Source: Zopfochytrium polystomum (taxonomy: Eukaryota > Chytridiomycota > Chytridiomycetes > Chytridiales > Chytridiaceae). Taken from it: DNA of 64,000 nt. Numbering within the stretch: the first letter of the stretch is position 1; each line of letters begins with the position of its first letter. Location of the stretch: NCBI GenBank assembly GCA_025765615.1, contig JAIVFJ010000214.1:1-64000 (forward strand). The letters are read 5' to 3'. Shown piece by piece: positions 1 through 64,000 of this stretch. The notes beneath the pieces are model-generated. The model did not search any database and was not told where the DNA came from. It saw nothing but the letters and a program-made list of their open reading frames with translations. A program made the translations under genes and the position numbers.

Positions 1-1959
1 GGCGAGGGCAACGGCGGCCGCGGGGGCCGCAGCGGCCGCGGTGGTCGTGGTGGTGGCCGCGGCGGTGGCCGAGGCGGCGGCCGCAGTGGGGGCGGTGGTG
101 GCCGTGGCGGCCGCACCGGGCACGGCGTGTTCCAAACTGAAACCGTCGACATCCGGACCGGCGACTTTGGCCAATACGGTGAAAAGGAGATGACCAAGCA
201 ATTGAAGGACTTCCACGACCGCGTTTCTCAAGGCCGCGGCAACCGAGACCGCTACTCGATGGTTTCCGGCATTTACGTCCCGGGGCAGGACAAGCTCCAC
301 ATGGGCACCACGACCACCGGCGTGCCGGGAGGAAACCGCTACACCGAGCACGAGAAGATTACGCAAGATGCGGTCAAGGAATCCTGCCACAAGACCGGTC
401 ACTGCGCTGAGCAGCAGGCGGTGAACCAGTTTGTCAAACACCGAAAAGGAGAGGGCGCCAGCGTCGCGGAGATCAAGAGCGATTTGCAGTCTGCGCAGTT
501 TCTCGCGTATGGGAGGGGAAAACCTAATCGGCACCCCGAAACAAACAAGAAGCTTGGGTATCCGAACGCGCCACAAAAGCACCCGGCTTGCACCGACTGC
601 AAAAAATTTCAGCAGGAGCTTGGCTGCGGCGAACAAGTTCTGTACAGGCGCGCTCCTCAGAGCCGTAGGTGTAAAAATAAGGTGCGTGGAGTTGATGAAG
701 TGTGGGCGGTGAAGGGCAGATTGGAATCGAGAGTAGTTTCATTTTCATCACCAGGCTAATATTTGCTCCGTGTTTATTTTCCTCACCAGCCAATAAGCAA
801 GGAGAAGGAGGAAAAGCGCAAAGAGTTCATGGCCAAGAACGGCGAAACGGTACGCAGGATGGGCATGGTCAACCGGGCGCTTCGGGACGAGCAGCGCGCC
901 GCCCAGCGAGCGAACAAGGAGAAGAACAGGCAGAACGCCGAAAAGAGCAAGAAGGCGTTGGCCGCGAAAAAGGTGCTGTCCCAATTTCCATTCTGCTTTC
1001 GCTTTTTTTTTTTTTTTTAATTTTCAACTCGTGTCGCAACTCTGATCTCGTATTCCAGGAGGCGGAAAGCAAGAAGGCAAGCGAGCAAAGTGAGAATGCG
1101 GCCTCACCTCGGAATGTATGGACCACTATCGTCCTGGAGGTTCAAATCAGTTGACTAAACGCGGCTCGCCCCATCTCCCCCCCATCCAACAAGGTCGATT
1201 CGCAGGGCACGTCGAGTAGCAAATCGCGGAGCGGCGGGAAACGTGCGGCGAAGGTAATAGTGAAAGATCGAGGAGGTTGGGGGGACAATTTGTAAAGGCT
1301 AAGTCCCGCTCGTCGTCTCCGCTGACTTCATTTACTCCAGACCAACACGGCCGCGAAACAGCAGACAAGGAAAGGTACCTTGAAAGCGACGACATCGAGG
1401 TCGAAGAACCCCAATGGCGGCGGGAAAGGTGCAGCATCATCTGCCCTTCGACCGAGTCGTAAAGCTGGAACTGGGCAACCCAACCGCAAAAAGGGTGCAA
1501 ACAAATCGCCATCGACAGTCAAGAAACCTCGGACAGTGGTCTGGCGAATGTTTTTAATTGTCGATCCTTCCGACTGAGGAACCTACTCATCTCTTATTTC
1601 TCTATTTTCGCCTCTCCTTTGCACCCAGAGTTCGCAAAAACGGGGCGTCGGCAAAGGAAGACAGAAGAGTAGGACTGCAAATAAGGTATGAACTGTTTGA
1701 CGCTCTGGCTTAATTGTATTTCTTTTAATGCGTCGTTTGCCCCTTCGCCGCAGCCGAAACCCGCGGCTGGAAATCGTAAAGCTGCGAGCGTCAAACCTCG
1801 GGCAAAGGTAAGGGAAGCTCAGCAAGTTGGCTTCTGAGTCGGCTTCCTACATTTTCTTCAAACTCAAACCTCTTCGCGCCCATTTGGGAAAACCAATAGG
1901 CTCCTGCGAGAAAGAACCCCGCGAAAAAAACCACCGTGGCGACCAAAAAGAGGAAATGA
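1..1959 (+). CDS. RGG-box protein with deaminase-like zinc site and Lys-rich tail (5' partial)
   Basis: The reading frame is already open at base 1, so the N-terminus is missing. My exons are 1-681, 790-972, 1059-1115, 1206-1253, 1341-1535, 1629-1685, 1754-1807 and 1900-1959 (TGA stop); every intron is phase 0 with GT-AG ends. Residues 1-41 are a Gly/Arg (RGG) repeat typical of RNA-binding proteins. Residues 135-137 read Cys-Ala-Glu and residues 197-200 read Cys-x2-Cys, the zinc and catalytic pattern of the cytidine-deaminase fold. From about residue 228 the protein is a Lys/Arg/Glu-rich coiled-coil-like tail split over small exons, ending in a KKRK-type basic cluster that could be a nuclear signal. 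A nucleic-acid deaminase is an inference; the substrate is unknown, and eukaryotic deaminases of this kind can derive from bacterial toxin families. The exon 4 acceptor and exon 5 donor are the least certain boundaries. Confidence 0.62.
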
Positions 1960-2221
1960 GGGAGGTTGGGAGAGTGGGGTTGTAGGGGGATGAGAGTGTC
2001 CCATGTTGAAGGCTCCTGTGAGTAAGCCCTTTCATTATATACGTAGATGAAGGGCCATTTTTTTGTCGGTTTGATTCACTCCCGCTCTTCGCTTACATTG
2101 AAATTCACGGTAATATTTTGTTCGCAAGCGCTCGTCCCAGCGTTGATCCCACCGAAAAATCGCCTTAGTCAGGCTACTCACGCCACAACAACACAAAACA
2201 CACACTCTCTCACTTTCGCTA
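1960..2221. other. short gene-free stretch
   Basis: No convincing gene or repeat is visible between the stop of the deaminase-like gene and the GNAT-like fragment. Confidence 0.4.
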
Positions 2222-2638
2222 TCAGCACTCCGCAGCCGACGCTGCACCAAAGCGCAGGGACGGCGCGTCCTTTCGCGACCATAAATCGCGCCGATCTCGA
2301 CGGGGCGGGCCGGGTCGCCGTGGCGCGAGTCGAGGTAGGCGATGTGGCCGATGTCCTCGCCCAAGGCGCGTTCGCGGAGGAAGCCCTGGCGGGTGGGTTG
2401 GTGCCGGCGTAGACGCGGAAGGAGGCGGCGAGGGCGGGCGGGTCGAGGAAGGGGCCGAAGGGCATGTGCTCGTAGGCGTCGTAGTCGACGGTGTAGGTGG
2501 TGTTGTTGCGGATGAGTCGCCGTCCTGGAAGAGGTGGGCGAGGGTCAGCGTCTCGAGCGTGATGCGCGGGCCCTCGAGGACCGCGCGCGGGACGGCGGTG
2601 TGGCCGACGCCCAGGAGAGTTGGCGTTTTCGTTGTCAT
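2222..2638 (-). pseudogene. GNAT-like acetyltransferase fragment, frame-broken
   Basis: From an ATG at 2638 the minus strand reads like the N-terminal half of a fungal GNAT N-acetyltransferase. A strand rich in ITLETLTLAHLF is followed by HIAYLDSR and PVEIGAIYG, resembling the beta-strand segments that precede the acetyl-CoA site in the RimJ-like GNAT group. The homologous stretch uses three frames: one base seems to be missing near 2520 and another near 2400. The downstream acetyl-CoA binding half was not found before the similarity fades near 2240. This may be a decayed gene, or a real gene damaged by consensus errors at G/C runs. Family assignment rests on short motifs only. Confidence 0.4.
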
Positions 2639-3604
2639 TGCCGTAAAGGAAAGGGAAATCCCGCTATCTCAATGCCGTATGAGTCTGACAAGGGCAGTGG
2701 GGGAACTGTCGGTCGAAGCTCACTGTGATTGTGAGGAAGATTCACGAGTGTAGAGGGAGGAAGGAGAGTGGTTAAAGGAAAGAGAAAGGGAGAGAGGCGA
2801 GCGACCTGTCTGACAAATCCAACACATCGCAAGGGACGATGGGGGGGAGGAGGGAAAACAAATTCGGCGCAAAGCGTGGTCCAGAGAACGTATTGCGCCA
2901 TGGCGTTGCCGTGGTCGGCCCCTGTGGGAAGGGAAGGAGAAGGGTCGTGGTGAGTGGAGGTGATTCGCGGGTTACTCAAAGCTTACTTGGGCTGGTCGAG
3001 GTCTTTGCGTTGTTGGCGAGAGCTAATAGCGCTTAACGCCATTGAATCCCAAGCAGGATCTGGGAGAATCACGCACTCGAGATCCCAGAATTCTAGTCTC
3101 GACGCCAGCTGATGGCGGAAACAAGGCATGTAGGGGCTGGAATCAACCTTAGTGTTTTTTAAATATCGATCGGTAGGGTGGCCAGTCTCTCAGTCACTTA
3201 CTTCAAAATGTCATTACACCCCCTTCTGAGCATAGGGTCGCAAGGTTACCACGCGAAAAATAAAGAAAAATCTTCACGCTGTGGACCGAGACGCTTGTGA
3301 TTGGCAGGGAAATGTGGACGTTCTGCGTTCAATAGTTAATCCTTGCGCGATTGTGTGGAAAATGAGTTGACAGCCTTGAGCTCACTCGCTGTCGAAGGAC
3401 AAAAGCGTGGTGCACTGCGACAGAATTAGGGTTGCGGCGATGATAGCCCGGATTAGTTGACGCCATACGTGGATCGCCAACCCGCCGTTTTGGAGATTCA
3501 CCTTCGATAAGATTATCGTTTTTTTAATGTTCACTCGCTTATGTTTTCACTTTTGCAAGCACTTGCATAATAATATATAGAATAGATGGCCTCCGCGCAG
3601 TTAC
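2639..3604. other. no recognisable gene
   Basis: Short open frames occur on both strands but none has family-like motifs or consistent coding character. I see no tRNA or clear repeat here. Confidence 0.4.
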
Positions 3605-4085
3605 ATTATTCAGAACACACTCAATTTCCCCTTTGCCCAATCCGTCTCACTACGCGTAGGGTCTTCACTGAAATTTCCGTGTAAGCGGCGACTCGTCTGC
3701 AAGGCTGCTCTCCCCTCCGCGTCTCGCGCGTGCGCCCCACACACAAGCAGCAATCGAACAGCTTCCTCGTGCTCGCTCTCTGCTGCTCGGAACAAGGCGA
3801 CACTGATGTGCTGTTGTCCCCAGGATCACTGTCACTACTGCCAAAACTTCCTGCTGCCTCCAGAATTCCAATCCCCCCATCGGAATGCGATCCAGCAGCA
3901 ACTCTATAACGCACACTTCGCCCATACTTGCCGCCAAAATTTGCAAATCGTCATGACCATGAACGCCAAGGTCGTGGTCCAGCAAAAGCTCAATCAAAGG
4001 TAGACTGCACCTAAAGAGTGCTTCCGAAAATCGAATCGGAACTGGCGCTTCACCGGCGAGGTTTAAGCAGTCTGGATGCAGCTCC
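3605..4085 (-). pseudogene. ankyrin-repeat fragment, frame-broken
   Basis: Two minus-strand frames each carry ankyrin-like helices. One, about 4085-3835, contains VIELLLDRI preceded by ILAASMGE. The other, about 3805-3690, contains ALFRAAESEHEEAVRLLLV and then GRAAL, a good match to the ankyrin pattern of a paired helix and a G-x-TAL-like turn. The two segments are out of frame and no splice pair clearly joins them, so I call a broken copy. Ankyrin proteins form large families in zoosporic fungi, so a degenerate copy is plausible. Confidence 0.42.
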
Positions 4086-4221
4086 GAGAGGCGGGAGACA
4101 TATGATAAACATTTTTTTTTTTGCCGCTTCTTGCAGTTCAGGAGATTGAGGGATTGTACAATGGCAACTACAAGAACATTGTCCTAATTTCAAATAATGC
4201 AGCGGGGAAGGCTGAAACACA

Positions 4222-4315
4222 GCCTTCTTGGCTCAGTTGGCAGAGCGTCTCCCTAGTACCAGGAATGAATCCTGACGGCAGGAGAAGGTCACCAGTTCGA
4301 TTCTGGTAGAAGGCA
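4222..4315 (+). tRNA. tRNA-Thr(AGT) with intron
   Basis: The acceptor stem GCCTTCT pairs with AGAAGGC, the D stem GCTC pairs with GAGC, and the T arm ACCAG-TTCGATT-CTGGT is intact. The anticodon stem TCTCC/GGAGA encloses an enlarged loop. With C32-T33 the anticodon is AGT (Thr), followed by A37 and an insertion of about 21 nt, the canonical place for a nuclear tRNA intron. Discriminator A is at 4315. Confidence 0.8.
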
Positions 4316-5162
4316 TGGCTGGCAGGAGGTGGGCAGGAAGTGGGCAGGAAATGGGCAGGAAGTAGGCCTGCTCTATGCCATTTTGAGCCTTACTGGCATG
4401 GAGCGCTTTCCGCATTGATCTGCATTTCTGGGTTATTTTCCAATCAATCTGAAACCAGCCAGAAAGGAGGCTAAGGCTGGCTGGATTCAGACCAGATACT
4501 AAGAGGTCCGTATCCAAGAATACACACAGACATGGTTTTCTCATATCTGTTTAAAGACCCAGATATCTGGTGGAGGGCGGATGTCTGGACTTTGTCAGCA
4601 GATTGGGCAGATATTTGGTCTTTTTGCATATCAGTGACTGGGAATTATCTGTGAGGCAGGTGTGGGCAGTAACCATGTCTGTCGACCACATCCGCCAGAG
4701 GTTTGGAGCATATCCAGCAGAGATCTGGCAGAGGTCCAGTCTCCACTTTCTCAGATGCCAGCCTTAAAGGAAGCTGTTCTCCAGCACTGCCCATTGATTG
4801 TGTGCATACTCCAGAACTGTGTTCAAGTCATACCACTTGCACTTAATCAGGAAAGCCGTTTTGGTTTTTTTCTTTTTCCCCCCTTTCATTTACAGTGAGG
4901 CACAAATCTGCACCCAAACCTCTTTATAATTGTATGATGTTCCTAAGTGAGACACATTTGACACAAGGCAAAGTCTCAGCACAGTAGAAGAGTCAGGCAT
5001 GATAGCCTATTTGTTTACTTGGCTAAACTGGTTGTTGTCGTTCTTCCCACAAGATTGTGCAAACGGGTCTTGTGTGGGTTTCAGTTCCCAAATCAGGAAG
5101 GTGGCTCCAGAGCCCTAAAAAGGTATTGGATGGACAGTGTGTTGAGGGCACAGGCCTACTGT
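4316..5162. other. no recognisable gene
   Basis: This CpG-poor sequence contains a short GGCAGGA(A/G)-type tandem motif just after the tRNA (about 4318-4365). No coding or RNA gene is supported. Confidence 0.35.
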
Positions 5163-5201
5163 GCGTCAGGCAATAATTCTACCACTGAATCCACTGTTGG
5201 G
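5163..5201 (-). pseudogene. tRNA-Gly relic (5' half)
   Basis: Read on the minus strand, this matches the 5' half of the tRNA-Gly gene at 16108-16178, including the A-box region GTGG(A)TTCAGTGGTAG and the start of the anticodon stem. The 3' half, including the T arm, is not recognisable. It could be a decayed tRNA gene or a tRNA-derived repeat end. Confidence 0.5.
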
Positions 5202-5204
5202 CAG

Positions 5205-6189
5205 TGCCTATGAATATGGCAAACACCCAGTGTTACTCTGTTGACTAGTATCTCGCCTTCTCCAACGCATTTTCCAGCAAGAACAGCAAAGTTGGTCAGT
5301 GTGCTCGGAGTGGACCACACCTGCAGCATTGCATGACTAGAACTTTGTACCAAAAAGTTCCATTATAAACACTCTGGTCTTTGTTTTCAAGAGCCCACCT
5401 GGTGGGCGGCAAATTCAAGGAGAGAAAGCCTGATCATTCCCAGGTGAGGCTCCAACATGACGCAACTCAGGTGTAATTGTGTCCTCCCCATGGCCAGAAA
5501 AAAGGGACAAATATTGCTGCTTTGTTTAAAAGTGTTGCTGTGCGCAGATTGTAATTGACACTGCGCAGAAAAAAAAAAGTGGGGGGTCTGTTGGTTTGTC
5601 CAGAAAACCTTTTCCCATTTTGTTTGAACAGCAATCCAAGTGTGACAGTTTTTGATATGCTGCAAGGCAGCAAAGAATAAGATAAAAAGTTTTCTTTTCT
5701 TTTTTGTCGCAATCTTTGTCAGGTCAGTCCCCTGCATTCCCAAATTGTTTTTTGCATTTAGTTTTGCCCATAAAAACAGTCAAAAACAAGAAAAGGTCTC
5801 GCCTTAGAGGTTGAACCACTCTTGCCACTGCCACTTTTGATCATTTTAGCTATGAAACAAGCTCTGTCTGGAGGCTCTGCTCAGGCTGTTTTTTTTTTTT
5901 TTTTTCTCTACACAGAAACAGTCTGGAGCAAAACAGCAATACCAATTTATTGGATCAACTTGTACCCATCAAAGCGAATTGCAATGAAGCCCCTCGCATC
6001 ATTTATTTGCTATGCTTTGACAAAGCAATCACTGCCCAGTGTAGCAAGAAAAAAAAGAGAAAAAAACCTGCTCAGTGTCACCTGCCTCTGTTTGGCAGCA
6101 CCACCAACCAGAGGGGCATGGGAAATCAAAGGAGAGACCGGAATTTCTTTATTTCACCGGAAAAATAAAATTAACTACAAGTTTCCCGT
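5205..6189. other. no recognisable gene
   Basis: AT-rich sequence with several A and T runs, and no supported gene. It may contain the right flank of the transposon whose broken transposase follows. Confidence 0.3.
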
Positions 6190-7297
6190 TCACAGGCCAG
6201 TTGCCAATCGCTTTTGCCGCTTGCTGCTCTTCTCCCTCTTCTTATTGCCCCATTTGGATGATCCTGTTAGAATCGGGTTCGGCCCAAATAATGCATGAAT
6301 CTTCGGTATAACAGGCCACCGAGCCTCCCCACCCATCATGACTTGAACGATTCGGGCCACTGCATTGAAAAAAACAGGATGGCGACCCCGCTCATGGCGG
6401 TACAGTGCCGCCAGCACATCAAAATCCTACAGGCAGCTGTTAACATTTTCATGATGAGAATGAAAAAGAGAGAGGGCACGTCGTAAAACTTTCTCGTTCA
6501 AAGTCTTTGCAGAACGAGTTTTTGTGATGATTTGGGGGGGGCCCCTGAAGCCAAAGTCGCCACCAATTGTTTCTCCGAGATGTAGCTTTGGGAGGAGCTC
6601 CGATTTCGCTATTGTGCGGTCGTGGTGACTTCTGCACGGGTGACCCTCTGAACACAATCTGACCGGTAACAGTGGCCGTGGCAATCAAGTAACGTAGGGC
6701 GGGCCCATTGAACTTGTGGCTATAGTCACCAGAGTCAACTTCTTTTCGCTCGCGCGTCTGACAGTCAATACCATCAACGTACATCGTCAGCTCAGAGGTA
6801 TTCCAATTTATGAAGCAATCCTCTAGTTGAATCTTAAGAAGGTTTTGTCAATGACGTTTCCACAGTTGACACAACTCAGGATTCACTCACCACGTCCATT
6901 TCTGCAAGAGCATCCACTGCAATATCACACCACTTTGAGAAGGTCTTCTCATCACATCGAAGGAGTGCGGCTGCTTGGGGTTGTGTGGGGTAGCATTTGA
7001 GAAATAAAGGCCTCACAGAAGATGCCATGGCTCGAACGTGACTCTCTTGGCGTGTAGTGTAGTCCAAAGGGTGGCGCAGGTTTCAGGCGGAGCACCAAAA
7101 TGGCTGACAAAGCGTGTTATAAAACCAGACAGATGCGGAGAAAGCCAAATGATGGGCTCCGCCACGGCTTTCCAGTCGATGTCTTTGTCGTCCGATTGTT
7201 TTGGCATTCCTCTTTTCATTCTTTCTGTTTTGCGACCTGCCATCTGTTTATAATATAGATATTGAAGGTAGGGCGGTGGCTCATCTGATCTCGCCAC
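6190..7297 (-). pseudogene. PIF/Harbinger-like (DDE) transposase pseudogene
   Basis: The minus strand encodes, in order, a helical N-terminal region (7297-7013), a segment ending near 6893 at a GTGAGT donor, an acceptor near 6834, then YVDGIDCQ (first Asp), SHKFNGPALRY, GGDFGFRG (second Asp) and HENVN (Glu). A C-terminal block follows, of the type FNAVARIVQ. This order is characteristic of HARBI1/DDE_Tnp_4 transposases. The frame is broken between the first two blocks (near 7020), again near 6655, and by an in-frame TAG at 6429-6427, so no active enzyme can be made as sequenced. Terminal inverted repeats were not found by eye. Confidence 0.68.
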
Positions 7298-7848
7298 CTG
7301 TGGTCAAATGAAGTTACACTCGTTTTTTTTCGTGCTCACCTGACTCTGCCCTCACCAATTAATGATACAGGAATTCTCGGCTTCCATGGTGGGTTTGGCA
7401 TCACCTGACTCCACCGTTATCAATTAATGGCACTGGAATTCTCGTTTCAGCCTGGCTGTTGCTTTGTTTCCTTGCCGTCTTCCAATATGGGCACCGGAAA
7501 TGTGGCGTGGAGCCAAGAAAAAAAAACAGCCTGCTGCAGAAGTGACTGCTGGAGACTGATGCTAAATTTCCGGGGAGCCACCGGAAATGATCAGTTTTGG
7601 CTGGGGTTGCAGTTTTGCACCATCACACCGCAAATCCCTTAATTAAAAGTACAGCAAAAAAGAGAAAATTCCGGTGCCTGCACCATTTTCGGGGAGCTCA
7701 CTGGAAAGGTTCGAAAACGGAGGCAAGAAAAAAAGGACAAACAGTGGTGAAGGAGCAATGGGGATGAAGGCTGTCGAGAATTCGACGGTATAAATGGGCT
7801 GGGGCTCTTCTATCGGTGTATGGTTCGGAAAAAAGATAACGACAAGGA
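7298..7848. other. intergenic, short tandem duplication
   Basis: A unit of about 60 bp containing CACCTGACTC and later TCAATTAATG...GGAATTCTCG occurs twice in tandem (about 7336-7446). No gene is supported. Confidence 0.4.
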
Positions 7849-8815
7849 GTGGAGCGCAGCCGATTAGGAAAATCTCAGTCAACGCGCCCAGGCCCTTCCC
7901 AATTCGGAGACCCTTGTCTTCAAGCAGACAACCTCTCTGCCCAAGAAATCAAAACACACTTCCCTTCTTTTGTCAAATTCTCCACTGCGTTCTTCAATAG
8001 AAAGTTCCAAGGTAGTATTCGCATTTTGATCTGAATCCAAATACCTTTTACTTACTCTTCACTTCCCCGCCTTCCCCCCAATTCACAGAGTGGCGCCAAA
8101 ATGCGCTGACAGACCGTGTGATCTCCAATATCCAGGCTTCAGCCTTGGCAATCCTCGCCCTCCCAGTCGTACCTGTAACCCTAACCCTCCGCCTGCTCCT
8201 CCATCTGTTCAGTCTGCAGCACCACAATCGCCAGCGCACGCAAGAAAAAAGAGCAAGAAGAAAGACCAGCGAACTCGACACAAAAGGATGAGACACCATC
8301 ATGTCGACAGCAGTTACTTGTCCGACGCTGAAAACGTTTCCCCCAAACCTCCTTCGCCGCCAAGGAAGAAAAGACAGCTTTCCCCACTTTCTGTTCGGTC
8401 TTCCTGATCATTGTCTTCTCGACAATCACGCCAGAAGAGCCCGCCTCCAATGACTTCAGCCCGCACGCAGGATGTCATTGAGATTCCACAAAAGTGTGTC
8501 TATCAGCTGAAGTGTTTCGAGGGCCCCCCAAAAGAGTTTGCTGTCACCTTCCATCTGCTTGCTGGGTATGATGTTGTTGCAACTGTACACGACAACAGGC
8601 ACGCCATTGTTATAACATGCACCCTTGCAACTGACGAAAATGACGACGACTCCTGGAACGCCAAGCAGATCCATGATCGGACTTTCAAAAGCCTTACTAC
8701 TGAGTTGTCAAATCAAATTGTTCTCGCACCACCGAAATTCGTTGTTGAGGTACCTGTTGATTGTATGCTGTCAGATGTTCTTCAGACCTACCCTGTCAGC
8801 AACAATCGAGGTGTG
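7849..8815 (+). CDS. unrecognised gene or gene remnant
   Basis: Three coding-like pieces lie in order. The first, 7849-8010, ends near a possible donor (AAG|GTAGTATT). The second lies after an acceptor at about 8090. The third, 8411-8813, ends at a good donor (GAG|GTGTGT). The third piece is the most protein-like: an alternating hydrophobic pattern including EFAVTFHLLAGYDVVATVHD and a conserved-looking FVVEVPVDCML. A Lys/Arg/Pro-rich stretch (KKSKKKDQRTR) precedes it. An in-frame TGA at about 8405 separates the second and third pieces unless an intron removes it. I do not recognise the family. It is either a small multi-exon gene or a decaying copy. Confidence 0.3.
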
Positions 8816-9028
8816 TTCGGCTATGTGATCTGTGTGCAAACACAATTTTTGCAATTTTTTTTTTTCTTGTGGTTCCATTTCGGAAGAGCGCAAACGCACA
8901 TTCCGGTTGCACCCACCGATTTCCCGTGCCCCCGAGCCTCCCCTCGCCACTCCAGACTGATTGTGGGAGTCTTCAAGGCCCCCACCATCACAAGAACCAC
9001 TGTGGGGAGATTGTCCACCCAAATGTTG

Positions 9029-9100
9029 AGGCTGCACCCGGATTCGAACTGGGGTTCCCAGAATCAAAATCTGATGTGATAACCCCTACACTATGCAGCC
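9029..9100 (-). tRNA. tRNA-Gln(TTG)
   Basis: Minus strand: acceptor stem GGCTGCA/TGCAGCC is perfect, anticodon stem TCAGA/TCTGG encloses TTTTGAT with anticodon TTG, and the T arm carries TTCGAAT with one mismatch in the stem. The D arm fits the usual AGTGTAGGGGTTATCA form. It is followed downstream by thymine-rich sequence suited to Pol III termination. Confidence 0.85.
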
Positions 9101-9239
9101 ATGCCCTGGGCAGCAAACCGTTAGGACCATGTTTGTGGACAAAACTTCGCATCAGATCCTCTTTTCAAAAAAAAAAAAAAAAAAAAAAGGAAAAGAAGAA
9201 AGCTTCCTTTTCTTCTTCATTTTGTTTCCTTCCAACATG

Positions 9240-9701
9240 CCCTTATGTTATTAGCACACAGAACTAAGTTCTGTTTGTTGCTGCCTGTTGTCTGCCATCA
9301 CCTCGCTCCCCAGGCCTCACGCTGTATGGAGTGTCTAGCAGGCCACAAACCTCAGCAGTTTGGAAATGGCAGACCAGGCAGTGTTTAAACCTTCCACAAC
9401 TTGAGGAGGGCAACCTACAGTGCCATTGTGCCAGTCTGTGCCACTGTTTTTCCAAATGAGATAACAAAACCCTTTGGGAAAGTTGCATTTTGAGGTCAAA
9501 GGATTGAATCAAATTGAATCACATAGGAAATGCAGTCTTAAGGATCAGAGTGAGTCCTTATCCTTTCCAAGACGAGTTTTATGGGATGCAGGATATCTGG
9601 CAGTGGACAAGTCATGACAATCCATTGTGCATGATTTCCATGGAGTGTGACATGAGTATGACAAAAACGTAATAATTCAGATTTGGATTGGCCTACGTGT
9701 G
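9240..9701. other. no recognisable gene
   Basis: I see no supported gene or repeat. A long A run lies just to the left (about 9168-9188). Confidence 0.3.
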
Positions 9702-9773
9702 GACTCCTTAGCTCAACGGTAGAGCATTCGACTCCAGATCGAAAGGTTGCGTGTTCAAATCACGTAGGGGTCA
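9702..9773 (+). tRNA. tRNA-Trp(CCA)
   Basis: Acceptor stem GACTCCT pairs with AGGGGTC, D stem GCTC with GAGC, anticodon stem TTCGA with TCGAA around CTCCAGA (anticodon CCA), and the T arm contains TTCAAAT. All arms are of normal length and there is no intron. Confidence 0.9.
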
Positions 9774-9961
9774 TGTAAAGACCTACACATTCCATATATT
9801 TATTATTTACAGTGTTTGAGTTACTCAGTTCCAGCTCCCTTTCTGCCCCTGGTGCAGGCAATTTCTGGAGCCCAAAGCATGGATTCAACTTGGTTTCTTG
9901 TGACAATCAAGAAAGATTTCCCCAACTGCAACAATGAGCCCTTCAGCCCCAGGGAGAGTAA

Positions 9962-10356
9962 GGCTGTCGTCTGCTTATCTCTATTGGGTTTTTTTTTTTT
10001 TTTTATTTTATTTTATTACTTTCACTAACTCCACCAAAAAAATTTGTAAAATCCTGCCAAAGTTGGCATAAAATACGCATTGGAGAACTCCATATTCTGT
10101 CCAAAATCCAAAGAAATTTGATTGAGAAAGTATCAGGAAAAGGCAAAGTATCCTAATTATCTGCTTCTTGTTGGATATTTCAGATGATCTTGGATATTTC
10201 TTAAGTTTTCCAAAAAAATTTGTTGGGTTTTACTGTAGGCACACAATGTGGTATTTCAGTGCCCATTTTATGCCAACTTTGGCCAGATTTTACGATTTTT
10301 TGGCAGAGTTAGTACTGCAAAGAAACCAATTTATCTGAGATAAGCAGACTGCAGCC
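9962..10356. mobile_element. MITE-like element with long terminal inverted repeats
   Basis: The first ~110 bases and the last ~95 bases are inverted copies of each other. Left: CTGCTTATCTC ... ACTAACTC..CC ... GTAAAATC ... CCAAAGTTGGCATAAAAT. Right: the reverse complement of each of these blocks in the right order. The middle (about 190 bp) has no coding potential. This is the layout of a non-autonomous foldback or MITE element. The termini are only approximate, and a target duplication is not certain (a TAA/TTA pair flanks the repeats). Confidence 0.65.
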
Positions 10357-10766
10357 TTTACAGGAGAGTGGAGGCTTAGTTTGGGTGAAGCTGGCCTCTC
10401 TATTAGCAGTGAGTCTTTTAGGCAACAGTTTGCAATCCTCTCATCACATTTTGTCACAGTTGGATGCAGAATGTGAAGGTAGAAAACTGGATCAATAAAC
10501 TAGCAGTCTTTGACTTCTAGTACCACTGACCAGCGCCAGTTATGTTTCCAACAGGAAACTGGCCTCAGCTACTTGAAGGAGACCAAAAAGTGGGAAACAA
10601 TTGCAACATTGAACACTGCCAAGCCCCAGTAGTTGTAAGAGTATTTGAGCTGTGGCCCATGCTGAAGCCTTTCTCCTGGGCAATGAAGGTTCAACCACAG
10701 ACAAGCATGGGGACTGCTTGCTGATGCAAAAGAAGAGATTATCAGCAGTTGGCACCACCACGCAAA
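10357..10766. other. no recognisable gene
   Basis: Nothing is supported between the inverted-repeat element and the tRNA-Tyr-like relic. Confidence 0.3.
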
Positions 10767-10836
10767 ATAACGCAGGTTCGAACTGGGGACCTCATGATGG
10801 CACCAGGCAGAAACCATTACAGTCATGCGCAGAGCT
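10767..10836 (-). pseudogene. tRNA-Tyr-like relic
   Basis: On the minus strand a perfect 5-bp stem CATGA/TCATG encloses CTGTAA plus about 18 nt, as in an intron-containing tRNA-Tyr (anticodon GTA). A near-normal T arm with GTTCGAA follows. The D arm and acceptor stem cannot be formed, so this is a degenerate copy or a tRNA-derived repeat. Confidence 0.35.
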
Positions 10837-11279
10837 ATGGTCGGAGCTTGCAGATGGGCTGCAAACTTGTCCTCCGACTTGCGAGGTTATTGCACAAGTA
10901 CCAGTGACAATACTCAGTGTCTGAAGGCAGTCCAAGATAAGGTAAGGGGGAGGGCATGGGCCGTAGCAATTGGCTGTGCAGCTGGATATACGTCGAATGC
11001 CAAGAATGGTCATGCAGTTGACAACAAAGGTGTGCAGTTTAAGGCTTGGGGGCTTAGTTAGGTTAGGTCAAAAGAGTCCATTTCCTGATATAATCCTGAA
11101 AAAAAAATCCAATTCAGAGCAACCAGTGGAGTGATAACATCACGGAATTGATTCAACGTTGCTAAGGGTGTCCATGCTGACAACCATCAGTAGTCAGTAG
11201 GTGCTGCGGAGATTGCGCTTTTGCAATGCTATGTTGACCCTTATCCAACCAATGCATTTGTGTCTTACGTTCTTACATA

Positions 11280-11460
11280 GCAGGGACATTGTCTGCTTGA
11301 GTGGAGGAGGTGGAAAACTGTTTTTGCTGGGTTTCTGCTCCACTATACTCGGAGTCTTTGTCAACAGTGCAAGCCAGTGTATCACAATAACTGACAGGCA
11401 CAATAGGTTCAGGTCTGTCCTGTGCCTCTTGCTGCTAACCAGTCAGTTCTGCCCAACATG
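11280..11460 (+). repeat. dispersed repeat R1, partial copy
   Basis: It shares the right half of the family seen complete at 21148-21566 and 24028-24422. Landmarks are CTGCTTGAG, GGAAAACTGTT, GGGTTTCTGCTCCACT, ACTCGGAGT, ATAACTGACAG and CTCTTGCTGCTAACCAG. Confidence 0.7.
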
Positions 11461-11716
11461 AAAAGGCCAGCCCAAAGGTGTTCTTGGTTTTGGCTGTGTG
11501 GGTGTTGGCAACACAAAACAAATTTCAGCAAACTGCACAATGGTTTTCCATGATAGATACCTTGTTTCTGCTTTTGCAGAATCAACCCTAAAGGTCAACA
11601 GAGCTGATAAGCATGGTGTGTGCAGGGATATCAGTATCCTAAACTGATCATGAGACAAACACTGGATTCTTCTTGTACCACATATCTGTCACACCCAAAT
11701 GATGGGTGCCATAGCG

Positions 11717-11721
11717 CCACT
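11717..11721. repeat. target-site duplication, left (CCACT)
   Basis: The 5-bp CCACT immediately before the left LTR is repeated at 14903-14907 directly after the right LTR. A 5-bp duplication is normal for Ty3/gypsy integrases, and it marks 11722-14902 as one insertion. Confidence 0.85.
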
Positions 11722-11749
11722 TGTTATGAATCACCCTCTGGAAACCTCT

Positions 11750-11849
11750 GGAACCTTCTAGAACATTCCTTCATGGAACCTTCTGGAACCTTCTGGAACC
11801 TTCTAGAACATTCCTTCATGGAACCTTGTGGAACCTTCTGGAACCTTCT
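11750..11849 (+). promoter_or_regulatory. heat-shock element array in LTR U3
   Basis: Runs of contiguous 5-bp units alternate nGAAn and nTTCn: four perfect units at 11750-11769, eight perfect units at 11775-11814, and six units (one degenerate) at 11820-11849. This is the binding consensus of heat-shock transcription factor, for which three units are normally enough. The array lies about 110-210 bp upstream of the LTR TATA box, a normal distance for an enhancer. It is repeated in the right LTR and in copy 2. Heat-inducible transcription is inferred. Confidence 0.8.
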
Positions 11850-11958
11850 TTGCTTTCCTGACTTGTCTTGTTGTCATTGGTATCATTGGTATCATTGTAT
11901 TACTAATTGCTCTTTCTGGAACTTTCTTTGAGTCTTGACAAGGAACACTCTCAAAAGG

Positions 11959-11965
11959 TATAAAA
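11959..11965 (+). promoter_or_regulatory. TATA box of the LTR promoter
   Basis: TATAAAA lies 35 bases before the AAGTGAATTAT predicted to form the RNA 5' end, which is the expected distance for Pol II initiation. Confidence 0.75.
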
Positions 11966-12076
11966 GGGGGATGGGGGACCTGTCCCATCCCTCAAGTGAA
12001 TTATTGTTTCCAATACAATCATCACTCCTCTCAGTTCCTTGTCTGCCTTGTCCTGTCCTGCCCTGTTCCTGACATC

Positions 12077-12087
12077 ATAATTCACTT
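12077..12087 (+). other. primer-binding site complementary to the RNA 5' end (self-priming)
   Basis: ATAATTCACTT, two bases inside the left LTR, is the exact reverse complement of AAGTGAATTAT at 11994-12004 in the same LTR, just downstream of the TATA box. In Tf1/sushi-type elements reverse transcription is primed by the first 11 nt of the element's own RNA, not by a tRNA. The position and length here match that scheme. Confidence 0.75.
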
Positions 12088-12114
12088 CACCCTCTCCTAC
12101 TACTCTCTGCCATC

Positions 12115-13038
12115 ATGTCTGACCCAAACAACATCTTCCCTGATGCAACTGCCTTCCAAGCCTTGATGGACCAATTGCAAGCCCTTTCAAGACAGACACA
12201 CCAACTTCAAGAACAAGTCCTTCACCAGCAGCACCAGCTTCAACAACAACTTCACCAAAAAGAACATCAAGCTCTTCCCCTGCCCCAAGCCAACCAAGCA
12301 AGAGAGCCCAAGGTTCCCAGCCCTGACAAGTTCACTGGGCTGGCCAAAGACCTTAGGAACTTCATGGCCACTGTGGAGAATGTCATCCTTCTCCAACCTT
12401 CAAGATTTCCAAGTGAGCAAGTCAAGGTTCTTTTCACAAGCACCCTCCTGTCTGGTCAAGCTCAATCATGGTACAGATCTCTCCCAAGCACACCCACCAC
12501 CCTGCAAGAGCTCTGGGAGGGGCTGGAAGCTACCTTTGGTGACCCCTACGCATCTTGGACAGCAAGATCCAAGCTCAAGCATATCAAGCAAGGAAAGCAA
12601 TCTTGTGTGGCCTACACCAACCAATTCAAGCAACTAGCCAGAGACTCTGGATACAATGATGCAGCTCTGATGGAGCTGTACCATGATGGTCTCCATGAGT
12701 CTATCCAAGACATGCTCTCCCAGTCTCTGCACATCCCTGAGACCTTGGAAGAGTACATTCTCCTTGCCATCAAGATTGACAACAGACTCTACTCCAAGAG
12801 GCTGAAGCAAAGACAAGTAGGAACTACATCAAGACCTACCCCAGTTCCTCAAGCTCTTACAGTTCCTGAACCCATGCAAGTGGATGCAGTTGAGACACTT
12901 CCTAAGGGTCCTCTGAGCCAAGAGGAGAAAACAAGGAGGGCCCAGCAGGGACTGTGTTTTTACTGTGGCTCCAAGGAGCATGCTGTCAAGGACTGCCCAA
13001 GGAAGAAGCACCCAAACTCCCAGGTCCAGGCTCACTGA
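12115..13038 (+). CDS. gag: retrotransposon Gag (copy 1)
   Basis: The product is 307 residues. Residues ~15-60 form a Gln/His-rich helical (coiled-coil-like) stretch. A retrotransposon capsid region follows, with motifs such as SWYRSL and ELWEGLEATFGDP. Near the C-terminus a CCHC zinc knuckle (C-x2-C-x4-H-x4-C, CFYCGSKEHAVKDC) would bind RNA. The ATG at 12115 is 41 bp after the LTR. Gag should form the virus-like particle that packages the RNA. The gene is nearly identical to the copy 2 gag. The pol frame overlaps its end in the -1 register. Confidence 0.95.
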   Translation: MSDPNNIFPDATAFQALMDQLQALSRQTHQLQEQVLHQQHQLQQQLHQKEHQALPLPQANQAREPKVPSPDKFTGLAKDLRNFMATVENVILLQPSRFPSEQVKVLFTSTLLSGQAQSWYRSLPSTPTTLQELWEGLEATFGDPYASWTARSKLKHIKQGKQSCVAYTNQFKQLARDSGYNDAALMELYHDGLHESIQDMLSQSLHIPETLEEYILLAIKIDNRLYSKRLKQRQVGTTSRPTPVPQALTVPEPMQVDAVETLPKGPLSQEEKTRRAQQGLCFYCGSKEHAVKDCPRKKHPNSQVQAH

Positions 13039-14549
13039 GGGGCAATTCCCTGGACCCTCCTCCAAGCTGCCCCTGTTTCATCACCACCACCAGCACCACA
13101 AACACCTCAGATTCCAAGCCCCACCAACTCACCATGGATGTCAAGATTCAACTCTCACCCAAGTCAACCATCACAACCAAGGCCCTTATAGACTCTGGAT
13201 CATCCTGCAACATCATTGATGCCACCCTTGCCAAGTCTTGTGCCATTCCTACAATCAAGAAATCCACACCCCTCAAGGTCCACTTTGCCAATCATGCTCT
13301 GTTCAAGGAAATCAGCCATGAAACCAAGCTAAACCTCCACATCCAAGACTTTCCACCATCCATGGTCAATCTGGAAGTATTGGATCTTGGCTCACCCACA
13401 TTCTCTGTCATCCTGGGATTACCATGGCTGCAAGCCCAGAACCCTGCCATTGATTGGGTCACTGGTCAAGTCCAACCTCCACCAATTGGAACAGTCACCC
13501 AAAACTCAAGTCAAGCCCCCAAGTCTCATGCTCTCAAGCCCTTGATTCAAGGTTCTCAGCCTAGTATCCAAGGTCAACGACAAATGACAGCTCCAGTATC
13601 AGCCTGCAGCTCACAGATCCGAGCCAAGATTCAAGTTTCACAGTTCACAGTTCATAGTCAAGATTCCAGTACAGCTCATAGAGCTCACAGTCATGGCCAA
13701 GTCTGTAGTTCACAGAACCCACAGTCAAAGCTTCAAGTACCACAGTTCACAGTCCAAATTCAAGATTCAAGCTCCACAGCTCACAGTCTTTGCCAAGAGC
13801 AAAACCCTCAGTCAAAGATTCAAGAATCACAGTTCCCAGTCAAGATTTCATGCCCCACCGCTGATGAGCGCAGAAGGACAGACCTTGCACCTGAAGGGGG
13901 AGATGGTTTCACCCCACCATCCAAGACACACCTTTCCTTGCTTCCTGACAGTGTGTGGGCCTATGCTATTTCCAAGGACCCCAAGCCTCACAAGATTCAA
14001 ATCAGCCAAGAAGAGGAAAAACTTGAGATACTCAAGACAAGGCATGATGCAGCAACAGCTGGACACCCAGGAGAGCACAAGACATATGAGCTTGTTTCCA
14101 GAGACTTTTACTGGCCGGGCATAAGGAAGAACTTGCAGACCAAAAGACCAAGTCCCAAGCTAGACAACCTCAAGTTGGGACCTTTCAAGATCTTGGAGCA
14201 AATCAATCCAGTCACCTTCAAGCTGGATCTCCCTGCATCCATGAAGATCCACCCAGTTTTCCATGTCAGCCTTTTGGAGAAGTTTGTGGCCAATTCCATT
14301 CCAGGCAGAGTTGTTCCTCCTCCTCCTCCAGTTGAGGTGGAAGGTGAAGAGGAATTTGAGGTTGAACAAATCTTGGATGCTAAGTGGTTTGGAAGGACAC
14401 TCAAGTTCCTTGTTAAGTGGAAAGGTTACTCAGATGCTGACAACACCTGGGAACCTGAGTCAAACCTCACTCACTGCCAAGACCTTCTGCTCAAGTTCAA
14501 GACCAGGTACCCCACCAAGTTGCAGAAGAGGCCTAAAAGGGGGAGATGA
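12906..14549 (+). CDS. pol: deleted Pol: protease plus chromodomain (copy 1)
   Basis: The frame is open from 12906, overlaps gag by 133 nt in the -1 register, and stops at 14549, one base before the right LTR. It keeps an aspartic protease (IDSGSSCNIID near 13186-13215), a linker of degenerate Gln/Ser-rich repeats, the first half of the integrase zinc finger (HPGEHKTYEL, FYWPGIRK near 14065-14126), a GPF-type motif (LGPFKILEQI), and a full chromodomain (ILDAKWFGRTLKFLVKWKGY, then NTWEPE). Reverse transcriptase, RNase H and the integrase D,D,E core are absent. Junctions lie near 13860-13885 and 14120-14130. An AGGAAG stretch shared by both edges suggests microhomology at the second. Expression would need frameshifting from gag. 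Confidence 0.85.
   Translation, partial: GSSEPRGENKEGPAGTVFLLWLQGACCQGLPKEEAPKLPGPGSLRGNSLDPPPSCPCFITTTSTTNTSDSKPHQLTMDVKIQLSPKSTITTKALIDSGSSCNIIDATLAKSCAIPTIKKSTPLKVHFANHALFKEISHETKLNLHIQDFPPSMVNLEVLDLGSPTFSVILGLPWLQAQNPAIDWVTGQVQPPPIGTVTQNSSQAPKSHALKPLIQGSQPSIQGQRQMTAPVSACSSQIRAKIQVSQFTVHSQDSSTAHRAHSHGQVCSSQNPQSKLQVPQFTVQIQDSSSTAHSLCQEQNPQSKIQESQFPVKISCPTADERRRTDLAPEGGDGFTPPSKTHLSLLPDSVWAYAISKDPKPHKIQISQEEEKLEILKTRHDAATAGHPGEHKTYELVSRDFYWPGIRKNLQTKRPSPKLDNLKLGPFKILEQINPVTFKLDLPASMKIHPVFHVSLLEKFVANSIPGRVVPPPPPVEVEGEEEFEVEQILDAKWFGRTLKFLVKWKGYSDADNTWEPESNLTHCQDLLLKFKTRYPTKLQKRPKRGR
14534..14549 (+). other. polypurine tract (copy 1)
   Basis: A purine-rich run (AAAAGGGGGAGATGA) directly precedes the right LTR, as expected for the plus-strand primer. 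It overlaps the end of the pol frame. Confidence 0.7.
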
Positions 14550-14902
14550 TGTTATGAATCACCCTCTGGAAACCTCTGGAACCTTCTAGAACATTCCTTC
14601 ATGGAACCTTCTGGAACCTTCTGGAACCTTCTAGAACATTCCTTCATGGAACCTTGTGGAACCTTCTGGAACCTTCTTTGCTTTCCTGACTTGTCTTGTT
14701 GTCATTGGTATCATTGGTATCATTGTATTACTAATTGCTCTTTCTGGAACTTTCTTTGAGTCTTGACAAGGAACACTCTCAAAAGGTATAAAAGGGGGAT
14801 GGGGGACCTGTCCCATCCCTCAAGTGAATTATTGTTTCCAATACAATCATCACTCCTCTCAGTTCCTTGTCTGCCTTGTCCTGTCCTGCCCTGTTCCTGA
14901 CA
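14550..14902 (+). repeat. right LTR (copy 1)
   Basis: This 353-bp sequence looks identical to the left LTR, including the heat-shock-like array (14578-14677) and TATA box. It is followed by CCACT, the right half of the target-site duplication. Confidence 0.97.
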
Positions 14903-15131
14903 CCACTGGAGCATTACAGATATCCTTTGTTTCGGATTTTTGGTTCCAGCACCTTGAAAGGGACCTCACATGATAAGTGGAGCCAGTCAATCAAGAAGTA
15001 ATTTCCAACAGGGCATGAAGTGGGCTATTGGCAACAAGGGCTTCAGCTCTTGATGCCAAAAATTTTACAGAAACCTGAGATCCTAAAATCTCTATAGAAA
15101 TTGTAAATACAAGTGTGAGGGAATAGTGCAG

Positions 15132-15204
15132 TCCCAGTTAGTATAGTGGCTAGTATCACCCCCTGTCACGGGGTAGACCCGGGGTTCAAATCCCGGAATG
15201 GGAG
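15132..15204 (+). tRNA. tRNA-Asp(GTC)
   Basis: The sequence matches the eukaryotic tRNA-Asp pattern: TAGTATAGTGGCTAGTAT D arm, anticodon loop with CTGTCAC (anticodon GTC), T arm GGGTTCAAATCCC. The acceptor stem TCCCAGT/AATGGGA has one mismatch. It lies 230 bp downstream of the retrotransposon insertion. Confidence 0.88.
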
Positions 15205-16107
15205 TAGAGTTGAGAGTTTCTGTGGCGAGCACGCAACTGGATGGCTTGCAATTTTGTCCTCCAAAGTGATCCTCAGATGATGCTGAGGGGCAATTTTCAA
15301 GGGCAACCTGCTTTAGCCCAGTTGCTGTACAGCAGTGCTGGCACGTGTACTAGCTTGAGCCTTGGATACTCCAGGAACTCCAGGGCTTGCCACTGCCAGT
15401 ATTGTAAAAGAGGGAGATTAAGTTATGCAGGCACTATTCCTGCGATTCAGAACAATGGTATGGCTGAGCAAATTCCCCTGCTGTAGAAGAGGATTACACT
15501 TCCTTTTTTGTCCTTACAAATGCTTTTCCTTTCCCTTTTTTTTCCCCAACACTGCAACCTCTTTCATCAACAATGAGAAATAGAGAAGATCTCATGGTAT
15601 CAGAAACCTTGCCGCTTTGGCTGCTTCTGCATCAGCGCTGTGGCAGCTCCTGCAGGCCAGTCTACCAGTGGCCTGCTAAGCCAATCTCTCACAGTTTCTC
15701 GACTGCCACATTTTCGTTCTGTAGCCAAGACACAGCCACACTTTGCCCAGGCACCCACACCTTTGGGGAGGAGAGGCTGCTGTGAAACATGAGTGAATTG
15801 GGGTTCCCACTGCACAGTGCGCACCAGCCATGAAAAACGAATGGAGTGGGGTCACTGATTCTCTTTTCCCTTGACCCTTCCTTCAGAGACCCAACAAATA
15901 TAGCACAGCAGCAGTGGCACCACACTGCACCAAACACCAGGGAGGACAAGGGAGTCACGTGTTGGACTTCTTTGGTGATTGGTCCTTTTCTTGCTTTTGA
16001 TGGAAACGTGAGAGGAGTGGAGAAATAAAAAAACGAGAAAAGTTTGCAAGGACACGTCCAATGTAATTCACAGTTTACAGCTACCGCAGGAGCTTGCAGC
16101 ACCACCT
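15205..16107. other. no recognisable gene
   Basis: Open frames occur on both strands but lack family motifs. The longest one (minus, 15689-16423) runs through the tRNA-Gly gene and is not credible. Confidence 0.4.
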
Positions 16108-16178
16108 TGCAACAGCCGGGAATCGGACCCAGGTCTACCGGGTGGCAGGCGATAATTCTACCACTGAACCACTGTTGC
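16108..16178 (-). tRNA. tRNA-Gly(GCC)
   Basis: Minus strand: acceptor stem GCAACAG/CTGTTGC perfect, D arm TGGTTCAGTGGTAGA, anticodon loop CTGCCAC (anticodon GCC) on a stem with one mismatch, T arm CTGGG-TCCGATT-CCCGG. A 5'-half relic of the same tRNA lies at 5163-5201. Confidence 0.85.
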
Positions 16179-16906
16179 GCTGGATGTGTTGATGTCGTTT
16201 TACATTCATCACTAAATCTACTTATAGGTACTGGAGAAAAAGTTTCTTTGCAGTGTTGCTGGAAGAACACCAGGGTCCCAGAAGGAGCCCTCATTCCATG
16301 GCCCCACCAGTGTCCTTTGCTTACAAGAAATTTGATTGGTGTGTGGATCAGTTGCAGCACTTGCGCAACGCATCTCTGCAAGATGGCTGCAGCCAATGAT
16401 GCATCAAACTCTACCAGCCACAAGAATATTTAAAAGCAGCTTGACTGAAGGAATAAGCAAACAACACAGGTGTGTAAACAAAGGCAAACTATGTGATCAG
16501 ACACAACAATCACTGTCAGCGCAGTAACACCAACCTCATGAAGATCTTCAAAATCCAATTGCGAGCGCAATCAGTAAAAGCAGCTTTGACTAGCCATATC
16601 CATTTTGCCTGGGAATCCTCCCATATCTGAGTAGAAAAAAAAAAACAGGCTCATATCTGCCTCATCTGTATGTGCCTGTGTTTTAAAGATTATACAGATA
16701 TTCCACTTTGATCTGGATCTTGGATTATGCTTCTCTGGACCTGATGCAGCAGGGGCTCTGTATTTCATACTGCAGAAGATCTTGGGAATGGGATTGGGGT
16801 AACTGTGATTGCATTTTAGCGCTGAGAGGTTGATTTGACTTAAAGAGTCATGCGTTTGGAAGTCCTAAGATAGCAATGGAAGCATACAAGCCAAAGGCGC
16901 TAATGT
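16179..16906. other. no recognisable gene
   Basis: Nothing supported here beyond short spurious frames. Confidence 0.35.
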
Positions 16907-16980
16907 GGGCGTGTGGCAAAATGGTTACCCGCGCTTGACTACGAATCAAGAGATTCCAGGTTTGACCCCTGGCACGCTTG
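16907..16980 (+). tRNA. tRNA-Arg(ACG)
   Basis: Anticodon stem CTTGA/TCAAG encloses CTACGAA (anticodon ACG). The T arm CCAGG-TTTGACC-CCTGG is perfect. The acceptor GGGCGTG/CACGCTT has two G-T pairs at the end. The sequence closely follows the eukaryotic tRNA-Arg(ACG) pattern. Confidence 0.87.
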
Positions 16981-17113
16981 TGCCACTCTGTCTGCAATGG
17001 GCAGATTGTGAGACTTTTCATGGCCTGTGGGTATGGTGTAAGCCTCAATTGACGGTCAAGTACCCAGTTTCTAGGTTGCGGTGGAGAGTTCGAGGCACTT
17101 CTGAAAAAAGCAT

Positions 17114-17185
17114 GGGGCTTTGGTCTAGGGGTATGATCCCTTTTTAGGGTGGGGGAGGTCCTGGGTTCAAGTCCCGGAAGCCCCC
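17114..17185 (+). tRNA. tRNA-Pro(AGG)
   Basis: Acceptor GGGGCTT/AAGCCCC is perfect and the D arm GGTCTAGGGGTATGAT is typical of tRNA-Pro. Anticodon loop TTAGGGT gives anticodon AGG on a stem with several G-T pairs, and the T arm has TTCAAGT. It lies 133 bp after tRNA-Arg on the same strand. Confidence 0.87.
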
Positions 17186-17214
17186 TGTGCCTCTAATTCC
17201 ACCCTGTGGACTTG

Positions 17215-17430
17215 GATGGTGTGAAGCCACTCAGGTGGAGAATCTTGATAGACTGCTGCACTCACTAGTTGTTGTCCCCAGTGACAAGGGGGGGAAAGAG
17301 AGAAGTGAGCAGACCATGTAGGGATTGGAAGGCCACCAGCTGGGAACTTGTGCATGGAAACACAAGCAATCAAGAATGCACCACACCCAACTGCCCACAG
17401 CCACATCCACTCGACTTGACCAACAGGCTT
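17215..17430 (+). repeat. dispersed repeat R3, copy 1
   Basis: It shares an ordered series of blocks with 19340-19510: CCCAG.GA..GGGGG, GAGAGAAG, GGAAGG.C.CCAGC, GGGAACT.G, CACTCGAC and CCAACAGGCTTTATC. Divergence is substantial, so these are old copies of one family. Confidence 0.55.
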
Positions 17431-17439
17431 TATCACATG

Positions 17440-17585
17440 TGTAAACAGTCTACTCTGAGTGGCAAGTGGAAGGAGTGAATGAAGTGGAGATGTGTGCTTG
17501 TTGGTAGTCCTTCTCCCCAACTTGGAGAGAAAAGAGAAAAACTCTGTTATGGATAATCTCCCCAACTTGGAGAGAAAGAGAAAAA
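17440..17585 (+). repeat. dispersed repeat R1, partial copy
   Basis: The left part of R1: TGTAAACAGTCTACTCTGAG, GTGGAAGGAGTGAATGAAGT, GGAGATGTGTG and CTTCTCCCCAACTTGGAGAG. The last block is tandemly repeated here. Confidence 0.75.
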
Positions 17586-17698
17586 CTAGTAACCTCTTTT
17601 TTCTGCCACACATTCCTGCCACACCCACATCATCAAAAAGTCAGGGCGTTTGTCATTTTGGAGGGTCAAAGATTAAAACGAAAGAGCTTCGCATAGAT

Positions 17699-17770
17699 CC
17701 TAGGTCGTCTAATGGTTAAGATTCCACCAACACTTGTCACCGTTGGTCAAAAGGTGTCTGCTTTCCCAAA
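17699..17770 (+). pseudogene. tRNA-like relic
   Basis: TCCTAGGTCGTCTAATGGTT resembles the 5' end and D arm of tRNA-Glu/Asp-type genes. A stem CCAAC/GTTGG follows around an enlarged loop. No T arm is recognisable. Confidence 0.35.
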
Positions 17771-18768
17771 GCAAGCAGCTAAGTGGCAGTTCTTCCTGGG
17801 CTTGTCTTATTCTTTCCACTAATTTTTGGACATTTTGAATTCATCCTGTGGCAAGGTTTTCCCCATAGAGCAGCACCAAATCAACATGGAATTGCTGTTG
17901 CACTAGGTAATGTCCTCTCACAATGAAGTGATCCGACAGTTGGGAGGGGGGGTAGGGGGAAATTTGCATAGTCGGTCCAGACTCTTTCCCCAAATGCTTT
18001 CCATTTTTATTGGGAACGATTCATCGCCTTTCCTGTTTTACCATAAATTTGTACAGAAACGAAAAAACTGTCTTCCTTTTTTTTCCCTTTTTTCCTCTTT
18101 CTGGTCAGTTGTGTGCGGCCTCCAAACTTTTCACCAACTTTTCAAGGTATCTTGAAACAGATAAATGCAGCCCCCATTTTACCACCCTGTTGGGCGGTCT
18201 GACTCTGGTTTGTGGCAATGTTTTTCTTTCATTGCAACAATGACTTTTCAATGGAAACAGCAATATTCAACATTCCTACGTATTGCAGTATTATGCATTT
18301 TTGCACGAAACTGACTGACACCACCCATATGCCAGCCAAAGTGTGCAAAATTTTTGTCGTAGGTAGAACTGCACAGAATTTTTGTAAGTGTGACTAAGGT
18401 TTCAAACCCATACATATCATTGATAAATCACTTTTGAATATAGTAATTAAAGTTAAAGCTCCTTGTCCAAAAAAATTTATCAAAAAGAGAACCAGCCACT
18501 TTCTAGATGCAAAGTTTGTTAAACAATTAATTAGAAAATATCACGGTATGTATTAATTTGAAACCTTAAGTGTGACAAGGCACATTCTTAAGTGGAGGGA
18601 GGGGCCGGTGAGCAACCACGCCGCCTCAGCACCCTCTTCAATCAGAACACAGCTTTTCTGTGGTGTGGTTGAACTTGGGTGAAAAGGACAATGTTTTCAA
18701 TATTCTGGCCAGAAAGGTAGCATAGCAAAGAGTGCTGATGGGTCCAAAGATGCACAAGGGAGCGCCTG
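17771..18768. other. AT-rich, no recognisable gene
   Basis: The sequence is AT-rich, especially 18400-18580, with no supported gene. Confidence 0.35.
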
Positions 18769-18840
18769 ATGTGGGGGTCGAACCCACAGCCTTGTGATTG
18801 AGAGACCCTATCTGCAGAATTTCCCCTGTTTCCCTCATTC
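18769..18840 (-). pseudogene. tRNA-like relic with intact T arm
   Basis: On the minus strand TGTGGG-TTCGACC-CCCACA forms a strong T arm with an intact B-box, followed by a short acceptor-like end. The anticodon and D arms do not fold, so this is a degenerate tRNA or tRNA-derived repeat. Confidence 0.4.
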
Positions 18841-19339
18841 TTGCTCAGCACTCTTTTAGTAGTGTCTAGTGATGGAGCAACCACAGCTGAACTCAATATT
18901 AGGACTCCCACATTTGTGAGACTATACTCACTCCTTTGACCCTGGGATCTGGGCCCTAGAGTGAGGGAAAGCAAATAATAGGCTAAACTAACTTTATTGG
19001 GCTGTTGTCTAGGGGGTGTTTCAACCCTACTACTTGCCTAGTCCAGGAAGTATCCCTACTGGTCTGTCTAACAGGGGTCTCAAACACAAAGAATGAACAT
19101 TCAGAGGGACAATCCTCTGAAGGATTGGTGCTGGAGCACCGATTACTCGCGTGGCTGCGGGCTGATGTGAGGGGAAACAGAAGGGCACTCCTGAGGGCGC
19201 AACACAAACCGCAGAATAAAGAGAGAGAAGAGGGAAACAGGGGTTTTTATCTCAGGAACCTAATCTCAAATACAACAGGAGTGGTTAATAGCGACGGGAC
19301 GGACAGGGTGCGACCTAGCACCCTCGTCGAGGATGGTGC
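18841..19339. other. no recognisable gene
   Basis: Repeat-like sequence without gene support. It is more GC-rich than its surroundings from about 19140 onward. Confidence 0.3.
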
Positions 19340-19560
19340 TGCAGGAGCCCTCGTCGTCCCCAGCGATGGGGGGGAGAGAGAGAAGGGAGTCAACTATGTG
19401 GGGGTCGGAAGGTCGCCAGCAGGGAACTCGCACGCGGAACACCTGCAATTGTACACACACCCCACCAGGCTGCATCAGCAAGATCACTCGACCAACGGGC
19501 TTTATCGCATCGCACTCATACTCACACATCTCACTCTCACAGCAATAGCACCAAGGAAGG
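19340..19560 (+). repeat. dispersed repeat R3, copy 2
   Basis: Diverged second copy of the block order described at 17215-17430. This copy is CpG-richer than the first. Confidence 0.55.
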
Positions 19561-20019
19561 CACTCGGAGATTGAACTCTCAGGTGTTGGGGGCTGCACCG
19601 AGCGCAGCCACCTACACCCTCGTGGGGACGGGAAGGTTGGGGACGACGACGCTGTCGTCGTCGCCACCACCACCACTGTTGTCGCGGCGGGCGAGTGCCT
19701 GTGATCCTCACTCCAACACAGAGCCGGCAATGTCACACAGTCGCTGGTGGGGCCAGCTGCTTTCCCCACCCGCGGCCCCTTAAGAGAAGCCCCCGAAGGG
19801 ACCATGTACTCACCTGGGTGCATACCACCTCTCGCTACCCTCATCGTCGCGAGCCAGATGGATTTGAAGGGACTCTGTATTGGTGCCAAAGGACAGAAAT
19901 CAGATTGAAGAAAAAAGGAAAAAGAGAAATGGCCCAAAAGCAGAGAGAGAGAAATTGACAAGTCAACCCTCCTGACTTGGAGCATCCACCACCAATGCTC
20001 TAAGTCCCCCCAACCCTAT

Positions 20020-20560
20020 GCATGTATGTACAAGTGCTGAAAATAAATAATAAATTAGGTGGGCTTGGGGTACAGCCTGTCAGGCACCCCATCCCTAGGC
20101 GGTCGGGCAGTCTCCGTTAGTCACCGAAAAAGAAAAATATGTTGAGAAAACCCTGGCACAACGGAAACTGTTAAGACGAAAGTAGTAAAAGCAGACCCAA
20201 TAATAAAGACGGGTTAGCCGCAAATACACTTTGATAACGCCTTGGAAACTAAAGAACCGGGAGCAATAATAGGGGTCCCAATCCTTGCGGTTTTATGACA
20301 GGTACGCTTGTTTTTGCGAATAAAATCCCTAGACTTTATCACTGAGACCTCGGTGTAGTCTCACACATTGTGACTAATACCTAACGGTGCGGCGGCGCTC
20401 ACATAAGGAGATCTCCTCTATGCTCCACTGATCCACTGATCCATCCATCCCTCAGGTCAGGTTCTACGTCTACATCCTTCTGTCTTACGAAACGGGTGGC
20501 ATTATGTAATCTATTTATTATCTTTCATCGATGGTCAAAGTGTGGCTGGTGTTTATTCAT
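20020..20560. other. unexplained block, composition unlike flanks
   Basis: No long open frame and no match to the local repeat families. It contains many short CpG-containing words in contrast to its CpG-poor flanks. I cannot assign a function; candidates are an organelle-derived insertion or an old non-coding RNA or transposon end. Confidence 0.3.
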
Positions 20561-20924
20561 CATTATCGTCATCCATGCGAACAGAGCCAGAGGTAGATGG
20601 TTACTCTCCTGGGCGACATAAGGTCTAACCACAAGCAGGACTGGCGTACCAGCTCCGCACAAGTGCAAAGAGTCCAACCCAATGACAGGCAGCTCAACTT
20701 GTGTTATAGGAGGTTCAGAGGAGGCTCATTGGGTAGAACGGAAGGGGATTTCAGGAGAACACAATTGAATTTCTTAGAGATGGCATTTATTGAAGGGTGA
20801 GTTTGTAAAGTTAGGTGGGATTAATGAGGGTGCTCCCCCCATGGCAGCTATTTATAGGGAGGGGGGGAATTACGAAAGAAAGAAGAAAAAGAAAGCGGGA
20901 AGAAAGGAAGAAAACTGTTTGAAG

Positions 20925-20985
20925 TGCAAACAGTCCACTCTGAGTGAGGTAGTGGAAGGAGTGAATGAAGTGGAGATGTGTGTTT
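20925..20985 (+). repeat. dispersed repeat R1, short partial copy
   Basis: Only the left ~60 bp of R1 is present (AACAGTCCACTCTGAGTGAG, then GGAAGGAGTGAATGAAGT and GGAGATGTGTGT). Confidence 0.7.
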
Positions 20986-21147
20986 GTGAGAGAAAAATGA
21001 AATGATGGAAGAATTAAAAAGTAATGACAAGGCGACACTGACAAGAAAGGAAAGATTATTGAAAAGAAGCATTTATAAGATTGTGTAAGCATATAGACAA
21101 GGGGCTCTCAGTTACTCAGCCGCTAATTGTAACTCAAGAGCCAAAGG

Positions 21148-21566
21148 GTGTAAACAGTCTACTCTGAGCGAGTGAGTGGAAGGAGTGAATGAAGTGGAGA
21201 TGTGTGTTTGTGGGTAGTCCTTCTCCCCAACTTGGAGAGAAAGGAGAAAAACTTTGTTATGAATTATTGATACATGATGATGATATACACACTGTAATAG
21301 TTGCTAGGCAAGCGTGACCGGCACAGGGTGAAAACCTCTCCTATATTATCTGCTTGAGCAGAGGAGGAGGAAAACTGTTGACACTGGGTTTCTGTTCCAC
21401 TTAATACTCGGAGTATTTGTCATCAGCACAAGCCAGGGCCCAGATCTGCTTTGGGGGTGGCTCGCTCTCCCATGGGCATCGTGAGAACGATAACTGACAG
21501 TCACAATAGGTTCGGGTCTGTCTTGTGCCTCTTGCTGCTAACCAGTCAGTTCCGCTCAACAAAGGG
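21148..21566 (+). repeat. dispersed repeat R1, near-complete copy
   Basis: About 420 bp matching 24028-24422 over its whole length at high identity. Landmarks in order are GTAAACAGTCTACTCTGAG, CTTCTCCCCAACTTGGAGAG, TATGAATTATTGATACATG, GTTGCTAGGCAAGCGTGAC, GGTTTCTGTTCCACTTAATA and CTCTTGCTGCTAACC. It encodes nothing recognisable. Confidence 0.85.
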
Positions 21567-22857
21567 AGCTCTTTACAGTCTGCCACACACCAAATGGAGA
21601 TGGGCCTGCCCCAAGTTGATTCAATGTTTTGAACCCAAACACCAATTTTCTTGCTGTTGACGGACATTTGAATTTGACATATTGCTAATTTTACATCAAA
21701 TTTTGCCAACTTTGAATATAATACGAAATGTCTATTAATGAAGTTGAATTGAATCGAATTCAAACATTGAACTATAAAATTTCCTCAAAGTCCAGCCTGA
21801 TTCGGTCTGCGGCAGACCCTAGAGCTCTTCTCACTATCAAACATAGTGAAGTGCAGAGGAGGGAAAAAAGTCTTCAGACTCTCCGAATTTTCTGAATTCT
21901 CAGACAGAAGTCCATGGCAGAGAACTCTGTCAGTTTCCAATATTTTGTTGGGAGATTTTGTACACTGATAGGGCACTAGTAGTCAAATACATTAGAGAAT
22001 TTTGATGAGACGTCTGTGGCTCATTCTCCTGATAATAGGAATTTTACATGAAAATTTTGGAAATGAACTGCCTGTCAGATTTACACACTTTGCACACTGC
22101 AAACCAGTAGTACTGGTAAACAATCTGAAACAGATCACCACATACATTGCTTTGATATGATGAAATGGACTGTGGCATTTTCCAGCAGCTCCAGAAGTTG
22201 GAGAAGTCATCACAGCAAAACTTGCAAACTTATTGCTTGTTTTCAGCAAAATGTTTCACAAGCGCCTATCTTCTTCAGCAGCGTCTCTAAAGAGGCTTCA
22301 AATGGGAAGGTATTTGAGTTTAGAAATTGCATGTTTGCAAGTTATCTGGTTGCTCCAGCTTCTTTTGCTGCTGAAAATCACACAGTGTATTCAGTTTCAC
22401 ACTTGGTATTTGAAAAATGATGCGCTATCAATCAGCTCCTGTTGAGGCATTTTCGTGCAAACTGCTCAAAGAGAGCAACTCAAGAGGATCTGTCTATTCC
22501 CAGTGTTTTCTTATTTGATTGCTATTATCTGGGGACTGAGCTGCTGCAACTTCATAAAATTTTTTTGCAGCATATCACTCCACCAAATTCCTAATTGTGC
22601 TCAAAGTTTGGCATCAAAAGATTGAGAACTGGGAAAGTTTTGTATATTGGGCTTCTGTGAAGGATGCTGGAACTTTTTGCACTTTTTCCCCCCAACTGTA
22701 CAATGGAATTAGAGCTGGAAGCTTGACAATTAGTCTGAATATTTAGTCTGCATAGTAGAAAATTTCTGAGTAAACTTAATAAGAAGCGCAGAGATTGGAT
22801 ATCTGTATCTGCTTCATGTCTGCAAGAAAACCAGGATAATGAGAAGCACATGTAAGG
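21567..22857. other. AT-rich, no recognisable gene
   Basis: Short frames only, and none is protein-like. No tRNA or clear inverted repeat was found. Confidence 0.35.
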
Positions 22858-23325
22858 CAGTATGCAGAATGGTGAGGTGCACGGGCTTGAACCCATCACA
22901 CTGCCATAGATGGCCAAGAGAACCAATTCTCTTGTCACACACCAGGGGACTGCCACCCCCAGCTCATACACACAGTCAGAGAAGGAATAAGGGCAGGCAA
23001 GAAGACTTCAGGTACAGGTTCTAAGGGGCAACAAGAATGGGGGGTGGGCTGCTTAAATAGGAGAGGGTTGGAATCAGCAGGGTGAAGGAACAAGGAGGGG
23101 AAAAGAAGGGAAAACATATACAAAAGGACAAAACAATAAATAAAACAACAAAGAAGAGAGAGGAGGAGTGAGTCACCAAACAATGGGGCTGAGCCATCAA
23201 ACAAGGAAGACAGCTCAGAAAATCATGGAGCATTTCTTGGCATCAGCTGCCAAGAAAGATGGAGGAGATGGAGAGAGCTGCTTGGTGCAAAGAGAAAGAC
23301 AGTCACTCACAGCCACAAAAGAAAA
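22858..23325. repeat. dispersed repeat R2 with tRNA-like head, copy 1
   Basis: About 465 bp matching 24438-24898. One end (22865-22960) read on the minus strand resembles a type-II tRNA with a B-box (GGGTTCAAGCC). The other part has shared blocks AATAGGAGAGGGTTGGAATCA, GGGCTGAGCCATCAA and GACAGCTCAGA.AATCATGG. A tRNA-derived SINE is possible. Confidence 0.7.
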
Positions 23326-23654
23326 GAGAGACACACACAGAGACAGCAAACAAACAAATAAATAAAAGATAAACAGTAAAAACAGGAAAAACAGGATAAA
23401 CTACTAATTAAAAAAATAAGTAAAAATCATCAATAAAGAAAGGAGAAAAAGCCCTATGATCTCATACCCTTTCATGAGGCCTTTCATCATGGTAGCTTAT
23501 GTAGCAGCTCTGTGTTAGCTCTGTGTACACCTGGACTCTGTACTTCTACCCACTGAAGCACATCATCCTAATCCATTTCCAAAAGTGAGAGGGGCAAGGC
23601 TTAGTCATTGTGCAGAACTTAGCGTTTCTGCATCATTCAGTCAGTGACTGCCAG
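23326..23654. other. no recognisable gene
   Basis: A-rich sequence and short frames; nothing supported. Confidence 0.3.
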
Positions 23655-23735
23655 CATGTCTCAAACATAGCACCTTTCCCATTGAAGGGAGCGCTGTACA
23701 CCACTGAGCTAGAGTGCCTCTGGCCAGTAGTGCAG
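23655..23735 (-). pseudogene. tRNA-like relic
   Basis: The minus strand reads CTAGCTCAGTGGTGTACAGCG, a clear tRNA D arm, then a short stem with loop TTCAATG and a weak T-arm-like TTTGAGAC. The acceptor stem is not convincing. Confidence 0.4.
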
Positions 23736-24027
23736 AGCGGCCTGAGCCATTCGGCCTGCAACTTAGTGCGTAATAATAACATGAACAATATACATGGCTG
23801 CAGCTGAGAGACAGTCCAAATCTCAGTGGTTCGGCTTGCAGGGACAATAATAACCCATGAAAATAATAAGAAATGGGGTCCAGCTGTGTTACGTCACTTT
23901 CGTGAAACGTTGGTTTGGTCGAGTCAAATTGATAATCCTCACAAGTTATCAGTAAAAAAGCGGGGTATACTCTTTTTATTTGAGGTCGCAGGCTCAACAG
24001 CCTATCGTCCTCACAGTGGCTCCTAGC

Positions 24028-24422
24028 CAGTGTAAACAGTCTACTCTGAGTAAGGAGTGAATGATGTGGAGATGTGTGTTTGTGGTGGTCCTTCTCCCCA
24101 ACTTGGAGAGAAAGGAGAAAAAACTCTGTTATGAATTATTGATACATGATGATGATATACATGCTGTAATAGTTGCTAGGCAAGCGTGACTGGCACAGGG
24201 TAAAAACCTCTCCTATATTATCTGCTTGAGCAAAGGAGGAGGAAAACTGTTCACACTGGGTTTCTGTTCCACTTAATACTCGGAGTATTTGTCATCAGCG
24301 CAAGCCAGCGCCCAGGTCTGCATTGGAGGTGGCTTGCTCTGCCATGAGCATCGTGAGAACGATGACTGACAGTCACAATAGTGTGCCTCTTGCTGCTAAC
24401 CATTCAGTTCCACCTAACACCC
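24028..24422 (+). repeat. dispersed repeat R1, near-complete copy
   Basis: Second near-complete R1 copy. It abuts an R2 copy on its right, forming a compound repeat. Confidence 0.85.
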
Positions 24423-24437
24423 AGTCCAACCCAAACA

Positions 24438-24898
24438 GTATGCAAAATGGTGAGGTGCACTGGGGATTGAACCCAACACACTGCCATGATGGCCAAGAGG
24501 ACTTCAACCTCCTGCCACACACCAGGGGACTGCCACCCCCAGCTCTACATACAGTCAGGAAGAAAAGGGCAGGCAAGGCAACTTCAGGTACAGTTCTCAC
24601 AGTCAACAAGAACGGGGGGCAGCAGTTTAAATAGGAGAGGGTTGGAATCAAAGGGAGGAGAGGGAAAAGGAGGGAAAACACATACAAAACAACAAAGCAA
24701 TGAATAAAACAGTAAAGAACAGAATGGATGGGTGATTCACCAAATGGGGCTGAGCCATCAACAAAGAGAGACAGCTCAGAGAATCATGGGGCCATTTCTT
24801 GGCAGACAGCCACCAGAGCAGAGTGGAGGGGGGGTGGAGGAACTGGCAAGAAATGATTGGTGCAGACAAGAAGACAGTCACCACAGCCACAGAAATGT
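24438..24898. repeat. dispersed repeat R2 with tRNA-like head, copy 2
   Basis: Matches 22858-23325. The tRNA-like end read on the minus strand has GGGTTCAATCC (B-box) and an upstream A-box-like TGGCAGTCCCCTGG. Confidence 0.7.
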
Positions 24899-24969
24899 CT
24901 TCTCATTCCACTCATATGAGGCATTACATCATGGTAGCTGGGCATCTGGACTTTGGAGTTCTCCCACAG

Positions 24970-25440
24970 AAGTGGTTCAGTCCTTAGTCATTCATTATCG
25001 AAAGTCTTTGGCATGCGAGCCATCGGCGACTGCCATCGGCTGTATGGCAAAGCCACATCGGGCACGGTCGTCCTGTTCCCGCACAATGTGATCCAGGCTT
25101 CGGCGTAGCTGAGTCGCCAGAAGAAATGGTTGATTCGTCGTACGAGACCTCCAGCAGGATTGCACGATACTTCCGCAACAGGTGGAGGCTCGCGTTCCCT
25201 GTCGTCGAGCTGCGCTGTGTCCGCGTCCTGAACGAGATCCTCCAGAAGTTCAACTGGTGGATCAAGCACAGGGATCCCGCCTTGTACAGTGGCGACCCCG
25301 GCGACTTCAGCCCGTTAATAACCAGCTGCGCACACCAAAAAACATGCCGATGTCGGTGATCGAGAGGACGACGGCGGGGTCCAGGGGTACGGGCGGTCTC
25401 GAAGAGTGTGGAAAACGCGGGTGAACGCGTTACTGAGTAA
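24970..25440. other. GC-rich, coding-like but unidentified block
   Basis: Composition changes abruptly from CpG-poor repeats to CpG-rich DNA near 24,980. Both strands have protein-like stretches (plus: RYFRNRWRLAFPVVELRCV; minus: INHFFWRLSYAEAWITLCG), but frames are interrupted and no family is recognisable. This may be a decayed gene at the border of the gene block. Confidence 0.3.
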
Positions 25441-26156
25441 GTAAATGCAGCTGCGACGCGCCGACGAGCGAATCAATCGCAGAGGTTTTTTTTTTTCTCG
25501 AAGTTTCTGTGAACCAATACAGAAGGCGGAACCCATACTAACCTCAGCCTATATTAGTTTACTCTCCTTCGCACCGCAGTAGCGATGGCGAAGCCAACAG
25601 CGACATCATGACATCACCGCTACAATCAGAGAGTATTCCGCCGTCGTTTAGTCCAAGCACCACCGAAAAGACTGCTCCGCTAGCATCGGCCTATATCACT
25701 GATAGTTCGAGCCTCATTGATCTACTCCATCCCTCAAGCGACAGCCGATCGTGGCGCACGAAAAATCGTCGATCCAGTCTGCTCTGCCGCAAAATTCTGG
25801 TGGCTTTTGGAAAAGGTGGGGCGTCCAAACTTCACTAAAAATTTTGTAGTGGTGGGGCGCCGAGCGCAGCCAAGATAGCTTCTGTTATCAAAATGGGACA
25901 GAAATACAGTATAGAAATGAAAGACGAAAAGAGCCTCTTGTTCATCGAACTATGACCTGCAATTGTAGTTCTGTTTTTATCTCATTTGCGTAAACCAATT
26001 CAAACTCCGACAGTGGGTGGCGCGGAGGGAGGTGATAAAAATAGACCTCCTGCAAGGAAACTTTGGTTCTCGCATGGTCGGACAGAGCCCGATAAACCGG
26101 TGGATTCTTTTTTTTTTTCGCACGAAACCTCCGAAAGCCAACAAACCTCTTCACCC
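25441..26156. other. upstream region of the chitin deacetylase
   Basis: One small frame (25608-25838, 76 residues, Ser/Thr-rich start) has an ATG but no recognisable family. The rest is presumed 5' flank of the downstream gene. Confidence 0.3.
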
Positions 26157-27732
26157 ATGCGGAAAAGCTGCATCTTCGCTGGCGTCCTCGTGTCAACAAC
26201 GATCTCGGCGATAGCGGCCGCAGCGGACGCGCCAGTCGCGGCGTTGGGGCAAAGCCACTGGCAGCGGCTTCATCCTCCTTTCTTTCGCCGCCGACGGACC
26301 GATGGCGGAGCACCCATGAACGTCGTTGGACAGGCCGACCACCGACGGGTCCGGAGGGCCACCCTCACAAACGACGGATCGTGCGGTGGAAACGGCCTGA
26401 GCTGTCCTCCTGGCTACTGCTGCTCCGTGTACGGCTACTGTGGACAAACCAACGATTTTTGCGGTGCAGGCTGTCAGTCGAACTTTGGTCAGTGCGGGAA
26501 CGGAACGACGAGCGCCGGCGCCGGGACAACATCGCCCTCCTCGAGTTTAGGGGCCACTACGTACACAAAGGACGGTTCTTGCGGAGGAAGCAACAATTGG
26601 AGCTGCTATCCAGGCTACTGCTGCTCACAGTACGGCTTCTGCGGGCAGGCCATTGCGTACTGCGGAGCGGGTTGTCAGGCCAGCTTTGGACAGTGCGGGG
26701 ATGTCACAACTTCCAGCAGCACTTCGAATGCTGGGGGTGCGGGCACGAAATCGGTTCTCTCCACGACTCAGGCGGCCGCGGCTTCGGCATCGACTTCGTC
26801 TTCTGCTGATACGCAACCCACTTTTATTTCGACAACTGGCCGATGTGGTCAAGCATACGGACTCTGTCCCCTCGTAAGCATGTCTTTCTGATCAAAGCGT
26901 TCAATTGTGGAGATTAATGAGATATTTGAAGGGCCTTTGCTGCAGTCAATACGGCTACTGCGGCAGCTCCGCCTTCAACTGCAACCTCTCCTCCGGCTGC
27001 AACCCACTGTACGGCGACTGCGCGGGACTTCCCCAAGACCCGAATATCGCAGTTGTCTACAGCTGCACAGTTCCCGGGACCGTCGCTATTACCTTTGACG
27101 ACGGGCCCTACACGACCATGTCGACCATCGCGAACGCCTTCACAGGCGCCGGAGGGCATACCACCTTCTTTCTGAACGGCCAAAACCGCGGCTGCATCTA
27201 TGACCACGCCGCTGACGTCCTCGCGGCCTACCAGGCGGGGCACCAGATCGCCGCGCACACCTGGTCGCACCCAAACATCACCACGTTAACCGCCGCGGCG
27301 CTGCGCAGCGAGATCACGCGGCTCGACGACGCGATCAAGAGCATCACGGGCGCGCGGCCGCTCTTCTTCCGGCCGCCGCTGGGCGCATACAACAGGACGT
27401 CGGCGGACATTGTCGCGGCGGCGGGGTACACGCACATGGTGCTTTGGGACGTGACGCCGCAGGAGCTGTCGAACGGGAACGCGGGCAGCACGGCGGCGGA
27501 CGTGGTCAACGAGAAGGCGACGTACAATTCGGTAGATATGACGACTCCGCATATTTTCCTGCAGCACGGTACGCAGGCGCTGACGGTGTCGGACATGGTG
27601 CCGTTTATTATCGATTGGGCGATCGGGCGTAATCTGTCGATGGTCACGGTGGCGGAGTGCCTGGGCGGCGTGGCGATGTATCGAGATGTTGGGCTGCCAA
27701 GCGCGCGTGATGCCAGTTGGACGTGCTCGTAA
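26157..27732 (+). CDS. chitin deacetylase (CE4) with three chitin-binding CBM18 modules
   Basis: Exons 26157-26873 and 26932-27732 (58-bp intron, phase 0) encode 505 residues. A signal peptide (residues ~1-24, LVSTTISAIAAAADA) is followed by two complete hevein-type CBM18 modules, each with the CCS.YG(Y/F)CG core. A third module (CCSQYGYCGSSAFNC) is split by the intron. The NodB domain starts near residue 285: TFDDGP (~293), HTWSH, FRPPLGAYN, then LQHGT near the end. These supply the metal-binding D-H-H, the catalytic Asp and the C-terminal His. It should deacetylate chitin to chitosan at the wall. CBM18-deacetylase fusions are common in chytrids. It converges with the synthase gene to its right. 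Confidence 0.92.
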
Positions 27733-28778
27733 AGCCGCATAGGTTGCCGTAAGGCTGGACTGGATTGAAGAGGTTCTTTATGTCGGATCGCTCTATTGCC
27801 TCGTGAGATTCCTAAACTCACCCGGTCAAGCTGGTTTTATCCCTGAAAGCTCTCGGTCAATTCTGGCTTTGTTGTTATGTTGAACCTATACCCCATTTAA
27901 TTAGTATTCATCACACCTCTCCCGGGCTCTAGTGTTGAAGTATTCATCATTCCTTTGTATTTATTCCTCCTCGCGCGTTGAAGCAATGGGAGATGGTCTT
28001 AAAACACGAAACATTTTTTTGGTCGACGTAGAGCCAGGGGCAGGTGAGAAGACGGAAGAATGGGGGAGGGTGCAAGAAGAGCGGCTAGCAGCGAGCATCT
28101 GCCTCTCCGCCTCTTGCCTTCGCCACCTTTCGCCCAGGAGTTCACTTCGTGGAAAAGAGATTGAGACCTGAGCATCGATCAACGAAGGCGCCGAGTGGAA
28201 AGCAACTGCTTTCCATTGATGTGTTCTGTGTCTCTCTTTGCTTTGGGGATCCCGTTGGCAGAGTCCATGACTTGAGTTCAGCGCCTTCTCTTTATATCCC
28301 CCACTTCCCATCGGGTGGGTTTTGGCTACGGAAAGCGGGATGGGTTCGACTCTAAATCCTTTCTTTGTTGGAAGGGTTGTTGGAAGGGATAGGGAAGAGG
28401 CAGTCGCGTTGCGGCGTCTCCCAATCCACCCGAGCAGGCACAAGGGGTGCGATAACAACGAACGAGTTGGGATAAGGCAAGATAAATATGATTTGGTTTC
28501 CCGGTTGGGGCGGCACTTGGGTGGGCCGATAGAACAGAGAAGAATGATAATAACGAAGGAAATGGAAGATCGAGAAAACAGGAAAGGGAGAGAGAGTGAG
28601 AGCAGCGAAGGACGCCCATAACGGGTGCTTGGCGCTGAAACACAGCAGGCTATAAATTCTGGAGCTTGTCCAGGCGGGGCCGAATACTAGAACGAAAAGT
28701 GATAAAAGGAGAAGGGGCAAAGAGGAGCAAAATTATTGACTCGCGCGAAGGGTGACAACGCGTGAGCGTGAGCTCGAA
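27733..28778. other. convergent intergenic region
   Basis: Lies between the 3' ends of the deacetylase and the minus-strand synthase fusion. Open frames here lack family motifs. It probably holds both 3' UTRs. Confidence 0.5.
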
Positions 28779-31700
28779 CTATGAAGAAACCCAGAAGTCG
28801 CTAAACACAACGCCCGGCTGGAACCACGGCACGATGGTTCCCGCAAACAGCATGGCCGCCGTCACCACCGTGCCCAGCACTACGTCGAGGCAGTTGCGCA
28901 GCTTGATGGACGACCCGTACGTCCGGTCGTCCTCTGCCAGCGGCTTGGGCGGGTTTAGCGTGTGGTAAATGTACCTTACAAGCACCAGCGTCTCTTGCAG
29001 CGCGTACGTCAGAATCACAATGTCCAGCGCCAGTGGCCGCGGCGGCGATTGCGGGGGCTCTGGGAACACCGCGAAGGGGTCCGGCCTTGCGGGAGAAAGT
29101 ATCCGGTTAAGATTTTTGGGGAGGGGAAAAAAAGGGTAGGCCTGCATTGAATTTGAATACTACTCACTCTCTCGGCACGAATCCGTGGTTCTTCGACGCC
29201 CGCCAGATTGTGAAGGCCGAGCCGCCGAGCAGTGTAACCACCAGCAGTGCGTGGAACCAGCAGTGCGGCCATATACCTGTCGCCTTCTTCTTCTTCTTTG
29301 CGGCCCCCGTCACTGTCGCCTTGAACGTCTTCTGCTTGGCAAATGTCAACCCGTTCGTGATGAATGCATCTAGCAGATTGGCCAGCAGGAACCCGCCGCG
29401 TTGCAGGTCGCACCACATGTTCCACGACAGCGACCACCGGGGCGTCACGATAAGGAGAATCGACTGTAACAGCGTGAACGGGTAAAAGAAGAGTGCGATC
29501 ACCGGGATCCGATTCGAGAATAGGTTGAAGTCAGTCCACAAGTAGATGATCAGGAAGCATGTTGCGAGGAGACGGAGAATCGGGTACACAGCGTAGTTGA
29601 TGAATGTGAGCAGGTAGGTGATTGCTGTGCGCGGGAGAGGCGTGCATTTTTACTGTTTAGTGTGGCGAAACCCAAGAGGTGTGGACTCAACAAAAAGGAA
29701 ACGGGAAGGAAGGATACAGTACCTCTCCATCCCTTCATGCCACCAGATCCGAGACGCGCTTGGATGACTTGAAGCCCGCCGACCTGCCAGCGGGTCTGCT
29801 GACGACGCACCTCCTCGGCAGTCTGCGGGGTCGTGCCAAAGGCGAGGTTGCGGCGAAGGTACCTCGACTTCCAGCCCGCCCGGAAGAGGTCGAGGGCCAT
29901 CAGGTAGTCCTCACAGACTGAATCTGTGGGCATACCACCGATCGAGAGAAGGGCCTCGCGACGAACTAATGAAGTTTTGTGGTGTTTGGTTGGAAAGGAG
30001 AAGACACTTTAGCAAACTCGAAGACACCAACAATTATTCAACTGGGGAGAGACACGAATTAAACTCAACTCATAAAGTTCGTTCCGACACACGGCACGGC
30101 GCCGCGCGCGTCCAAGCTGGGCAACACGCGGTCGTAAAAGATTTGCGACCGCACGCAGAACGGGTCGCCCTCCAGCACGTCGCGGTACCGCTGCGGCGAC
30201 TGCACCCACCCGACCATCGGGTCGTCCAACAGGTTCGCCGCAAGCACGACCAGGGCCTCCTGCACGGGAATCATGTCGCAGTCAAGCACGAGAATCAGGT
30301 CTCCCGTCGTGACACTCAGCGCGTTGTTAATGTTGCCGGCCTTTGCGTGCCGGTTGTTGTCGCGAGTAATGTGTCGCACTACCCGCTCGTCGCCCCACGA
30401 CGCGCACAGCGCCGCCTTCTCAGTCGTCGGCGAGTCGTCCAGCACGTTAATCTGCACCCGCGAAACGAACGGCGGAACCAGCAGCTCGCAGCACGCCACC
30501 AGCGTCGCCTCCAGCGTTTCCACCGGCTCCTTGTAGCACGTCACGAAAACATCCACAGAGAACCGCCTCGATGCGTGGGCGGCTGTCAGCAAGCGCAGCG
30601 GCTCGGACAGCGTGATCTCTGTCCCCGCAACAGACGCCGCAGACGAGTTCGGGTCGCGCCGGCGCGGCGGCGCCGGCACCGCCGTGTCCCCGTTCGCCGA
30701 GGGCTCCCGTTGGATGCTATCGAAGCTTTCGTTCTCGTCTGGTGCGCTGGTCGGGGTCCTGTCGGCGTGCTCTTCGACCGTGAGCGACGGGAGTTCCTCC
30801 TCCTTTGAGAGTTCGCGCTCTTCGCCCTCCTCGTTCTCGTCTGTAAAGTCATACTCGCCGACGGCCGGGCCAAGAATGGGTTTTGGGATGGGTAAGTTGG
30901 CGATCGCCGTGAGCAGGTTCATCGAGTGGATCATGACCTCCACAAACAAGACGCAAATCTGCAGCCCGACTTCGACCGACGATACCGTCGAGGCAATGAG
31001 CACACTGCGCTGGAACGTGTACGCGACCAGCAGCAGCACGAGCAAGTGATGGACCGCCTTGTACGCGATCACACTCCAAACGGGACGGATAAACTCCTCC
31101 TCCACCGCCTCCGGGTTGACGCGCGCCGCCCAGATCCTGGCAGGCGTTTGGTTCATCTTGCGGATGCGCTCAGCCTCCATCACCGACCGTGGGCCACCCC
31201 ACGTTTTGCGCTTCATCGTGAAAACCGTGTAGACGTTGTAGAACGCATTCAGAATCGGCTGGCCGAGGAAGTACACCGGGAACCATGGAATGACTTCTGC
31301 CTGGCGGGTACCGAGCGCGGCCCAGATGACGATAAACCAGTTGAGTGTGACCAAGATCAGCAGGTTGATCTTTGCGACCGTCGAGACGCCCCAGAAGAGC
31401 AAGTTTAGCACCACCAACAGATCGATCATGCCACCGGCGAACCCGGCCATCAGTAGCGCCCGGTGGAACGTCACCAGTGGATGCCGACGCCACAGTCCAG
31501 CCGTCGACAAGTTGTGGATCTCGTTAGCAAGCATGCCCAGCGTCCATCGTCGACGCTGCTGGATCAGTACCATCAGCGTGTTCGGCACCTCTGTCGACGC
31601 ACGTCCGCCCAGACAGAAGCCGACAACCCCCTTGCCGCACCCGCGCGTCGCCTGCCGGTTCTCCGGGTCGCGGCTGCCGTGCATCTCGAGTAGGAACGTA

Positions 31701-34700
31701 AGCCACCGGTCCTCGCCGAGGTGCATCCGCCAGTACCCGTGCACAGACTTGTCGATTGGCTCGTCCGTCTCCATAGATCCGTCTTTGAATGCCGACCGCC
31801 CAGGGTATCCCGGGACGCCTTCAAAGTAGAGTGGGGCGACACGCGCGAGAGCGTCCATTCGGACGAGTGTGAGACAGCCGGAAAGACAGGTCGTCGTGCC
31901 GAAGAAGTCGTGGAATGTCTTTTCGAGAACCTGGATGCGCAGGTCTAAGCAGCGACCGCGAGGCGCCAACGTATGAGTTGATTTCAAAGAAGTAAATGGG
32001 AAGTACAAATCTACTTACACTCCGTGGCCTGCATAATCTCGAGCATGTTGCTCCCCTTTGTCCTGACGGTTGTCAGACCGGTCATGGCCTCGCACTGCTT
32101 TCTCCTGCTCATGTCGACCATCAACGCCTCGAGGGCATCATCAAACACGTTCATGTCCGAGTCCATAAACAGGATGAACTTTTCCAGTTCCCTGCCAGCC
32201 GACACTTCGTACATTTCGCGGATCTCCTCGGCCTTCTCGCGCGCAAGCAGCGCGCCGTAACCTTGCGCATGCCGCTTACCGCCGTGCGGGAACCGACAGA
32301 TGGTCACATGGACGCCATCAATCAGGCACTGCAGTCGATCCGGGTACGGCGGTGACTGCTTCGACAGGACTCCGCAGAACGCTTCGTACTCTTCAGTTTC
32401 GCGGTCGTCGTCAAACGCAACAATCACGTGCATCAGGTGCTTCGGGTATCTACGGGATTGAGGCGTAAGGGGGTGTCGATGTATGAACAGAAGAAATTAA
32501 TGAGGCCCTCACTTTAGGTTACAGATACTCTTTACGGTCCTTTGCAGCACGTCCGGCTCCTCGTTGTAGACTGGAATTACGGTGCAAACAATCCCGCGGT
32601 GGGCGTCGCCTTGTTCGTAGCTCTCCTCTCCGGCGCCCTTCTTGCCCTTTCCCCTCCTCCTCACTAACCCCCTCGTCAGGGTCGCGACGGGCACCTTGGG
32701 CTCCTCCTTGACCAGCTTCTTGCGCCAAACGGGCGTGATGCCATAGTAAAAGCAGTACCCGAGTCCAATCCAAAACTCGCAAAACACAATCACCGTGTTC
32801 AGCACCGACAGCCCCAGGAATCCGTAGAACCCGACGCTGGACAGGAACTCTTGCACCGCGCGCGTCCGCCAAAACATCGTCAGCCGGTACGCTCCGCCCG
32901 CCACGTCCGTCGCGTTCTGCGCACCAAGCACGTGCTCCGCCGCGCCAGGGAACGCAGAGTCACCGACGTTGACCCACAGCGACCCAGGGTCCAGCACGTA
33001 CGCACCAAGGTCGACGAACGGCTTGGCAAACACGAGGAGCACGAAGGCTTGCAGCAGGACGATCGCGGATGAGACCGTAAGGTTGAGGATGCGCGTCTTG
33101 CCCGGCTGTGCGCGTCGGTTCGTCGCTCGGTGCACGGCCAGAACTGATTGCATGACGAGCGTCACACCAAAGATGATTTGGAAGTACGAGATGCCGACAA
33201 TGATTGCGCCCGTAGTCGTCTGTGCAACGTTGATGGGGAGAGGCGGCCCCGTACCATTTTCAGTGGAGAGCTTCGCAAAGTAACTGGAGAGCTGGATGGA
33301 CGGGACTGAAGATGTGTGAAGGGAGGGATTGTGTTTTCCGTTAGCAAGAGAATACCCAATTAGCAATTCACAACATCAGAGAAGAGTTGCTTACGATCGT
33401 TGTATCGACTGATGGATGTTCCCAGGCAGGTCTCCATGTCGATGATGGTGAACTCACACAGCGGCACCTGCTGCACCATCTGCTCCAGAATGTCAGCGTT
33501 GGCGGGAACCAAGTCGTGGTGCAGCGAAATGATGCCCGGTGTGTTGTCCTTATCGTCGAACAGGTGGAGTCGACTGAACAGCGCACCAGGGTCCTCCGCA
33601 GACTTGTACACCATCATGGTGTCGCGTGAATCGAAACTCCAAGTGACGGGGATGTATCCGAAAGCCTGCGAATTTGAAGGTAGGAAATTTTTAGCTGAGT
33701 TTCGAGTCCATCCCCACACCCCTCCACGTACCTGTGCCACTGCCAGCGTCCTCTTATTGTAGTTGCCATAGGGCGACCTAAACAGCTTCGGCGCCACACC
33801 CGTTGCCGACGCAATCGCGACATGCGCCAAAGTCAAATCCGCAAACAGCTGCTCGTCCGACAGCGTCGTCAAATCCTTGTGATAGTACGTGTGGGCGCCG
33901 ACGACGTGGCCCTCCTGCACCGCGCGCCGCACGTACCGCGCGTAGGTCGGGTCCTCCAGGTTCTGCGCCGTCACGAAAAACGTGGCTGTCACATTGTACG
34001 CCTTGAGCACGTCCAGCACCCGCGGTGTGATGCTCGTCGGCCCGTCGTCGAACGTGAACGTGAATGTCCCGTTCACCACGCACTCGTTGGTCGGGATCGC
34101 CACGCAGCCTCCGCAGTCGAGCGGGCACGAGTGGCACGTCTCGGACCGCTGCTCGCATCGTCCGTCACCACATTGTCCGCCAGTCGCGGCGCTGAGCGCC
34201 GGCCGGAGCTGCTCAATCTTGTTTGTCATCCACGTCGAGAGCCGAGGGATTGTTTGCTTCACTAACACCTGCCGGCTGAGGAGGCCGGGGAGTGCGGCAT
34301 TGTCTAGGACAGCGAAGGAGCGGGCGTGAAATTGATGAGACGGAATGCTTTGGCTGCGGACAGAGGCAGAGACATAGACTCACAGATAAGCTTCGGCTCG
34401 GTGTAGAGACGCTTCAGCCTGGTGTCGACATACTTGTCACGAACGGTTGGGCCACCTTGAAGCAACGTGCAGTGAGCGTACGAGCAAACAGGCGTAAGGT
34501 AACAACCATCCCAAAAACCGCTCCGCAACTCACCGACAAGCGCCCCAGGCAGAACATACTTGTTGTTCACGGGGTACGAAATGTTCAAGCCGCCGTGCAT
34601 GAGCATGCTGCACGGGTTCTTCGGAGACTGCGCGTCTATACCCGTGATGAACGTCACGTTGGCCGGGTTGTCGCCGAGCACGTAGTTGAGCTGGGACGTC

Positions 34701-36392
34701 GCAAACTCTGACGCCACCGTCGACAGCGCAGAGTCGCTCGTAGCAGTGTACTTGCTAATAACGTAGCCGAGGAGCGCTACGTTCATGCTGTCGGGAGCGG
34801 AAGTAAACTCGTAGTCTTGTTGCAAGGCCAGGTCGCGAATGAGGAGGCCACCTTGTTTTGGAGGTCGTATCAGATGTGAAAGCGAAACCAACCAAACAAA
34901 ACGCACGACCCACCTTTTGTAAAGAACGTGTACTCATCCCCCGGGTACGAAATGTTCTTGAACATGCCCTTGACACGGTTCCCGTAAAATGAGTTCATTC
35001 CGTCGGGCAGCGTCGTGGCCATCAGCACGTCCACGCCACGGTCCTTCATGTCCCAGTTGAAGCGGTAGTCCGGGATCCCGGAAAAGTGCGCGTCCTTCTC
35101 CGCTAGCCACGCCGTCTGCCGCGCTAGGGCAATGTCTTTGTAGCTCGTACCGTTCGTGCCCACCCCTGTGCCGTCCGTAGCTTTGTGCAGCCAGGCCGCG
35201 CCCCACGCCAGATCGTCAAGGTACCCCCACGGCGAGTAGATGAACGCGCCGTTCTCCGGCGGAATGTTCTTGTAGGCGAGCCCGCGGTACGTGTCGGCAT
35301 ATTGGAAGGCAGTTTTGGCCTTTTCGAGCAGCTGGTTCGAGTCTTGATGGACGAAGGAGGACGGCAGGGGAAAAAAATCGAGGAGTGACTTAGTTTACAC
35401 AGGAAGAGATTCACAATGCGGAAGTAGAGAACGAATGAAAAGATTCAGCAACGAACAAGTTTGGTTGACAGTCCGGAACAGGATGGACGCGGCCGCGAGT
35501 GCCGCGGCGGTCTCGCCGGCGGCGTCAGAGGCAGGAAGCTCCGTGCCCGCGGGGAATGTCGCGCGGAGGTTGTACGAAGCAATGTTAGCTGGGTTGTTCC
35601 ACGCAGATGCACGCTCCTTGGACGCAACCTGATTTCCGAGAAAGGCAAATACCGTTTACGGTTAACATTTTTATAAAACGCAGCTGCAATTTTTGGATCG
35701 ACCAACCCAAAAATATTAAGAAAAACAGAGAAGGTCGAGCAAGGAGAGCAACGAGTGCTGATCCCCACCTGCACCACAATCGCCGTGTTGTTCGGCACGC
35801 AGTTCATGAGGTAGTCCGTGCCCCACTTGATTGTGTCCAGCAAGTGCGCCGTTTGGTTAGCGGCTGCGAAGCCCTCGGGGAACTCGATGCCACCCCACGA
35901 GAGCGTCGTCAGCGTGAAAGCCAGCGGCAGCGTGTACTTGACGACCGACGTGCCCGAGTCGAAGTACCCGCCGACCAGGTCGAGCCCGACGTCCTTGCCG
36001 TCATCCAGCGCCGAGTCCATCATCATCGGGAACGCCTGGTGGATGGATGACGGCAGCCGCCCCGACCGCTGCGTGTCGAAGAACGTCAGCGCTTGCGTCA
36101 GGATCGACGCGTAGTCCGGCGAAACGCTGGACCCCAGCGCCGAGGCTGCGACGGCGGACGGCGAGGCAGAGATGGAGGCGGCCGTGGATGAGGAGGTGGT
36201 CACAACGGAACGGGTGGTAGTAGAGAAGGACGAGGACGAGGTCAAAGCGGTTGCCGATGACATGATGCTCAGGCTATCTGAAGCGGTTGCGCCGTCGGCG
36301 GCAGTGGTGAATGCCAGTGCGGCGACGGCTGCTACGGTGGTGGTGGTGCGGAAGGCATTGGCGAGGGACGCCAACGCCGTGGAGAGGTCCAT
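28779..36392 (-). CDS. GH9 + polysaccharide deacetylase + chitin-synthase GT2 + cellulose-synthase-like GT2 fusion
   Basis: Exons, right to left: 36392-35769, 35628-35457, 35342-34914, 34851-34534, 34455-34384, 34303-33732, 33665-33395, 33305-32513, 32449-32019, 31944-30070, 29965-29723, 29624-29168, 29085-28779; 2187 residues. Introns are 62-140 bp and all phases agree. After a signal-like N-terminus and Ser/Thr-rich linker comes GH9 (~98-550: QRSGRLP, DLVGGYFDSG, QLNYVLGDNP, YTEPKLIYNAAL). A Cys-rich CGDGRC segment precedes NodB deacetylase (TFDDGP ~622, HTYYH ~675, FRSPYG ~711, LHHD ~777). Three membrane spans lead to GT2-1 (VIPVYNEE ~1066, FMDSDM ~1180, LGEDRW ~1302, QRRRW ~1356). More spans lead to GT2-2 (VTCYKEP ~1693, LDDS, DCDM ~1781, CED ~1871, QQTRW ~1904) and about five final spans. 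GH9 and NodB would face outward and both GT2 domains the cytosol. The GH9 catalytic-base Asp is replaced by Thr. Confidence 0.85.
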
Positions 36393-37508
36393 CGGGTTGT
36401 TGGGTCAGCAGTAACCAGCGGTCGTTGAGGAAGCAGAGCTTGTCTTTCGCTGCTTTCTTCGCCGCCTTTGTTCTTTTTTAGCTCTTCTGCGTTTGCGATT
36501 AGAGAAACGACGTTATTAGTTTTGAGCGGGGGGCTTTTATGTAGTTTCTTTTGTTTCTCCCTCTTCTTTTCTTTTTTTTTTTTTTTTTTGGTGCTACGAG
36601 CAGCTCGCGACAGGCAAGCAATTCTTGTCGTCAGTCAGTCGTTTCCACGGGTTGAATAGGGCACCGAACGAGTCTTCTAGAACGGCCTCAGCGTCTCTCA
36701 CTACTCATACGCACTGACGTACACACACACACTCACATACATACACACAAACTCTGTCTGTCTGCGAGCCTCTTTCTCTGTCTCTTACTCTCTCCGCGGC
36801 AAATCGTTTTCTCGTTGACGCTTGTTATTATTTTTCTTCAGTTTTTTCCGGGATCTTCTATTTCGGGAACTCGATACGAAAAAAAAAAAACTTAATGCAA
36901 AAAGATAAACACGCGAAAATAGAACGAAGACAGAACCGCGAAAAGAAACTATAAAAAGAAGAAAAGCGGAAAAAATCATGCAAACTTTCAGATCTCGGAG
37001 GCTTGACCCGAAGGGTCAGAGTCATTCCTTGAAAGTTATCTGTTTTTAACTCTGGAGCCCAAAGAAAGAACCGAAGGCTAACGCCCATCGCGAAACAGCC
37101 AAGGGCTTAGGGCCAATTTTGGGCAGAAAGGAAAAGAATGTGAAGCAGACGGGCAGCAGACACGCAGGGAGAGACCGAAAAAAGGCACACTTGATGGAAG
37201 TGTTGGGTTGAGAGGGAGAGACAGAGAGAGCGAGAAAAGTTTGGAGAGAGTGAGAGAGTGAGAGAGTGAGAGAGTGTAGTGAGTGAGTGAGGGCAGCACG
37301 TCACGAAAAATTAAAAACCTTCGTGCGCGCAGTCAAAACAGGCAGAACTGGGATAAAGAAATAGCATCAGCGGTGGAAGAGCGAGCAACACAAGGAAAAC
37401 AGTACCCCCCGCCTGGCAAAGAGACACGCAGCAGCAAGCCGACACACAAAGTAGCAGCCGTCATAAGCCAGCACCAGCTCTTCACCAACTGTTGCAGTAG
37501 GTCGCAGT
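36393..37508. promoter_or_regulatory. divergent promoter region
   Basis: This 1.1 kb separates the start codons of the synthase fusion (minus) and the GH17 gene (plus), so it must carry both promoters. It contains pyrimidine and GA-rich tracts (for example GAGAGTGA repeats at 37245-37275). No clear TATA box stands out. Confidence 0.55.
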
Positions 37509-38384
37509 ATGAGCCAGCAGCAGAATCAGCATCAGGAAGGGAATCAACCCAGCCCTTCCGTGGAAAGCCCCACCGCCGCCGAGGTCACGCCCGTCAACGC
37601 AGCGTCGCCCGTGGCGTGGACCAACAACTCCGCCCACGTCATGTTCGACGTCTACGACAGCGAGGACGGCACCAGCGACCTCGGTGAAGGCGTCCTTGGC
37701 ACCAACGGGGCCTCCGGCACCGCCCAAGTCAAGCCCACCACCGACGCCACCGCTACCGCCGCCGCGAATACCGCTACCGCCGCCGCCTCTTTGCAGAGAG
37801 CTGACAGCCGTGCCGCCGCCGGCCCGCAAGCCTTGTCGTCGTCGATCCTGAAAAACTACGGCAGCACGCGCAACGACGGCGGCGGCGGCGGGGGTGCAAA
37901 GACCCCGCCGCTCAGCCGCTCGGCGATGGGGTCGACCGCCAGCCTCAGCGCGCTGGGCGGCGGCGGCGGGCGGCCGCAGCCGCCGCCGCCAATGTCGCGG
38001 TCGAACAACCAGTCGCGGAGCACGCTGTCCAGCGCCGGGCCGTCGATGGGGTTTCTCCGCGAGGACCCGGCCGCCGGCGGCAGCGGCGGTGGCGGCAGCC
38101 GAGCACCCAGTTTCGCAGGGGTCGGTGGTCGGCCGTCGATTAACCCGTCGATTCGGTCCGTCCCGAGCGCCATGTTTAGGAGCTTTGTGTCGCACTCGTC
38201 GTTTGTGCTACATCCTGACGAGGGCGGGCAGCAGCTTTCGGATGGCGGGTCGAGCAAAGGGAGTAACCCTTCTTCGAGGGGCTTGTCGTCGGTTGATCGG
38301 TTGAGGGCTTGTAAGTAGTCCATTGTGGCGTCTGGCTGTTGTTGTTGCGGCGAGTTGTCTCTGATCCAAATATGCGTGTTCGCC

Positions 38385-38416
<32 letters not shown>

Positions 38417-39563
38417 CTTCCCTTGCACTTCAACTTAACAGCGAAGAACGGCCGGGCCTTTTTCTTCCTCCTTGCCTTCCTCACGATCGCCGCTCTTGTA
38501 AGAAAGCTTTGCCCTTTTTGGTACCCACAGCGAGCAAACTGACTATGTTTTTTTCCCCCCACTTTCCCTCTCCATCCAGTCCGGCACCTTGACCGTCTAC
38601 TTCATCCGCTACTCCAGCAGCGCGGCCTCAACGCGCCAAAAGCCGCTGGACCTGACCATCAAGCTGGACTCGCGCCTGCACAAGTCCCTCTACGGCCTGG
38701 ACTACACGCCGCCCTTTGGCGGGCAATACGACCAAGGCTGCTACATCACGCAGCAGGACGTCCTCAACCACGTCAAGCTGATGTCGCAGCTGACGACGCG
38801 CATCCGGCTGTACGGCATGGACTGCCTCGTGGCGGACTTTACCCTGAACGCGGTGCGGCTGCTCAACGTCAACCTCAGCGTGGTGCTCACGCTGTGGGAG
38901 GACAACGACATTGCGATGATCACGCGGCAGCGCAAGGAGCTGTACCGCATCGTGGAAAAGTACAAGGGGCAAAACATCTCGTACATCTCGGTCGGCAACG
39001 AGGTGCTCTTGCGGGCGGCGGACAAGGGCGACGAGGCGGAGGTGTTTATGGGCAAGGAGCTGGACCAGACGCGGGCGTGGCTCAAGAGCAACGGGTACGG
39101 GCACATTTCGGTGGTGACGACGGACGTGGCGGACAGCTGGTCGGCGTACCCGGACATTATCAACCACTCGGACGAGGCGTGGGGCAACGTGCACCCGTTT
39201 TTCGCGGGCGTGCTGCCGGAGACGGGGTGGGACTTTGCGATAAAGTCGCTCAACTCGGAGGGCACGGGGCTCAACTGGATTTCGAACAAGACGGGCAAGA
39301 CCGGCATGATCAGCGAGATCGGGTGGCCGACGGCCCCGCTCAACGAGAGCTACCAGGCCAGTGTGCCGACGGTTCCCAACATGAACACGTTCCTCAACCT
39401 GTGGGTGTGCAGGGCGAACCAGGCGGGCATTAGGTACTTTTGGTTCGAGGCGTTCGACTGCCCGTGGAAAGAGGCGTTCAGTATTCGTGAGGCGAGCTGG
39501 GGGCTGTTTGATCGGAACTTGAACTTAAAGGACGGCGTCGTCATACCGCAGTGTGATGTGTGA
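37509..39563 (+). CDS. membrane-anchored GH17 beta-1,3-glucanase-type protein
   Basis: Exons 37509-38310, 38442-38497 and 38580-39563 encode 613 residues. Residues 1-270 are a low-complexity cytosolic N-terminus rich in Ser, Gly, Ala and Pro. A single membrane span (AFFFLLAFLTIAAL, ~273-295), split by an intron, makes a type II membrane protein. The outer domain is GH17: GLDYTPPFG, a TRIRLYGMDC strand, ISVGNEVL (acid/base Glu, ~427) and ISEIGWPT (nucleophile Glu, ~531). Family members cut or transglycosylate beta-1,3-glucan in the wall. Similar layouts occur in fungal Scw/Bgl2-like membrane glucanases. Intron 1 carries a 28-base T run near its acceptor. Divergent from the wall-polymer synthase fusion, which suggests co-regulation. 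Confidence 0.88.
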
Positions 39564-39688
39564 AACTAGAGCCGTCTTCACTCCTTCCTTTTTTTTCTGT
39601 TTCTGTTTCTATCCGGCCGCGCTTCTCTTTTTAGTATGGCGGGCCTCTCACACACACACTCCTTTCGTTTCACTTCAGCAATGCGATC

Positions 39689-40779
<1,091 letters not shown>

Positions 40780-40787
40780 TATAAAAA
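40780..40787 (+). promoter_or_regulatory. TATA box
   Basis: TATAAAAA sits in GC-rich sequence about 110 bp before a good leader-intron donor and 367 bp before the ATG of the downstream ligase gene. Confidence 0.65.
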
Positions 40788-40897
40788 GGCGGAGGGTAGA
40801 AACCACACTCCCCCCAGTCTGCCACCCACCATCCACACTCCCATTCGCACTTACGACTCGCTCCTTTGGCCAGCAGCAACAACAAGAGCAGCAGCAG

Positions 40898-41080
40898 GTG
40901 AGTAGTAACTGCGTGTGCATGCGTGCGTGTCTGTGTGTTTGTAGTATGTGTACGCACTGCGTGGTGTGTGCGTTTGTGTGCGTGAGGAGGGAAGGCATCG
41001 CGCGGGGAGAGCGAGAACCATGAGGTGACTAGTTGAAAATTCCTAATTCTCACCGAAACCTGCCTGCACTCCCCCCTCAG
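40898..41080 (+). other. probable 5'-UTR intron
   Basis: CAG|GTGAGT at 40897/40898 and a pyrimidine-rich CCCCCCTCAG acceptor ending at 41080 define a 183-bp leader intron between the TATA box and the ATG at 41147. Confidence 0.6.
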
Positions 41081-41146
41081 CACCCAAAGCTTTGCATCCA
41101 CACAAACCAAAAACAAAAAGGCAAACACAAAAACAAAAAAGGAATA

Positions 41147-44100
41147 ATGCTCGACCTCGACGACCTCATCATCATCGCGTGCACGACCTCGTCGCAAGGC
41201 TGCGGGCGAATTGCTGGCGGCGGCAGCCGGCTGTCGTCTCCGCAAATCAACTGGAGGCTGCTGCTCCTAGTCGGCACGCCCATCGTGCTGTTCGTCCTCT
41301 TGGCAATCACATTCTTCTGCATCGGGCGCCGGTCGTCGCAGGCAGAGGGCGGCAACAGCAACAACAACAAGAAGCCGGTGTTCCTCTTTGCGCGGTCGCG
41401 ACGCACGACAGCGGCCGAGACGGGGCGAAAGTCGCCATTCCACAGTTTGCTGGCGAAACTGACGCTGACGCGGACCAACTCTGACAAAGACCCGTTCGTC
41501 GTCGCGCTCGGCGGTGGTGGACGGAGCAGCTCCCCGGCGTTGACGCTGTCCAACGAAACGGCGCTCGTCAAACGGCTGTCGGCTGATTCCGGGGTGAAAT
41601 TTTCGTTTGGACCGGCGGGCGGCGGGGACGCGGCGAGCGAAGGCGACGACGGCACCTCCGACTCGCACAGCCGAACGGATTTCTCCCAGCGGACCGAGTG
41701 CTTCGAGCAAGACGCGGCACAACCTTTGGCGCGGCTTCTTCACGCGCAGAGCGACGCGCCGGCGGTGATGGCGAAAAACAACGGGTGCGGACGGCTCCCG
41801 CTCAGTCACTCCGCGCTGCACCGGTTCGTCACGACGTTCGACCTGGATCAGTCGCTGCGGAACGCCGCGGCGGCCATGGGGATCGCCGTCGGGTCCAGCG
41901 CCATTTTTTGGGACCGACCGGACCGCCGGCGCGTGGGCGTTGTTCTACCGGACTGCCCCGAGATGGTCGTGCTCCTGATGGCCATCATGAACTGCGCGAG
42001 CGCCGTGCCGATCAACGGCCACATGACCGCGGACGAGGTGATCGAGGAGCTCGACTCGCTCCACGTGCGGGTGGCGATTGTTGGGCAGGAGAACTCGGCG
42101 ACGGTCGGAGCGGCGCTCGCGCAGCGCGGCATCATCGTCATGACGCTCGTCCGGGACGTTTCCGTGATCGGCCTCTTCAGCGTCAAGCCGCTCCACTCCA
42201 GCAGCGGCTCGGGCGACGTCATCCAGCCCGTGGTCCCGGACGTGGACGACGAGCCCGCGGAGGGCGTGCCGCCGCACGAGCTGTCGTCGGAGGCGCTGGT
42301 GCTGCGGACGAGCGGGACGTCGGGCAAAAAGAAGACGGTCGGGTACAAGCTCAACACGCTGATCCTGGGGTCGACGCAGGTCGCAAAGTCGTGGGGGCTG
42401 ACCGAGTCGGACGCGTGCCTCAACATGATGCCGCTGTACCACGTCGGCGGGATCGTGCGCAACATGCTCGCGCCGCTGTTGGCGGGCGGCGGCGTGATTG
42501 TGACGTCGGGGTTCGACCCCATCGCGTTTTGGGACATTGTGGAGGCGGCCGGCGGGGTGGACTCGAAGGGAGTGCCGTCGTCGTCGACGGCGACGACGGC
42601 GTCCAAGCCGCCGACGTGGTACTACGCGGTGCCGACGATGCACATGGGGATCCTCGACGAGGGCCGGCGGCGGTACGGGCCGTCGATGGCGAAGCCGAGC
42701 GGCATCCGGTTGATCAGCAACGCGGGCGGCGGGCTCGCGCCGAGTTTGGCGGTGGAGCTGCGCGAGTTTTTCGCCGGTGCGACGGTGCTGCCGAGCTACG
42801 GCATGACCGAGTGCATGCCGATCGCAACGCCGCCGCTGGACTACAAGCTGGAGCGGCCAGGAACCAGCGGCATCAGCACGGGTAAGCAGTTTTTTGAGTG
42901 GGACGATTTCTCATGCTAACCTCCTCCCCCCCCCCCCCCCCCCCCCCCCGCTTTTGACTGCCTCTGCTACATATATCCAGGAGTCGAAATCGCCGTTTAC
43001 AACAGCGGCGAGCTCGCAAAGCCGCACGTCATTGGTCACGTTTGCGTGCGCGGCCCGCCGCTCTTTGACGGGTACGACGGCGACGCAAAAGCGACAGAGT
43101 TGTCTTTCAACAGCGACGGGTTCTTCGACACCGGCGATCTGGGGTACCTGGACGAGGACGGGTACTTGTTCATCACGGGGCGGTCCAAGGAGGTGATCAA
43201 CCGCGGCGGGGAGATCATCTCGCCGGTGGAGATTGAAGACGCGGTTCGCGCGCACGCGGGCGTGAAGGACGTGATCGCGTTTGTCGTGCCGCACAAGACG
43301 CTGCAAGAGACGGTCGGCATCGTGATCGTGCCCGCGTCGCCCGCGCAGCCACGCGTCGGCCTGCAAGAGATTCAGAGGTAGAGTACCGCCGAGCAGCGAC
43401 TTTCTTTACTCTTTCTTTCTTTTCTTGGGCTCTCGGTCGCACACACACAGACTCACACTGACACACACACACACACACACACACACACTCCTAAAAAAAA
43501 ATAAAAAAATAAAATAAAATAAAAAAATAAAGATTCGTCGCGGCGAGCCTCCACCCGTCGAAATGGCCGCAGGTCGTCGTGTACATGGACGACATCCCAA
43601 AGAACCTCAACAACAAGCCGCTGCGCATCAACCTCGCGAAGCGGCTCAACCTCGCCGAGCAGGAAGACAGCACGCCGCCCTTTGACCGCCTCTTTGAAGC
43701 CACCTGCCCGCCGCGGACGACCCCTCTCTCGGAGCCGATCCCGTGCCAGCCCGTCAACACCTCGCCCGACGAGCTCCGCGCGGCGCTGGAAAAAAAGATC
43801 CCGTCCATCGCCGACCAGGTCGCCTTCGTCCACGAGAAGCACTTTGTCCTCTGCTTCGCGTGCAAGCCCGAGAGCGTTATCGGCGCGGACGCGATCCGGG
43901 CCGCGCTGGTCGGCAGCGTGCACGACTACCTGGTGCCGACAAAGTTTGTGCCGCTCGGCGCGATCCCGCGGGACGAGAAGCGCGGGGGGGCGCCGGACTT
44001 TGCGGCGCTGAAAGTCGCCGCGGCCAACACACGCGAGCTGCTGACGGGGGACGAGAAGAAGCTGGCCGAGATCTTTCAGGAGGCGCTCGGGCTGGAGTCG

Positions 44101-46798
44101 CTGCCCGAGGCGGACGACGACTTTTTCGCGCTGGGAGGGAGCTCGTTGAAGGCCGGGTTCGTTGTCGCCAGAATACGGTGAGTCCGGGAACCCTGTTCTG
44201 TTTTGCACTTGCTATATGTGTTTGAAAAAACGGATCGCTTGCTGATCTGCGATACCCGAACACCAACACAGCAAAACGTTCGGAGCAAGCTTGCCCTCGA
44301 TGGCCATATTCAGTTTCCGCACGCCCCGCGCCTTGCTGGCAGAAGTGCATCGCGTCACCGGCGGATCTCAGAGGTCTGACTCACCGACGGAGACGCTCGG
44401 AAGGCCGGAAGCGGAACAAGAGAACGTCCACGTCGCCTCCAAGTCTCCCGTCGGAATCCTCGCCCTGATCGTGCAGCTCCTCCCGCTCGTCGTCATCCGG
44501 CCGCTCCGCACGTGCGCCACGTGGTTGTCGTTCGCGTACGTGTTGACTCTGGTGGACCGCGCCGCGCGGAAATGGAACGAAGAGGCCGAGGACATTGCAC
44601 TGCAAGGGCCGGTGCTCCGCTGCGGCATGCTCATTGTCGCGTTGACGATCACCGTCACGGTGCTCTGGGTCGTGCTGCCGTTCATCCCGATACTTTCGAA
44701 ATGGATCATCATCGGGCGGTACCGAGCGGGGCGGTTCCCGCTGTGGGGAACGTACTACCTCCGCTGGTGGCTCGTGGACCAGATCTATTACGTGTTTGGC
44801 CGCGGGTTCTTTGGAGTGAACGCGACCATGCTGCGGCTTCACGCGCGCTTGATGGGCGCCCACATTGGCGTGAACGTGCAGATCAACAGCTCGACCAAGC
44901 TGGGCGAATTCGACCTCATCACCATCGAAGACGGGTGCGCTCTGGACGCGACCCGCGTGCGACCTTTCACCATGGAGACGGGCTACATGGTGCTGAAACC
45001 GATCGTGATCGCAAGGGACTGTGTCCTGAACGCCAAGTGCGTGGTCGCACCGGGCCACCGCGTCCCGAGCGGAACCGTTCTCCCGCCGCTGAGCTCTTCG
45101 TACGAGATCCAGGACGCGCACGACGAGTTTGCGCCGTACTGCCGCGCGACGCAGCCGGCGCCGCACTTTCTCGCAAAGGCCTTCGTCGGGTTCCCGATCG
45201 TCGCGCTGGTGACGTTCTTCTCGTACCTCCCGTGGCTGGGCGTGATCTACCGCATGGCGTCGATGCCGTTCGACTACGGCGACCTGAACCTGAGCATCAT
45301 GGGCCACATCATCGTGTACTTTGCCGCCGACTTCCGCGTCGCTTACCACATGCTCGCCATGGCGGTCAAGCACACCGTCTCGCCGTTCTTGAAGCTCTTT
45401 GCCGCGATCCTCGTCAAGCGGTACGTGGTGGGCAAGTTCCAGCCGGGACCGTGCGCGTCCGCCGGGGGCCCGCCGCCGCAGCAGGAGCAATCCGTCCTGA
45501 TCAAGCGGTGGATCATGGACCAGCTCCTCGGCGACGGCGACCTGTGCGGGGTGTACCACCTCGTGGGGCGGCACTACGGGATCATCAGCGTGATCTACCG
45601 ACTCCTCGGCGCCAAGGTGGGCAAGCGGATCTACTGGCCGGGCACGCCGATGAAGATTTACGAGCACGACCTGCTGGAGGTCGGCGACGACGTGGTGTTT
45701 GGGTCGCGGTCGGACTTTATCTTTACGAGCGCGGAGGGGTCGCGGCGCATCGAGGTGCAGTCGGGTGCGATGGTGGCGGACCGGTGCGTGCTGCTCGGCG
45801 GCGCGGTCGTGGGCCGCAACGCGGTGCTGGGCAGCGGCAGCCTGGCGCGGGCCAACACGACGTACCCGGACGGGTCGGTGTGGCTCGGGTCGCAGGGCGG
45901 CGGGGCGGTGCTGTGGACGGAGGGGACGGCGGAGGAGGCGGCCGCGGACACGCTCAAGCCGTTCGGTCGGGCGTTCTACCAGCGCAAGGCCAGTTTCTTC
46001 GTGTACCCGCTGTGGGCGGTGGTGGTGTACAACGTTTTCCTCCAAGCGATGGCCGCGATGCTGCGCACGACCCCGGCCGTCGTCGGTGTGATTGTCGCCG
46101 CGTACGAGTACCGCGTGGCGTTTTACCGCTGGTTCCAATCCGACCGGACCGCGCCGATCCCGGACCCGACGGGGCTCGCGGTCGTGTTCTTTGTCGGGTC
46201 GGTGATGGCGGCGTTCCTCGGGATCACGGTCTTCACGACCGCCTTGGACGTTACAGCGAAATGGGCGCTGTTTGGGCGGCGCAAGGACGGCGGGCACGAC
46301 TGGGACAAGTCGTCGTACTGCCAGCGGTGGCAGGTGTACCTGTCGCTGCTGGAGATGCGGATCGCGCCGCTGCAGCTGGTGCGCGGGAGCATCTACCTGG
46401 TGCTGTATTTCCGGGCGCTCGGGTGCCGGATCGGGAAGCGGGTGTGCCTGTACCCGACGGGGAGCGACCCGATGATGACGGAGCCGGACCTGGTGCGGCT
46501 GGGCGACGACGTGTGCGTCGACGTGGCCAGCGTCGTCGCGCACATCAACAGCAAGGGGCTGTTTTCGTTGAACCCGATGACGGTCGGGGCGCGCAGCGTC
46601 TTGCGGGCCGAGTCCCGCGTTCTGTCGGGCGCGCAGGTCGAGTCGGACGCGACGCTGCTGGAGCACACGCTCATTGTCAGTGGAGACGTTGTGGACAGAG
46701 GCGCCACGATGCAAGGGTGGCCGGCCAACGAGTTTGACCACGCGACGGTGGACGCTTCCAGGCGCTCACCCGAGTTGAAGCAGGCGAAAGTGTTCTAG
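41147..46798 (+). CDS. AMP-dependent ligase + carrier protein + three beta-helix domains, Pls-like membrane synthetase
   Basis: Exons 41147-42881, 42981-43377, 43533-44177 and 44272-46798 give 1767 residues with matching phases. A membrane span lies at residues 36-59. The ANL adenylation domain shows LRTSGTSGKKK (ATP loop, ~387), PSYGMTECMPIA, DTGDLGYLDEDGYLFITGR and INRGGEIISPVEIE. A carrier domain has FFALGGSSLKAG, with the phosphopantetheine Ser near 911. The C-terminal ~830 residues alternate membrane spans with three hexapeptide (LbH) domains starting near MGAHIG, LGAKVG and LGCRIG. This is the layout of the NRPS terminal domain known from epsilon-poly-lysine synthetase, including fungal relatives. 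The A domain looks more like an acyl-CoA synthetase than a typical amino-acid A domain, so the substrate is open. It has a TATA box and a leader intron. Confidence 0.8.
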
Positions 46799-47269
46799 TG
46801 AGCACAAGCGTCAATATTTACCATTTTTCGGGGTGTCGTTTTCGTTGTTTTTGAGATCGTAACGTTTCACGCGTGCAATCAAGCAATTTTTTTTTTCTTT
46901 CTTTCCTTGTTGTTGTTTAGGCTTATTTCACAGTCACCGCTTTAACATTTGGGCCGTTTTCTTATTTTCCAAATCGTATTCATCAATTAATTCTTATTCT
47001 TCGGTTCGTGTACATCTTATCAATAAAAGAGAGGGAAAGACTTTGAATTGACTGAGAGAGAAGACTGACAGAGAGAGTGAGAGAGAGAGAGATACAGAAA
47101 CAGAGAGAGAGAGAGAGAGACCGAGAGAGACAGAGAAGTTGCCGAAAACCGAAATGAAAGTGTCTTCCTGTGATGACAGATTTTGCCCCCCGCAAAATGT
47201 TGCTCTGCTGTCAACACCCGTTGAAAACAAACCCAAAAAAAAATTGGGCGGAGGAAAAAAAAAAAAAAG

Positions 47270-47304
<35 letters not shown>

Positions 47305-48560
47305 GAAAGAAAAAAAAAACACTTTCCGAGGCTGTTGAAATTCAATTCCCCGGCCCCAGACAGCGATGGTTGTATCTTGCGATGGAACGTGTGGAGGGAG
47401 ATGGTCAGGTGACAAGGCGAGTCTGCTATCAACTTTTCTTCTTCTTCGTTCATACTGGATAATTGCTCGGGGGTGAATGTTCCAACACGAGCTCATCAGC
47501 TATTTATAGGGTTAAGGCTTTCCTTATTTTTCCTCAATTTGTTTGTTTCTTCTTCGTCTTCTTTTTTTTTCTATTTCTCTCTTTCTTTATTTTTTCCCCC
47601 TCTGTTCCTCTCTCTCTCTCTCTCTCCATCTCTCTGTCGCTGCCGGTCGTCGTTTTTTCAATCGAATAACTCCGCCGAAGAATGCCGGCGCGCGCGTGGT
47701 ACAACCAGCACGTGCAAAAGGAGCGGGGGGTACGACGGACCGTTATGTATGTATACTGTTTAACGTCTATTTTTGTCCCCTTGTTTCGGAAAACCCGCGT
47801 CAAAGGGAGGGCGAGAGAGAGAGGGCGAGAGAGACAGAGAGAGAGAACAAACCCGAAAGGAGGGTGGGACAGAGGGAGAGAAAAGATGTAACCAATGATG
47901 CGGGTTCGTTCGCGAAGAACTTTTTGGGAAAAAAGCGATGATGAATGCGGGGAGTAGGGGTAATGGGGAAAGCGAAAAAGATAAGAAGAGAGTAGCAACG
48001 ACACGATAGCACACACACACAAACTCGCCGGACGCCCTCACCCCCCTGAGACCGGAAAAAAAAAAAAAAAAATACCACAACAACGAAAACGAAGGAACTC
48101 GAATACGCCCAGAATACGTACGATGGATGAAAAATGAAGGGCGTTTGGAAACGGCGGACGTGGAGGAAGGAGGAGGGAACCCCCGCCAACATGAAGGGAA
48201 GGAAAAAAAAAGGAAACGGGCGCTTTATCAAAAAAAACCGCAAGCGAATATACCCACATGGGAAAAAAGGAAAAAAGTGAAACGAAAAATGGCACGAGTT
48301 AAGAAGAATGAGAGAGAGAGAGAGATAGAGAGACAGAGAGGACAACAAACAAATCTTGATCGTGAGAGACAGAGAGAGAGAGTGTGAGAGAGAGGAGGGA
48401 GGGAGAGAGAGAGAAGGGGAAACTTGACGGGTAAGGGAGAAGCGGACACGGGGCATTGACGATACCCAAAACCCAAACTAGAAAAACCACAAAAAAAAAC
48501 AAAAAAAAAACAAAAAAAAAAAACAGCACAACAAGACACGACGACCGCACCCACATACTT
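46799..48560. other. intergenic, GA/CT-rich
   Basis: Purine-rich tracts (47064-47125, 47255-47320, 47800-47845, 48310-48420) and A runs dominate. Open frames follow the low-complexity tracts and are not credible genes. Confidence 0.6.
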
Positions 48561-49257
48561 TCACGCGCCATACGCCGGCGGCCCACCACCACCACCCCTC
48601 GCCAGCGACGACGAAGCGGCCGACACCGCGGTCGCAGCCGCCGAATACGCCGACGCGGGCATAAGCTCAGCCTGTCTAAGCGATTCGACGAGCAAATACA
48701 CGCGTCTGCGGACGTCAAAGTTCCTGACGCCCAACTCGGTGCGGAGCGACTCTGGCTCGACGCGGAGCATGTGGAGGACGGAGCCGTCAAAGGTGGGGTC
48801 GGTGAGGACGGCCATGACGTCCGGGTGGACGTTGCGGTCGCGGGCCCAGTCGACGACTTGGGCGTGGGTCCAGTGGATGACGGGCCCGTTGGCGCCGAGG
48901 TGGGAGAGGTCGATGGAGAGGAGGGACGGCGGGGATGTTGCTGTGTTTGTTTTTGTTGTAGTTTGTTTTTGTTTTTTGTTGTTTTTTTTTTGTTTTTTGA
49001 AATTTTCATCGTCAACGACCCACCATCCACACAAAAAGATCGAAAAGTCGACACACTCACGATGGACGGCCGAGTCGGAAATGTTGACTTCCTCCTTGCT
49101 GTCCGTCTTCGACGTCGGCATCGTCGCCGTCGGCGGCGGCTGCCGCAGGCCCGTCGAGGACGACGACGCGCGATGCTGATCCCGCACCGCGAGCGAATTG
49201 ACTTGGCCTTTAGTGGGGAGGACAAAAGGGCGTAAGCGCTTCCACGTTAAAAATCAA

Positions 49258-49299
<42 letters not shown>

Positions 49300-52072
49300 G
49301 TGGACACCGACGAAACGTACCCGCAAACCCAAACAGCGACGGCTTCTCCCCACGCTCGAACCGCACCGCCGCGTCACCGCCACCACCACCACCGCCGCCC
49401 CTTCGCTCCAGCGTCCCGAGGGGCGGCGGCGGCGTCGACGGTGGCGGCGCGTCCAAGCGGACCGCCGACGGCGGGACCCGCGGCGGGGGCGCGGGCGACA
49501 CGTACGCTTCCGGAGACAGCGCTCCCGCCGCTCCCACCGCGGCGGCGGTGGTAGTGTTTTGACGCGACAGGCTGTCGCCCGTGGCCCAGCTGCGCGATCC
49601 GGGTGACACGGGGGACGCGAGGTCGGTCGCCGTGAGGCCGCGGGTGACGCTACTGGCGGCGGTGACCCCGCCGCCCCCGCCCCCGCCACCGCGGCCAAAG
49701 ATGCCGCCGCCGCCGGAGTAGCTGTAGCTGCTGCTGCTGGCCGCGCTACCGCTGCTCGTGCTCGTCCCGCGTGCGCGGCTCACCGCCCCACCGCCGCTGC
49801 CGCCGCTGCCGTCGTTCGAGCTGGATGGCGGGTACCGGTGGTGGTGATGGACGGCGGCGGCGGCGGCGCCATTGTTTGGCAATATGCCCGAGGCGCTGCT
49901 GTCCGGTCGCGGGCTGCTTGCAATGTCGGACGACGACGAGTAGCCGGAGAAGGACGACAGCGTCGGGTGGCGGGGGAGGGTGGCGGCGGCTGCGGTGGCG
50001 GCGGAGGCGTACGTCGAAGCGGCGCCTGCTGCTGGGTCGCCGTGGTGGTGGTGGACGAGCTTGGTCGTGGAGATGTGGGAGGTGCGCCACACGGAGGGGA
50101 GGGAGGACGCGCCGCGGAAGGAGAAGCGGTCGCGGCTTTTGCGGCGGACGACGAGGACCGCGGCGATCGCGATGACGACCACGACGAGGGCTCCGGCGAC
50201 GCCAATGATCACTGGAGGAGGTAGATAAGTGGGCCGCAAAAAACGACATCAGTGCAACATCCTCCCACCACCACAACCACACACACACACACACACACAC
50301 ACACCAGGAGTAGACAGAGCACTCGAACTGTTCGTCGACTCGGACAGCGAAGGCGACTGGGTCGACACCCCAATGGGAACGGTGACAGTCACGATTTTCC
50401 CGTCAGAAGTCGACAGGACGGTGGTGCTCGACGTCACGACCGTTGGCGGCGTCGAGTTTGGCAAACCAGACGCCCCGTTGCCGCCAGCGCCAGAGGAGCC
50501 GGCGACGGTGCTGCCCCCGGCTGTCGGTGGTGGCGTCGTCGCGCCGTTGCCGGGGTCGGCAGGGTCGGTGGGATCGTCGGGAGTGCCGATTGTTGCTTCT
50601 CCTGGCAGAGTGGAGACTACGGACGACGCAAGGAATAGAGCTGGGGTTTTGGGAATGAAGGTGTTTTGGGTCAGCAAGATTTTAGACAGCCAGGTTCTCA
50701 ACGAAGATTTTTGGCTTTGGCATTCATCCCACAGCGGACAAAAAAGAAGTCGCATGTCCTCACCACAGTCGCTTTTCGAACGCTGTCCGTCGAGGCCGTC
50801 GAAGCAGTTTCCCGTCAAATTGCTTTATATAAAAATTATGTTCGTTAGAAAGCGATGCCCGTGCCGCCACAGGAAAGAGGGGCAGAACGGGTCACATACA
50901 CGACAGCGCCCGGCGGGACATTTGGCGGGGAGCCCGAAAAGTAGTTGTAGGACAAGTCCCTGTGGGGGGTGAATGCCAAAAACGTTTCCTAGGTTAGTTC
51001 AAAGTCGCGACTCCCCAGCAAACGAAAAAGAGACAATACGCACAGATAATTTAAAGATAGCAGGTTGGTGAAGTCGGGCAGTTGCCCCGACAGATGATTC
51101 AAACTCAAATCTCTGAAAGAAGCAGGAAGGTGGTGCCGTGAGTGAGGAGCCGCAGAAACAAGACGGCGATTTCCGCAACATCGCGTTACACACGTACATT
51201 CGAAGCATTTTGTCCAACTTGTTTATGCTGCTGGGAACGGAACCCGCGATTGAATTTTTCCGGAGAAGCCTGGGCAGACGCGACGACGCAGGGGTTTGGA
51301 CGGAAAGCCAAGAGTCAGCGAGGATGCGTGGGGGAGTTCAGCCTCCAAAGGCCACCACGACGACGACGACGAAGACTTACAGTTGCTGCAGCTGCAAGCA
51401 GTTGGAAAAGTCAGGGAGGGATCCGGTGAGGTGGTTACCCATAAAGCCACTTGTGCGTTTCGTGGTGAGAGGGGTGTTCCAAATTTTGGGGGAAAAGGGC
51501 GATCATGTTACAAACGAAGCCAACAACACAGGCAAACTTTTGAAGAAGAAGAGAAGCGGCAACCCCAAAACGTACAGCGCAATCATGCCTGTCCGGCACA
51601 GAAACGACGGAAAGTCGCCGCCGAGGTCGTCGTTGCCCATGTGGCTGTGAGGGCAGTGGCGAGGGATGGTGGGAGGGAGGGAGGAAGGGAGGGAGGAAGG
51701 GCAAGGACAGAATCGTGTGGTTTTTAGTGCAACGCCATCGACGCATAGATAACACTCACAGGCGTGTCAATTTTGGCAGCTGCGCGAGAGCGGCTGGCAC
51801 GGTGCCGCCAATTTGGTTTCCGGCAATGTTTCTGTGGAATGTCACAAACGAAGCACCAGTGAAGAAACGAAATTAGGAAGCAAGATTGCTGGGAGGAATC
51901 GTTCGGTTTCGCGCCTGCGCTCGAGTGTGGGTGGGGGGTTGGTAGGCAGGGGGCACACTCACAGGGCGAGGACATTGCCGCCGTTGCAGTTTGTGAGTTG
52001 GATTCCAGCGACGCAGCAGTTGTCCGCCGTGATAACCCCGCCAAACAGCGAGATGAGCAGCTGGCAGTCGGA
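48561..52072 (-). CDS. LRR receptor-like protein with TM and cytosolic SAM domain (first exon unresolved)
   Basis: Exons, right to left: 52072-51963, 51831-51760, 51644-51576, 51449-51381, 51269-51198, 51112-51044, 50959-50900, 50822-50764, 50640-50305, 50211-49321, 49207-49061, 48940-48561; 777 residues. An N-terminal cap (DCQLLISLFGG...NCC) leads to plant-type leucine-rich repeats such as LNIAGNQIGGTVPAAL and LSLNHLSGQLPDF, essentially one repeat per exon with phase-2 introns. A Ser/Thr/Pro-rich stalk follows, then a membrane span (IIGVAGALVVVVIAIAAVLV), a long low-complexity cytosolic region and a SAM domain (WTHAQVVDWARDRNVHP to VYLLVESLRQAEL). It should be a surface receptor or adhesion protein that signals or oligomerises through SAM. 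No kinase is present. The exon with the signal peptide lies beyond the (GT)n tract and could not be fixed. Confidence 0.83.
50279..50304. repeat. (AC)n microsatellite at a splice donor
   Basis: On the minus strand this (GT)n run begins exactly at the predicted donor of the stalk exon (CTCCTG|GTGTGT). Confidence 0.8.
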
Positions 52073-52086
52073 CTGGGGGTAGGAAG

Positions 52087-52088
<2 letters not shown>

Positions 52089-52124
<36 letters not shown>
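52089..52124. repeat. (GT)n microsatellite
   Basis: About 18 GT units just upstream (minus strand) of the acceptor of the LRR-cap exon. Confidence 0.95.
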
Positions 52125-52127
<3 letters not shown>

Positions 52128-52672
52128 GTTAGAATCTGGTTCGCATGCATGAGTGTGTGTGTTTGTGTGTGTATGCGCATGCGCAGACAGAGGAGGGATA
52201 GAGCCAAGATGTGTATATCATCATCTCGTAACCATCATCATCGCCTGCGGAAGTTAGGGAAAGGTGAAGAAGAAGGGGCAGGTAGGGATCGCGCGACACT
52301 TGCCGACGACGACGCCATGTATGCGGGGTGCAGTGTTTGCTCTCGCTTGCTTGCTTGCTTGCTCGCTGGCTGGCGGGCTTGTTTGGGGAGGGAGACAAGG
52401 AAGGGAGAGGAGGGAAGCGCCCTCTCTGCTCTCTACTGGCCTGGGAGGGGGGGCTGGCTGCAGAAGGCGATTGATGGATGATGATGAATGGATGGATGGA
52501 TGGATGGATGGATAATGGTTTCTTTGCCCGCTCGATCGCCCGCTCGCTCGCTCAGGCTCTTCTTGCCGCTGCTGGCTGGCTGGCTGCCGTTTAACTGTCG
52601 GCTCGGTGGTGGGGGGGTGGTGCGCTGCTCCCGGCGGGCGGTTGTCTGCCGGTTGTCTGCCGGTTGGTTGCT
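52125..52672. other. probable 5' region of the LRR gene
   Basis: Contains a GGAT-type tetranucleotide run (52485-52512) and TGCT-rich repeats. The missing first exon of the LRR gene may lie here or further right. Confidence 0.35.
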
Positions 52673-52723
52673 TGATTGATTGATTGATTGATTGATTGAT
52701 AGATGGGCTGGGTGTTCGGCCAG

Positions 52724-52820
<97 letters not shown>

Positions 52821-52838
52821 GAGAGATAGAGAGATAGA
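52673..52838. repeat. (TGAT)n and (GA)n microsatellites
   Basis: TGAT/GATT repeats (52673-52702) followed by a ~110-bp GA tract (52725-52838). Confidence 0.95.
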
Positions 52839-53037
52839 AATGCCCCACCACACATTCACATTCACGCAGACAGATGTGGACAGACAGGCAAGTAGCTTCC
52901 GGCCAAAATATGCAAACCCACCGTGATTGATTGGTGCGCGCGTTTTTTTTCCGGATACAGAGATCGTCCCTTGCCGGTTTGTCTGCCAAAAAGGAACAAA
53001 ACAGAAAGCAAAGTGAAACAGATGTGCGCGGAAAGGG

Positions 53038-53039
<2 letters not shown>

Positions 53040-53070
<31 letters not shown>

Positions 53071-53118
53071 GTCAGACAGACAGACAGTCAGACAGACAGA
53101 CAGACAGGCAGACAGGCA
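53040..53118. repeat. (GACA)n microsatellite
   Basis: About 20 units of GACA with a few GTCA and GGCA interruptions. Confidence 0.95.
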
Positions 53119-54621
53119 GGCGAAGAGAGACAGCTGCGCGGCGAGTCTCTTCGTTATCATAATGTGCAGCAGCCGGCGGCGGACAGAGACAGAAGGGACT
53201 GGCCTACGACTCTAACGGTAACCTGTTTTGTTTGCAGGAGAACCATGACGGGCCGCACCGGAACTCGACGCAAAGCGGGTGGTGACCTGGTCAACTCCAC
53301 TTCGTTGCTGGCTCGTTACCAAAAAATAAAATATAAAAAACTAGGGGATGCCCGTCGACTTGTAAGCAATCCTTGCCAAAAGGAAAAAAAAAAAAAAAAA
53401 AAAAAAGGAAGAAGAGAAAAAATGATCAAAGACAAAGCCTTCAATGGCTATTGGTAGTCCCACACACAGGCAATCTGCCACCAGATTGAAAGGAGAGTGG
53501 CATGCCACAATGACCATTGTGTGGCAGGCCACTTGGAGAGTGACCAACAAAGCTCGAGGTGTTAACCCAGAGCCATTGACACACTGACAGACAAAGAAGG
53601 ACAGAAAGAGAGAGAAGTCGCAGTCTTGCAGCACAGCCACACTGGCAAACCTGAAACCTCAGACAAACTGAGCACTGCCCTGCCCTCACAGCCTTTTGCG
53701 ATAGGAAGACTGACAGCCTGTTGACTGCAGCAGACAGGTGGGCACTGGCTCTGAAGTACTCACAGAACCCAGAGGGAGAAATACAAACAGCCCGTTGACT
53801 TTAGTTCAAACAAAGAGACAGTCATTGATTGATAGATAGACAACAGCCTGTTGACTTTGCCAAATCATTAACTGATATAAACCCTTCACACAACGTTGGA
53901 GACACTGATGCACACTTTGGTCCCTTGAGTAGAGATGCTTTGGAAGGAGACAGCCGGAGGGAGCGTTTTTGAAGAGGTACCCTAAAGTGCCTTCTAAAGC
54001 ACAGACTGCAAAGAGACAGAGAGATAGATATCGAGACACACAGCCCATTGACTGCCACTCCCAGAGACAGGGAGATACACAGACAACCTGTTGACTGCCA
54101 CTCTTATAGACAGACAGCCTGTTGACTTCATTCCTTTTTTAGTTTTAAGAGCATGATTGAAATGCAAAAGAGAGAGAGCGAGAGAGAGAGGTCGGGAGGG
54201 AGGGAGAGGGAGGGAGAGAGAAGCTGGGTTGTTTTTTCAGTCAGGGGGCTCCCCACCCCCCGCTCGATTGATCAAGAGGGACAAAGAGAGAGAAAGAGAG
54301 TCCTCACTTGTTCCAGTTACAGTTGCCTCCTCTTTTTTCCGTCTTTCAGTTGTTTTCTTTTTCCATCAGCTTTGGCAACCTGGCCACCTTGTGGCTCCAT
54401 TTGAGAGACTGGCACTGGCACTGCTTTTCCATCATTGGGTGCACTGTCAATCCTGACACCTTCCCGTCTTATTGTAAAGTTACTTGCAGCTGCCTTGTTG
54501 GATGGGTTGGGACCGCCTCCAATAAGATGGTCTGAGTCACCCCACCCCCAAGTTAGAAAGTAACCAATGACTGCAGAGAGAGGGAGAGACAGAGACAGAG
54601 AGACAGAGGGAATATCTTTTT

Positions 54622-55237
54622 GAGTCAGGGGGCTCCTGCCCCCTGAGCCCCCTGGTGAGGGGGGCTGCCGCCCCCCCTCAACCCCCCTGCTTGAAAAAGA
54701 CAGAGAGAGTGAGAGATTGCAGACAATGTTATTCCTTTTTCATATACAGCCAACATTCAGAGCCAGAAACAGAGAGCGAGACAGACAACCTGTTGATTGC
54801 CTGTTGACTGCCACTCCCAGACTCAGAGACAGGGAGGTGGACAGACAACCTGTTGACTTCCACTCAGATAGACAGACAGCTGGTTGACTTCCTTTTGGAA
54901 TTTTGCCACTGCATTTCAACTGGGCGCCAAAGAAAAAAAATAGTGTTCATGGAGAGGAAGAGATGGAAATGAATACCAAAGGACGTCTGCTGACTGCTGC
55001 TTTGCAGCACCAGAGGCCGTAAAGCTGTCCTTGGGCAAGCAAGTCCACCATTCGAAAATGTACACAGAAAGAAGGGAAAGAGATGGAGAACCTGCTGCTG
55101 CTGCTCCTTGCAGTGACGATGGCCAAAGGTCGTTGTCATCGCCCACCTTGTCGCATTTGTGCAGAGCACAACCACACACTCGCCTTCTCCTTGCCAGGAA
55201 CACAGAGAGGAGGGAGGAAGAGAGAGAGGAGAAGAGT

Positions 55238-55296
<59 letters not shown>

Positions 55297-55364
55297 CAGA
55301 GAGACAGATAGAATGATAGGGAAGGACAGATAGACAGAAGACAAAAAAATTTTCTCTGCCTGAA

Positions 55365-55398
<34 letters not shown>

Positions 55399-55745
55399 AG
55401 GAGAGAGACAGACTGAAAGAGAGATAGACAGATACACAGACAGACAGACAGACAGGCAAAGAGAGAGCAACAGAGACAGACAGACAGAGAGTGGCAAGCG
55501 ACAGAGAGAGAGACAGAGCAAAGAGACAGAGAGACAGACAGCCAAGAGACAATCTGGTAGACAGACAACACATTGAGCTCCTTCCTTTTGGATTTTTCCG
55601 CCGATTCCGCCGATTTTTTCGATTTTCCGCCGAGTTTTGATTGGGCACCAAAGACAAAAAATTAAACCCCCCCCCCCCCCACCCCCCCCTGCTCCACTAA
55701 TTGCAATTAGAAAAATCAGTTTAGCCGCAAATCCTTGTTTTTTTT
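54622..55745 (+). repeat. duplicated unit, copy A (~1.1 kb)
   Basis: Nearly the same as 56996-58105 over its full length, including a non-repetitive core (GTGTTCATGGAGAGGAAGAG ... CGCATTTGTGCAGAGC) of about 300 bp. It differs mainly in GA-tract length. Confidence 0.9.
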
Positions 55746-56995
55746 ATTATATAGACTAGGGGATGCCCGTTGACTTATAAGCAATCCTTCCCAAAAAAAA
55801 AAAGGAGAAAAAAAGAAGATACTGAAGAGTGTGGCAGTCCACAATGAATGCAGTGGCACGCCATGTAGAGGGATGAGGGAAAATTGTTCTCAAGTCAGGG
55901 GGTTGTGGGGGGACTGACGCCGCTCAACCCCCCCACTCAAAAGAGAGAGGTCGCAGCTGATTTGATAACTTGTCCACCAACAGCCCAATAGCCAGAATCA
56001 GAGACATAGAGGATGACAGAAAACCTGTTGACTGCCCGTTGACTGCCACTCCCAGACTCAGAGACAGGGAGGGAGGTAGACAGACAACCCATTGACTTCC
56101 ACTCAGATGGACAGACAGCTTGTTGACTTCCTTCCTTTTTGAATTTCACTGCCACTTTCAGAGAGTGACAAATCCTTGAATAATCGAAACAACAGCCCAG
56201 TTGACTTTGCAAAATTATAAGCAGAAATAGTATTTTAGTTTGGTGGGGGGTGGGGTTCAGCCACATCACGCTTCTCTGTATGGAGGCTCCTGCCCCCTGA
56301 GCCCCCCAGTGGGGGATGCCTTCCCCCTTCAACCCCCCCAGCTTGATAGAGACAGAGAGAGTGAGAGATTGCAGACAATTTTATTCCTTTTCCATCAACA
56401 GCCAACATACAGAGTCAGACAGAGAGCAAGACAGACAACCCATTGACTCCCCTTTGACTGCCAGTCAAAGAGACAGGGAGGGAGGAAGACAGACAACCCA
56501 TTGACTTTCACTCAGATAAACAGACAGCCCGTTGACTTCCTTTTGAATTTTGCCACTCCACAAAGCCTTGTTTTCTTGAGTGTATTGATTTTGCCACTCC
56601 ATTTTGATTAGGCACTATAAAAAAAAACTTTAAAACCCACACTCTCCCCCCTACAAACCCCCTGAGCCCCTGTGAGGGGGCTGATGCCCCTCAACCCCCC
56701 CACTCAAAAGAGAGAGGTCGCAGATGATTTGATAACTTGTCCACCAACAGCTGCCAGTCTCAGACGCAGAGTCAGTGAGGGAGGTAGACGGACAACCCGT
56801 TGACTTCCACTCAGATAAACAGACAGCCCGTTGACTTCCTTTTGAACTTTGCCACGCGTTTCGATTAGGCACTAAAGAAAAAATATTAGACCCACACCGT
56901 CCCCCCTACTCCTCTATTGCAATTAGAAAATGGGTTTACATAGTGGACAGAGAGAGTGTGTGAGTGAGATAGAGAGAGAGGCTGGGTTGTTTTTT

Positions 56996-58105
56996 TTGAG
57001 TCAGGGGGCTCCCGCCCCCTGAGCCCCCCGGTGGGGGGGGCTGCCGCCCCCCCTCAACCCCCTGCTTGAAAAAGACAGAGAGAGTGAGAGATTGCAGACA
57101 ATTTTATTCCTTTTCCATCTACAGCCAACATTCAGAGCCAGAAACACGGAGCGAGACAGACAACCTGTTGATTGCCTGTTGACTGCCACTCCCAGACTCA
57201 GAGACAGGGAGGTGGACAGACAACCTGTTGACTTCCACTCAGATAGACAGACAGCTGGTTGACTTCCTTTTGGAATTTTGCCACTGCATTTCAACTGGGC
57301 GCCAAAGAAAAAAAATAGTGTTCATGGAGAGGAAGAGATGGAAATGAATACCAAAGGACGTCTGCTGACTGCTGCTTTGCAGCACCAGAGGCCGTAAAGC
57401 TGTCCTTGGGCAAGCAAGTCCACCATTCGAAAATGTACACAGAAAGAAGGGAAAGAGATGGAGAACCTGCTGCTGCTGCTCCTTGCAGTGACGATGGCCA
57501 AAGGTCGTTGTCATCGCCCACCTTGTCGCATTTGTGCAGAGCACAACCACACACTCGCCTGCTCCTGCCAGGAAACAGGAGAGAGGGCGGAGAGCGAGAG
57601 AGAGAGAGAGTAGGGGAGAGAGAGAGAGGAGAGAGAGAGAGAGCGAGGGAGGAGAGAGAGAGAGACAGAGAGACAGATAGGAATGATAGGGAAGAGGACA
57701 GATAGGACAGAAGACAAAAAAATTTCTCTGCCTGAAAGAGAGAGATGAGAGAGAGAGAGAGAGAAAGAGAAAGGAGAGAGACAGGACGAAAGAGGATGAC
57801 AGATACACAGACAGACCAGACAGTACAGGCAAAGAGAGGAGCAACAGAGACAGACAGACAGAGAGTGGCAAGCGACAGAGAGAGAGACAGAGCAAAGAGA
57901 CAGAGAGACAGACAGCCAAGAGACAATCTGGTAGACAGACAACACATTGAGCTCCTTCCTTTTTGGATTTTTCCGCCGATTCCGCCGATTTTTCGATTTT
58001 CCGCCGAGTTTTGATTGGGCACCAAAGACAAAAAGTTAGACCCCCCCCCCCCCCTCACTAATTGCAATTAGGAAAACAGTTTACCCGCAAAGCCTTGTTT
58101 TCTTT
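56996..58105 (+). repeat. duplicated unit, copy B (~1.1 kb)
   Basis: Second copy of the unit at 54622-55745. It is separated from copy A by shorter degenerate units (55890-56260, 56280-56600, 56640-56900). Confidence 0.9.
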
Positions 58106-58136
58106 AGTAGATTGATAAAATAAAATAAATAACTAC

Positions 58137-58576
58137 AGTGCAGGACAACAAAAATATACAAATCCAGCAATTAGTAAACTTTGACTGCAAACTACACCTG
58201 CACAAAGGCTTTTTTTTGGCCAGATCTCAACGTTACTGCAACCAGACTGGCAAGGAGAATCGAGTAACGTTGAGACTTGTGACAATACTTGCTGACTGCA
58301 GGAGGAGTATCGCAAAAACCAGATTTGGTGGTCGTCAGAATTTGGCATACATAGTAAAAAAATGAAAAAAAGACAGAAAAAAATTTTCCCTGCCAAAAAA
58401 ATTGGCGCCTTTAATTATAGATTTTTTTTTTTCTTTTGGAAACAGAAAGAGAGTCGTTTTTGGACTAGAATGGCCTAGAGAGTAGGGGGTCCTTCATTGG
58501 AATTTTTTGCAGTTTTGTGATTGCAAAGGGTTGACTTGTCAGGATTCAATTTGTATATTTTTCATGTCCTGCACTG
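58137..58576. mobile_element. Tc1/mariner-type MITE flanked by TA
   Basis: Terminal inverted repeats start CAGTGCAGGACA and continue through a shared AAAAATATACAAAT block, about 30 bp each side. The 440-bp element is flanked by TA on both sides (58135-58136 and 58577-58578), the target duplication of Tc1/mariner elements. It has no coding capacity. An internal perfect 12-bp inverted repeat (CTCAACGTTACT, 58226-58237 and 58263-58274) could form a hairpin. Confidence 0.82.
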
Positions 58577-58765
58577 TATAAAGATATTTAAGGTAAGGCA
58601 TTACACCTCGGCCCTTGGGCCAAGGTGTATATGGATAATCCAGCACCCCAAAAGATGCACTGGATTAAATAGAAAACACAGGAAACAACCAACTATAGAA
58701 ACTGCTCATTGAATATGGAAAGGCAGTCTAGCCTCTCATCCTCCTACTTTCCCTTCCTGAAGCCA
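58577..58765. other. spacer
   Basis: Between the MITE and the helicase remnant; no feature seen. Confidence 0.4.
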
Positions 58766-59124
58766 TCAGACTGGGCGGTTTGCCACTCTACTGTGGGAAG
58801 AGGCTTTCAACATGAGGCTGCGGATGTGCCGCACCTGAGATAGAGCAACGAAAGAGGTTTCAGTTGAGGATTCGTTCTTTCCAACGTCAATGAAGGCTGA
58901 GTCCAATGTCTGTCTCTGACTTTTGCGAATGGCCATGGCATAAGCCAAACACAGCACAGGAAGCTGAGTGCAGGTCATGCTTCCAAAACCCAAGCAAATG
59001 GGGCTATTGCAACACTGCTGTTTTCTCAAAACAGCAGGCTGTTATAATTGTCCATTTTGACAATGACAAAATTGACAGTTCTGGAAGGGACTGGCTCTCT
59101 TCACCAAAGACAATGTCTGTAATG
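58766..59124 (-). pseudogene. Helitron/PIF1-type helicase C-terminal remnant
   Basis: The minus strand encodes LAYAMAIRKSQRQTLDSAF then FVALSQVRHIRSL, the last two conserved helicase blocks of PIF1 and Helitron Rep-Hel proteins (usually AxTIHKSQGxT and VALSRV). Upstream, FVIVKMDNY in another frame matches the preceding region, so the frame is broken. The rest of the helicase is cut off by the retrotransposon inserted at 59125. Confidence 0.65.
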
Positions 59125-59477
59125 TGTTATGAATCACCCTCTGGAAACCTCTGGAACCTTCTAGAACATTCCTTCATGGAACCTTCTGGAACCTTCTGGA
59201 ACCTTCTAGAACATTCCTTCATGGAACCTTGTGGAACCTTCTGGAACCTTCTTTGCTTTCCTGACTTGTCTTGTTGTCATTGGTATCATTGGTATCATTG
59301 TATTACTAATTGCTCTTTCTGGAACTTTCTTGGAGTCTTGACAAGGAACACTCTCAAAAGGTATAAAAGGGGGATGGGGGACCTGTCCCATCCCTCAAGT
59401 GAATTATTGTTTCCAATACAATCATCACTCCTCTCAGTTCCTTGTCTGCCTTGTCCTGTCCTGCCCTGTTCCTGACA
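59125..59477 (+). repeat. left LTR (copy 2)
   Basis: 353 bp, TG...CA, with the heat-shock-like arrays at 59153-59172, 59178-59217 and 59223-59252 and the same TATA box. It differs from the copy 1 LTRs at one visible base in CTTTCTT(T/G)GAG. Confidence 0.96.
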
Positions 59478-59479
59478 TC

Positions 59480-59490
59480 ATAATTCACTT
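59480..59490 (+). other. self-priming site (copy 2)
   Basis: ATAATTCACTT, complementary to the predicted RNA start AAGTGAATTAT at 59397-59407, as in copy 1. Confidence 0.75.
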
Positions 59491-59517
59491 CACCCTCTCC
59501 CACTACTCTCTGCCATC

Positions 59518-60441
59518 ATGTCTGACCCAAACAACACCTTCCCTGATGCAACTGCCTTCCAAGCCTTGATGGACCAATTACAAGCCCTTTCAAGACAGAC
59601 ACACCAACTTCAAGAACAAGTCCTTCACCAGCAGCACCAGCTTCAACAACAACTTCACCAACAAGAACATCAAGCTCTTCCCCTGCCTCAAGCCAACCAA
59701 GCAAGAGAGCCCAAGGTTCCCAGCCCTGACAAGTTCACTGGGCTGGCCAAAGACCTTAGGAACTTCATGGCCACTGTGGAGAATGTCATCCTTCTCCAAC
59801 CTTCAAGATTTCCCAGTGAGCAAGTCAAGGTTCTTTTCACAAGCACCCTCCTGTCTGGTCAAGCTCAATCATGGTACAGATCTCTCCCAAGCACACCCAC
59901 CACCCTGCAAGAGCTCTGGGAGGGGCTGGAAGCTACCTTTGGAGACCCCTACGCATCTTGGACAGCAAGATCCAAGCTCAAGCATATCAAGCAAGGAAAG
60001 CAATCTTGTGTGGCCTACACCAACCAATTCAAGCAACTAGCCAGAGACTCTGGATACAATGATGCAGCTCTGATGGAGCTGTACCATGATGGTCTCCATG
60101 AGTCTATCCAAGACATGCTCTCCCAGTCTCTGCACATCCCTGAGACCTTGGAAGAGTACATTCTCCTTGCCATCAAGATTGACAACAGACTCTACTCCAA
60201 GAGGCTGAAGCAAAGACAAGTAGGAACTACATCAAGACCTACCCCAGTTCCTCAAGCTCTTACAGTTCCTGAACCCATGCAAGTGGATGCAGTTGAGACA
60301 CTTCCTAAGGGTCCTCTGAGCCAAGAGGAGAAAACAAGGAGGGCCCAGCAGGGACTGTGTTTTTACTGTGGCTCCAAGGAGCATGCTGTCAAGGACTGCC
60401 CAAGGAAGAAGCACCCAAACTCCCAGGTCCAGGCTCACTGA
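59518..60441 (+). CDS. gag: retrotransposon Gag (copy 2)
   Basis: 307 residues, differing from copy 1 Gag at only a few positions (for example NNTFP against NNIFP near the start). It has the same helical Gln/His-rich N-terminus, capsid region and CCHC knuckle (CFYCGSKEHAVKDC). Confidence 0.95.
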   Translation: MSDPNNTFPDATAFQALMDQLQALSRQTHQLQEQVLHQQHQLQQQLHQQEHQALPLPQANQAREPKVPSPDKFTGLAKDLRNFMATVENVILLQPSRFPSEQVKVLFTSTLLSGQAQSWYRSLPSTPTTLQELWEGLEATFGDPYASWTARSKLKHIKQGKQSCVAYTNQFKQLARDSGYNDAALMELYHDGLHESIQDMLSQSLHIPETLEEYILLAIKIDNRLYSKRLKQRQVGTTSRPTPVPQALTVPEPMQVDAVETLPKGPLSQEEKTRRAQQGLCFYCGSKEHAVKDCPRKKHPNSQVQAH

Positions 60442-63400
60442 GGGGCAATTCCCTGGACCCTCCTCCAAGCTGCCCCTGTTTCATCACCACCACCAGCACC
60501 ACAAACACCTCAGATTCCAAGCCCCACCAACTCACCATGGATGTCAAGATTCAACTCTCACCCAAGTCAACCATCACAACCAAGGCCCTTATAGACTCTG
60601 GATCATCCTGCAACATCATTGATGCCACCCTTGCCAAGTCTTGTGCCATTCCTACGATCAAGAAATCCACACCCCTCAAGGTCCACTTTGCCAATCATGC
60701 TCTGTTCAAGGAAATCAGCCATGAAACCAAGCTAAACCTCCACATCCAAGACTTTCCACCATCCATGGTCAATCTGGAAGTATTGGATCTTGGCTCACCC
60801 ACATTCTCTGTCATCCTGGGATTACCATGGCTGCAAGCCCAGAACCCTGACATTGATTGGGTCACTGGTCAAGTCCAACCTCCACCAATTGGAACAGTCA
60901 CCCAAAACTCAAGTCAAGCCCCCAAGTCTCATGCTCTCAAGCCCTTGATTCAAGATTCACAGCCAGCCAAGACTCAAGTTCCACAGTTCACAGTTCACAG
61001 TCAAGATTCAAGTAGAGCTCATAGAGCTCACAGTCATGGCCATGACTCTTGTTCACAGAACCCACAGTCAAAGATTCAAGTACCACAGTTCACAGTCCAC
61101 ATTCAAGATTCAAGTTCCACAGCTCACAGTCTTTGCCAAGAACAGAACTCTCAGTCAAAGATTCAAGAATCACAGTTCCCAGTCAAGAATTCAAGCCCCA
61201 CTGCTGAGGAGCACGACAACCTGGACCCATCAGACCTTTTGCTGGCATCCAAGCTACCAAAAGAATATCTCCCTTATGCTGATGTGTTTTCCAAGACCAA
61301 GGCAGACCTGCTACCAGCTCAGAGGCCTTATGACTGTGAAATCCCACTCAAGGATGAAACTTGCAGCCCACCTTTCAAGCCACTGTACCACCTCTCTCCA
61401 CCAGAAGCCAAGGCCCTCCAAGAATACATTGAAGAAATGCTGAACAAGGGATTCATCCAACCTTCCAAGTCACCAGCTGGAGCTCCCATCTTTTTTGTCA
61501 AGAAGAAGGATGGGGGACTGAGACCCTGTGTGGACTACAGAGATCTCAATGAGATGACAGTCAAGAACCGCTATCCACTGCCTCTCATCTCTGAATTACT
61601 GGACAAACTGAGCCATGCAAGGATATTTTCCAAGATTGACCTCAGAGGTGCCTACAATTTGGTCAGAATTAAGCCCCAGGATCAATGGAAGACTGCCTTC
61701 AGATGCAAATACGGTCACTTTGAGTACTTGGTTATGCCCTTTGGACTTACCAATGCTCCAGCTATTTTCCAAGGCATGATGAATGACATCTTCAGGGATA
61801 TTCTGGACCTTTTTGTCATTGTCTACCTGGATGATATCCTGGTATTTTCATCTGACACTGCAAGCCATATGGGACATGTCAAGACTGTCTTGGAGAGACT
61901 CAGACAGCATCACCTCTATGCAAAGCTGGAGAAGTGTGAATTCCACAAGACCTCCATTGAGTTTTTGGGGTTCATTGTGTCTGACAAAGGGATCTCCATG
62001 GCACCAGACAAGATCCAAACTATTCTTGAATGGAAGGCTCCAAATTCCATCAAGGATGTTCAAAGCTTCCTTGGATTTTGCAACTTCTACAGAACCTTCA
62101 TTGCCAACTATTCTGCCATAGCCAAGCCTCTCACTGATCTCACCAAGAAGACCACCAAGTTTGAATGGACCCCAGCAGCAGAGCAAGCCTGGCTAGCTCT
62201 TAAGACAGCAACCACAAGTGCACCACTCCTTAAGCATGTGGATCCCTTGCTTCCCTTCACCTTGGAAACTGATGCCTCAGACTATGCCCTTGGCGCTGTT
62301 CTGTCCCAGCCAAGCTCTCAGGAACCCTCTGCTCCTCTGCATCCAGTGGCATATTACTCCAGGAAGCTGAACAGTGCTGAGTGTAACTACACAGTCCATG
62401 ACAAGGAGTTGCTTGCAATTGTGGAAGCATTCAAATTCTGGAGACACTACTTGGCTGGTTCTAAAGGCATCTCTGTCTATTCTGATCACAAGAACCTCAC
62501 CTTCTTCAGGGCAAGGAGGTTGCTCAAGCAGAGGCATGCCAGGTGGGCTGAACTGCTCTCTGAGTATGACTTTAAGCTGTGCTATTCTCCTGGCCACCTT
62601 AACACTGTGGCTGATGCCCTGTCAAGAAGAACAGACCTTGCACCTGAAGGGGGAGATGGTTTCACCCCACCATCCAAGACACACCTTTCATTGCTTCCTG
62701 ACAGTGTGTGGGCCCATGCTATTTCCAAGGACCCCAAGCCTCACAAGATTCAAATCAGCCAAGAAGAGGAAAAACTTGAGATACTCAAGACAAGGCATGA
62801 TGCAGCAACAGCTGGACACCCAGGAGAGCACAAGACATATGAGCTTGTTTCCAGAGACTTCTACTGGCCAGGCATGAGGAAGTACATCAAGAACTATGTC
62901 AGCAGCTGTGAAACCTGTCAAAGAAACAAATCCAGCAGACACAAGCCCTATGGACTTCTGGAGCCCCTCCCAATTGCCATCAGCCCTTGGTCATCAATAT
63001 CCATGGACTTCATTGTGAAACTGCCCCCATCCCATGGATTTGACTCTATCCTTGTTGTCATCTGCAGAAGGACAAAGTTGGCCCATTTCATCCCCTGCAC
63101 TGAGAATATAGATGCACAAGGAACAGCAGACCTGTTTTTGCAGCACATATTCAGGCTCCATGGGCTGCCTCAGTCAATCGTCAGTGACAGAGGACCACAG
63201 TTCAGATCTCAATTTTGGAAAGCACTCACAGCAGCCCTTGGAATCAAGTCTCAACTGTCAACTGCTTATCACCCTCAGACTGATGGACAAACAGAAAGAA
63301 CAAACCAGACTCTGGAGCAGTATTTGAGGTGCTATGTCAGCTACCAACAGGATGATTGGCCCACCCTCCTTCCACTGGCAGAATTTGCTCTCAACAATTC

Positions 63401-64000
63401 TCTCCACTCAAGCACCCAGCTATCTCCTTTCTTTGCAACCTATGGCTTCAATCCAAGAGGAGATCTTCTGGGACAAGAGACCCTATCCAATGTCCAAGCT
63501 CCTGCTGCGGCTTCACACTTACATAAGCTCAAGATCATCAACTCCTTCCTGGACTCCACCCTGAAGCAAGCCCAAGAAGATGCCTCAAGATTTGCCAACA
63601 CTCACAGAATGGACCATGACCTTGCTGTGGGTCAGCAAGTTTGGCTTCTGAGGAAGAACTTGCAGACCAAAAGACCAAGTCCCAAGCTAGACAACCTCAA
63701 GTTGGGTCCTTTCAAGATCTTGGAGCAAATCAATCCAGTCACCTTCAAGCTGGATCTCCCTGCATCCATGAAGATCCACCCAGTTTTCCATGTCAGCCTT
63801 TTAGAGAAGTTTGTGGCCAATTCCATTCCAGGCAGAGTTGTTCCTCCTCCTCCTCCAGTTGAGGTAGAAGGTGAAGAGGAATTTGAGGTTGAACAAATCT
63901 TGGATGCCAAGTGGTTTGGAAGAACACTCAAGTTCCTTGTTAAGTGGAAAGGTTACTCAGATGCTGACAACACCTGGGAGCCTGAGTCAAACCTCACTCA
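60309..64000 (+). CDS. pol: retrotransposon Pol: protease, RT, RNase H, integrase, chromodomain (3' cut by window)
   Basis: The -1 frame is open from 60309 to the window end with no stop seen, overlapping gag by 133 nt. In order: aspartic protease (IDSGSSCNIID, ~60590), a Gln/Ser repeat linker (~60950-61200), reverse transcriptase (KKKDGGLRPCVDYRDLN, MPFGLTNAP, catalytic YLDD at 61824-61835), RNase H (LETDASDYALGAVLSQ, ~62265), integrase zinc finger (HPGEHKTYEL, CETCQRN), D,D,E core (SMDFIVKLP, SDRGPQF, then the Glu region), GPF motif (LGPFKILEQI, ~63703) and a chromodomain from ~63880 cut at base 64000. Chromodomain integrases target marked chromatin. All catalytic signatures appear intact. 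Confidence 0.95.

Follow-up and report, generated by a model that had tools for sequence, protein, structure and literature searches.

A single minus-strand gene of the chytrid Zopfochytrium polystomum, at 28779–36392 of the 64,000-nucleotide stretch analysed here (the window), encodes one protein carrying a GH9-like domain, a polysaccharide deacetylase and two GT2 domains, GT2-1 and GT2-2. The initial annotation had proposed a single gene for a four-module protein, which is borne out by the gene model, by further copies and by orthologues. Judged by sequence, the four-module architecture is kept in at least three chytrid genera. We tentatively read the protein as a twin synthase, whose cellulase-like domain probably binds chains and does not cut them.

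Gene structure, copies and orthologues

Rebuilt by hand from the genomic sequence, the gene runs from an ATG at 36392 to a stop at 28779 and gives 2187 residues with no internal stops. From ATG to stop the introns measure 140, 114, 62, 78, 80, 66, 89, 63, 74, 104, 98 and 82 bp, with GT..AG borders in 12/12, an exact match to the 13 exons, 12 introns (62–140 bp) and single frame proposed earlier. A spliced aligner written for this analysis reproduced the identical 13 exons; its query was the hand-built window model, and it therefore tests the splice sites and not the protein.

All exons lie on the minus strand and follow the gene model, with residue alignment used for exon 5, profiles for exons 6 and 10, hydropathy for exons 8, 12 and 13 and motif alignment for exon 11. 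Exon 1 (35769–36392) encodes the N-terminus, a Ser/Thr-rich linker and the start of GH9, which continues through exons 2 (35457–35628), 3 (34914–35342), 4 (34534–34851) and 5 (34384–34455), the last with the retained catalytic acid Glu534. Exon 6 (33732–34303) holds the GH9 end, a Cys-rich mini-module and the first half of the deacetylase, and exon 7 (33395–33665) its second half. Three membrane segments and the start of GT2-1 are found in exon 8 (32513–33305) and the DSD motif of GT2-1 in exon 9 (32019–32449). Exon 10 (30070–31944) takes in the GT2-1 end (EDR, QRRRW), membrane segments, an acidic linker and the start of GT2-2. The CED and QQTRW motifs of GT2-2 lie in exon 11 (29723–29965), and the C-terminal membrane segments are encoded by exons 12 (29168–29624) and 13 (28779–29085), the latter ending in the stop.

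Three further four-module loci were identified in the genome (C1, C17 and C378). In the C1 copy, whose exon plan was obtained by alignment with the window protein as guide, 12/12 introns sit at matching positions and phases and differ in length. The C378 copy shares the exon plan up to the contig end that cuts it off before the GEDR of GT2-1, and in the C17 copy GH9 is broken by three frame changes. Between the window and C1, pN is 0.06–0.07 and pS 0.65–0.84 over the four domains, all of which are, in this sequence comparison, under strong purifying selection. The dN/dS of GH9 is 0.047 with C1 and 0.032 with C378, and higher for the C17 copy (0.086–0.094).

Orthologues in other chytrids, which the initial annotation had suggested looking for, were found as NCBI proteins of two of them: P0002, named 'Endoglucanase', from Chytridiales sp. 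JEL 0842, and P0003 (HDU98_007486) from Podochytrium sp. JEL0797. Both carry the four modules in the order of the window gene, at 45–56% identity across aligned pieces. In the P0002 model a piece of the deacetylase and membrane segment one are missing, whilst that of P0003 lacks the deacetylase start and has a homeodomain and GH17 in front, an N-terminal addition that is probably, at least in part, a merged neighbour. One profile search omitted P0003 from its rows although P0003 was a query member, and its sensitivity was therefore incomplete.

The two GT2 domains

GT2-1 (residues 1056–1380; 31487–32598, spliced) was placed by profiles and PDB matches. PF03142, which is described as also matching GT2s other than chitin synthases (PMC5122149), matches in 4/4 members, the PDB sequences matched are chitin synthases in 6/6 cases, and the motifs DD, DSD, GEDR and QRRRW are present in all five sequences that reach them. 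In a midpoint-rooted tree built without HAS/NodC rows, GT2-1 falls with 8 chitin synthases and GT2-2 on the CesA side, opposed to GT2-1 as 15 rows, with support of 100/100 and long branches flagged at the GT2-1/GT2-2 split; the criterion given for a chitin synthase is monophyly with known divisions, with HAS/NodC as outgroup (PMC5122149). Profile, PDB matches, motifs and tree side agree with the earlier description of this domain as chitin-synthase-like. Peptide patterns, which detect close relatives only, confirmed no GT2-1 relatives in bacteria/archaea or viruses.

GT2-2 (residues 1690–1935; 29620–30559, spliced), likewise placed by profiles and PDB matches, matches structures of bacterial cellulose synthase (E 1e-29 by sequence, 1e-35 by profile), and has the complete BcsA-type processive GT2 motif set (DD, DCD, ED, QQTRW). 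Together with its position on the CesA side of the tree, where the nine CesA rows as a single group reach a support of just 67/52, these matches uphold its description as cellulose-synthase-like. The best NCBIfam models are CelA, with weak PgaC and NodC matches too; TIGR03030, the equivalog for UDP-forming cellulose synthase, scores 160.1 (window slice), 194.9 (P0002) and 186.5 (P0003) against a cut-off of 699.1. PilZ (PF07238) had no match in any window exon piece or in P0003. The genome holds 36 PF13632 pieces. Four loci outside the four-module family were checked (C9, C10, C23 and C136); their PF13632 proteins carry no strong NCBIfam name, the top CelA score being 20 bits, and a PDB comparison of one of these GT2 proteins gave no match. 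Substrate specificity is unreadable from GT2 motifs alone.

FKS1 glucan synthase has been reported as missing in chytrids, with the beta-glucan found there described as unexplained (PMC7341943). Z. polystomum has FKS1-type matches: C2 and C444 each carry PF02364, the best E on C2 being 8.9e-57, with PF14288 beside both. Therefore glucan synthesis need not rely on GT2-2, the link between GT2-2 and a missing glucan synthase is weak in this species, and we dropped GT2-2 as a stand-in for FKS1 here. An extra role as the beta-glucan synthase of Z. polystomum is unlikely given these matches; in FKS1-less chytrids that keep the four-module protein, it could be their beta-glucan synthase.

It is conceivable, but to us rather doubtful, that both GT2 domains make a GlcNAc polymer, or that one is regulatory, and that the protein is solely a chitin/chitosan synthase. 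A fused deacetylase fits a GlcNAc polymer, as do the weak PgaC and NodC matches of GT2-2, and the FKS1-type matches could cover glucan; against this, GT2-2 sides with the cellulose synthases at 100/100 and is best matched by CelA models, and GH9 and GH17 are glucan families.

The external modules and a proposed mechanism

The GH9-like domain (residues 93–550; 34269–36116, spliced) was delimited by profile, structure-sequence match and residue alignment. Three reading-frame pieces exceed the curated PF00759 cut-off of 27.7 (118.6, 64.3 and 60.7 bits), placing it in the GH9 fold family, and it matches T. fusca E4 at E 3e-66. Of the catalytic set Asp55/Asp58/Glu424 (T. fusca E4 numbering), the equivalents of Asp55 and Glu424 are retained in 6/6 chytrid sequences, four of them from the Z. 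polystomum genome, and Asp58 is lost. Azide rescue identified Asp58 of T. fusca E4 as the catalytic base (PMC4071793); its equivalent is T, S or A in 6/6 chytrid sequences, whereas Asp is kept in 18/18 non-chytrid GH9s compared (loss in 0/18). The PH(H/S) stretch is missing from the chytrid domains too, as is the Asp of DYNA. Since the base is gone from all six, hydrolysis is unlikely, and the earlier proposal that the protein trims its polymer is not supported.

An alternative that we consider unlikely is that the domain still hydrolyses and, like KORRIGAN, edits glucan during its synthesis, with another residue substituting for the base. It would draw on the retained Asp55 and Glu424, the strength of the T. 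fusca E4 match, the purifying selection on the domain and the precedent of KORRIGAN, counted as part of the cellulose synthesis complex in plants (PMC10334666), but the uniform replacement of Asp58 in chytrids and the loss of the PH(H/S) stretch and the DYNA Asp argue against it.

The deacetylase (CE4/NodB; residues 611–815; 33408–34088, spliced) is as first described: PF01522 scores 116.6 bits against a cut-off of 23.1, the best PDB matches are 7bly (an Aspergillus niger protein) and 2y8u (a chitin deacetylase), and TFDDGP, HTYYH and RSPYGNYN, which we take to be the CE4/NodB metal and active-site motifs, are retained. Fusions of GH18, NodB and GT2 occur in bacteria.

The sequence is consistent with a topology in which GH9 and the deacetylase lie outside and the GT2 domains inside. 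Sequons 263, 329, 395 and 950 are kept in 6/6 sequences, all within predicted outside parts; sequons 1372 and 1492 fall in predicted cytosolic parts and are kept in three Z. polystomum copies. The N-terminus is poorly conserved, and with a hydropathy maximum of 1.29 no signal peptide stands out clearly, so that we infer export. Head-to-head with the gene, on the plus strand at 37509–39563, lies a GH17 protein with a membrane-anchor exon, an intron at 38498–38579, the motifs GNE and SEIGWP and a presumed start codon. This arrangement is present at 2/4 loci, and GH17 is also in the Podochytrium model, which speaks for a glucan link; the 28.7 kb analysed around C1 and the 25.3 kb around C17 contain no GH17.

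The twin synthase that we tentatively favour would combine a chitin-type GT2 and an external deacetylase, giving chitosan, with a BcsA-type GT2 making beta-glucan, both products being predicted from sequence. GT2-1 would polymerise GlcNAc in the cytosol and extrude the chain via its own membrane bundle, and the deacetylase on the outer face would strip acetyl groups from this chain. GT2-2, also cytosolic and with its own membrane bundle, would make a beta-glucan, likelier beta-1,4 or mixed-linkage because a match to an FKS1-type beta-1,3-glucan synthase is present in the genome as well. The external, probably non-hydrolytic GH9-like domain would bind or guide the emerging beta-1,4-linked chains, and the two chains would be deposited side by side by one protein. 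It is possible but doubtful that two processive membrane polymerases in one polypeptide extrude chitin/chitosan jointly with a beta-glucan, cellulose-like or of mixed linkage, so that the two emerge as a ready-made composite along a chain guide derived from a cellulase. Should the two GT2 domains each produce a separate polymer, one protein would couple two wall-polymer syntheses with the processing of one.

Alternation of the two GT2 domains to build one heteropolymer, by analogy with two-domain copolymerases such as chondroitin polymerase, appears distinctly unlikely. Two unlike GT2 domains in one chain would suit it, close relatives of either GT2 were found solely in loci of the four-module family, and chondroitin synthase is among the weakest PDB matches of GT2-2. 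However, QxxRW and a membrane bundle occur twice, once for each GT2, which is the mark of processive, chain-extruding synthases, and we therefore favour two chains over one copolymer such as the mixed chitin/glucan suggested earlier.

Module joins and comparison with known systems

The joins had been described as ordinary introns, which stands for the 89-bp intron between deacetylase and GT2-1 but not for the 80-bp intron between GH9 and deacetylase: the C-terminal end of GH9 (YNAALPGLL) sits downstream of the latter, with the deacetylase start in uninterrupted exon 6 (34303–33732), and this join therefore lies inside one exon. Both GT2 domains share one uninterrupted exon, as had been claimed (exon 10, 1875 bp). 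The deacetylase–GT2 join depends on the 89-bp intron, and an intron occupies the equivalent place in the three other loci. Left unspliced, this intron adds an in-frame stop to the copies of the window, C1 and C17 but is open in C378. NCBI's own model for C17 (P0001) likewise spans this join. From these sequences, the arrangement is not a splicing accident, with three further loci and two other chytrids sharing it. Separate neighbouring genes falsely fused into one model are very improbable: P0003, with its leading homeodomain, indicates that adjacent genes can be fused in the gene models of chytrids, but two joins (GH9–deacetylase and GT2–GT2) fall within single exons and the module order is repeated in four loci, in C378 as far as the contig reaches, and in two further genera, and we reject this explanation. 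A role as an endoglucanase for plant-biomass breakdown, suggested by the NCBI name of P0002, by CAZyme counts and by a survey of early-diverging fungi that assigns GH9 to nutrition (PMC8778642), is scarcely credible and was rejected, as the domain is joined to two membrane GT2 synthases and has lost its base. 'GH9 endoglucanase' tallies for chytrid genomes may thus contain wall-building proteins.

The statement that no protein with all four modules had been described holds for the literature, where our searches found no paper on a GH9, deacetylase and two-GT2 protein, none dealing with P0002 or P0003, and nothing on point for hydrolase-deacetylase-GT2 fusions or fused cellulase-synthase proteins; it does not hold for databases, as two NCBI proteins already carry the four.

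Compared with division 2 fungal chitin synthases (PF03142), GT2-1 is alike in motifs, profile and tree side, but it sits on a branch apart from the eight in the tree, and the scanned exon pieces of the window gene have no myosin or cytochrome b5 match. GT2-2 aligns with BcsA/CelA across about 310 residues, catalytic motifs included, and differs in lacking a PilZ match, in its score (160 bits against the 699 cut-off) and in being fused to a second synthase. Among chytrids, ORY48846 of Rhizoclosmatium globosum likewise has two GT2 domains and is filed under the chitin synthase 1 family (PMC7341943); that species is reported there to be without FKS1, whereas Z. polystomum has FKS1-type matches. 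Lastly, the tunicate CesA-GH6 fusion also joins a GT2 synthase to a cellulase domain with a catalytic Asp lost, which 'seems functionless' (PMC10334666). It differs in its GH family, in the C-terminal position of the cellulase and in having one GT2, with no deacetylase described in that account. The chytrid GH9 would thus be a second case of an in-synthase cellulase domain that has lost a catalytic residue and is nevertheless conserved.

A four-module gene and its relatives

The initial annotation had called a single gene of 13 exons, reading in one 2187-residue frame from 36392 to 28779 on the reverse strand. Our rebuilt model is exactly equal to that call, and the 13 exons were also recovered by a spliced aligner. 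At the level of sequence, one protein is established with four modules: a GH9-like domain, a deacetylase, GT2-1 (chitin-synthase-like) and GT2-2 (cellulose-synthase-like). The window belongs to contig C214 of the 80-Mb Z. polystomum assembly, and six-frame searches of this genome, whose counts are lower bounds, found the fusion-gene family at four loci (C214, C1, C17 and C378). The C1 copy shares all 13 exons, and its introns agree with those of the window gene in position and phase (12 of 12) but differ in length, as aligned by a spliced aligner guided by the window protein. The C378 copy carries the first nine exons, up to the contig end. The C17 copy has the modules arranged as in the window, the deacetylase and both GT2s being intact; its GH9 part contains three frame changes, all within exons 3 and 4, which represent either decay of this module in one copy or assembly error. 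The NCBI protein P0001 matches the C17 copy in sequence, and its model begins within the deacetylase and continues across both GT2s.

GH9 matches in the six-frame search, 12 pieces at four places, all belonged to this family. Relatives of GT2-2 comprised nine pieces in three family loci and one weak piece on C9. Of the 24 pieces related to GT2-1, 11 lie in the four family loci; the other 13 show 29-38% identity. Contigs C47 and C144 had identical chitin-synthase scores, as did C7 and C343; these pairs are perhaps uncollapsed haplotypes or duplicated contigs.

Between the window and C1, pN was 0.069 for GH9, 0.060 for the deacetylase, 0.067 for GT2-1 and 0.059 for GT2-2, against a pS of 0.65-0.84 across the four domains, with synonymous distance saturated for two of the four. 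Window versus C378 gave dN/dS of 0.032 (GH9) and 0.043 (deacetylase). Comparisons with the broken C17 copy gave 0.086 and 0.094 for GH9. The N-terminus and the linker at residues 1591-1689 are far more variable than the domains.

Orthologues in other chytrids, proposed as a check on the original call, do exist: all four modules occur in P0002 (Chytridiales sp. JEL 0842, 1968 aa) and P0003 (Podochytrium sp. JEL0797, 2845 aa). These orthologues from two other genera are known as predicted proteins only, the P0002 model being without the stretch from mid-deacetylase to the first membrane segment and the P0003 model without the deacetylase start. A whole-protein search, in which 7983 candidates were scored, returned 22 matches, namely P0001, P0002, P0003, one chitin synthase from a fungus and 18 proteins that carry bacterial cellulose synthase domains. 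A three-sequence profile search gave 20: P0002, one chitin synthase and 18 proteins that combine GH9 with other modules and are bacterial in each named case. P0003 formed part of the query yet is absent from the matches, so this search had limited sensitivity. Among the best 120 of 283 matches to GT2-2 were one Podochytrium fragment (P0042) and one cellulose-synthase-domain protein from a eukaryote transcriptome, the rest being mainly cellulose-synthase-domain proteins. We found no publication on the GH9, deacetylase and two-GT2 architecture in the open-access literature searched. A survey of 218 fungal genomes counted 82 GH9 domains, of which over 80% stood in single-domain proteins, and names no GH9-GT2 fusion in the portions consulted (PMC5428031).

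The two GT2 domains and glucan synthesis

PF03142 was present in all four GT2-1 members (window, 96 bits against a cut-off of 27). This family matches other GT2s too (PMC5122149), so alone it is no proof of a chitin synthase. All six sequences matched by the GT2-1 profile in the PDB were chitin synthases. In a 28-row tree, midpoint-rooted, with no HAS/NodC rows and with a program warning on long branches, GT2-1 grouped with eight chitin synthases on its own long branch, and GT2-2, with long branches again flagged, was placed with CesA rows (100/100). The closest structures to GT2-2 were bacterial cellulose synthases (E 1e-29; profile 1e-35), but its score of 160 bits is far under the curated cellulose synthase cut-off of 699.

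B. dendrobatidis and R. globosum are reported to lack FKS1 (PMC7341943), and 1,3-beta-glucan is reported not found in chytrids (PMC6299283). The chytrid R. globosum is described as having beta-glucan with no apparent FKS1 homologue, through a process its authors term uncharacterised, and 28 GT2 domains in 27 genes, ORY48846 being one protein with two (PMC7341943). In Z. polystomum, PF02364 (FKS1-type glucan synthase) matched 17 pieces on two contigs (best E 8.9e-57), adjoined on both by PF14288 (FKS1_dom1), at C2:466258-470932 and C444:31500-36169. These matches disfavour GT2-2 as an FKS1 stand-in. The genome holds further PF13632 GT2 genes, and the four examined are all much less CelA-like than GT2-2; given these genes and the FKS1-type matches, GT2-2 need not fill that role here.

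Neighbours of the fusion gene

A GH17 gene (37509-39563, forward strand) with a membrane-anchor exon, GNE and SEIGWP motifs and a long low-complexity N-terminus lies head-to-head with the fusion gene, about 1.1 kb apart. At the equivalent place on C378 is a GH17 gene 96% identical over 324 residues; none was found within the flanking stretches examined around the C1 and C17 copies. The Podochytrium model P0003 has an orthologous anchor and GH17 ahead of GH9, and may include merged neighbours. It opens with a homeodomain (residues 133-175), probably an adjoining gene merged by annotation.

Just past the 3′ end of the fusion gene, forward-strand reading frames at 25956-27732 match PF00187 (two stretches) and PF01522. 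With chitin-binding and polysaccharide deacetylase domains, they are probably a second wall-modifying gene. Elsewhere, two pairs of long frames with like starts (MSDPNN...) at 12073-14546 and 59476-63998, both on the forward strand, are probably two copies of one retroelement, and eight tRNA genes by ARAGORN (six by Rfam) span about 20 kb at 4222-24540.

Outer modules, topology and a proposed mechanism

Among solved structures the deacetylase is closest to the Aspergillus niger protein 7bly and the chitin deacetylase 2y8u. It retains the motifs TFDDGP, HTYYH and RSPYG. Between GH9 and deacetylase, exon 6 encodes a short Cys-rich module (CGDGRC...CHSCPLDCGGC, residues 583-605), found in all four Z. 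polystomum loci and P0002, with no Pfam match at E 0.01.

A membrane model drawn from hydropathy only has three segments ahead of GT2-1 and, by our choice, four between the GT2s. Under that count both GT2s are predicted to be cytosolic, and GH9 and the deacetylase outside. Sequons 263, 329, 395 and 950, common to all six sequences, sit in the first 850 residues or in the loop 914-976; the loop 874-894 is short and positively charged. Sequons 1372 and 1492, in predicted-cytosolic parts, are retained in three Z. polystomum copies. No clear signal peptide was seen at the N-terminus (hydropathy maximum 1.29), which is not conserved; an export signal could be encoded by a further 5′ exon outside our model.

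GH9 proteins of early-diverging fungi are counted as cellulases (PMC6690862, PMC8778642). The closest solved structure to this domain is T. fusca E4 (E 3e-66). Three acidic residues serve catalysis in E4 (Asp55, Asp58 and Glu424), and azide rescue marks Asp58 as the base (PMC4071793); for an exo-acting member the first Asp of the pair was postulated as base (PMC6096475). In a 24-sequence alignment the base-site motif was DAGD in 18 of 18 other GH9s, and among the six chytrid sequences DSGT in four (all Z. polystomum), DSGS in one and DTAA in one. All six retain the equivalents of Asp55 and Glu424 and have lost the PH(H/S) stretch as well as the DYNA Asp. Because dN/dS is 0.03-0.05 (C1, C378) yet the catalytic base is missing, the domain is best read, from its sequence, as a binding or guiding module.

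We infer every product of the fusion protein. In the reading we favour, two chains would be extruded side by side, one by each of two processive-type synthases that share a polypeptide but have their own QxxRW and membrane bundle. Alternatively, the two GT2s could make an alternating copolymer; we consider this less likely, since each appears processive. With two chains extruded, the deacetylase, on the outer side, would convert the GlcNAc chain to chitosan, while emerging beta-1,4-linked chain would be held by the GH9-like domain. The GH6 domain of tunicate CesA is likewise without a catalytic Asp (PMC10334666).
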